From: a virus
Reading direction: 5' to 3' (one strand)
Length of the DNA: 34,686 nt
Virus record (IMG/VR): IMGVR_UViG_3300030109_004051
Location: 1 to 34,686 of that record
Made by a program: the position numbers and the translations under genes
Shown: positions 1 through 34,686 of the stretch, piece by piece
How the letters are laid out: each line of letters starts with the position of its first letter
Numbering within the stretch: position 1 is the stretch's first letter
Notes under the pieces: generated by a model
What the model was told of the DNA's origin: nothing
The model's database searches: none
What the model saw: only the letters and a program-made list of their open reading frames with translations

Positions 1-1403
1 CGTTAGATGCAACAGCAGATGCTTCCGTAGGAAATGTTTTTATGGGTAAAGATGCTGGTGGTGGAGCATGGGTTACAGCAGTTTCTAATAATAATATTGG
101 AATTGGGATGAACTCTATGGATGGAGCACTTGCTGGAGCACTTGATAATGTTGCAATCGGAGTTCATTCCTTAGGTGTATTAACTACGGGAGATAGGAAT
201 GTTGCTATCGGCTATGGTGCTGGTGGTCAATCGGCAGATGTAGATAAAGTAGTATTAGTAGGATATAATGCCGGTGCTGGTGGAAATATGACAAGCGATG
301 CTGATGGTACGATTGCCATAGGCGAACACGCAGGATATGCATTGACAAGCGGTAGATATAATACTGCTATTGGATTTCAAGCACTTTTTAGTGAAGATGA
401 TGGAGATAAAAATACTGCCGTAGGATATATGGCATTACAGGCTCAGACAGGAACAAGTGGAGATGTACATAATACAGCAGTAGGATATAGTGCTAGTATA
501 TCAATTACCACAGGCGTAAACAATACAGCGTTAGGGTCTTTAGCATTGGCAAGTAATGTTGATGGTGATAATAATGTAGCTATTGGTAGTGCATCTCTTT
601 ATACATTTGAAGCAAGTTCAGATGGAGATGGATGCAATACTGCTGTAGGTGCAAACTCAGGTTACTTGGTCAGTACAGGGCAAGACAATGTCTTAATTGG
701 AGAGAATGCTGGATGGATTAATGGTGGAACAAGTCTTACAACTGGTTCTGGAAACACATTGGTGGGCTATCAAGCGGCAATAGGTGCGGCTGGTGCTACT
801 AATCGAACTGCTATTGGAAAAGGTGCAACAGCAGTAGGAGACAACTCAGTAACACTTGGCAATGCAGATGTAACTGATGTTTTTATGGGGCAAGATAAAG
901 GTGCGGCAGTAAGGGCTGATAATAACAAAATAGTTTGTCAAGGCGTTGAATTTCCAGACACTCAATCAGCAAGTGGAGATGCAAACATATTAGACGACTA
1001 TGAAGAAGGCACATGGACACCTCAAGTTTATTACCAAAATGCTGACGACCAGTCTAATGTCAATTATGATACTCAAGTTGGTTTCTATACAAAAATTGGC
1101 AATGTTGTACATATATTTTTAAAACTTCAATGGGATGCTACAGATGCAAGAGCAAATGATAATTTTGGATTTAAAAATTTACCATTTACATCTAAGTCAA
1201 CTACAGATTTCATGGCAAGAGGAAGCGTAGCGCTGTCTGGCATAACAAGCACATCTATTACTCCTATGATTTTGCTTGGTGCAAATAGCACAACTGTTAT
1301 TCTCGTAGATAATTCTACTGGAAGTACGACTGCTAATATGGGCAATGAAATAGGAGAGGAAGATAATATAGAAATGAGTGCATCATTAACCTATTTAGTA
1401 TAA
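1..1403 (+). CDS. Tail fibre / adhesin-like protein, C-terminal part (5' end missing)
   Basis: The frame is open from base 3, so the start lies off the left edge; the first internal ATG is at 42. The first ~290 residues are repeats of a beta-roll motif (variants of N-T-A-I-G-Y-x-A-G and N-V-A-I-G), as in trimeric adhesin head domains and marine phage tail fibres. After residue ~300 the repeats stop and a C-terminal domain begins with L-D-D-Y-E-E-G-T-W-T-P, a signature common to the terminal beta-sandwich of phage fibres. The likely role is receptor binding at the tail tip. It probably continues the fibre that begins at 33571 at the other window end, but the two ends do not join in frame as given. 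Confidence 0.8.
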   Translation, partial: LDATADASVGNVFMGKDAGGGAWVTAVSNNNIGIGMNSMDGALAGALDNVAIGVHSLGVLTTGDRNVAIGYGAGGQSADVDKVVLVGYNAGAGGNMTSDADGTIAIGEHAGYALTSGRYNTAIGFQALFSEDDGDKNTAVGYMALQAQTGTSGDVHNTAVGYSASISITTGVNNTALGSLALASNVDGDNNVAIGSASLYTFEASSDGDGCNTAVGANSGYLVSTGQDNVLIGENAGWINGGTSLTTGSGNTLVGYQAAIGAAGATNRTAIGKGATAVGDNSVTLGNADVTDVFMGQDKGAAVRADNNKIVCQGVEFPDTQSASGDANILDDYEEGTWTPQVYYQNADDQSNVNYDTQVGFYTKIGNVVHIFLKLQWDATDARANDNFGFKNLPFTSKSTTDFMARGSVALSGITSTSITPMILLGANSTTVILVDNSTGSTTANMGNEIGEEDNIEMSASLTYLV

Positions 1404-1451
1404 TAATAAAATTTTAATTGGATAATTAAATGGAACTAACAAGGAGTTAAA

Positions 1452-1691
1452 ATGGCTTTAGAAAAGAAAGTAACATACGATTATGAGGTTCGTGGAGAGT
1501 ACAAATGTATTCAGCAACGAGCAAGAACTGCGGTTTTAGAAGATGGTAAAGAAATATCATTCTCTTACCATAGAACATCATTTATGCCAGATGAAGATGT
1601 AAGTGGTGAATCTGATGAGGTAAAAGCATTGGCTGATACATTATGGACAGATTCCGTTAAAAAAGCATATGAAGATTCAAAGGATAAATAA
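1452..1691 (+). CDS. Small conserved phage protein, unknown function
   Basis: This 79-residue acidic protein follows the fibre gene. An AAGGAG ribosome binding site at 1441-1446 supports the start. It has charged ends and a beta-rich middle, with no signal peptide or membrane segment. Its stop is directly followed by the next start, so the two are probably co-transcribed. I know similar short proteins next to fibre genes in marine phages but cannot assign a function. Confidence 0.7.
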   Translation: MALEKKVTYDYEVRGEYKCIQQRARTAVLEDGKEISFSYHRTSFMPDEDVSGESDEVKALADTLWTDSVKKAYEDSKDK

Positions 1692-1976
1692 ATGAAATGG
1701 TCTAAATATAGTACATTAAAAACTGCAAAGAAGGTTGCATTTGAGAAGGTTGCTGAAGTAAAAGATAGCGATGACAGGGTAACAAAAGAAGCCCACGTTG
1801 TCTTAGCTAAGAAACAATTTGATGCTGAAACTGGTGAAGCATTGGCTGATTCTAAACGTGAGTATTCTCTATCTGACTTAGAAAGAGAAAAGGCTCGTTA
1901 TGATACAGATATGGCAAGAGCAAAAGCAGAAAGCGATGAACTAGCAAAAGCAATAGCAGATTTTAAAAAACTTTAA
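1692..1976 (+). CDS. Small coiled-coil protein, unknown function
   Basis: The 94-residue protein starts at the base after the preceding stop. It is rich in Lys, Glu, Ala and Asp. From residue ~60 onward it looks like one long amphipathic helix (L-S-D-L-E-R-E-K-A-R-Y), suggesting a coiled coil. It lies in a run of small genes between the fibre and the lysis-like cassette. No enzyme motif is visible; a virion accessory or fibre chaperone role is only a guess. Confidence 0.65.
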   Translation: MKWSKYSTLKTAKKVAFEKVAEVKDSDDRVTKEAHVVLAKKQFDAETGEALADSKREYSLSDLEREKARYDTDMARAKAESDELAKAIADFKKL

Positions 1977-1998
1977 TTAACTAACAAGGAGTCACGAA

Positions 1999-2235
1999 AT
2001 GGCTAAAGAACAAAAAGAAAAGCCAGTCTTGAATCTTGATGACAAAGAGTATGTAATCGAAGATATGACTGACGAACAGAAGATGATGGTAAATCACATT
2101 AATGATTTGCAAAACAAGCAGAATACTAATGCTTTTATGGCTGACCAATTACAAGTTGGCAAAGAAGCGTTCATTAACTTGCTCCGTTCATCATTGGAAG
2201 CACCTGAAGAAGTAGAGGGTGAAGTAGTAGAATGA
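1999..2235 (+). CDS. Small conserved phage protein, DUF6447-like
   Basis: This 78-residue acidic protein is preceded by AAGGAG. It contains L-N-L-D-D-K-E-Y and D-M-T-D-E-Q-K followed by a predicted helix. That pattern is typical of a short family (DUF6447 as I recall it) common in marine and cyanobacterial phages. The C-terminus is very acidic (E-E-V-E-G-E-V-V-E). Function is unknown. Its stop overlaps the next start in an ATGA arrangement, indicating translational coupling. Confidence 0.7.
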   Translation: MAKEQKEKPVLNLDDKEYVIEDMTDEQKMMVNHINDLQNKQNTNAFMADQLQVGKEAFINLLRSSLEAPEEVEGEVVE

Positions 2236-2525
2236 TCGTTCGTAGGTGTGCTCAAGGTTATGATGTTGTTTTACATAAGAATAACAAGCCAGGTATGTCC
2301 AAGGCTATAAAACTGGCTAATGGCAAAATGAGCACACTTACCTACCCTAGTGCTGCAAAAGATTATTTTTTATGGGTGGATGGAGAAATTGTAAAAAGAT
2401 CAGACTCTTTTAAAACCATCGAAGAGGAGTATGTAAAAGAAATTGCAAAAAAAAGAGATGATGGGCACGGTCGCATTGACGTTGTTAAGCACAAATTAGT
2501 AAATAATAAAGTGACTTTAAGATGA
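2232..2525 (+). CDS. Hypothetical protein, unknown function
   Basis: The 97-residue basic protein overlaps the upstream stop (ATGA) and the next gene's start (ATGA), so it sits inside a tightly coupled operon. The N-terminal half looks like a small beta domain (V-V-L-H-K-N-N) and the C-terminal part is helical and Lys-rich. I see no catalytic motif and do not recognise the family. Confidence 0.65.
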   Translation: MIVRRCAQGYDVVLHKNNKPGMSKAIKLANGKMSTLTYPSAAKDYFLWVDGEIVKRSDSFKTIEEEYVKEIAKKRDDGHGRIDVVKHKLVNNKVTLR

Positions 2526-2815
2526 ATAATCCATTAGCAAGGTTAGTTAGTTGGCAATTAAGAACTGGTCAGCTAGATGGTTGGACAAGCTATCACTTAG
2601 CCGCTGGTGCTTTTTTGTGCAAAATATTTCAGTGGTTGCATTGGAGCGACTTTTGGTGCGTGTTTGGTGTATTTGTCGTTGGCGTTCTTTGGGAGGTTTT
2701 TGAATGGTATATAGAAGGCGATGAGGAGACTTACGGTACTAAGAAAAAATGGGCGTATAATACAGGCTCAGATATATTTGTTGAAACAGCAATAGCATGG
2801 TGGATGGTGCTATGA
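2522..2815 (+). CDS. VanZ/YjdF-like small integral membrane protein
   Basis: This 97-residue protein has about three hydrophobic segments (near residues 22-40, 42-62 and 84-97). The middle carries W-E-V-F-E-W followed by an acidic loop, then K-K-W-A-Y-N-T-G-S-D-I. That arrangement (W-E-x-x-E, then a D near the last helix) resembles VanZ/DUF2238-type membrane proteins. It opens a run of small membrane-associated genes and could take part in lysis or envelope modification. ATGA overlaps at both ends show coupling. Confidence 0.6.
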   Translation: MNNPLARLVSWQLRTGQLDGWTSYHLAAGAFLCKIFQWLHWSDFWCVFGVFVVGVLWEVFEWYIEGDEETYGTKKKWAYNTGSDIFVETAIAWWMVL

Positions 2816-2934
2816 AGAAAATTGAACTGCAAGTTCTTGGTAGCTATATCTTATTCTTATTTATGATATTAGCTGTCGTGTGTATGACCGGGTGTGATTC
2901 TGGTTGGACTATTGCTGGTTGGGAAGTTAAGTGA
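2812..2934 (+). CDS. Small lipoprotein (possible outer-membrane spanin)
   Basis: A 40-residue ORF starts inside the previous stop (ATGA). It has a two-Lys N-terminus, a hydrophobic stretch of about 14 residues and then M-T-G-C, a good lipobox. The mature part would be only about 14 residues after the lipidated Cys. The next gene encodes a membrane-anchored coiled coil, and the pair resembles o-spanin/i-spanin components of Gram-negative phage lysis in content, although the order is reversed. The spanin role is inferred from architecture alone. Confidence 0.6.
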   Translation: MKKIELQVLGSYILFLFMILAVVCMTGCDSGWTIAGWEVK

Positions 2935-3227
2935 GTGGAAAACCAGAAACAGCACGAAGTTACAGGGGTGCGGTGGTAGATGATAACGCTATTATCAGCA
3001 TTAACATTAAATGGCTTTTGCAATCTGCGGTTGTGGTTGCTGGACTTGTCTATTCATACTATTCAGTTCTGCAAAGAATTACAGAACTTGAAAGAGGGAT
3101 GTTAGATGCCAATAGAACCATTACAGAACTGGTTGAAAAGCACATTGTGGAAGAGCAGCAGAGATATGCTGAGATGGAAGAGGAATTGAAGTGGTATCAA
3201 AAACTTACTAAAAAGAAGAAGAAATAA
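2931..3227 (+). CDS. Membrane-anchored coiled-coil protein (possible inner-membrane spanin)
   Basis: The 98-residue protein starts with GTG overlapping the previous TGA (GTGA). Residues ~28-45 form a single hydrophobic segment, followed by a long charged helix to the Lys-rich end. This N-terminal anchor plus coiled coil is the usual build of Rz-type spanins, and a lipoprotein gene lies directly upstream. It could also be a holin-like or tail accessory protein. No catalytic motif is seen. Confidence 0.55.
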   Translation: MSGKPETARSYRGAVVDDNAIISINIKWLLQSAVVVAGLVYSYYSVLQRITELERGMLDANRTITELVEKHIVEEQQRYAEMEEELKWYQKLTKKKKK

Positions 3228-3544
3228 TGGATTTTATTGCGCTGTACTCAGAAGCCGGAATGATTGGCGTGTGTGGTGCTTTACTGATATACTTAGTAAT
3301 GTCACTATCAAAAAAGTCAGAAATGCAACAACAAGCATTAGAAAATTTAAAAGTTGAGAACAAAGGTCAAAGTGAGACATTGGAGAACATGGAAGGTATG
3401 GTAATAAAGCTTATTGGCAGATGGAACCAGTCCGATGATAAGTTGGATAGAAAGTTTGATGCTATCACTAAAGAAATCAATGACCTGGATAATCAAGTAT
3501 CAGAATTAAAAGGCTCTATGAGTCGAATTAACGGAAGGCACTAA
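3227..3544 (+). CDS. Second membrane-anchored coiled-coil protein
   Basis: This 105-residue protein is joined to the preceding gene by a one-base TAATG overlap. A hydrophobic segment at residues ~10-28 is followed by a long amphipathic helix with regular Leu/Val spacing (K-F-D-A-I-T-K-E-I-N-D-L-D-N-Q-V). It has the same topology as its upstream neighbour but little sequence likeness. It may be an i-spanin or holin-like protein in a lysis cassette; the architecture alone does not decide. Confidence 0.55.
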   Translation: MDFIALYSEAGMIGVCGALLIYLVMSLSKKSEMQQQALENLKVENKGQSETLENMEGMVIKLIGRWNQSDDKLDRKFDAITKEINDLDNQVSELKGSMSRINGRH

Positions 3545-3678
3545 TGGATACATTACGAATAGCGGGAATTAACTTTACGAATTACGCACTGCACTTAGGT
3601 CATGTAAATGATGCGTTACAGATAGTAGTGGCTGTGCTATCAATATTTTTATTAATTAGAAAAATAAAGGACAAGTAA
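3544..3678 (+). CDS. Mini membrane protein
   Basis: A 44-residue ORF is coupled by TAATG overlaps to both neighbours. The C-terminal half is a transmembrane helix (V-V-A-V-L-S-I-F-L-L-I) ending in a basic tail (R-K-I-K-D-K). The size and position among other membrane-associated small proteins would fit a pinholin or lysis regulator, but that is inference. Confidence 0.55.
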   Translation: MDTLRIAGINFTNYALHLGHVNDALQIVVAVLSIFLLIRKIKDK

Positions 3679-3905
3679 TGGACATTAAATCAATGTTAGT
3701 AGAGTTTGCCGAACAGCAAGCAGACAAAATGCAAGAGCAGGCAATGAGTCATTTAGCATCTGAAGAGATGAGAGATAGCATTGCAACTGCTATTAATAAG
3801 AAAATTGACATTCCATTTGTAAGTGAGGATAAGGAACAAGTATTCTTCGAGAAGATGGTAGATGTTGTCACAGACGTTTTAGAAGGCGTATTTAAGGGGA
3901 AATAA
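3678..3905 (+). CDS. Hypothetical helical acidic protein
   Basis: The 75-residue protein starts within the preceding stop (TAATG). It is mostly helical, Glu/Gln/Met-rich at the N-terminus, with an amphipathic helix at the C-terminus (M-V-D-V-V-T-D-V-L-E). No signal peptide or membrane segment is apparent. It belongs to the coupled operon of small proteins; the function is unknown. Confidence 0.55.
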   Translation: MDIKSMLVEFAEQQADKMQEQAMSHLASEEMRDSIATAINKKIDIPFVSEDKEQVFFEKMVDVVTDVLEGVFKGK

Positions 3906-3906
3906 T

Positions 3907-4104
3907 ATGTTATCAATACTATTGACAATTATGCTTGTTGAAATAGACAGCACACAAATCAAACCAACGGTAAACCCTACATACAATGTAATGGCTTATA
4001 GTATGGAGGACGTAAAGAAGAAAAAGAAGAAAGGTAAGAAATTATCTGAGAAAGGTAAAAAGAAGAAGAAAGGTTTCTTTAGTAAGGTGTTTGGCAGCAA
4101 GTAA
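3907..4104 (+). CDS. Small protein with hydrophobic N-terminus and poly-lysine tail
   Basis: The 65-residue protein has an N-terminal hydrophobic stretch (L-S-I-L-L-T-I-M-L-V), then a polar linker and three lysine clusters before F-F-S-K-V-F-G-S-K. The hydrophobic start could be a membrane anchor or signal. The extreme basicity suggests nucleic-acid or membrane binding. It is followed immediately by two further basic proteins. The function is unknown. Confidence 0.55.
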   Translation: MLSILLTIMLVEIDSTQIKPTVNPTYNVMAYSMEDVKKKKKKGKKLSEKGKKKKKGFFSKVFGSK

Positions 4105-4350
4105 ATGATAACGTATCGAGGTGAAAGATTTTCTGGCTATAATAAGCCAAAGCGAACTCCAGGTAAGAGCAAAAAGTTTGCCGTGCTTGCAAAAAGTGGC
4201 AATAAGGTGAAGTTAGTTCGTTTTGGTGATCCTAACATGAGAATCAAAAAAAGTAGCCCAGCTAGGCGTAAATCATTTCGTGCAAGACATAGGTGCTCAA
4301 CCGCTAAAAATAAACTTACGGCTCGTTATTGGTCGTGTAAAAAATGGTAA
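4105..4350 (+). CDS. Conserved basic phage protein, unknown function
   Basis: This 81-residue, very basic protein starts directly after the preceding stop. It shows a pattern I recognise from many marine and cyanobacterial phages: G-Y-N-K-P-K-R-T-P-G near the N-terminus, K-L-V-R-F-G-D in the middle, and R-K-S-F-R-A-R-H-R-C with A-R-Y-W at the end. Its role in those phages is not known to me; its basicity suggests DNA contact or virion packaging. Confidence 0.7.
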   Translation: MITYRGERFSGYNKPKRTPGKSKKFAVLAKSGNKVKLVRFGDPNMRIKKSSPARRKSFRARHRCSTAKNKLTARYWSCKKW

Positions 4351-4364
4351 AATAGGAGTGCAGA

Positions 4365-4442
4365 ATGCCAAGTAAAAAAGGATATGGTAAAATGGGTAAG
4401 AAAAAACCCGCAAAAAAACGTAAAATGAGGAAACGTAAGTGA
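4365..4442 (+). CDS. Lys/Arg-rich mini protein
   Basis: A 25-residue ORF follows a GGAG ribosome binding site at 4354-4357 and encodes an almost purely basic peptide (Lys, Arg, Gly, Met). Its TGA stop overlaps the GTG start of the next gene, which argues that it is translated. It could be a DNA-condensing peptide, but no function can be assigned. Confidence 0.5.
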   Translation: MPSKKGYGKMGKKKPAKKRKMRKRK

Positions 4443-4921
4443 TAGATGCGTCACAAATGCGTGAGGTCATCACTGATACTTTAAATGCTTTGGGATCTAA
4501 GTACGCAGATCCCAAGGCAATTGACCTAGTTTACAACACTGGGCTAGTAGAGTCTAAGTATGTATACATCAAACAAATAAAAGGCCCTGCCGTTGGTCAT
4601 TTCCAAATAGAGCCTTGGGTTGGGGTATCGACGTGTAATGATTACTTGAAATTCAGAGAACCTTTAATGAAAAAAGTTGCAGAGGTCTGTTATTTAGATT
4701 GGAGTCACTTTATGAATCCAAACGAAGATGATTGGAGAAAGATTTTAATGACCAACCTAACAGCACAGATTATATTTTGCCGACTACATTATTGGAGAGT
4801 TCCAAAACCTTTGCCTAGAACTTTGGAAGAACAAGCAAAATATTGGAAGCAGTTTTATAACACTGCAAAGGGGGCTGGGACTCCTCAACATTTTGCAGAA
4901 ATAGTGAGTAAGTATGGATGA
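4439..4921 (+). CDS. Lysozyme-like / SLT-type transglycosylase protein
   Basis: The 160-residue protein starts with GTG overlapping the previous stop. Around residues 35-60 it has G-L-V-E-S-K-Y, then K-G-P-A-V-G-H-F-Q-I-E-P. This matches the E-S and G-x-x-Q-I core of soluble lytic transglycosylases, with the Glu of V-E-S as catalytic candidate. The rest is helical. No signal peptide is visible. It may cleave peptidoglycan during lysis or entry; related proteins in marine phages are annotated either way. It is the only cell-wall hydrolase candidate I see in the window. Confidence 0.65.
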   Translation: MIDASQMREVITDTLNALGSKYADPKAIDLVYNTGLVESKYVYIKQIKGPAVGHFQIEPWVGVSTCNDYLKFREPLMKKVAEVCYLDWSHFMNPNEDDWRKILMTNLTAQIIFCRLHYWRVPKPLPRTLEEQAKYWKQFYNTAKGAGTPQHFAEIVSKYG

Positions 4922-5099
4922 TTCTGAAAAAATTGCACACCTAATTGATGTAATGAGACAATTAAAGGAACTTGAAAAAATATATGCTCTGGATAGTGAT
5001 ATGATCATTATGAGTTTGATTCTTGCCCTGATACATAATACAAAAGTTCCTGATGTCACCATTTTACCTAATAGTAAAGACGAGATGGCAATAGCATGA
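4914..5099 (+). CDS. Small helical protein, unknown function
   Basis: The 61-residue acidic protein overlaps the preceding gene by 8 bases and the next by 4 (ATGA). It is mainly helical (H-L-I-D-V-M-R-Q-L-K-E-L-E-K), with a moderately hydrophobic stretch (M-I-I-M-S-L-I-L-A-L-I) that is probably too short and polar-flanked for a confident membrane helix. Unknown function. Confidence 0.5.
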   Translation: MDDSEKIAHLIDVMRQLKELEKIYALDSDMIIMSLILALIHNTKVPDVTILPNSKDEMAIA

Positions 5100-6079
5100 G
5101 CAGATTTACAGCATTTTGCAACAACACCACAGACCTTCAAGCGGTTGTTGGGGACATAGATAAATATGATAGAAAACGAGTCTTACCTACCAACTGGGTA
5201 GCATCAGGTACATCAAACCTTTATTACTTACACAATGTTGGCTCTGTAGATCAATTATACATGGATGGTGCAGAACAGACCAAGGTGAGCGACACACCTA
5301 ACGCTATGAATGAATATGAGTATCAAGCAAGTGCCGATCGATTAGATTGCTATATTGGTGGCTCTAGTGTCACAGATATGAATTCTAGGGTGTTTGAAGC
5401 GGGGCAAGACTGGGATGGTTTAAAAACAACTGTATGTAAAGAGCAGGCAGACAGAATAAGGTCTTATTTAAATAGACCTATATACAAAAGAGGTAATAGC
5501 ACTTACCAAGGTGCTGCTAGTAGGGACTATGATTTTATTGTTGTAAGGATAAACGCTATTCTTGCTTGTGCCGACCTTATTAGGTCACAAGATCCTGAAA
5601 GATCAGATGTCATAGAATTGATGGCGATAGCTAATGATGGCAATGGTTTACTTGACAAGCTCAAAAGACGAGAATATGTACTGTGGAACGAAACGTCTTT
5701 TAGGTCAGAGTCAGGTGTTATTTCTGAAGTTTCGGTAAACGCTTCTACCACTGGCTACATTGAGGATATAAAAATGAATAATCCTCCAACAACTGATTAT
5801 GATGAGGTTAAGGTAATTATATCAACTTCAGGAACATTTGCTGTTGGAAGTGCCAGTGGAGTAAAGTATGATGTGTACGTCAAGGATAATACAGGATTAA
5901 AAATGCATAAGGTTATTGATGGCGAAACAATAACTGGCGATTACCAAAGTCTTGCTTATGGAGCACAAATAAGATTTGCACCTGGGGTTTATAATAGCAC
6001 TTCAGATGAATGGGCAATTACCTTTCAAAGTTCATCAATTCCAGTTGGTCAGATAAAGTCTGGTCAGATATATAGATAA
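5096..6079 (+). CDS. Putative head-tail connector / virion structural protein
   Basis: The 327-residue protein opens the tail gene block, starting in an ATGA overlap. Residues ~1-190 are a mixed helical region (T-T-D-L-Q-A-V-V-G-D-I-D-K-Y-D at the N-terminus), reminiscent of adaptor proteins of the gp6/gp15 type. The C-terminal ~120 residues form a beta-rich domain. Its place just before the tail-terminator-like gene supports a connector role. No motif proves this, so the call rests largely on synteny. Confidence 0.5.
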   Translation: MSRFTAFCNNTTDLQAVVGDIDKYDRKRVLPTNWVASGTSNLYYLHNVGSVDQLYMDGAEQTKVSDTPNAMNEYEYQASADRLDCYIGGSSVTDMNSRVFEAGQDWDGLKTTVCKEQADRIRSYLNRPIYKRGNSTYQGAASRDYDFIVVRINAILACADLIRSQDPERSDVIELMAIANDGNGLLDKLKRREYVLWNETSFRSESGVISEVSVNASTTGYIEDIKMNNPPTTDYDEVKVIISTSGTFAVGSASGVKYDVYVKDNTGLKMHKVIDGETITGDYQSLAYGAQIRFAPGVYNSTSDEWAITFQSSSIPVGQIKSGQIYR

Positions 6080-6103
6080 TGTCAACTATTCAGGTGTAAA
6101 TAG

Positions 6104-6535
6104 ATGGCAATCACATATGAGAACGTCATCTATGATAGGGTTATTGAAAGTTTACATAGTTTATTGGCAAATGAATTTAGCATACCAATATACTTTGATG
6201 AGCATAAAGGTAACCAAAGTTTTTTGATAACTCCAGATACGGACACTTTGATAGAGTACGCAGCTAATTCTCAAACTAGGACATATGGCTTGAATATCTC
6301 ATATCAACTTATGGCATCTGGTAATTACACAAAGAATGTTATTAAGCAAGTGACAGGAATGACAGAAAGATTAAAAAGATTACTATTCAACAACTCCGCC
6401 TATAGCCCAAGTGATTCATATAAGTGGCATGATGGTAGAGTTCAATCTATATCATACTCAAGAAATGAAGATGACAACTCAATTATTGCATCGGAAGTTA
6501 GTTTTGAGTGTACAGTGGGAGAAGTAATAGGATGA
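6104..6535 (+). CDS. Putative tail terminator / tail completion protein
   Basis: This 143-residue alpha/beta protein has an N-terminal helix (V-I-Y-D-R-V-I-E-S-L-H-S-L-L) followed by strands, and a helix at V-T-G-M-T-E-R-L-K-R-L-L. That layout and length fit minor tail U / gp17-like terminators. It lies between the putative connector and the tail tube gene, where a terminator usually sits. It ends in an ATGA overlap with the next small gene. Confidence 0.5.
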   Translation: MAITYENVIYDRVIESLHSLLANEFSIPIYFDEHKGNQSFLITPDTDTLIEYAANSQTRTYGLNISYQLMASGNYTKNVIKQVTGMTERLKRLLFNNSAYSPSDSYKWHDGRVQSISYSRNEDDNSIIASEVSFECTVGEVIG

Positions 6536-6717
6536 TGTACAAGGCAACAAATAAATTTAAAGAGTTAGATGGCTCAAACGCATATCACGGTTTAACCAAA
6601 GACCAGTATTACCAATTAATGAATGGAGAATCTGTTGAGGTAAAAGATATGCCAGGAGTGCTTATTAAGAAAAAGTATGTAGAGACATCTAAGGTAAAAA
6701 AATCAAAGGAGAGTTAA
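6532..6717 (+). CDS. Small basic protein of the tail operon
   Basis: A 61-residue protein starts from ATG at 6532, overlapping the previous TGA; the in-frame GTG at 6508 is less likely. It has a compact N-terminal region (L-T-K-D-Q-Y-Y-Q-L-M-N-G-E-S-V-E-V) and a Lys-rich tail. The shape resembles the small post-capsid protein at 32709: a short beta/alpha unit followed by a lysine tail. Function unknown. Confidence 0.5.
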   Translation: MMYKATNKFKELDGSNAYHGLTKDQYYQLMNGESVEVKDMPGVLIKKKYVETSKVKKSKES

Positions 6718-6720
6718 GGC

Positions 6721-7791
6721 ATGGCACTAACAACAGTTCACTCGGGTAAACAGGCAAGATTATTTATTGCACAAGAATCGACTTTTGGCACAGCGGTATC
6801 GGATGCAACTGCTTGGGCAACAGGCAATCAAGATGGTGTTATATGTCTACAGCCAACAGGAGACCTATCACCAGCAGATTTAGGCGGTGTGGTTAGAAAT
6901 AGCGAAATTAGAGCTCACGGTCAGAGAGTTAAAAAGCATACAGATGTTTTTGTTTCTCAAGATGGCTCATTTACGACTATGCCATTTGAGGTCTTACCAA
7001 CAAGGCATGACATAGACTGGCTACTTATGGGGGTTATGCAGGACATAGAATCTGAAGCTGGTTCTGGAACATTTTCAAAAGTATTTTCTCTTGACAGGGA
7101 TACAACACAACCTGACTTTGGTGCGATATCTGGTGCTTACGATGAAGGTTTATTGATGACCGTAACTCTTGACGATCCTATCGCTAGTGAAAACGACCAA
7201 CTAACATCAGCGATCATATCAGAACTAACTTTGAGCTCTGATCCAGGAAACTATGGAGGAAGGCTTGTTGCAAGTGGAAATTTTTATAGTGGCTTTGCTC
7301 TAAGCCATGATAATAACCTTGCTCCCGCATCAACGATTATTCCCGACACTGATTATTACAACCATTCATTATTAACAACCAAATCAATTGCCAGTGCCGC
7401 TACAGTTGTTAACTCATGGTCTATTACGGTTAATAATAACGCTCAAAGAGTAGGATCAAATGCTACTGGGGATGCACAATCTTACGCAATAGGAATTCCT
7501 GAATATTCAGTTACAGGGGAAATGTCTATAAAGTATGATAGTACAACCAAGGATGTTGTTAATGATTTCTTAGCAGGAACAGATAGGCTACTTTCTTTTG
7601 GCTACGGCTCAGGAACAGATGATGGTGCATTGCTTATTAAATGTAACGCAGTTTATACTGGTCATGTTAAAGAGTTTGGTGGAGACTCTGGAATGTTTTT
7701 ATCTATACCATTTGAAGCTGTTGATGATGTGACTAATGACGCATTACAAGTTACTATAGCCAATGGTCAAGATAGGGCTTGGACTTCTTAA
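6721..7791 (+). CDS. Major tail tube protein
   Basis: The 356-residue, low-Cys, beta-rich protein begins H-S-G-K-Q-A-R-L-F-I-A-Q-E-S-T-F-G-T-A, the opening seen in many siphovirus tail tube proteins (G-x-x-x-x-x-x-x-x-E-x-T-F-G-T). It sits immediately upstream of the tail-assembly chaperone pair and tape measure, the standard order. An AAGGAGAG ribosome binding site lies just upstream. Its stop overlaps the next ATG by one base. Confidence 0.75.
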   Translation: MALTTVHSGKQARLFIAQESTFGTAVSDATAWATGNQDGVICLQPTGDLSPADLGGVVRNSEIRAHGQRVKKHTDVFVSQDGSFTTMPFEVLPTRHDIDWLLMGVMQDIESEAGSGTFSKVFSLDRDTTQPDFGAISGAYDEGLLMTVTLDDPIASENDQLTSAIISELTLSSDPGNYGGRLVASGNFYSGFALSHDNNLAPASTIIPDTDYYNHSLLTTKSIASAATVVNSWSITVNNNAQRVGSNATGDAQSYAIGIPEYSVTGEMSIKYDSTTKDVVNDFLAGTDRLLSFGYGSGTDDGALLIKCNAVYTGHVKEFGGDSGMFLSIPFEAVDDVTNDALQVTIANGQDRAWTS

Positions 7792-8051
7792 TGCTCGTTA
7801 AGACTGATCACGGAGACTTTGAGGTAAAGGATTTAACTTTTCGAGACAGGAGATACCTTCACGGTCTTGAAGTAAATTCAACCGCAAATGGCGAATTTGA
7901 TATGAGCAAATTCTATAATGTGCTTAATTGGATAATGGAGTTTGCTTTTGAAAAGCCAGAAGAAAAATTAGGCAAATTTGAAGATAACCAGATAGATGAG
8001 ATATTACTTGCTATCTATAATCAATATAAAGAGCCTTCTAAAAAAAAGTAA
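7791..8051 (+). CDS. Tail assembly chaperone, upstream (G-like) product
   Basis: The 86-residue acidic protein starts at the TAATG junction with the tail tube gene; an upstream TTG would add only four residues. It is small, acidic and lies between tail tube and tape measure, as gpG-type chaperones do. It ends with a run of eight A residues read as K-K-K just before TAA. That run contains an A-AAA-AAG slippery heptamer, so a fraction of ribosomes should shift into the -1 frame and make the longer GT-like product. Confidence 0.75.
   Translation: MLVKTDHGDFEVKDLTFRDRRYLHGLEVNSTANGEFDMSKFYNVLNWIMEFAFEKPEEKLGKFEDNQIDEILLAIYNQYKEPSKKK
8042..8048 (+). promoter_or_regulatory. Programmed -1 ribosomal frameshift site (A-AAA-AAG)
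   Basis: The heptamer is positioned with codons AAA (8043-8045) and AAG (8046-8048) in the frame of the upstream chaperone. A -1 slip then reads GTA ATT AAA GCG without a stop into the downstream ORF. The shift direction (-1) and the open run to 8455 both match the known lambda G/GT arrangement. Confidence 0.8.
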
Positions 8052-8074
8052 TTAAAGCGAGGGTTGGCATCTGG

Positions 8075-8455
8075 ATGAGTTATTTCAGACCAGACACTCA
8101 AGAGTATAACTTTCCATATAAGTGCGTAAGCCCCACTCTGCACAAAGAAATAACCTATGACGAAAATGAATTATGGGCGGAGATAGATAGGATATTAGAA
8201 GAGGGCAATAAAAACAATTTTACCCCAGGAGCAAACCTTTATTATAATTTATTACTATGTTCAGATGCTAAATACTTTATGGACGCAGAGATAAATATAC
8301 TTATGGAAGAGTTTATGGCAATGAAAAGATTTAATCTCCCGCTTGCTCAAACAATAGACGATGCTGGGTACGAAAGATTAGTCATCTTTTCCGCTATAGA
8401 TGATGAATACAAGGCAATATTAAGGAAAGAACAAGATGGCAAGAAATCAATTTGA
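8075..8455 (+). CDS. Tail assembly chaperone, frameshift extension (T-like)
   Basis: The ORF can be read from ATG 8075 as 126 residues, but its frame is open back to the slip site at 8048. The probable main product is a fusion of the upstream 86 residues with 135 more (221 in total). Conserved-looking features are P-Y-K-C-V-S-P-T-L-H-K-E near the start and helical segments later. In siphoviruses such GT-type fusions bind the tape measure protein and recruit tail tube subunits. Its 3' end overlaps the tape measure start by 20 bases. No strong ribosome binding site precedes 8075, which favours frameshift expression. Confidence 0.7.
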   Translation: MSYFRPDTQEYNFPYKCVSPTLHKEITYDENELWAEIDRILEEGNKNNFTPGANLYYNLLLCSDAKYFMDAEINILMEEFMAMKRFNLPLAQTIDDAGYERLVIFSAIDDEYKAILRKEQDGKKSI

Positions 8456-10277
8456 TATTAATATAAATCTAAAAGGTTTCCCAGAAGCTCAGTCTCATAT
8501 AAACAAGACCAAGCAAGGTATGGATAGAATGCGTATATCCACATCTGGATTAAAAAGAAGCATTGGGGCATTGCGAAACAATATGCTCTTGTATGCTTTT
8601 ACAATTGGGGCAATACAGAGGGTTACCACTAATTTAATCTCTACATATAGAAAGCAAATTGAAGCAGAGAGGTTACTGGAAAACAACCTTAGAAATATCT
8701 CTAACGTAAGTCAAGATGCTGCTCAAAATTTAAAAGAACTTGCTTCTGGGCTTCAGCAAACTACAAACTTTGGCGATGAAGCAATAATCTCTGCACAATC
8801 CTTGCTTGCGACCTTTCAGCTAAATGAAGCAACTATAGCAAGGTTAACGCCAAGATTATTAGATATGTCAGCCGCTATGGGAACAGACCTTAGGTCATCT
8901 GCAATTTTACTAGGTAAGGCATTTATTGGTGAAACATCACGATTAAAACAGATAGGTTTAGTTATTGACGAGTTTGGACTAGCGTCAGCCAGAGCCAAAG
9001 GCCCAATTGAAGAAGCTGCTTTTTTATTAAAAACCTTTGATGACAACTTTAAGGGAGCTGCTGAAGCAATAAGAAACACACCCCTTGGGGAATTAGATGG
9101 TTTAAACATGGCTCTTGGTGATTTAACGGAGGAGCTAGGAAGAACCTCGATTCCATTAGAAACATTTATAGTTCAGTTAAAACAAGCTGCGGTTCAGGGA
9201 CTTACAACTTGGGCTTTTTTCTTTGTAGAGTGGTCAAAACTTTCTAAGGGTGGATTGGGCGATGTCCTTGTTATTAGCGAAGCGTATGAAAATGCTGCTA
9301 AAAGAGTTCGGGATATAATGAAAGGTGCAACAAAGGATGTGAGTGACTTTGGACAAGCATCTGTTAACTCAACAAGTGAAGCAGAAAAGGCAAATGAAAA
9401 ATTAAAAGAAAGCATAGACAAAAGCATTGAATCATTAAAAAAAGAAAAAGCAACCCTTACTGCAAAACTTGCAGAAATGGATGGTGCTAGTCTAGCTGCG
9501 ATAAGAATGAATTTAGCTAATCGGAAATTGGAAGATTCTGAAATAGACCTCATTAGGCAGATAGAAATAGCAATGAAAACAATTGAAGAGAGAACCGAAT
9601 CAACAGAAAAGCAAGAGAATCTTCAGCATGATTTCAATAAAGTTCTTCGCTCAACAACACAGGGAGAGATAGCACATATAAATGCTTTGATATTAAAGAT
9701 AGAAACAAATACGGCATTAAATGCGACGGAAAGCGAAAGAGTTCTTGTTTTGGAGGAACTAAAAAACAAAATTAAAGAATTAGAAGAAGATGAGCCATTA
9801 AAAGATATGGCTGAAAACTCTAGTCAATTAGCAAATGGTATTTTAGCTGCTGGTAGGGCTATGAAAAACTTAAGAGATGATACTGAAATTACACAAGGCG
9901 AAATACTTCAAACTATAGGATCTTTAATGATGTTGTTTCCTGGTGGGCAAATACCTGGTGCAGTATTACAAACTGCTGGAATGTTTACAGGGCACACTGG
10001 AGGATTAGTAAAGAACGACGGCATTCAAAGGTTTGCAAAGGGGGGAGTCGTACAAGGACAAGACAATGTACCTATAATGGCACAGGCTGGGGAATTTATT
10101 ATGCAAAGAAGTGCTGTTCAAAATATAGGGGTTCAAAACTTAGCAGACATGAATCGCTCTGGGCAAGGCGGAGGCGTTACTGTTAACATACAAGGCAATA
10201 TGATTGGCAATGATGAATTTGTAAGAGACACATTAATTCCTCAGATATCAAAAGCAAATAGCCAAGGATTGGCGTAA
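8436..10277 (+). CDS. Tail tape measure protein (short)
   Basis: This 613-residue protein follows the chaperone pair. The N-terminus has the usual tape-measure helical region (residues ~20-300), then a long coiled coil (~310-455). A Gly-rich segment follows, with H-T-G-G-L-V near residue 525 and F-A-K-G-G-V-V plus A-G-E-F-I-M-Q-R-S-A-V-Q further on, a C-terminal pattern common in tape measure proteins. The length predicts a short tail, roughly 90 nm if the usual ~0.15 nm per residue holds. It determines tail length and may help DNA entry. Confidence 0.85.
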   Translation: MARNQFDININLKGFPEAQSHINKTKQGMDRMRISTSGLKRSIGALRNNMLLYAFTIGAIQRVTTNLISTYRKQIEAERLLENNLRNISNVSQDAAQNLKELASGLQQTTNFGDEAIISAQSLLATFQLNEATIARLTPRLLDMSAAMGTDLRSSAILLGKAFIGETSRLKQIGLVIDEFGLASARAKGPIEEAAFLLKTFDDNFKGAAEAIRNTPLGELDGLNMALGDLTEELGRTSIPLETFIVQLKQAAVQGLTTWAFFFVEWSKLSKGGLGDVLVISEAYENAAKRVRDIMKGATKDVSDFGQASVNSTSEAEKANEKLKESIDKSIESLKKEKATLTAKLAEMDGASLAAIRMNLANRKLEDSEIDLIRQIEIAMKTIEERTESTEKQENLQHDFNKVLRSTTQGEIAHINALILKIETNTALNATESERVLVLEELKNKIKELEEDEPLKDMAENSSQLANGILAAGRAMKNLRDDTEITQGEILQTIGSLMMLFPGGQIPGAVLQTAGMFTGHTGGLVKNDGIQRFAKGGVVQGQDNVPIMAQAGEFIMQRSAVQNIGVQNLADMNRSGQGGGVTVNIQGNMIGNDEFVRDTLIPQISKANSQGLA

Positions 10278-13130
10278 ATGGCATTAAGTAACCCCCCTGT
10301 AAATTCTAATGTAAATGAAAATTGGCTATTCGATTTTACCGCAGATAATAATCATTGTTTGGAGTTTGACGGCTCTAATGACTGGATTAGTTTCGGAGAC
10401 ATACTAGGGACATATACAAGTTTTACTATTGAAGCGTGGATAAAAATTGACACAACCGCATCAAGACCTATACTATCACTGGGTTATTATGATAGCCCAG
10501 AAGCAGAAGCAACAAACACTGTTTTTAATTTAAGCATTCAAAGTGCTGCTGATTTAAAATTGAACTGGGAATACGGTGATGGAACATCAGAATCTGAGGT
10601 AGATGACGACTACGCAATATCTTTAAACACTTGGACTCATGTCTGTGCAACAAGGAACGACGCTGATAATAAAGTAAGATTTTACAAGAATGGTGCTTTA
10701 GTAGAGACATCTGGATCAACCAATGATCCTACTGGAGGGGGTTCTTCTAATGTCAATTTTAGGATTGGCACTAATCAAAATCATAGCAGTGCAACTTGGT
10801 TTGATGGTGAGATGGCTCATGTAAGGATATGGAACGTTGCGAGAACAGATGACCAGATAGCCTACTACTACAATAGGCTTGTAGATAGCAGTGCAAGTGG
10901 ACTGGTGGGGTACTGGAAGTTAGATGAGGGTAGTGGTACATCTGTGGCAGACTCTAGCTCTAGTAGCAACACAGGAACTATAAACGGAGACGCTGAATGG
11001 GCAGTAGGGGAGTTTGACCAGTTTATTCACGCCTTTGGGATATCGTTTAGAGATACAACGGTCAGTTCTAATTTCTATCATGGCTCAGTTCTAAATAATA
11101 GTATCACTATCAGAGACAGTATTGATATAACCAATGGAACATCTAGCACAGGAAATATAAGCGTGACCAGTGCAAATTTTAAAATACACGGAACTGATTT
11201 TTATAAATTACTATTTAATGGAACTAATAATTACCACAACAAGGAAGTTCGTGTATACGCCCAATTTGAAGGGGAAGAAACCCTGAGTAATTGCCAACAA
11301 ATATTCTCTGGAAGAATTGTAGATATGCAATTAAATCAAGACCAAAATATTACTGTGCAAATAAATTCCCACAGACCTTGGGATGGTATAGATTTTCCAC
11401 AGAAAAGACATTCTACTAAATATATATATGAACCAGTTGTTTACGGTGCTTTTAATTACTCAGATCACGCAGACGCATCTTATGGTGGGCTATATCCAGT
11501 TCCTTTAATCATAACAGAAGATTTAAAAATAAAAACCTTAATGCCCAGGTCTTATACCTCTGGTGACAATAATTATTTACATTATTATGCTGGTCAGGAT
11601 TATTTTCTATCTATGGCATCGGCATCGACATCTGGTGGAACAGAAGCAGAAGCAACAGCATTAGATGGCGGGGTTAATGTTTTAAGTACGCCTGTTAATT
11701 ATTACGCAAAGGGATACATCGTTCCACAGCATGGTAATGATTTATATGGTAGAACAGAATTAACTGATCCTGAAAATCCTTTCAAAAAAACAATAAGCGG
11801 GGATTGGGATACAGATACCTTTTCGTACTATACGCATCCAGATTCTAGTACAGGCGTTAACAGATACTTACAGATGATGACAGTGCCAGCAATTACAGAG
11901 AATACTAAGATACGAAAAATAAAGTTAAGGCATGGTGTGGTACATACTGATGGTTCAGGATCGGGGCAGTTTTATCAAGTTGATTTTTTTAAAGATGGCA
12001 GTTCAGTATCTGGTAATAGAATTTATGACAATAGCACAGACGGCACTACAGGAACAGTAATAGGCACGGGATCAACTGGTTCAAATATTGAATACACATT
12101 GCAAACAGCAGCGACTTGTCCTACGGAAATAAATCTTAATTATATCAATGATACTGCCGCACCTTCTAATGTGTCAGAAGCTCATACATTAAAATTATTT
12201 GGTGTAAAGATATTTGTATCAATTAGATTTTGGAAGGATTATTCTAGTGCTGGGGTTTCCAATAATGCAGAAGATTATAATAATCTAAATAAAATAAAAT
12301 TTTTCTATTGTGGTGGCCCAGGTTTAATTGCATCTTGGGATGATGGTGCAATTACACATGGTCACGATGCACATAGAGATTTATTACAAAGATTTGCAGG
12401 AACGTCTGGGGATGATCCTGTAAATTGGAGTTCTCTGAATACAGATAGGGCGATAAATAATTGGAAAATACGCTACTGGCAGCTAGAACCAACGTCATTA
12501 AAAGAAAATTTAGACAAACTTGCTTATGAATTTGGATTTAATTACAAAATGGATGCTAGTGGAAAGTTAAAATACATTCATTTAAAGAAAAGTAGTGAAT
12601 TAAGTGCTAGCGTTAACCTTACAAGCCAAGACATAGATAAGGTGTCTTTAAAAACGACAGGATTAAATAATGTAATAACAAAATGGGAAATAGCAAATAA
12701 TAAACACCCAGCCCCAGATAATAAATCTGATACTGTCGTTGAAACAAGTGGTCGAAAGTCTGGCTACTATACTTTTAATACAATATCCAATGCAAATAGA
12801 ACAAAGTTTAACCTTGGTGACAAAGAAGGAATTAGAACAGTAAATTTAGATTACAATATTGGCACAATACCAACATCGGCAGACTCAGATTGTAATGCAG
12901 ACTGGTATTCGTACTATAACAATATTATTGGCGATATGAAGATATTAGTCTCTTGCGATGTCGTGAATCCCATGAAGGGGTGTCAGCTAGAAACAGGGGA
13001 TATTATTACCTTTACAGATATGCCAGTTGAAATGTTTGGTACAGATTTCTCAACAAGTAAATATTATATGGTAATTGAAACAAAACGCTCACAGGGTAAA
13101 GTGAGTATCACAGCACGAGAGGTAGGATAA
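10278..13130 (+). CDS. Tail-tip/hub protein with inserted LamG-like domain
   Basis: The 950-residue protein starts directly after the tape measure stop. Residues ~26-241 form a concanavalin/LamG-type domain: C-L-E-F-D-G-S-N-D-W-I, F-T-I-E-A-W-I, T-W-T-H-V-C-A-T, F-D-G-E-M-A-H-V-R-I-W, and finally G-L-V-G-Y-W-K-L-D-E-G-S-G. Such domains bind glycans. The remainder is a long beta-rich region with N-S-H-R-P-W-D-G and a C-terminal M-V-I-E-T-K-R-S-Q-G-K-V-S-I-T, as in siphovirus tail-hub proteins. The LamG domain interrupts what looks like one tail-protein N-terminus (E-N-W-L-F-D-F, then H-A-F-G-I-S-F-R-D), suggesting a modular insertion. Confidence 0.7.
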   Translation: MALSNPPVNSNVNENWLFDFTADNNHCLEFDGSNDWISFGDILGTYTSFTIEAWIKIDTTASRPILSLGYYDSPEAEATNTVFNLSIQSAADLKLNWEYGDGTSESEVDDDYAISLNTWTHVCATRNDADNKVRFYKNGALVETSGSTNDPTGGGSSNVNFRIGTNQNHSSATWFDGEMAHVRIWNVARTDDQIAYYYNRLVDSSASGLVGYWKLDEGSGTSVADSSSSSNTGTINGDAEWAVGEFDQFIHAFGISFRDTTVSSNFYHGSVLNNSITIRDSIDITNGTSSTGNISVTSANFKIHGTDFYKLLFNGTNNYHNKEVRVYAQFEGEETLSNCQQIFSGRIVDMQLNQDQNITVQINSHRPWDGIDFPQKRHSTKYIYEPVVYGAFNYSDHADASYGGLYPVPLIITEDLKIKTLMPRSYTSGDNNYLHYYAGQDYFLSMASASTSGGTEAEATALDGGVNVLSTPVNYYAKGYIVPQHGNDLYGRTELTDPENPFKKTISGDWDTDTFSYYTHPDSSTGVNRYLQMMTVPAITENTKIRKIKLRHGVVHTDGSGSGQFYQVDFFKDGSSVSGNRIYDNSTDGTTGTVIGTGSTGSNIEYTLQTAATCPTEINLNYINDTAAPSNVSEAHTLKLFGVKIFVSIRFWKDYSSAGVSNNAEDYNNLNKIKFFYCGGPGLIASWDDGAITHGHDAHRDLLQRFAGTSGDDPVNWSSLNTDRAINNWKIRYWQLEPTSLKENLDKLAYEFGFNYKMDASGKLKYIHLKKSSELSASVNLTSQDIDKVSLKTTGLNNVITKWEIANNKHPAPDNKSDTVVETSGRKSGYYTFNTISNANRTKFNLGDKEGIRTVNLDYNIGTIPTSADSDCNADWYSYYNNIIGDMKILVSCDVVNPMKGCQLETGDIITFTDMPVEMFGTDFSTSKYYMVIETKRSQGKVSITAREVG

Positions 13131-14212
13131 TGGCTAATCAAAACATTCGTACACCAAAGTTTTTTCCAGACTTAATAAGTTATCACAGAGGTCGAGGATC
13201 TGCAATTGGAGCAGTAACAGCAACTGATACAGGAACTTATTTTGTAGGCTTGCCAGGTAATAAGACTGTAGCAGATTTGCTAGACCTAAAGCCTTTAAAT
13301 ATTGTTACTTTTGATACAAGTTCTGATACGGACGGTCACGTTCTATGTACTTTTACATTTTCAACCGCATCTTATAAGCAAAATTATATTGCAATATTAA
13401 ATCATAACCTTGCAACGGCTGTAGGTAAAATAAGAATCTTTGCTGGTGATATATCTTCCGATGTAACTGCGATTGATGGTGCAAATGCAGATACAGCAGA
13501 TATTAACTGGGGAAGTGTGACCGTAAGTGAAGCGGTAAACGGTGACACAAGGACTGCTGCTTCTAATGGCAAAAGCATGGTGATAGAGCCTGCGACAGAC
13601 GGAACAACAATTATTACATTTCCAGAGCAAAATCTTAGGTATTGGGGAATTCAATTTGAGGGAAATACCACAAATACTGGCAACGCTACAAATGGCACTT
13701 GGGGAAGCACAGACTTGACGGTGGGTGGAATTATGGTCGGAGAAGCTTTTGAGATGCCGAGGTCTCCAGACTTAACGCTACAAAGAAGTATTATGTATGA
13801 TAAGGTTAAAGTTCAAGAATCTGTTGGTGGTCAAAAGTATTCATCAGCAACAAGTCTGGGAAGAACAGGCAGCACAGCATCTAAAAGCCCATTTTCATTA
13901 GCAACCAATGCCCAACAAACCTATGGCGGTAGAATAGCTTATGACCTTACTTTTTCTTTTTTAAATAGTTCAGACCTATTACCCCTAGAAACCTATAATT
14001 ATATATACACAGACGATACAGTAATATCAGACGTTTGGAACATGACAGATGGAGCACATAGACCATTTATATTCTGCATAGACAAAGATACTGCGGCTAA
14101 TGGAGCAGAGTCTGATTATATGTTTGCGAGGTTTGGTCAGAATTCATTAGACATGAATCAAGTAGCAAACGATGTTTACACTGTTAGTATGAGAATCGAA
14201 GAAGAGTTTTAA
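13130..14212 (+). CDS. Minor tail protein, last gene of the tail operon
   Basis: The 360-residue beta-rich protein starts in a TAATG overlap with the hub gene. The N-terminal ~170 residues look like a jelly-roll type domain (Q-N-Y-I-A-I-L-N-H-N-L, L-R-Y-W-G-I-Q-F-E-G). The C-terminal part, ending M-R-I-E-E-E-F, resembles subunits that pack on the tail tip. It ends 4 bases into the convergent integrase gene. The exact role is unknown. Confidence 0.55.
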   Translation: MANQNIRTPKFFPDLISYHRGRGSAIGAVTATDTGTYFVGLPGNKTVADLLDLKPLNIVTFDTSSDTDGHVLCTFTFSTASYKQNYIAILNHNLATAVGKIRIFAGDISSDVTAIDGANADTADINWGSVTVSEAVNGDTRTAASNGKSMVIEPATDGTTIITFPEQNLRYWGIQFEGNTTNTGNATNGTWGSTDLTVGGIMVGEAFEMPRSPDLTLQRSIMYDKVKVQESVGGQKYSSATSLGRTGSTASKSPFSLATNAQQTYGGRIAYDLTFSFLNSSDLLPLETYNYIYTDDTVISDVWNMTDGAHRPFIFCIDKDTAANGAESDYMFARFGQNSLDMNQVANDVYTVSMRIEEEF

Positions 14213-15303
14213 TTGAGTATTATATTGCGGTCAGGGCTAGTGCTACCAGGCATAGAATGAGTTAGCTTTTCCATTTTCCTTGTAGCATCTTTCCTCTTAT
14301 GCTCTATAATTCGAGCATACCACCTTCTTGTGGTTTGTATATCTTCGTGACCTAGATGCTCAGACACTTCTTCAATTGAGCATCCAGCAGATAACATAAA
14401 AGAACCGCACGTTGACCTAAGATTGTGTGTGGTAAATTTTATACCAGATAAACAATTAATATCTTTAAGCCTGTCACGAACCTTTGATGCAGTATAAGGC
14501 ATAGGTTTTTCTCTGTCTGTTAATGACATTAATATTTCAATCGCTGTATCTGTAATAAATAACTTGCGAAGTTTTTTACGCTTCCCTATGACCACAATGC
14601 TTTTTTCAACAAAGTCAACCCTATCCCACTCAAGGCTTAAAAGTTCATGTAAGCGACATCCTGTAAGCATATAGAGCATAAATATTCTCATTGTCTCACC
14701 GCTGTCAAAATCCCAAGGCTTGCTCTTATAGTAACTGTCCATATCCAGTGACATTATTTTATTAACCTCATCATACTCAAGATAAAATGGTGTTCCATGT
14801 TTTACGCTAAATTGAAATAATTCTGTTGGCATTTCTGAGACAATTTTATCTGAATGAGACATCGCAGTATTAATTATGGTGATCATTGCTCTTATGTCAA
14901 CATTTAAACCATTTAGTTTACGGTCTGCATAGTGCTCTCTGTACTTTATAGACGAAATAGAACTGATTAAACAGTTTTCTCCAAATACATTTGCAAATTG
15001 CCTAAGTGCTTTGTTGTGTATATATACTGTCTTTTTATCAAGGGGAACTTCACGATGTGCATTTTTCCAGACCAACCCCTTGTTTATATACCATTCTGTT
15101 AAATGACTAATTGTCGCTAGCATATTGACACGCTTAGTAATAAAACCATTCTTTAGCTCATATTCCTTCCTAGAGTAATATAGAACTTCTTTTTCTGCGT
15201 CTTTTTTTGTTCCAATAATAGTTTTACTTGGTCTCTTTCCAAGTTGATGATCTGTCCATCTGATCTGCCATTTATTACTGCCTAATTTTATGTAGTTTGC
15301 CAT
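14209..15303 (-). CDS. int: Tyrosine recombinase / phage integrase
   Basis: The 364-residue protein has the complete catalytic set: R217 (T-G-C-R-L-H-E-L-L), H293-x-x-R296 (H-N-L-R-S), H319 (H-L-G-H-E-D) and nucleophile Y329 (R-R-W-Y-A-R). Residues ~1-45 form a small basic arm-type DNA-binding domain and ~65-160 a SAM-like core-binding domain. It should catalyse integration at attP/attB. It is the only leftward gene outside the accessory island and is divergent from a small HTH gene, the normal layout of a lysogeny region. I did not find a convincing att core. Confidence 0.92.
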   Translation of the reverse strand: MANYIKLGSNKWQIRWTDHQLGKRPSKTIIGTKKDAEKEVLYYSRKEYELKNGFITKRVNMLATISHLTEWYINKGLVWKNAHREVPLDKKTVYIHNKALRQFANVFGENCLISSISSIKYREHYADRKLNGLNVDIRAMITIINTAMSHSDKIVSEMPTELFQFSVKHGTPFYLEYDEVNKIMSLDMDSYYKSKPWDFDSGETMRIFMLYMLTGCRLHELLSLEWDRVDFVEKSIVVIGKRKKLRKLFITDTAIEILMSLTDREKPMPYTASKVRDRLKDINCLSGIKFTTHNLRSTCGSFMLSAGCSIEEVSEHLGHEDIQTTRRWYARIIEHKRKDATRKMEKLTHSMPGSTSPDRNIILN

Positions 15304-15369
15304 TGTTTGAAATTAATTAGGTAACATACCGTATCCAAGAATAAAATAATTATTGTAATATTGTTATGG

Positions 15370-15401
15370 TTGTTGATATACTTTGGCAACAATTTGATAA
15401 C
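15370..15401 (+). promoter_or_regulatory. Putative promoter with overlapping inverted-repeat operator
   Basis: A TTGATA box (15373-15378) is separated by 17 bases from GATAAC (15396-15401), giving a plausible sigma70 promoter for the HTH gene. An inverted repeat TTGTTG/CAACAA (15370-15375 and 15387-15392, 11-base spacer) lies over the -35 and spacer, where a repressor would block polymerase. This is pattern evidence only. Confidence 0.45.
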
Positions 15402-15429
15402 AAAAATTAAATAAACATAAAGGTTTTAA

Positions 15430-15624
15430 ATGTCTAATAATTATAAATTACTTGATGAACTAAAAACTCAAGAACGGTCTATTGCTTGGCTTGCTCGTCA
15501 ATGTGAAGTGACAAGGGCGTATATGCACAAAATGATTCATGGCAAGCGTAATTTTAGTACATTATATAAAAATAAATGTGCAACTGCACTAGGAATTAAA
15601 TATAAAGAATTGTTTAATGCCTGA
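15430..15624 (+). CDS. Small XRE/Cro-like helix-turn-helix regulator
   Basis: The 64-residue protein is one HTH domain: S-I-A-W-L-A-R-Q-C-E-V-T-R-A-Y-M-H-K-M-I-H-G-K (read across helices 2-3), then a C-terminal helix with A-L-G-I-K-Y. An AAGG ribosome binding site lies just upstream. Divergent from the integrase, it is the obvious candidate for control of the lysis/lysogeny switch. It is Cro-sized; no larger CI-type repressor with a cleavage or dimerisation domain is present, so this protein may act alone. Confidence 0.75.
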   Translation: MSNNYKLLDELKTQERSIAWLARQCEVTRAYMHKMIHGKRNFSTLYKNKCATALGIKYKELFNA

Positions 15625-15625
15625 T

Positions 15626-15636
15626 ACACCAGGTGT
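15626..15636. repeat. 11-bp pseudo-palindrome ACACC-A-GGTGT
   Basis: A perfect 5-bp inverted repeat around one central base lies two bases after the HTH gene stop. It could be an operator half-palindrome for the adjacent regulator or part of the structured leader that follows. Confidence 0.35.
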
Positions 15637-15649
15637 TATGCTCCATAAA

Positions 15650-15741
15650 AGTTCCCGCCCGCAACTACAAACGACAGGGAACTCCGCATCAAAGGGGGGA
15701 GAGTTTCTTACCTTGCTCATAAACCTGATCTTTCCCCCCTT
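15650..15741 (+). promoter_or_regulatory. Structured leader: two stem-loops abutting a start codon
   Basis: Stem 1 pairs AGTTCCC (15650-15656) with GGGAACT (15677-15683). Stem 2 pairs AAGGGGGGAGAG (15692-15703) with CTTTCCCCCCTT (15730-15741) over 12 bp with one G-U pair. Stem 2 ends exactly at the ATG of the next ORF, and no free Shine-Dalgarno sequence precedes that ATG. The purine strand of stem 2 is the only SD-like sequence and is locked in the hairpin, so translation control by refolding or a ligand is possible. Confidence 0.45.
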
Positions 15742-15960
15742 ATGAATATATATATAAAGCCAAATGATAAATACTCAATGCGGAAAATTGAGAAAATAAT
15801 AACAAGTGTTATTGGAAGAAAAGGCTATTCTGTCTATATAAAAAAACAAAACAATAGTTATGGGGTAAGTAGCCTAAAGCAAATTGACCAAGATATATTA
15901 AAGAATTTAATTACAAAAAAATGCGAACAATATGGATTAGAATATGAGATCATTAAGTAG
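15742..15960 (+). CDS. Hypothetical 72-residue basic protein
   Basis: It begins right at the end of the structured leader. The sequence is Lys/Ile-rich with an alpha/beta look (M-R-K-I-E-K-I-I-T-S-V-I, then G-Y-S-V-Y-I-K, then C-E-Q-Y-G-L-E-Y-E-I-I-K). An in-frame ATG at 15778 is an alternative start. I do not recognise a family. Early position, next to the regulator, suggests an early-expressed function. Confidence 0.5.
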   Translation: MNIYIKPNDKYSMRKIEKIITSVIGRKGYSVYIKKQNNSYGVSSLKQIDQDILKNLITKKCEQYGLEYEIIK

Positions 15961-16068
15961 CGACTTGGCATTTTTACTACATAAGTATTTTATTACTATT
16001 TTATTAACAATATTGTTTTTACTAACAACAGTGAATTCAATTATACAAATAACAAAAAAGGAGACCAT

Positions 16069-16560
16069 ATGGCATCTAAAGGAAAGCCAATGAGCAAGAT
16101 GTTTAAAACTGGGCCTGTACCAGTGGTTTTTTCTCATCTTGAGTCATTAGATACTAAGTTTGACAACCAAGGCAATCATAACCTTACTGTTAGCGTAGAG
16201 GGGAAATTCAAAGCCCTGCTTTCAAAGATAAAGGTTGAGTTTGGCAAAACTAGAGATCTGTCTGGGAATAAAGTGCACGATACACATGGTGAACAGCAGA
16301 CTTTTAAGTCAACGTTGCATAGAGATAAAACAGTTTTCCCAGAAATATGGAATGGGAAACAAGAAAAAATAGCAACCGTGCCCCTGTTTGGCGATGTTGT
16401 TGATGTTAGGTTTGTAGCAAAGCAAACCGATGTAAATGGAAAGGGGTATATATCTATGTACCTTGATGCGGTTCAGATACTTGAAGATAATGCGGGCAAC
16501 GATTGCCCCTTCGACAGAACTGAGGAAGAAGAAGAAGTAGAAGAGAAACTGCCATTTTAA
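16069..16560 (+). CDS. ssb: Single-stranded DNA-binding protein (phage SSB)
   Basis: The 163-residue protein has a good AAGGAG site just upstream. Its core (residues ~15-140) looks like an OB-fold ssDNA-binding domain of the phage type. It ends in a run of Glu followed by K-L-P-F, the acidic tail with terminal Pro-Phe that recruits replication partners in SSBs. Position at the head of the replication operon agrees. The natural P-F end argues that TAA at 16558 is the true stop, not a frameshift point. Confidence 0.75.
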   Translation: MASKGKPMSKMFKTGPVPVVFSHLESLDTKFDNQGNHNLTVSVEGKFKALLSKIKVEFGKTRDLSGNKVHDTHGEQQTFKSTLHRDKTVFPEIWNGKQEKIATVPLFGDVVDVRFVAKQTDVNGKGYISMYLDAVQILEDNAGNDCPFDRTEEEEEVEEKLPF

Positions 16561-16889
16561 AATCACCAAAACAGAAGGGCTATCGCCACGAAATAGAGTG
16601 CAAGGAAGTCGCAGAAAAGCACGGACTTAAAACAGTTCGTGCTTTTGCGTCGGATGGTAGAGCGATAGGAGAGAGTTCTGATGTTGATGTTTTAATTAAA
16701 AATACAAAATTAAAAACTGGCGATAAGTTTGCAAAAATTAAAGTGCAGTGCAAAAGCAGAAAAAAAATACCTAAATACTTTGATTTGGGTAATGCGGATA
16801 TAAAAACAATGAGAGGGAATAATATTAAAGATTTTAAGTGCATAGTAGACTATGATTGGTTGATGGAATGTTTGAGCCGTGTCCATTAA
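16554..16889 (+). CDS. PD-(D/E)XK-type nuclease, Holliday-junction resolvase-like, non-ATG start
   Basis: A ~110-codon frame runs from the SSB end to TAA at 16887-16889. It encodes K-G-Y-R-H-E-I-E (candidate Glu), S-S-D-V-D-V-L (Asp), V-Q-C-K-S-R-K (Q-x-K) and then a helix, the core pattern of Hjc-like resolvases and other small PD-(D/E)XK nucleases. No ATG, GTG or TTG lies in the right place. The ATT at 16554, overlapping the SSB stop, is the best start, or translation depends on re-initiation or slippage. The opposite-strand ORF here has no recognisable features. Confidence 0.6.
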   Translation: MLKSPKQKGYRHEIECKEVAEKHGLKTVRAFASDGRAIGESSDVDVLIKNTKLKTGDKFAKIKVQCKSRKKIPKYFDLGNADIKTMRGNNIKDFKCIVDYDWLMECLSRVH

Positions 16890-17059
16890 TTGATTATAGG
16901 AAGTGTGGTTTTTGCACTCATAGCAAAGGTCATATTTACTGCGGTGCTAGTAGAGCCAGGTCAAACAACAAAATACAGGAGAATTTAAATATATGCCCAG
17001 TGCCGAGGTTAAGAAAAAGAAAAGAGGTCGTTACGAAGCGAAAACAGATGACCACTTAA
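16868..17059 (+). CDS. Small Cys-rich (zinc-knuckle) protein
   Basis: Taking ATG 16868, which overlaps the nuclease 3' end, gives 63 residues with C-P-L-I-D-Y-R-K-C-G-F-C-T-H, then Y-C-G and N-I-C-P, and a basic tail. The Cys/His spacing suggests one zinc site. An in-frame TTG at 16856 is less likely. Function unknown; it is one of several tiny zinc proteins in a row. Confidence 0.5.
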   Translation: MFEPCPLIDYRKCGFCTHSKGHIYCGASRARSNNKIQENLNICPVPRLRKRKEVVTKRKQMTT

Positions 17060-17193
17060 AGGTTTGTCCAACTTGCAAGGGAGTATGGTCATACATATCA
17101 ATATTTGGAGAAAGAGAGTATAAATACTATCCTAGAGGGATACCAACCATAGGGAAAAAAAGAGCATTATGTAGAATGCACGGAGGAAAATGA
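16993..17193 (+). CDS. Small basic zinc-ribbon-like protein
   Basis: The 66-residue ORF overlaps the preceding one by 67 bases in another frame. It has a basic N-terminus, C-P-T-C and then C-R-M-H, a plausible C-x2-C/C-x2-H zinc site, and G-I-P-T-I-G-K-K-R-A. It ends in an ATGA overlap with the next gene. No family recognised. Confidence 0.5.
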   Translation: MPSAEVKKKKRGRYEAKTDDHLKVCPTCKGVWSYISIFGEREYKYYPRGIPTIGKKRALCRMHGGK

Positions 17194-17453
17194 GTCATGC
17201 CAAAGACAAAGCACCACAAAAAGAAGTATCCCAATTCAGAATGGGTACGGAGAAGAAACATAAGGAAGTCTCAAGCCAAGTTAGCATCAGGACAAAGCTT
17301 ATCAGAAAAGAAGGTGGATATGGAGGTTTCCAAAGAAAATACAACAAAAACCCCTTTAATATCACAAGAGAAGAAGCAAAAAGGCTTATTAAACGCAATC
17401 AAGAGTGCTTTTGTGCGTCGGGGAAAAAATACAAAAAGTGCTGTTTAAAATGA
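17190..17453 (+). CDS. SEC-C motif protein
   Basis: The 87-residue basic protein ends in C-F-C-A-S-G-K-K-Y-K-K-C-C, an almost ideal SEC-C zinc-binding motif as found at the end of SecA. Upstream is a Lys-rich, probably flexible region with I-T-R-E-E-A-K-R-L-I-K. It starts in an ATGA overlap after GGAGG. In phages SEC-C modules are usually small accessory proteins of unknown role. A second ORF (17197-17448) overlaps almost all of it in another frame; the SEC-C motif favours this frame. Confidence 0.65.
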   Translation: MSHAKDKAPQKEVSQFRMGTEKKHKEVSSQVSIRTKLIRKEGGYGGFQRKYNKNPFNITREEAKRLIKRNQECFCASGKKYKKCCLK

Positions 17454-17605
17454 GATGGCTCAGAGATTGGTTTTTATACACAGATTATACATCTGGAGAA
17501 ATGATAAGGACTTGGTTTGTAATGCACAACTTCTATCGCTTAGAAATGTGGTGGAGAAAACATATGAAAAGGAAAATGAATGCAAGACATAACGAAAACA
17601 GTTGA
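17450..17605 (+). CDS. Small Trp/Arg-rich protein
   Basis: ATG 17450 overlaps the previous TGA (ATGA), giving 51 residues with many Trp, Arg and Met (W-F-V-M-H-N-F-Y-R-L-E-M-W-W-R-K-H). The upstream in-frame ATG at 17405 is less likely. No family recognised. Confidence 0.45.
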   Translation: MRWLRDWFLYTDYTSGEMIRTWFVMHNFYRLEMWWRKHMKRKMNARHNENS

Positions 17606-17903
17606 GTTAAAGTACCCAGAAACAATGCAAGAATTTGACAGAATTAATAAAGAACAAATTAAGTTGTTTGCAAAAAAACAACACGATTATGGCCCTGGAA
17701 ATATATCAATGGGTGGAAATAAAGAATTATCACTATTAGCATTGGCTATTAGGATGAATGACAAGGTTCAAAGATTATTGAACATATTACATAATAATAA
17801 AGGCGAGATAGCCGTAGAAGAAAGTCTTAAAGATACTTTTCAAGACCTTTCTGTATATGGTGTTATCGCACAGATCGTCAGCAATGACAAATGGGGTAAG
17901 TAA
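17580..17903 (+). CDS. Nmad1-like (DUF1599) nucleotide-modification-associated protein
   Basis: The 107-residue helical protein contains K-K-Q-H-D-Y-G-P-G-N-I-S, M-N-D-K-V-Q-R-L, and E-S-L-K-D-T-F-Q-D-L-S-V-Y-G-V-I-A. These are the signature blocks of the nucleotide modification associated domain 1 family found in many phages. The biochemical role is not settled; a link to modified or salvaged nucleotides is the standing prediction for the family. It overlaps the end of the preceding ORF by 26 bases and touches the next gene by one base (TAATG), so it belongs to the replication operon. Confidence 0.75.
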   Translation: MQDITKTVELKYPETMQEFDRINKEQIKLFAKKQHDYGPGNISMGGNKELSLLALAIRMNDKVQRLLNILHNNKGEIAVEESLKDTFQDLSVYGVIAQIVSNDKWGK

Positions 17904-18556
17904 TGGGAAAATTCAAAATACACACTAAGTATAAATTGAAGGATGGGACTGTAGTGCCATCTGTGACTACTATATTGAATGGACAATGCGGGTGGAACAA
18001 ATCCATATTAATGAACTGGGGAATCCGTATGGTAAAGCAAGGAAAAGATCCTCATGCATATACGAAAGATGCCGCAGATACTGGAACTTTAGCCCACTCA
18101 CTATGTGAAGCAGATATTAATGGCGTAGATTATGAGATCACAAAGGATTGGACAGAGAATCAAACCACCAGAGCAATGAAAGCGTTGTTTGCATTTAGAG
18201 AGTGGCGAGCACAAACCAAGCCTAAGTTTGTGGCAGCAGAAATGAAACTTGTCTCAGAAAAGCATAGGGTAGGTGGAACTGCTGATGGCGTTTTTAAGAT
18301 CGGCAAGAAACTTTATATATATGATATTAAAACGTCCAAGGATGTTTATGACGAAATGAAATTGCAATTGGGGATGTACACTCATATGTATGAAGAAATA
18401 CAACCGAAAGCAAAGATAGATGGCGGTGTCATATTAAGATTGGACAAAGAAACTGGTGACTTCCACTATCATTCTATACATAGAGATACGCTTGATATTG
18501 GTGCTAAGATATTTTTACATTTCCTGGACACTTACAAGTTGAAGAAGGAATTGTAA
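17903..18556 (+). CDS. RecB/Cas4-like PD-(D/E)XK exonuclease
   Basis: The 217-residue protein shows G-T-L-A-H (residues 61-65), A-A-E (E113), G-T-A-D-G (D128), Y-D-I-K-T-S (D141, K143) and Q-L-G-M-Y (Q155-Y159). This is the full motif series of the RecB-family nuclease domain. No Fe-S Cys cluster is seen, unlike Cas4. It probably degrades or resects DNA during phage recombination or replication, working with the SSB. It starts in a one-base overlap with the Nmad1-like gene. Confidence 0.85.
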   Translation: MGKFKIHTKYKLKDGTVVPSVTTILNGQCGWNKSILMNWGIRMVKQGKDPHAYTKDAADTGTLAHSLCEADINGVDYEITKDWTENQTTRAMKALFAFREWRAQTKPKFVAAEMKLVSEKHRVGGTADGVFKIGKKLYIYDIKTSKDVYDEMKLQLGMYTHMYEEIQPKAKIDGGVILRLDKETGDFHYHSIHRDTLDIGAKIFLHFLDTYKLKKEL

Positions 18557-18769
18557 TTGTTCACTTGCATCCAGTGTGAGCATAAGTATGATGCTTTATC
18601 GGGAGATGTAGATGAAAGGACTTGTGATGATTGTCTATATCAAAATTATTGCTCGCATGACAACGAAGAGTATCAGGCAGCAGAGCCAGAAAACAATGTA
18701 AAAGAGGGCGTTGTCTGCGAAGATTGCGGTATTGAACTTCCTGTGCCAGAGCCCAATTATGGGGTATAG
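18557..18769 (+). CDS. Small acidic zinc-ribbon protein
   Basis: The frame opens with TTG at 18557 directly after the nuclease stop; this start keeps the first C-x2-C (T-C-I-Q-C). Further pairs are C-D-D-C and C-E-D-C, with C-S-H between. The C-terminus ends P-V-P-E-P-N-Y. It fits a small protein with one or two zinc ribbons, possibly a protein- or DNA-binding adaptor. Confidence 0.55.
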   Translation: MFTCIQCEHKYDALSGDVDERTCDDCLYQNYCSHDNEEYQAAEPENNVKEGVVCEDCGIELPVPEPNYGV

Positions 18770-18775
18770 GTAGGT

Positions 18776-19210
18776 ATGCCTTACAATGAGAAACCCCCTA
18801 CAAGCCAAGATATGGGGCAGTTTTCTACGATGAAAAGTGGAATTATTGGGGAAACAGCAGTTATTCACGATTTGACAATAAATTATCCTGAGTTCGATGT
18901 TTATAGACCTATCGTTGATGACAAGGGGGTTGATATTCTTGTTGATACAGGAGCTACATTCAGGAAGGTTCAGGTTAAGACAGTTAATGCGGTCAAGTCA
19001 GCCACTTCATTTGAGGTTGACTTCAGGAAACATTTAAAAGCAAAACATAAAATAGATGTCTTTGCTGTTTTCTTTGTGCCAATAAAAAAGATAGCCTATA
19101 TACCTTGGGATGGTCAGAACAGGATGCAACTTGCTTTTAAAAGAGCAAAGAATAATCAAGCAAAGAACAGAGACTCATTTTATAACTATTTAGACTTCCC
19201 AGTTTATTAA
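18776..19210 (+). CDS. PD-(D/E)XK endonuclease (PDDEXK_5-like)
   Basis: The 144-residue protein has S-G-I-I-G-E (E26), D-V-Y-R-P-I-V-D-D-K-G-V-D-I-L (D53) and K-V-Q-V-K-T-V (Q66-K68), then I-A-Y-I-P-W near the end. This order matches small group I intron-endonuclease/restriction-like PD-(D/E)XK proteins. It may be a recombination nuclease or a restriction-like enzyme; it lies one base from the methyltransferase start (TAATG), so a restriction-modification pairing is possible but unproven. Confidence 0.7.
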   Translation: MPYNEKPPTSQDMGQFSTMKSGIIGETAVIHDLTINYPEFDVYRPIVDDKGVDILVDTGATFRKVQVKTVNAVKSATSFEVDFRKHLKAKHKIDVFAVFFVPIKKIAYIPWDGQNRMQLAFKRAKNNQAKNRDSFYNYLDFPVY

Positions 19211-20214
19211 TGAAGATGTTAGACCTATTTAGCGGTATTGGTGGTTTTGCACTTTCAGCGGAATGGTGTTGGGGAGACGAACTTGATATTGTTGGGTTCT
19301 GTGAAATTGAGAACTATGCCCAGAGAGTTTTAAGTAAAAACTTTCCAGGTGTACCTATCTATGACGATATTACAAAATTAAATGGCAAGGAGTTAAAGAA
19401 AGTTACTGGTGATATTGATCTTATCACTGGTGGCTTTCCGTGACCATGTCAGGATATATCAATTGCGGGAACAGGGAAAGGATTAGTAGATGAAAAAACA
19501 GGAGAGAGAACGAGGTCAGGTCTTTGGTCAGAAATGCACCGTATCATTAGCGAAGTACGACCAAAATACGCAATCATTGAGAACGTACCAATGCTCATTC
19601 ATAGAGGACTTGAACGAGTTCTCTGCGACCTTGCCGAAATCGGGTATGATGCGGAATGGCAAGTTATCGGAGCAGACGAAGTTGGTGCTTGGCACAGGAG
19701 GAAACGGATTTGGATTGTTGCCTACCCCAAACGCTTGGGATGGGATGAGAGGAGCGACATCCAGGGAGTTGACTCTGAGCAAGAAACATCAAGTCAACCT
19801 ATTGAGTGCAGTGAAACACAATCTCATGCCAAAAATGTTTCCAACACCAACAACAGCAGACACATGGACAGACAAACTCAAGAGCAGTCAACAGAAGGAG
19901 GGCTCGATGCATTCAGTGAATCTCAGCCAGGCGGTACACATGAAAGGGATGTTCCCGACACCGACATCAAGCGATCACAAGGGTTGGTCGAAAGGTCACA
20001 AGAGAGCAGGGGATACGAGCAACCGATTAGATTTCGCAGTAGAGCCAGACAAAGGAGTTGGTGGAACGCTGAACCCGATGTGGGTAGAGTGGCTAATGGG
20101 ATTTCCAATCGGGTGGACAGACTTAAAGGACTCGGAAACGCAGTAGTGCCACAGTGCGTTTATGAAATTATGAAGAGAATTCGCCCACTGCTTGAAGAAA
20201 AGAAAGAAGTTTGA
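19210..20214 (+). pseudogene. dcm: C5 cytosine-DNA methyltransferase interrupted by TGA at the catalytic motif
   Basis: One frame holds the C5-methyltransferase motifs in order: D-L-F-S-G-I-G-G-F (motif I), G-G-F-P then P-C-Q-D-I-S (motif IV with catalytic Cys), I-E-N-V-P (VI), H-R-R-K-R-I-W-I-V-A (VIII), and G-L-G-N-A-V-V-P-Q (X). Between G-F-P and P-C-Q lie the codons TGA (19441-19443) and CCA, equal to a 6-base insertion that keeps the frame. The first 77 residues lack the catalytic loop. Activity would need readthrough; otherwise it is inactivated. The wild-type role would be 5-methylcytosine protection of phage DNA. Everything downstream is intact, so the lesion is recent, tolerated or a sequence error. 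Confidence 0.8.
19490..20146 (+). CDS. Protein nested in the methyltransferase gene (S-G-M-M-R-N-G / L-L-P-T-P family)
   Basis: A 218-residue ORF lies wholly inside the methyltransferase gene in another frame. AAAGGA about 7 bases before its ATG gives it its own ribosome binding site. It carries motifs I recognise from many phage proteins: S-L-A-K-Y-D near the start, L-P-K-S-G-M-M-R-N-G, G-L-L-P-T-P-N-A-W-D, two further F-P-T-P-T repeats, and N-P-M-W-V-E-W-L-M-G-F-P-I-G-W-T-D-L at the end. The same bases encode methyltransferase motifs in the other frame. Function unknown; it may be a companion of the methyltransferase. Confidence 0.6.
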   Translation: MKKQERERGQVFGQKCTVSLAKYDQNTQSLRTYQCSFIEDLNEFSATLPKSGMMRNGKLSEQTKLVLGTGGNGFGLLPTPNAWDGMRGATSRELTLSKKHQVNLLSAVKHNLMPKMFPTPTTADTWTDKLKSSQQKEGSMHSVNLSQAVHMKGMFPTPTSSDHKGWSKGHKRAGDTSNRLDFAVEPDKGVGGTLNPMWVEWLMGFPIGWTDLKDSETQ

Positions 20215-20264
20215 CAAGTAATGGTTGGCTACCAAGTGGGCGATAGAATTAATAAGGAGTTAAA

Positions 20265-20480
20265 ATGACAAAATGGTACTTACATGAAGTAATGGTAACA
20301 GGGGTGATGGATGTGATTATGGTTGCATTCTTTGGAGTGATATTCTACTTTCTGATGAAGTGGTATGTATGGATGTGGTTCAAAAGAATATGGGTGGTGC
20401 TACTTGCCATCAACAGAAAGATGGATATTTTTTTAGAAGTAATGAACTTAAAAGAGGAGGATGATAATGTTTCTAGTTGA
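20265..20480 (+). CDS. Small membrane protein
   Basis: The 71-residue protein has AAGGAG eight bases upstream. Residues ~12-35 form a transmembrane helix (V-I-M-V-A-F-F-G-V-I-F-Y-F-L), followed by an aromatic/basic segment (W-Y-V-W-M-W-F-K-R) and an acidic tail. It pairs with the next small membrane protein, whose start it overlaps. Function unknown. Confidence 0.55.
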   Translation: MTKWYLHEVMVTGVMDVIMVAFFGVIFYFLMKWYVWMWFKRIWVVLLAINRKMDIFLEVMNLKEEDDNVSS

Positions 20481-20667
20481 TGTAGCAGAATGGTGTGTGG
20501 AAGCACTTGTGTTAAGCCTTGCATTTTTCTTTGGTGCACTCGGAACTTTAATATTGATGTTCATCTGTGCTATTACCTGGAGAACAATAAAAAGAATTGA
20601 CCTTACGTTTGAAGATGTAAAAATTGCAGTGTCGCAATGGTGGGGAAGATTGAATGGTAAAAAGTAA
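20467..20667 (+). CDS. Small membrane protein
   Basis: The ATG at 20467 stands 6 bases after GGAGG, so I prefer it over the ATG at 20461, which overlaps the SD region. The product has ~66 residues: a long hydrophobic stretch (A-L-V-L-S-L-A-F-F-F-G-A-L-G and on to I-C-A-I-T), then a short amphipathic C-terminal region. It overlaps the preceding gene by 14 bases. Possibly a membrane partner of the upstream protein. Confidence 0.55.
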   Translation: MFLVDVAEWCVEALVLSLAFFFGALGTLILMFICAITWRTIKRIDLTFEDVKIAVSQWWGRLNGKK

Positions 20668-20782
20668 AGATAAGAAAACAATGATACTTAGGGTTTACAA
20701 TAGACTATTAGGCGATGGGAAAATATTAGTGGGTGGTGCTGCCCATAAGAGATTAAGGACATTGACTAAAAAATGGCGATAA
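20654..20782 (+). CDS. Basic mini protein
   Basis: A 42-residue, strongly basic ORF bridges the membrane protein and the primase-helicase and overlaps both (14 and 10 bases). It contains L-L-G-D-G-K-I-L-V-G-G and K-R-L-R-T-L-T-K-K-W-R. Tight coupling supports translation. Function unknown. Confidence 0.45.
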   Translation: MVKSKDKKTMILRVYNRLLGDGKILVGGAAHKRLRTLTKKWR

Positions 20783-22653
20783 ATGTCATAGACACATTCC
20801 CAGATGCAAAGGTCAGTGGTAATCAGGGTTGGTACAAGGCTGTCTGCCCTGAATGTGCTACGCCTGGCTCACTAGCCATATCAGGAGAAAGTGGTTCGTA
20901 TCACTGCAAGAAGGAAAGTTGTAGGCATCAGGGGCGAATAAGTAATGGACAGATAAAGAAAAGTGTTGCGGTTATTGAAGCAAACCATAACTCAGCACAG
21001 GAAAGACTAAAGGAAAACTTTGGCAAAGTATTAGAGCGTGAGAACTTGGTAGGGGTGTGGTCAAATATTGCAATGAACCCAGAAATGGCTGTGGGATATA
21101 CAAGCACTGGTAAATTACAATTCGGAATATATTGCAATGGAGACCTTCAGCATATAAAAAATCATAAAGGTCGGCAGTTCGGCAAGGCAAGTAATAAGAT
21201 ATACCCAGAAGCAGTATTGGATAAGGGTAATGCGGACGCATATCTATGGGTAACTGAGGGCGAAAAGGATGCGATAACTGCATTGTGTCACGCACTTCAG
21301 GCGGTAACATTTACCTCTGGTGCAGGGGCAGTGCCGAAAGATATTAGTAAAATGGAGAGGTTCAAGAATATTGTTATTTGTTACGACAACGACACGCCAG
21401 GAAAAGATGGTGCGATGAAAGTGGCAAGAGAACTAAACCTGAAGTTCCCAAATATTAATATAAAAATATTCAATTGGGTAGATAAGGGAGAGGCATATGA
21501 CCTTACTGATTATTTTCGTGATGGCGGTACGGTAGATCAATTATTCCTGTGTCTGGATAAAGATGGATATGAGTTTGGTCAGGATCCTAATGATTTTGGC
21601 GGTTGGGGTGAAATATCCCTAGCAGACTATATGCAGTTAGATATTGATCCTGTTGAATGGATATGCAAAGATATTGTCTGTACAAAAGGATTGTCTATGA
21701 TCGCAGGAACAGATAACACTGGAAAATCTATTATGGCACTGCAACTTGCGGTGTCTGTAGCAATAGGAGTACCCTTTCTCCACTTTGAAGTTCCCAGACC
21801 TAGAAAAGTATTGCTGATACAGTTTGAAATGGACGATGGTATGGTACAACAAAGAGTGCCTAAAATATTAAAGTATTATCAGAACAATCATCCAGAGGAA
21901 CTTCGTAGCAACATTGGAAACCTTAAGACAGTGTTAAAGAGCGACCTTGGGAAGTTATTTAATGATAAATGGGATAGCCTTAGAGGAAATCTTCAGGCAA
22001 ATAGACGAGACCAGTATGACCTGGTGGTAGTTGATAACTTATATACGTCAACAGGCAAGGATATTAGTAAAAATCACGAAGTAAAGGACGTTGTGTCCAT
22101 TATTAGAGGACTTATTGATACATTTGGTGTCTCATTCATGGTTATTAACCACAATAACAAACCAAGGGGTGATACTTTTACTCTAAGGAAAGAACATATT
22201 AGAGGTGGAAAGTTATTAACAGATAACCTAGAGTTTTGCATACAGATCGCTAGGGCGGAGATAGATCCTGATGAAAAACTCAGGATATTCAAGATAACGA
22301 AGTCGAGAATGGCATCGGAATTCACTCATGTTGCTTGCGGGATGAAATTGGAAGGTGGTGACGGTGAATTGAAGTTTGATTGGCTTGGGCCACTTCCACA
22401 TCGTGAGGAGATTTATTATACTGAGCCTAAAAAGAACAAGAACTTCGAAATATTAGAAGAATTAGTGTCTGTTTCCAATAATGACATTGAGGTCTCTACT
22501 ATACAAATTGAAGGGGTTCTTGGTGACCATCGGATGACAAGAAGGTCTGTGTTTCGATGGATAAATCGCCAATCTGAACTGGGAACTATTGTCAAAAAGT
22601 CTCATGGAACGTATAAAATAATGAAAAATGAACTATGGAATCTGTTAGCATAG
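20773..22653 (+). CDS. Primase-helicase (zinc ribbon, TOPRIM, RecA-like ATPase)
   Basis: The 626-residue replicative protein has a zinc ribbon (C25/C28 with C45/C50), a TOPRIM region with T-E-G-E-K-D (E162) and Y-D-N-D (residues 204-207), and a RecA-fold ATPase with A-G-T-D-N-T-G-K-S (Walker A, 311-319) and D-L-V-V-V-D-N (Walker B, ~416-422). I-N-H-N-N follows near residue 458. The C-terminal ~90 residues contain a winged-helix-like segment (R-R-S-V-F-R-W-I-N-R). It resembles RepA/AAA_25-type phage helicases joined to a primase. It should unwind and prime phage DNA; repeats directly downstream may be its origin. Confidence 0.85.
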   Translation: MAINVIDTFPDAKVSGNQGWYKAVCPECATPGSLAISGESGSYHCKKESCRHQGRISNGQIKKSVAVIEANHNSAQERLKENFGKVLERENLVGVWSNIAMNPEMAVGYTSTGKLQFGIYCNGDLQHIKNHKGRQFGKASNKIYPEAVLDKGNADAYLWVTEGEKDAITALCHALQAVTFTSGAGAVPKDISKMERFKNIVICYDNDTPGKDGAMKVARELNLKFPNINIKIFNWVDKGEAYDLTDYFRDGGTVDQLFLCLDKDGYEFGQDPNDFGGWGEISLADYMQLDIDPVEWICKDIVCTKGLSMIAGTDNTGKSIMALQLAVSVAIGVPFLHFEVPRPRKVLLIQFEMDDGMVQQRVPKILKYYQNNHPEELRSNIGNLKTVLKSDLGKLFNDKWDSLRGNLQANRRDQYDLVVVDNLYTSTGKDISKNHEVKDVVSIIRGLIDTFGVSFMVINHNNKPRGDTFTLRKEHIRGGKLLTDNLEFCIQIARAEIDPDEKLRIFKITKSRMASEFTHVACGMKLEGGDGELKFDWLGPLPHREEIYYTEPKKNKNFEILEELVSVSNNDIEVSTIQIEGVLGDHRMTRRSVFRWINRQSELGTIVKKSHGTYKIMKNELWNLLA

Positions 22654-22682
22654 ATAGTATGGGGCGGTGTGCAGGAACGTGT

Positions 22683-22734
22683 CACTATTGACACTATTGA
22701 CACTTTGAGCCTTTAATAGTGACCAAAGTGACAC
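22683..22734. repeat. Cluster of CACTATTGA-type direct and inverted repeats (candidate iterons)
   Basis: CACTATTGA occurs twice in tandem (22683-22691, 22692-22700), followed by the variant CACTTTGA (22701-22708). Inverted copies follow: AATAGTG (22715-22721) and AAAGTG (22725-22730). All share the core TGACAC/GTGTCA or close variants. The cluster lies 30 bases after the primase-helicase gene. It is a candidate binding array for a replication or regulatory protein. Confidence 0.5.
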
Positions 22735-22759
22735 TTATACGCACACTAAGGGGTATGTT

Positions 22760-22987
22760 ATGTGTTTTTCAACTTTAGATAAATGTAAGCATTCTGATGA
22801 TGAAGATAAGTTATGTGTGTTTGCTAAAAATATTGATGAGAAAATTACGCATTGTAAACTTATCTACCCAGTTTACTCAACTAATTCAGATGTCGAGATA
22901 TTACCAAAGTGCTTTAATAAGATGAAGTGGAGAGAGCAATACTCTTGGGGTAGGAAGCTAGAGAAAGCAAAACCCCCAGATGGTTAA
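22760..22987 (+). CDS. Small Cys-containing hypothetical protein
   Basis: The 75-residue protein follows the repeat cluster, with GGGG about 8 bases before ATG as a modest ribosome binding site. It has five Cys (M-C-F-S, K-C-K-H, L-C-V-F, H-C-K-L, K-C-F-N), enough for a zinc site, and a basic C-terminus ending A-K-P-P-D-G. The last codons lie in a sequence repeated 126 bases downstream. No family recognised. Confidence 0.45.
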   Translation: MCFSTLDKCKHSDDEDKLCVFAKNIDEKITHCKLIYPVYSTNSDVEILPKCFNKMKWREQYSWGRKLEKAKPPDG

Positions 22988-23105
22988 ATATTAGACCAGA
23001 TCTACAAAACATGGCGTATGTTATAGCCTTGCACCAGTTTTATAACCAATAGCAGTATTTTTAGAGCCAGCTGCTAATTAGCCGCTGGGAAGGCAAAACC
23101 CCCAG
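22967..23105. repeat. Direct repeat pair GCAAAACCCCCAG
   Basis: The 13-base unit is present at 22967-22979 and 23093-23105 with partial likeness continuing to TATTAGA. The first copy is the end of the small gene; the second is non-coding. A 22-bp near-palindrome lies between them, so this looks like a duplication or the trace of a small mobile event. Confidence 0.45.
23067..23088. repeat. 22-bp near-perfect palindrome
   Basis: Outer arms CCAGC and GCTGG flank the perfect inner palindrome GCTAATTAGC, with a single unmatched base on each side. It may be an operator for a dimeric regulator or a recombination site core. Confidence 0.5.
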
Positions 23106-23158
23106 GAGGCAATTTATTAGAGCTATATTGGCATAATTTGGGTTTTCTCGAGGAGAAA

Positions 23159-23227
23159 ATGATTTATGTGCTTTCTTTTGAGGGTGATCAGGGCAATAAA
23201 TCTATTATACATAACGTCAGAAAATAG
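23159..23227 (+). CDS. Possible 22-residue leader peptide with hairpin-masked SD
   Basis: GAGGAG stands 4 bases before the ATG and is part of a 7-bp hairpin (TTTTCTC/GAGAAAA around GAG). The peptide begins M-I-Y-V-L-S-F-E-G-D and stops inside the first large inverted repeat. The strong SD and its sequestration suggest a regulated leader, but chance is not excluded. Confidence 0.3.
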   Translation: MIYVLSFEGDQGNKSIIHNVRK

Positions 23228-23241
23228 TATTATGTATAATA
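23203..23241. repeat. Inverted repeat 1 (TATTATACATAA / TTATGTATAATA)
   Basis: Perfect 12-bp arms are separated by 15 bases. Each arm contains TATAAT reading outward on one strand, so the pair could also hold divergent -10 boxes. A second copy lies 54 bases to the right. Confidence 0.55.
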
Positions 23242-23256
23242 AAGTTACATTTTCCC

Positions 23257-23294
23257 TATTATACATAATGTCAAAAAAAATGTATTATGTATAA
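23257..23294. repeat. Inverted repeat 2 (TTATACATAA / TTATGTATAA)
   Basis: This is the second copy of the same element. Arms are perfect over 10 bp with a 16-base spacer, and the left arm matches copy 1 over 12 bases. The spacers share GTCA-AAA-rich sequence, indicating a tandem duplication of the whole hairpin. It could be an operator or a partition/replication site. Confidence 0.55.
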
Positions 23295-23563
23295 CAAAAA
23301 ACAGTCTAAAAATCGTATAAAATTTATGAATATTTTGAAAAAAAATAGGTTTTCACGACGAGAGATACCTCAGTGGGTACAATTGCAGTACGATGTGGGG
23401 GCTTACCAGGGGTGATGCCGCTAACGCTGCGTCCATTACCAACTAAACCATCCGAAGATATCGCAAGAGTGCAACCGCTATGACAGTATTATGTACCAAT
23501 TCCTACATTACCATACGTTAATTAATTGCTTTGCATTTTAGGGGGGGGGTATATACTAGAAAC

Positions 23564-23590
23564 AAAAAAGCCCGCAAATGCGGGCTCTTC
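23564..23590 (-). terminator. Rho-independent terminator of the leftward operon
   Basis: GCCCGC (23570-23575) pairs with GCGGGC (23580-23585) around a 4-base loop. On the minus strand the stem is followed by TTTTTTG, a strong intrinsic terminator about 20 bases beyond the last mini gene. On the + strand the tail is only TCTTCT, so rightward termination would be weaker. Confidence 0.85.
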
Positions 23591-23610
23591 TGTTGATTTG
23601 GGTTTCGGGC

Positions 23611-23682
23611 TTACTCTTCTAAAATGTCCCTAATGAATAGAATCATTAAGAATATCAAAGCGATGCCGAACAATATGCTCAT
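23611..23682 (-). CDS. 23-residue membrane mini protein
   Basis: The ORF starts in an ATGA overlap with the preceding mini gene, after a good AGGACAGGG-type ribosome binding site. The product is one hydrophobic helix (L-F-G-I-A-L-I-F-L-M-I-L-F-I) followed by R-D-I-L-E-E. It is the last gene before the terminator. Too short for homology calls; coupling and SD support reality. Confidence 0.5.
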   Translation of the reverse strand: MSILFGIALIFLMILFIRDILEE

Positions 23683-23783
23683 TTATCCCTGTCCTTTGTT
23701 ATTATGGTTGAAATTATAATGAGCGTGATCATCCAAAGCACGTTCACTAAAAAATATGGATTTATAATATAATCTATTATCAT
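23679..23783 (-). CDS. 34-residue membrane mini protein
   Basis: Its ATG follows the TGA of the upstream gene with no gap, and its own TGA overlaps the next ATG. The middle is a hydrophobic helix (L-V-N-V-L-W-M-I-T-L-I-I-I-S-T-I-I), with a charged end T-K-D-R-D-K. Together with the next ORF it could anchor the operon's products at the membrane or act as a small effector. Confidence 0.5.
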   Translation of the reverse strand: MIIDYIINPYFLVNVLWMITLIIISTIITKDRDK

Positions 23784-24068
23784 TCAGACCTCGTCATTTT
23801 GGAGCTTATCAAAGTTAATTCGGTGCACTTGTGGCAATGAATCATAATCCCAGTTGATATCTGCGACAAATTGGATAGCCCTTTTTAACCAAGAGTCAAA
23901 CCCTATTCTTATTTCTTTAACAATAAAATCTACATTAGCAGATTCATAGCAATCATATCGCTTTTCAAGAATTATTTTCCATTCATTTGCCTTATCATAA
24001 CTACTGTAAACGCCATATATCACAACATCGTGTGGCGACCAGTTCGGAATTATCAATACGACATACAT
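23784..24068 (-). CDS. Small hypothetical protein of the amidoligase operon
   Basis: The 94-residue protein starts 3 bases after the glutamine amidotransferase stop. The N-terminal half has a strand-helix pattern (Y-V-V-L-I-I, then G-V-Y-S-S-Y-D-K-A-N-E-W), recalling small phage proteins with a Y-V-V...G-V-Y-S-S-x-E-K-A layout. The C-terminal half is acidic. No catalytic motif seen. Third gene of the leftward operon. Confidence 0.6.
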   Translation of the reverse strand: MYVVLIIPNWSPHDVVIYGVYSSYDKANEWKIILEKRYDCYESANVDFIVKEIRIGFDSWLKRAIQFVADINWDYDSLPQVHRINFDKLQNDEV

Positions 24069-24071
24069 AAA

Positions 24072-24815
24072 TCACACCCCCTTTTCACTTTCATATATTT
24101 GTTTATAATAGCGATCTTCTTTAATACACTCTAAACATATCTCATTATCTATCTCAAAAGGCTCAAATAGTGCTCCACCGCAATCGTAACAGGCTAAAAC
24201 ATCTCTCTCGAATCCAAAGTTGTATGAATCGACCTCATAATCTGATACACTATTAAAATTAAATCTCTCATACACGTTGCAAGATTCAAAACTATCGTTT
24301 GAAAACCAAATGTCATTTTTCCAAATACCCCGATTTTCGTTGATGATTGTCGATTGTCCTTTGTTATCTAAAAAGACAAGTTTTGAGCCTCCAATTCTAT
24401 CCTCCAATAGCAACTGGATACCGCCATCATTAATACAAAGATCTAGCCTATTTATCTTCTTTAGGTAATCTCGATTGAACGCCATTGTATCCGACTCACT
24501 GCCCTTTGTTTCAATGTCAATAATTCCATTATGAATGAATCCAAGTCTATTGGACACTAAAAAGGGATGGCAGTTTTCTTTACTCACTGCCCCGTGTGTT
24601 TTAATCCTGAAGTGGATTAATGTTTCTTTCTGTGTAGTGTCTATGAATCTATAAGCTTTGTAAAAATCGCTGAAGTTCATAAACCCCTTATATATATTTA
24701 ATCGTCCGCTATCGCTAAACATAAACCCCGATCCGTCAGGATTATTTTCAAAGCAAGTTTTTAAAACTTTCTTTTTTAACTGCCGCCCTTTAGGTTTTAG
24801 TATTGCTATGCACAT
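24072..24815 (-). CDS. Class II glutamine amidotransferase with C-terminal zinc ribbon
   Basis: The 247-residue protein begins M-C-I, giving the N-terminal nucleophile C2 of class II (Ntn) glutamine amidotransferases. Matching blocks are N-P-D-G-S-G (25-30), H-F-R-I-K-T-H-G (68-75), N81 with H-P-F, F-I-H-N-G (93-97) and S-D-T (108-110). Residues ~208-231 add a zinc ribbon, C209/C212 and C227/C230, echoing those of the upstream amidoligase. It should hydrolyse glutamine to supply ammonia, or act on a gamma-glutamyl amide bond. It overlaps the amidoligase gene by 26 bases, so the two are coupled. Confidence 0.8.
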   Translation of the reverse strand: MCIAILKPKGRQLKKKVLKTCFENNPDGSGFMFSDSGRLNIYKGFMNFSDFYKAYRFIDTTQKETLIHFRIKTHGAVSKENCHPFLVSNRLGFIHNGIIDIETKGSESDTMAFNRDYLKKINRLDLCINDGGIQLLLEDRIGGSKLVFLDNKGQSTIINENRGIWKNDIWFSNDSFESCNVYERFNFNSVSDYEVDSYNFGFERDVLACYDCGGALFEPFEIDNEICLECIKEDRYYKQIYESEKGV

Positions 24816-26154
24816 TTGTTGGTCTCCCTAGATTTGTTAATTGTTTAAAATCCATCCCTAAATAAAAATCATAATTTTTCATCTGTTTATATAGAGGTGG
24901 TGTTTTCTGATCATGTAGATCAAAATGATAAAACTTCTTAAATAAGAATAAAACCAGATGGTTATACTTTGTCTGGTTACGCATTAAAAAATCATAATAT
25001 GAAAAAACACTATTTGCAGATTGAATTTCTTTCAATGATGTGTTTTTACACCAATTTACCAGACTATGGACAAATTCAATATTCTTTTGGTAGGTTATCC
25101 AGTTTAACGTACCTCTAAAGATTCTAAATTCTATCGTACTCGGCTTTGTGATGTTTATCGCCACATATTTGGGTGATCCAGTTTTAGCCTTTGCAAGTCT
25201 GCAAATGCTTTTAACCTTTTGCTCTGCCTGTTCTGATGTATAAACAAAATCCTTTAAATCCAGTGAACAATACTGATTAATCTGTGACCAGTTCCTATTG
25301 GATACGATCTTTAGAAAATCAGGATTTGAATAAACAAAGTAAACTATTTTAAATATATCCAAATTTGTGAGTGCTTTTTTACTAACGTGTATATGCATAC
25401 CACAGGTATGAACATCGTGAGACAAAAAACCGTTATATTTTGAGATATTTAAAGTGTCTCTAAATATGCTTTTATTGTTTTGGAAATAGTCCCAAGAAAA
25501 AGGGTGTGAGACAATTTCAAATCCATAGTTTAGAGATCCGTCATCCTTACAGTAAAATAATTTTTCATCCTTTGCTATCTTTTCAGATGTTTCTTTTATA
25601 TTCTCATTATGCTCGTGAGAATCAATCTCTAACTCCACGCCAAAATACAACTCTGATTTTTTTTCCACTGGTTGGTATGTTGATACACCTTTTATGACAT
25701 GGTGAAAATTAGGATTCGGCTCATAACTATACGGGTGAATACAGGTCTTTGGCTTGCAATCCGAACAGGTACTATCGCCTGAATTTTCACAGTAATTAAG
25801 GCTATCGATATGATAATTCTCGTGACATACCTCGCAATAACCATAATCACCGGATCCATAACAAGAATTACAGACATTGCCTAAATGCTCAATATATATA
25901 GAATCATTATCAGGGCAATATGTGTCACAAGAATCACACCAAAAAAAACTTCTTTCAATGCAATCATTGCAGACGCTTTCAGAAGTGCTTTCAATGTACT
26001 GTGTGTCGTGTGTATCAAAAGTGCCATTGCACTCGTCGCATTGTACATAATGTTCTGAAAAGCACTCATCACAATAATCATTGCCATCGTGTGATAAGGT
26101 CACATCCTCAGTGCATTCACACGACGAACATTTTACCAGGTCTTGATCACTCAT
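24790..26154 (-). CDS. Amidoligase (COOH-NH2 ligase, Amidoligase_2-like) with four N-terminal zinc ribbons
   Basis: Starting at ATG 26154 (454 residues; GAGG lies 6 bases upstream, so the in-frame GTG 26166 is less likely). Residues 9-133 hold four C-x2-C...C-x2-C zinc modules at C9/12-C28/31, C39/42-C62/65, C73/76-C95/98 and C107/110-C130/133. The catalytic part carries Y-F-G-V-E-L-E (170-176), D-D-G-S-L-N-Y-G-F-E-I-V-S-H-P (204-218), C-G-M-H-I-H-V-S (251-258) and S-T-I-E-F-R-I-F-R-G-T. These are hallmarks of the glutamine-synthetase-fold amidoligases (PF12224). It should form an amide bond using ATP; the substrate is unknown. Confidence 0.8.
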   Translation of the reverse strand: MSDQDLVKCSSCECTEDVTLSHDGNDYCDECFSEHYVQCDECNGTFDTHDTQYIESTSESVCNDCIERSFFWCDSCDTYCPDNDSIYIEHLGNVCNSCYGSGDYGYCEVCHENYHIDSLNYCENSGDSTCSDCKPKTCIHPYSYEPNPNFHHVIKGVSTYQPVEKKSELYFGVELEIDSHEHNENIKETSEKIAKDEKLFYCKDDGSLNYGFEIVSHPFSWDYFQNNKSIFRDTLNISKYNGFLSHDVHTCGMHIHVSKKALTNLDIFKIVYFVYSNPDFLKIVSNRNWSQINQYCSLDLKDFVYTSEQAEQKVKSICRLAKAKTGSPKYVAINITKPSTIEFRIFRGTLNWITYQKNIEFVHSLVNWCKNTSLKEIQSANSVFSYYDFLMRNQTKYNHLVLFLFKKFYHFDLHDQKTPPLYKQMKNYDFYLGMDFKQLTNLGRPTNVHSNTKT

Positions 26155-26200
26155 TTGATTCCTCACTCATTATATATAGCAAATGTAATTTGTACACGCT

Positions 26201-26210
26201 TTGTATACAA
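26201..26210. promoter_or_regulatory. Palindrome TTGTATACAA upstream of the amidoligase
   Basis: A perfect 10-bp palindrome lies ~50 bases upstream of the amidoligase start, with related half-sites TTGTACA (26190-26196) and TTGTAT nearby. TATAAT at 26169-26174 (minus strand) is close to the start. It may be an operator; no protein is tied to it. Confidence 0.35.
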
Positions 26211-26359
26211 TAGATAATGTAAACAACTTGTATCCCTTAAAATGATGCATTAACCAAAAAACTTTAGAGTGTAAACGAGCAAAAGAATCAAAGCGGAAAA
26301 TCGCAAAGTGTAGAACTCTAACCATCATTTGACCAATGACAACCAAAAACAGTCGACAA

Positions 26360-26395
26360 ACCAAGTGCTTTCTAAGCATTTGGTGAGGTTTTTTT
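26360..26395 (+). terminator. Possible + strand terminator-like hairpin
   Basis: ACCAAGTGCTT (26360-26370) pairs with AAGCATTTGGT (26374-26384) over 11 bp with one G-U pair and a 3-base loop. GAGG and seven T follow. The 4-base gap before the T-run weakens it. No + strand gene lies just upstream, so it would end an antisense or small RNA transcript. Confidence 0.35.
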
Positions 26396-26536
26396 GTGTT
26401 TAGTTTATCCTTTGACCATGCCACAAGGACACCCATTTGGGGGTGGGGGTATGTGTCTCTCAAACTGGGCTACTATTTTGGATACATTTTGTAATCACTT
26501 ATATAAGCATTTTATGCATTAAGTTACACCGTCAAT

Positions 26537-26881
26537 ATGGAAGAATTCCCCCTTTTAACAGACGCAGACCAAGAAAGGCTTGAAGATGCTATCACCCTTT
26601 CCACATCATTCAGATTCAAACTCAACATTTTCAACAGCGGTCTTATTCCCCCAGAGAAGCGATGGTTACAATACGCAGCTCACAAAGCATACGACAATCT
26701 CTCCGATAGAGAACTTCAGGTCTTTAAGCTCAGATGTAAAATGATAACATTCCCGCTTATTGGAGAGCAACTTGAGATATCAACATCGTCTGCAAAGACA
26801 TATTGGAGAAGGGCGTTAATGAAGTGTGCGGTGCTTTGGGAGTCATCCAATCCCCTATTGGTAGAAGATGAGGAAGAATAA
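26537..26881 (+). CDS. HTH protein, sigma-region-4/LuxR-like, first gene of the late module
   Basis: The 114-residue acidic protein has a C-terminal HTH: L-S-D-R-E-L-Q-V-F-K-L-R, then I-G-E-Q-L-E-I-S-T-S-S-A-K-T-Y-W-R-R-A-L. This follows the LuxR/sigma70 region 4 pattern. It is joined to the terminase small subunit by a TAATG overlap. It could be a late-gene regulator or a DNA-recognition partner of the terminase. No strong ribosome binding site is seen, so leader-poor translation is possible. Confidence 0.6.
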   Translation: MEEFPLLTDADQERLEDAITLSTSFRFKLNIFNSGLIPPEKRWLQYAAHKAYDNLSDRELQVFKLRCKMITFPLIGEQLEISTSSAKTYWRRALMKCAVLWESSNPLLVEDEEE

Positions 26882-27279
26882 TGCCTAAAAAAATGGGTAG
26901 ACCAAAGATACCAATGAACGCTGAACAAGTAGAGCACTTGGCAGAGTTCGGTTGCACTACTTTAGAAATTGCTAAGTTTTTTAAATGCGATGAATCCACT
27001 GTTAGGAAACGCTATAAGGCAGAAATGGCATCTGGAAGAGAGAAAATGAAGATAAAATTAAGGCAGATACAGTTTAAGCTAGCTGAGAACAATGCAGCTA
27101 TGAGCATTTTTCTTGGAAAGAACTATCTCGCCCAGACAGACCGCCAGTCAATTGACTTAACAGGCAATTTAGAGACCGTACTTAAAGAGTGCGGTTATGA
27201 GGACAGCAGAATAGGTGCAGAAGAGAATCCTGAACAAGCAGAAGTTCTGGAACATAATACAATACAAGCCAACGCATAA
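26881..27279 (+). CDS. terS: Terminase small subunit
   Basis: The 132-residue protein starts M-P-K-K-M-G-R-P-K, followed by an HTH (C-T-T-L-E-I-A-K-F-F-K-C-D-E-S-T-V-R-K-R-Y). A long helix with E-N-N-A-A-M-S-I-F-L-G-K-N-Y-L then follows, a typical terminase small-subunit layout. It recognises phage DNA for packaging. The C-terminus is acidic and overlaps the large-subunit start by 65 bases. Confidence 0.8.
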   Translation: MPKKMGRPKIPMNAEQVEHLAEFGCTTLEIAKFFKCDESTVRKRYKAEMASGREKMKIKLRQIQFKLAENNAAMSIFLGKNYLAQTDRQSIDLTGNLETVLKECGYEDSRIGAEENPEQAEVLEHNTIQANA

Positions 27280-28519
27280 CCAGACCACAGTTCATAATAG
27301 CAGTGCCAGGTTTCGCATAAATATTCAGGGCAGGCGTAGTGGAAAAAGTTTTGCTGCCGCAAGGGAAATAGAACCTTGGATATTAACACCTAAAACAAGA
27401 GGGTGGATAGTTGCACCCAATTATGAGTTATGTGATAAGATAGCTCGTATTGTAAAGGATGACCTACTTCTTAAATTAAAATTACCAGTAGAAGCGAAGA
27501 AAGAGATCAGTGGTCAGATATATTATTTTAAGATGGCTGGTCTGGGCTCAGAGGTATGGATTCGCAGTTGTGATAATGTAGATTCCTTGGTTGGAGAAGG
27601 TCTTGACTGGATGATCATTGACGAAGCTGCGAAGATAAAGAAGATAGTCTGGGAACAGTATTTAAGACCAACTCTTTCAGACAGGAAGGGGTGGGCACTG
27701 ATGACCACAACCCCTGAAGGGCATAATTGGATGTATGATTGCTATACGAGGGGGCAATCAAAGGATTTTCCAGATTGGGAATCTTGGCAACATCCCTCAT
27801 GGGAATCACCTTACTTTAAAGAGGATATAGATGATATCAAAAAAACGCTTACAAAAGAGACCTGGGAACAAGAATACGGAGCATCGTTCGTCTCGTTCAC
27901 AGGGCGTGTATATCCGTTCTCACGGTACACGAATGTTGTTAAAGGATTGCGATACAACCCCGATCTACCAACCTACTGCTCGATCGACTTCGGTTTCAGG
28001 ATGCCCGCAGTTGGATGGTATCAGGTGGAAGAAAGGGAATCTGATACTCGAATTTATCAAATAGACGAGATATGTTTTGAGGAAAATATAAAAACAGATG
28101 AACTCGCAAGGTTGATATTGCAGAAAGGCTATCCTGTTCAGGCATATTTTGGAGATCCTGCGGGTGGCGGTGTCCAATCTCAAAGTGGCATGGGCGATAT
28201 AGAACAATTCCGAAGAAAAGGAATAAGGGTGAGATACAAAACCGATAAAGTTTCACGCAACATTGCAAATGGAGTGTCTCATGTTCGTTCATTTATAGAG
28301 GATGCCAATGGAGATAGTCATTTTTATGTTAGCGATAAATGTAAGGGTTCTATCGAATGTTATGAGAACTATAGATATCCAGAGCATAGGGTTGACCAGA
28401 GGTTAAAAGAAGAGCCTTTAAAAGATGGTAGAGTAGACCATATGAATGATGCCTTTAGGTACTTTATCGTAAACCAATTCCCTATTAGAAGAAGAACCGC
28501 TGGAGTTATAGATTGGTAA
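27215..28519 (+). CDS. terL: Terminase large subunit (ATPase/nuclease)
   Basis: The 434-residue protein begins at GTG 27215; no later ATG precedes the ATPase. It has G-R-R-S-G-K-S (Walker A, 39-45), W-M-I-I-D-E-A (Walker B, ~132-138) and T-T-T-P-E-G (motif III). Nuclease acidic residues lie in S-I-D-F-G-F, F-G-D-P-A-G-G and D-H-M-N-D-A-F-R-Y. It powers DNA packaging and cuts the concatemer. It is somewhat short for the family but complete. Its end overlaps the portal start by 7 bases. Confidence 0.92.
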   Translation: MQKRILNKQKFWNIIQYKPTHNQTTVHNSSARFRINIQGRRSGKSFAAAREIEPWILTPKTRGWIVAPNYELCDKIARIVKDDLLLKLKLPVEAKKEISGQIYYFKMAGLGSEVWIRSCDNVDSLVGEGLDWMIIDEAAKIKKIVWEQYLRPTLSDRKGWALMTTTPEGHNWMYDCYTRGQSKDFPDWESWQHPSWESPYFKEDIDDIKKTLTKETWEQEYGASFVSFTGRVYPFSRYTNVVKGLRYNPDLPTYCSIDFGFRMPAVGWYQVEERESDTRIYQIDEICFEENIKTDELARLILQKGYPVQAYFGDPAGGGVQSQSGMGDIEQFRRKGIRVRYKTDKVSRNIANGVSHVRSFIEDANGDSHFYVSDKCKGSIECYENYRYPEHRVDQRLKEEPLKDGRVDHMNDAFRYFIVNQFPIRRRTAGVIDW

Positions 28520-29865
28520 CTATTCCTGACTTAGCACAGTCTACTGTAAATAAAGCATTAAAAGATACTCTTAAATATATTGAGGATTCACGCACTCGTG
28601 AACGTGACTACCTCATGGATTGGTATGAGGGGGCAAACGTTGATCAGTATGTATCGGAGTATTTCAGACCAGAGACGTTAGCTCAAGTTCCTGTCTTGAA
28701 TCAGAACATTACTCGCAGAGTATGTGCCGTGAGGTCAATGACCTATAAGCGACCGCCTAGAATGCGAGTTTCTGAATCTTACCTTGACCTTATTGACATA
28801 GAAAGCCTTAATGCTAATCGAAGATTGTTAGAGAGGTTGACATTTTTACTGGGAACAATGGCATTACGTTCAAGATGGAATGAGTTGACAGGAAAGGTAG
28901 AATACGAGACGGTCAGCCACTACACTCCATTGTTTTTAGCGGGAGACAGTAGAGATAAGCCTATTGGTATTTGTTACCCTATTGAATATCAAGGAAATGC
29001 AAGAATTGATACCCCTATCCACGCTGTGTGGACAGAAAGTAGACCTGGGTATCAGGGAGAGCACTATCTCATAGATGAGCATGGACAAAAAATATCAGTA
29101 AATGAACAAGATATTAATCCCTATGGAGTTTTGCCAGTGACCTTTTGCAATAGATACCAACCGATAAGAGATTATCATTCGGTGGCAAATGCGATGGATG
29201 TTGCTCAAGTTGATCTGGCGGTGAATGTAGCACAGATAGAATTACAATTAGCGATACGCTATTCTGCACTTGGTATCAAATACATTACAGGCGTAGATGA
29301 TGCAAGCCGAATAACCATAGGTACAGACCAGGTGCTTTACTTGCCTGAAGGTTCAGATTTTGGAGTAACCAATAGTGGCGGTAGTTTACAAGAGATAGTT
29401 GATAGTACAAGATTTTTAGTTGAGTCAACTTTGAACAATAACCACATTCGTGCAAAGTACGCCAGAGATGATGCGGGCAATGCACCATCTGCATCCAGTC
29501 TTTCAATTCTTGAAATGGAAGCAAGGGATATTACCACAGGAGAAAAAGAAGATACTTGGAGACCTTGGGAGAAGAGAAGGTATAATATAGACAGGGCAAT
29601 ACTTGAAGTTGAGACAGGAAGAAAACTACCAGATGAATATTCTGTTGATTTCCTAGAGCCTAACTACGCACTTACTCCTGACACAGAAATTGCTCTTTGG
29701 ACATGGAGATTTGACCAGGGGCTTGCTACAAAACAGGATTACTTTGACTATATGAACCCTGATGCATCTCCAGAGCAGAGAGCAGAGTTTGAGCAACAGC
29801 AACAAGAAGTAGATTCTCAGGAAGTAGCACCTCAAAATCGTTTATTGGCTCGTCTGGAGAGTTAA
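28513..29865 (+). CDS. Portal protein
   Basis: The 450-residue protein starts with TTG inside the terminase end. The N-terminal region resembles phage portals (D-W-Y-E-G, V-L-N-Q-N-I-T-R-R-V-C-A-V-R-S-M-T-Y). Further features are a helical stem region near residues 240-330 (S-A-S-S-L-S-I-L-E-M-E-A) and a Gln/Glu-rich C-terminus. Position between TerL and a Mu F-like protein fixes the call. It forms the dodecameric DNA channel at the capsid vertex. Confidence 0.8.
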   Translation: MVTIPDLAQSTVNKALKDTLKYIEDSRTRERDYLMDWYEGANVDQYVSEYFRPETLAQVPVLNQNITRRVCAVRSMTYKRPPRMRVSESYLDLIDIESLNANRRLLERLTFLLGTMALRSRWNELTGKVEYETVSHYTPLFLAGDSRDKPIGICYPIEYQGNARIDTPIHAVWTESRPGYQGEHYLIDEHGQKISVNEQDINPYGVLPVTFCNRYQPIRDYHSVANAMDVAQVDLAVNVAQIELQLAIRYSALGIKYITGVDDASRITIGTDQVLYLPEGSDFGVTNSGGSLQEIVDSTRFLVESTLNNNHIRAKYARDDAGNAPSASSLSILEMEARDITTGEKEDTWRPWEKRRYNIDRAILEVETGRKLPDEYSVDFLEPNYALTPDTEIALWTWRFDQGLATKQDYFDYMNPDASPEQRAEFEQQQQEVDSQEVAPQNRLLARLES

Positions 29866-29868
29866 TAA

Positions 29869-30642
29869 ATGGAACAGATCATCGACCAAGCGGTTGTTGA
29901 CTTTCAATCCCAACTAGAACAATCCCTACAAGAATTCTATAAAGACACAGATGAACTTCAAAAAGAAGGTCTTTCTTCTGAGGAGATATTAGCAATATTA
30001 GCTAGTTTAAGCATTGCGGACTATTGGCTACAAGACCTTGAAATGCAAAATGCCATAGATAGATACCTTGATGCCACAGGATATTTGTTAGACGATATGT
30101 TCAAGTTTGGAAGAATAACAGAGACTCAATTATTAGCACTTCAAAAGATGCAAGAGTCTGCAATTATGAATTACAGCACAAGGCTCGGAGAAGAAGTTCG
30201 ACTAGGTCTGTCTCAGGGGGTATCACAGAACTTAAAAGGAGAAGCCCTGAGGGAAAGGATAACCTCTAAACTGTCTCTTAATCCGAGAAGGGTTGAGGGT
30301 ATTGTCGCCACGACACTAGCTACTTACAATCGAAGCGTCACAAATGTAATGGCGGAGGACTTGCCAACCAGTACAAAATGGTATTATCATGGGCCACTTG
30401 ACGATAAAACAAGACCTATTTGCAGGGTAATGTTAAGTTCTGGAGGACTTACAAAGTCAGAGGTTGAATCCCAATACCCAGGTGCTCTGAATGATGGAGG
30501 TGGAATTAATTGCAGACACCAATGGCTACCGCAAAGTTCTGATGCAGAAGTAACTGCAAGTGCCAAAAAAGACATTGAGGGCAATCCTAAGAAATACAAA
30601 AAAGCAAAGACACTATTGGAGTATAGTCGTGAAAACGCCTAG
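29869..30642 (+). CDS. Minor head protein, Mu F / SPP1 gp7-like
   Basis: The 257-residue helical protein ends with H-G-P-L-D-D-K-T-R-P-I-C...G-G-G-I-N-C-R-H-Q-W, the Mu F-like signature (D-x-x-T-R-x-x-C and N-C-R-C/H). Directly downstream of the portal, such proteins enter the procapsid and assist DNA ejection or head assembly. The start at 29869 follows the portal stop by 3 bases. Confidence 0.85.
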   Translation: MEQIIDQAVVDFQSQLEQSLQEFYKDTDELQKEGLSSEEILAILASLSIADYWLQDLEMQNAIDRYLDATGYLLDDMFKFGRITETQLLALQKMQESAIMNYSTRLGEEVRLGLSQGVSQNLKGEALRERITSKLSLNPRRVEGIVATTLATYNRSVTNVMAEDLPTSTKWYYHGPLDDKTRPICRVMLSSGGLTKSEVESQYPGALNDGGGINCRHQWLPQSSDAEVTASAKKDIEGNPKKYKKAKTLLEYSRENA

Positions 30643-31150
30643 GCTTGAAAAAATAATGCAATTCAGGACATCTTTTTTAAAAATGATAACTAAAACAGCA
30701 AGGAATATCCACGTTCAGTATATATTTAAAACCGCAAGAAGCCCCGATGGAAAAAAATTCAAAAAGTTGACAAGAAAGTATGCGGTGGAAAAGGCAGATA
30801 AATACAACAGTACAAAAGCAAACTTATCAGCATCAGGATTAATGTTTGAACAACTCCAGCCCCAAAAACCTCAAAAAATAGGTGGGGGTGGCTCTGGTAG
30901 GTCAAATATAATACTGACCTATGGTATAAAATCTAGTGCAATGCACCCAAGGAATAAGGGCACTATTCCAACTGGCGAGCTAATGAACCTACACCAAAAC
31001 GGAACTTCAAATATGCCCGCAAGAGATATTGCAGGAGAAAAGACATTGCCCGACATTGCAAGAGATACGATAGTAAAGCTTCTTGTAAACCAAATTGATA
31101 AGAATATAAAGGATGCCTTACATCCTGGTAAAACAACAGAAACCCTATAA
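30629..31150 (+). CDS. Virion morphogenesis / head-tail completion protein (Mu G / gp10-like)
   Basis: A GTG at 30629, overlapping the previous stop, gives 173 residues; an upstream GTG at 30560 would give 196. The protein has R-S-P-D-G-K-K-F-K-K-L near the start, then L-S-A-S-G-L-M. Later H-Q-N-G-T-S-N-M-P-A-R-D-I stands where Mu G-type virion morphogenesis proteins have H-Q-x-G-x-x-x-x-x-P-x-R. That family acts at the head-tail interface. Confidence 0.7.
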   Translation: MKTPRLEKIMQFRTSFLKMITKTARNIHVQYIFKTARSPDGKKFKKLTRKYAVEKADKYNSTKANLSASGLMFEQLQPQKPQKIGGGGSGRSNIILTYGIKSSAMHPRNKGTIPTGELMNLHQNGTSNMPARDIAGEKTLPDIARDTIVKLLVNQIDKNIKDALHPGKTTETL

Positions 31151-31161
31151 AGGAGGACAGA

Positions 31162-31746
31162 ATGTCCGAAGAAGCGACCACACAAGCGGAAGCACCGCAG
31201 ATAGCGGAAGGAACTCGATCGCCTGTAGAATCAAAAGTATCGACAGAGGTGGCTACTGAAAGCCAAGAGACAACTGATGAACAAACGCCTGAGGTTAATC
31301 AGTTAATTGCTGAAAGCAAAAAGTACCGTAAAAGAAGTCAGGCGGCTGAGACTGAACTTGCGAAGTTGCAGAAAGAAATCGCATCTAATCGTGAGAAGCA
31401 GATGGAAGAACAGAATAAATGGCAAGAGTTAGCAGAGGAGCGAGCATTGCGAATTGCAGAGCTTGAGCCTGTTGTAGAACAAGCCAGGAATGATGAGAAC
31501 CAAATGAGAGAACAAATACTCTCAGGATTCAGTGAGGAGGACAGAGATGTTTTTGGTGACTTGCCGTTATCAAAACTTCGTGCCCTACATAACAAATTAA
31601 ATTCAAACGAACCTCGCCTTGCGATTGCTAATAATCCCGCTGTTCCTGCGAATGAAGTTCCTGAAGATTGGACAAAAATGGACAGGAAAGACAGAGCTAA
31701 ACATTGGGATAAGATAGTGGCATCGTACAGGCGTACACCTTCTTAA
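31162..31746 (+). CDS. Capsid scaffolding protein
   Basis: The 194-residue protein is acidic at the N-terminus and has a long coiled coil at residues ~50-115 (A-A-E-T-E-L-A-K-L-Q-K-E-I). A helical C-terminus follows with D-W-T-K-M-D-R-K-D-R-A-K-H-W. An AAAGGAGG site precedes the start. Lying directly upstream of the capsid gene, it is a typical scaffold that directs procapsid assembly. Confidence 0.75.
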   Translation: MSEEATTQAEAPQIAEGTRSPVESKVSTEVATESQETTDEQTPEVNQLIAESKKYRKRSQAAETELAKLQKEIASNREKQMEEQNKWQELAEERALRIAELEPVVEQARNDENQMREQILSGFSEEDRDVFGDLPLSKLRALHNKLNSNEPRLAIANNPAVPANEVPEDWTKMDRKDRAKHWDKIVASYRRTPS

Positions 31747-31760
31747 AAGGAGAATAACAA

Positions 31761-32642
31761 ATGGCCTATACCGCCTTTAGTGGTGATACTACCAGAGGAA
31801 CACAGCTGGATGTCTTTATTCCAGAACTGTGGGCTGATGGCGTTTATCGCTACTTTGAAAAACAACTGGTTCTAAAACCTTTCTTTGATGACTACTCAAG
31901 CTTGGTTAAAGGAGCTGGTGACACCTTACACATACCAACCGTACAAGAAGTGGCTACTGCTGACAAAACAGTAAACACTGGTGTGGCTTATAGTGTAGCA
32001 ACTGAAACCGACATTGATCTTGCAATTGATCAACACAAATACGCAGCAAAGCTATTTGAGGATCTTGCAATGATTCAATCCAATGAGCAATTGTTCGATA
32101 AGTACGCTCAGTCAATGGCATATGGACTTGCCAAGGCTGTCGACACAAAAGTGGAAGCCCTTTTGCAAACACTTGGAACAACTCAAACATTGGCTGCGGA
32201 CAATTCTATGTCTAACGCAGATGTTGAGACTGCTCTTGGAACATTGATGTCAAACGACATTCCAGCAGATGAATGTGCATTCTTCGTGAATCCACTGATC
32301 TATGCTGATCTGTTGAACTCTAAAGCATTCGTCACCAATAATTCTGGTGCTGGTGTTGGTTTTGGTAACGACAATGCAGTAATGCAAACTGGTGAAGTAG
32401 GAAGATTATTTGGCATCCCAGTGATGACATCTAGCTTGATCCCGACTACAACTTCAACTGGAATCGAAGCAGCATATCTTGTCCACAAATCAGCGATAGC
32501 TGTAGCTGTGCAACAAGATATTCGAGTTCAGTCAGAATATTCTGTAGACTACTTGGGAACTAAGGTTGTAGCTGACATCATTTATGGTGCAGTTATCACT
32601 ACAAGTAACCATGTCAAAGGTATCGAATTCTTGAATCCGTAA
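31761..32642 (+). CDS. Major capsid protein (HK97-fold)
   Basis: The 293-residue protein starts after AAAGGAG. It has F-I-P-E-L-W-A-D-G-V-Y-R-Y-F-E-K-Q-L near the N-terminus, an E-loop-like stretch (G-D-T-L-H-I-P), a long helix with Y-A-Q-S-M-A-Y-G-L-A-K-A-V-D, and A-D-E-C-A-F-F-V-N-P in the P/A domain. These features and the gene order identify the main shell protein. Confidence 0.85.
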   Translation: MAYTAFSGDTTRGTQLDVFIPELWADGVYRYFEKQLVLKPFFDDYSSLVKGAGDTLHIPTVQEVATADKTVNTGVAYSVATETDIDLAIDQHKYAAKLFEDLAMIQSNEQLFDKYAQSMAYGLAKAVDTKVEALLQTLGTTQTLAADNSMSNADVETALGTLMSNDIPADECAFFVNPLIYADLLNSKAFVTNNSGAGVGFGNDNAVMQTGEVGRLFGIPVMTSSLIPTTTSTGIEAAYLVHKSAIAVAVQQDIRVQSEYSVDYLGTKVVADIIYGAVITTSNHVKGIEFLNP

Positions 32643-32659
32643 ACCTTAGTGTTATAACT

Positions 32660-32689
32660 CAATGGGCGGTGAACTGTCATCGCCCATTG
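32660..32689 (+). terminator. Strong stem-loop after the capsid gene (terminator or RNA processing site)
   Basis: CAATGGGCGGTGA pairs with TCATCGCCCATTG over 13 bp (one G-U) around a 4-base loop. No clear T-run follows (TATTAG), so it may be an attenuator or 3' stabiliser that raises capsid mRNA relative to downstream genes. Confidence 0.5.
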
Positions 32690-32708
32690 TATTAGTAGGA
32701 GTACAATT

Positions 32709-32879
32709 ATGATAGTATTAAGAAAAGGAAACCATTACGAACACACTGAATCACGAGAAGTGGCTCAAGCAAAGGTCAACGATGGTTTTGAAGTGGTAAA
32801 GAATTCATATGGCGGTGCAAAGATCGTCAAGCAACAAGCAGAACCAAAAAAGAAAATGTTCAGCAAAAAGAAAAAATAA
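32709..32879 (+). CDS. Small basic protein after the capsid gene
   Basis: The 56-residue ORF is preceded by AGGAG. It has a small N-terminal unit (V-L-R-K-G-N-H-Y-E-H-T-E-S-R-E-V-A-Q-A-K-V), then a poly-Lys tail (K-M-F-S-K-K-K-K). It is comparable in shape to the 6532 protein. Function unknown. Confidence 0.55.
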   Translation: MIVLRKGNHYEHTESREVAQAKVNDGFEVVKNSYGGAKIVKQQAEPKKKMFSKKKK

Positions 32880-32934
32880 CTTTTTATTGGGCTCATTCAC
32901 GGTTGTGTCGCAACCTTAGAGATTAGGAGAATCA

Positions 32935-33222
32935 ATGGCAACATCAAATCTACATAGATATACTACACAAGAAGCCCAAAACCGATTAGGTGGCGGTGGT
33001 TACGATTATGTAACAAACGCTACTGTCAATTCCCACACCTACGTTGCAATTCAAGCACTGTCAGTTGATTGTGTGGTCACAGCGGCCACTTCAGTTGATA
33101 CAGATATTTGGGATACACTTTCATCGGTCACGCTATTGGCTGGTCAGACCATTTACGGTGAGTGGTCATCTGTCCAAATAGCCAGTGGTGACTTCGCAAT
33201 AGTTTACAGGAAATCGAGTTAA
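32935..33222 (+). CDS. Small beta-rich structural protein, paralogue 1
   Basis: The 95-residue protein starts after TTAGGAGAATCA. It opens with L-H-R-Y-T-T-Q-E-A-Q-N, similar to the L-H-K-R-S-V-Q-E-S-L-N of the next gene, and continues as a beta-strand protein (V-A-I-Q-A-L-S-V, L-L-A-G-Q-T-I-Y-G). It is a candidate head decoration or fibre-adaptor protein by position between capsid and fibre. Confidence 0.6.
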   Translation: MATSNLHRYTTQEAQNRLGGGGYDYVTNATVNSHTYVAIQALSVDCVVTAATSVDTDIWDTLSSVTLLAGQTIYGEWSSVQIASGDFAIVYRKSS

Positions 33223-33224
33223 TC

Positions 33225-33569
33225 ATGGCAAAATTACACAAAAGATCAGTTCAGGAATCATTAAATGTCACGGTAGGTGGCGAGTGGAGTGTTAATTCAG
33301 CGGGAACGGCTGGTTCCAGTGCGAATGTTAATAATTCAACTCACCTGGCACTAGCAACGATGACATCAACGCTTGGAGTTCACAGTGCGGTAGAGATTTA
33401 CTTTAATTTTGCAACAAGTGCTACAGATGTGAATGCATCAAATGATATGGTTATTCCGAAGAATACAATGATTTATTTAACCGTACCTCGTGGGCTAGGC
33501 AATACGGTGTACTTTAATTATAACTCAACTAGCACCACTACTGGTGCAGTAAGAACGGTGGAGATCTAA
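33225..33569 (+). CDS. Small beta-rich structural protein, paralogue 2
   Basis: The 114-residue protein starts 2 bases after its paralogue's stop. It shares the N-terminal motif and an all-beta composition rich in Thr, Ser and Asn (V-I-P-K-N-T-M-I-Y-L-T-V-P). Probably a virion decoration or adaptor protein. The pair suggests duplication followed by divergence. Confidence 0.6.
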   Translation: MAKLHKRSVQESLNVTVGGEWSVNSAGTAGSSANVNNSTHLALATMTSTLGVHSAVEIYFNFATSATDVNASNDMVIPKNTMIYLTVPRGLGNTVYFNYNSTSTTTGAVRTVEI

Positions 33570-33570
33570 G

Positions 33571-34686
33571 ATGTTTAATCCAATGGGGCAAACAAATCCG
33601 CAAGACCTGGGTAATGGCGGTACTCTTGACGGTGATGTCACAATCACTGGTGATCTTACAGTTTCAGGTGGAATAGGTCTTACGCTATCAGAGGTAATTG
33701 AAGGCACATCCACAATAGATGTAACCAATACAGAAGCATTTCTTGTCCGCAAGAACGGTGATGGTGGTGATGTTTTTATAGTAGATAGTACGAATAGCAA
33801 TGTTCTTACTGCAAATGGAATAATACATCTCGGAGATACTGATACTAAAATGCATATGGGGGATGATGATATTCAATTTATTGCTGGTAATGTAGCAATG
33901 GTTCGAATGTTGGAAGATGGAAGTCAAGACCAAGTAGTTATAAATGAAGATGGAGCAGATGTTGATTTTAGAGTTGAGGCATCGGGTAACGCAAATGCTT
34001 TACTTGTTCAAGGTTCATCGGGCAATGTCGGGGTTGGCGAATCAGTCCCTCTTGGTAAACTTCACATTTTTACTGGAGATTCAACATTTGAAGGGGGTGC
34101 TGATTCCTCAGCTGATGAATTAGTTATTGAGGGAAGTGGCGATACTGGATTATCAATATTGTCTCCAGCAGGAAACAAGGGTGGTATATATTTCTCAAGA
34201 AATGGTCAAGGAACATCAGGTCAAATAAATTATCACCATGTTAATGATAGCCCATCTAATTCTATGGTATTTAAAACTGCGGCAACTACTGCTATGACTA
34301 TTGATGCAAATCAAAATGTCGGAATTGGCGAGGAATCTCCAGACAGACTTCTCCACATTAAAGGTGGGGTTCCTTTTATTAGAACAGAAAGCACAGGTAC
34401 TGGAAATGCTGGAATTGGGCAATTAGAATTTTATGCAACTACTACATTGATGGGGTACTTTGGATTTGGTTCTACTGGAAACTCAGATATAGACCTAGCA
34501 AATGCAGTAACTGATGGAGATATAGATTATGCAGTTACTGGAACAGGAAGCAACCATACCTTTTATACAAATGAAAGTAGTGCAAGATTTGTAATTGATA
34601 ACAACTCCCGAATCTCACTTAGTAATAATGATAGTGGTACATCAAATACCATATTCGGTAAAAATGCTGGTGACTCAGATGGTGCT
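33571..34686 (+). CDS. Tail fibre / adhesin-like protein, N-terminal part (3' end missing)
   Basis: The frame runs from ATG 33571 to the window end (372 codons without a stop). It opens with an early G-D-V-T-I-T-G-D-L-T-V-S-G repeat, common in marine phage fibres. It then has G-N-V-G-V-G-E-S and N-V-G-I-G-E-E-S-P-D-R-L-L-H-I blocks, and ends in repeats like N-T-I-F-G-K-N-A-G. The left window end starts with the same kind of repeat (V-F-M-G-K-D-A-G). The two are probably one gene in the full genome, encoding the receptor-binding fibre. Confidence 0.75.
   Translation, partial: MFNPMGQTNPQDLGNGGTLDGDVTITGDLTVSGGIGLTLSEVIEGTSTIDVTNTEAFLVRKNGDGGDVFIVDSTNSNVLTANGIIHLGDTDTKMHMGDDDIQFIAGNVAMVRMLEDGSQDQVVINEDGADVDFRVEASGNANALLVQGSSGNVGVGESVPLGKLHIFTGDSTFEGGADSSADELVIEGSGDTGLSILSPAGNKGGIYFSRNGQGTSGQINYHHVNDSPSNSMVFKTAATTAMTIDANQNVGIGEESPDRLLHIKGGVPFIRTESTGTGNAGIGQLEFYATTTLMGYFGFGSTGNSDIDLANAVTDGDIDYAVTGTGSNHTFYTNESSARFVIDNNSRISLSNNDSGTSNTIFGKNAGDSDGA

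Follow-up and report, generated by a model that had tools for sequence, protein, structure and literature searches.

A methyltransferase gene in the 34,686-nucleotide stretch of viral DNA analysed here (the window) very probably encodes a two-polypeptide C5-cytosine methyltransferase of the M.EcoHK31I/M.AquI kind, both chains being encoded by the same DNA in different frames. The long chain, alpha (from ATG 19210), would supply the catalytic and cofactor domain (motifs I–VIII) and, at its end, motif X. The second chain, beta, would start inside alpha at ATG 19490, in the +1 frame and from a Shine-Dalgarno sequence of its own. Its N-terminal part, which is short and shares its DNA with alpha motifs VI–VIII, would be followed by the variable region, which is the target-recognition domain (TRD) of one-chain C5 enzymes, in the form of repeated PTP units, and then by motif IX. 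We infer that the two chains assemble into one methyltransferase in which beta chooses the target DNA sequence. The alpha frame between motifs VIII and X may be a disordered spacer, in which selection merely keeps stop codons out. Hundreds of phages and bacteria share this two-frame arrangement.

Results

Layout of the locus and the alpha chain

Alpha extends on the plus strand from 19210 to 20214 (335 codons, including an in-frame TGA at 19441–19443), and beta runs on the same strand from ATG 19490 to the TAG ending at 20146 (218 aa, +1 relative to alpha). The sequence-only reading had described two open frames over 19490–20146, and both read as it described, with every motif that it quoted present. 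A 226-aa ORF at 19534–20214 is merely the 3′ part of the methyltransferase gene starting at ATG 19210. The downstream alpha ORF of the window matches PF00145 at 1.1e-16; in the complete relative L005, alpha matches PF00145 at 4.9e-49 and TIGR00675 at 2.5e-42. Residues G71, P73 and C74, E112 and N113, and R152 and R154 are invariant in 57 alphas, which places PCQ, ENV and RxR in order. The C-terminal motif X (GNxV) of C5 methyltransferases is found in the alpha frame as GLGNAVVPQ (20128–20154), and the stop codon of beta (20144–20146) sits within it.

By sequence comparison the likeness of alpha to M.HhaI stops at motif VIII. The L005 alpha model, which matches M.HhaI in a fold search at 4e-17, has a pLDDT of about 96 over residues 1–165, below 50 over about 168–232, and about 92 at motif X. 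Alpha is without a motif IX of its own or a constrained TRD, and the model predicts disorder between motifs VIII and X.

The in-frame TGA lies within a 6-nt insertion that splits the catalytic GGFP|CQ of motif IV in the window copy. Relatives read GGFPCQDIS at this position, and the insertion was not seen in them; among complete loci, alpha is broken only in the window and in the frame-switched L060. Because the TGA interrupts the catalytic motif, the window copy is probably inactive as predicted from its sequence, unless the break is a contig error. Recoding of the TGA was considered and is unneeded, as TGA serves as the stop codon of other ORFs of the window, whose remaining genes can be read in the usual way. 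The argument at the level of the family is independent of this break.

Other insertions were found before motif IV. At L223 (1143–2643) an apparent HNH-type insertion lies in the methyltransferase gene, and the ORF continues into the beta frame, while in L240 the alpha insertion encodes an extra WPTP-like unit in the beta frame. Upstream of alpha in the window is a PD-(D/E)XK endonuclease gene (18776–19210; PF11645, 9e-9), whose end overlaps the alpha start in TAATG. As a restriction partner this gene was rejected: a homologue was seen near alpha in only a few close relatives (L006, L008 and L009), so it is not a conserved partner.

Selection in the two frames

In a phase test, alpha genes were aligned as nucleotides, with neither protein used, and mismatches were counted per alpha codon position in 44–52 non-overlapping pairs per region. 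The shares at positions 1/2/3 were 26/15/59% over motifs I–IV, 33/17/50% over motifs VI–VIII and 25/14/61% at motif X, and they were 56/24/20% in the VIII–IX (TRD) region and 57/23/20% at motif IX. Since alpha position 1 is beta position 3, the changes over the TRD and motif IX are silent in beta. Comparison of the window with 15 relatives gave mismatch counts of 176/88/77 at alpha positions 1/2/3 in the TRD and 21/15/71 at motif X.

The four-fold synonymous rate of alpha was mostly 0.4–0.5 (about 0.48) over motifs I–IV, lowered to 0.17–0.32 over motifs VI–VIII, and mostly 0.04–0.10 in the TRD, with up to 0.20 in the first and last bins. It was 0.00–0.05 at motif IX and returned to 0.45 at motif X, where the alpha frame is therefore in use. 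Summed up, the fall over the VIII–IX region and motif IX is from about 0.48 to 0.04–0.06. The rates of beta run opposite to those of alpha and cross them at the same places. Conventional C5 methyltransferases, analysed as controls, had flat rates (0.64/0.56/0.61/0.65) with position 3 dominant throughout, and across motifs VI–VIII their rate was 0.56, versus 0.17–0.32 in alpha.

Beta is thus a selected protein and no shadow. True double constraint is confined to motifs VI–VIII, in the window at 19534–19722, where alpha runs from ENV to HRRKRIW (19693–19713) and the N-terminal part of beta reads LAKYDQNTQSLRTYQC ... LPKSGMMRNG. From 19723 to about 20130 selection acts on the beta frame alone, and the alpha frame is merely kept open. 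Synonymous recoding of beta, based on local codon usage, led to an expectation of 509 stops in the alpha frame of 102 loci, and 0 were observed. Only loci with alpha traceable to motif X were taken, so the test describes the window-type arrangement; alpha is likely kept free of stops because it must reach motif X.

The sequence-only reading had taken both frames for genuine proteins, and the second frame indeed has neither stops nor free synonymous variation. Its proposal of double constraint holds over motifs VI–VIII (about 19534–19722) and fails beyond them: synonymous rates in both frames bear out selection on beta, with alpha only kept open from 19723 to about 20130. It had also counted EPDVGRVANG among the methyltransferase blocks of alpha. 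The DNA there is constrained in the beta frame, and the string is a shadow of the beta residues NPMWVEWLMG, because both the substitutions and the synonymous rates follow beta.

Motif IX and the PTP units of beta

The DNA that reads EPDVGRVANG in alpha encodes LNPMWVEWLMGFPIGWTDL in beta (20069–20125). In L132, L151, L157, L159 and L161 the string LNPDWVEWLMGYP is followed by GNAVVP in one frame; written as a pattern, LN(P/A)DWVEWLMG(F/Y)P precedes GNA(V/L)VP, both in the alpha frame. Because a single frame holds LNPxWVEWLMGFP together with motif X in these relatives, the beta string is identified, on the ground of sequence context, as motif IX. Positions 277–323 of PF00145 align, weakly, to LNPDWVEWLMG...GNAVVP in L132 and L159. 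The PF00145 scores of isolated IX–X segments are weak (E 0.0095–0.044), and the isolated segments of L151, L003 and L199 gave no match to this model.

Between motifs VIII and IX, beta consists of one to five units, mostly of 25–50 aa, that start with [WFL]PTP. The window holds three: unit 1 (LPTPNAWDG..., 19718–19837), unit 2 (FPTPTTADTWTDKLKSSQQKEGSMHSVNLSQAVHMKGM, 19838–19951) and unit 3 (FPTPTSSDHKGWSKGHKRAGDTSNRLDFAVEPDKGVGGT, 19952–20068). Unit 2 also occurs in distant alpha backbones. It shares 79% identity with one unit of L041, whose alpha I–VIII is just 43% identical to that of the window, and 74% with one unit of L021, whose alpha I–VIII is 48% identical. This type of unit ranks second of three in the window and in L041, and third of five in L021. 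The presence of such similar units on distant backbones suggests that PTP units are exchanged between backbones. The units may set the target sequence, and exchanging them would then change specificity.

Beta has no family match among Pfam and NCBIfam models, and it matches PHROG 1008 (phrog_1008) at 2.6e-24. Modelled alone it reached a pLDDT of 61 and a pTM of 0.27; a fold search with this model found no match to known folds, nor did the beta profile match PDB sequences. Such a poor stand-alone model might be expected of half an enzyme. Beta is most likely the target-recognising part, with a putative TRD.

Probable internal start of beta

A Shine-Dalgarno-like AAAGGA (19477–19482) stands 7 nt ahead of the beta ATG at 19490. 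A Shine-Dalgarno sequence with a start codon was found in the beta frame, just past the motif IV loop of alpha, in 76 of 95 loci, and in the +2 frame at the same place in 0 of 95. These signals and the constraint on both frames ahead of motif VIII favour independent initiation of beta rather than frameshifting.

Occurrence of the pair

Two separate scans of viral contigs, one using the beta protein and the other the alpha protein, were pooled with the window and three phage records. The 165 entries, less five repeats, came to 160 distinct records, and an alpha ORF and a beta ORF, both recognised by HMM and always offset by +1, were present in all 160. A tblastn search with beta found 203 phage records, mostly from mycobacteriophages, where each of the two overlapping genes bears the label 'DNA methylase'. 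In bacterial genomes, a scan with the beta alignment alone gave 356 loci. Alpha lies at +1 in 79 of the best 80, and in the remaining one, L240, it is present on inspection, with its insertion; a free-standing beta is thereby ruled out in the best 80 of the 356.

The phrog_1008 match, the 203 phage records and the constant +1 offset in all 160 records show that the two frames are more than a chance coincidence. Two suggestions of the sequence-only reading are abandoned. One was that the second frame is a widely mis-annotated frame of methyltransferase genes; wherever the second frame was found, the methyltransferase frame was there as well, in the same stretch of DNA, and no homologue of the 218-aa protein was found outside methyltransferase genes, neither in the 160 viral and phage records nor in the best 80 of the 356 bacterial loci. 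The other was that two separate families share the DNA; beta carries motif IX and the VIII–IX region of the same methyltransferase and is most likely its second subunit.

Among 198 Pseudomonadaceae genomes, C5 methyltransferases are present in 95 and beta in 8. The conventional C5 methyltransferases of these genomes gave no beta match, and their +1 frame is broken by several stops, typically 4–34; a beta-like shadow is thus no general property of C5 enzymes. Four further C5 methyltransferases (L249, L271, L292 and L294) have 1–3 stops in the +1 frame and no beta HMM match; their +1 frames are possibly further diverged versions of beta.

Frame variants among relatives

In L132, L151, L152, L157, L159, L161 and L164, motif IX is in the alpha frame and adjoins motif X, and beta stops after the PTP units; in L132, L151 and L159 this ending was established by reading each frame in turn. 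In mycobacteriophage Eagle (L003) and in L199, beta carries the TRD, motif IX and motif X together. The alpha of Eagle stops after motif VIII, and its second gene has the remainder. Motifs IX and X can thus occur in either frame, since the L132 type puts both in alpha and Eagle and L199 put both in beta. The VIII–IX region is in beta in every type inspected.

Discussion

Three other explanations of the overlapping frames were weighed. The second frame could be a mere out-of-frame shadow, thrown by conserved methyltransferase residues and codon bias. In favour of this, the offset never departs from +1, and certain beta motifs, such as LPKSGMMRNG, lie opposite conserved alpha motifs (DLAEIGYDAEW). 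The substitutions over the TRD and motif IX are, however, synonymous in beta and not in alpha, while conventional methyltransferases carry many +1 stops and no beta. With the phase and synonymous tests set against conventional controls, the shadow reading is refuted, and we give it next to no likelihood. Alternatively, beta could be a separate protein, for example a regulator or an anti-restriction protein, overprinting a complete one-chain methyltransferase; its want of a Pfam or NCBIfam family and its weak fold prediction would agree with this. Nevertheless, alpha has neither its own motif IX nor any constrained TRD, motif IX comes from beta, and in the 160 viral and phage records and the best 80 of the bacterial loci beta is never found without alpha, which makes a separate protein quite improbable.

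Constraint hands over from alpha to beta just past motif VIII, as would also happen if a programmed +1 ribosomal frameshift joined alpha motifs I–VIII to the TRD and motif IX of beta in one chain. In Eagle and L199, where the second frame has motif X as well, one such shift would yield a complete enzyme. Yet beta is already constrained upstream of motif VIII, in the dual-coding stretch, where a start codon with its Shine-Dalgarno sequence is also provided, and in the window type translation of alpha has to continue as far as motif X, which a shifted ribosome would miss. A frameshift therefore has only a slim chance of being the explanation. A two-polypeptide enzyme, with beta started internally, remains the preferred reading; the assembled pair would be expected to methylate DNA.

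More tentatively, and at slightly less than even chance in our estimate, these loci may form an unnamed and large class of phage and bacterial C5 methyltransferases. In such a class the gene of the catalytic subunit would hold the whole specificity domain in its +1 frame, as a cassette of PTP units that can be exchanged, each of them defining or adding a target sequence. Selection would switch sharply from one frame to the other and back, the catalytic frame over the cassette would be a spacer free of selection, and motifs IX and X would lie in either frame, depending on the member.

Databases label the second frame 'DNA methyltransferase' or 'hypothetical protein', and it is without a Pfam or NCBIfam model. 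Gene callers may therefore drop one subunit, and prediction of specificity looks in the wrong frame. The locus also presents a clear natural case in which selection switches frames inside one gene, with controls in the same locus. Nature here supplies hundreds of split methyltransferases whose putative specificity units appear exchangeable.

Comparison with known systems

One-chain C5 enzymes such as M.HhaI, M.HaeIII and Dcm (PF00145/TIGR00675) share with alpha motifs I–VIII, motif X and the predicted fold of the catalytic domain. They differ in having the TRD and motif IX in the same frame, no beta, and typically 4–34 stops in the +1 frame. The multispecific C5 methyltransferases of Bacillus phages (M.SPRI type) are also one-chain enzymes, with repeated exchangeable units between motifs VIII and IX. 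Units of about 35–40 aa in this position are a likeness to beta, whereas beta belongs to a two-chain arrangement and the recognition role of its PTP units is putative. The overlapping 'DNA methylase' pairs of mycobacteriophages (Eagle gp78/gp77) use the same two frames, with both genes annotated 'DNA methylase'. No description of the two-frame arrangement in phages was found in the literature searched, which covered few subscription papers and not the first description of M.EcoHK31I.

The small chain of M.EcoHK31I is reportedly encoded within the large gene in another frame (Lee, Kam and Shaw in 1995); a small chain from another frame inside the large gene is likewise seen here, with a +1 offset in all loci. 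M.EcoHK31I recognises YGGCCR and M.AquI recognises CYCGRG. Each of these C5 enzymes consists of two polypeptides, and motif IX is on the small one (PMC3404938). The large chain of M.EcoHK31I holds motifs I–VIII and X, and the predicted TRD has been placed in it, while in M.AquI some of the variable region lies in the small chain, along with motif IX (PMC3404938). A search of plasmids returned 6 records, none from E. coli, and not the M.EcoHK31I sequence, so that the comparison with this enzyme is by description. By that description the window is alike in having motifs I–VIII and X in the large chain and IX in the small one. Unlike M.AquI, whose beta has motifs IX and X, the window has motif X in alpha; Eagle and L199, with IX and X in the small chain, resemble M.AquI. 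The split into two chains and the placement of motif IX are therefore known already. What differs here from M.EcoHK31I, with its TRD predicted in the large chain, is that the DNA of the variable region is selected in the small-chain (beta) frame, which raises the question of whether the TRD of M.EcoHK31I itself sits in the small chain.
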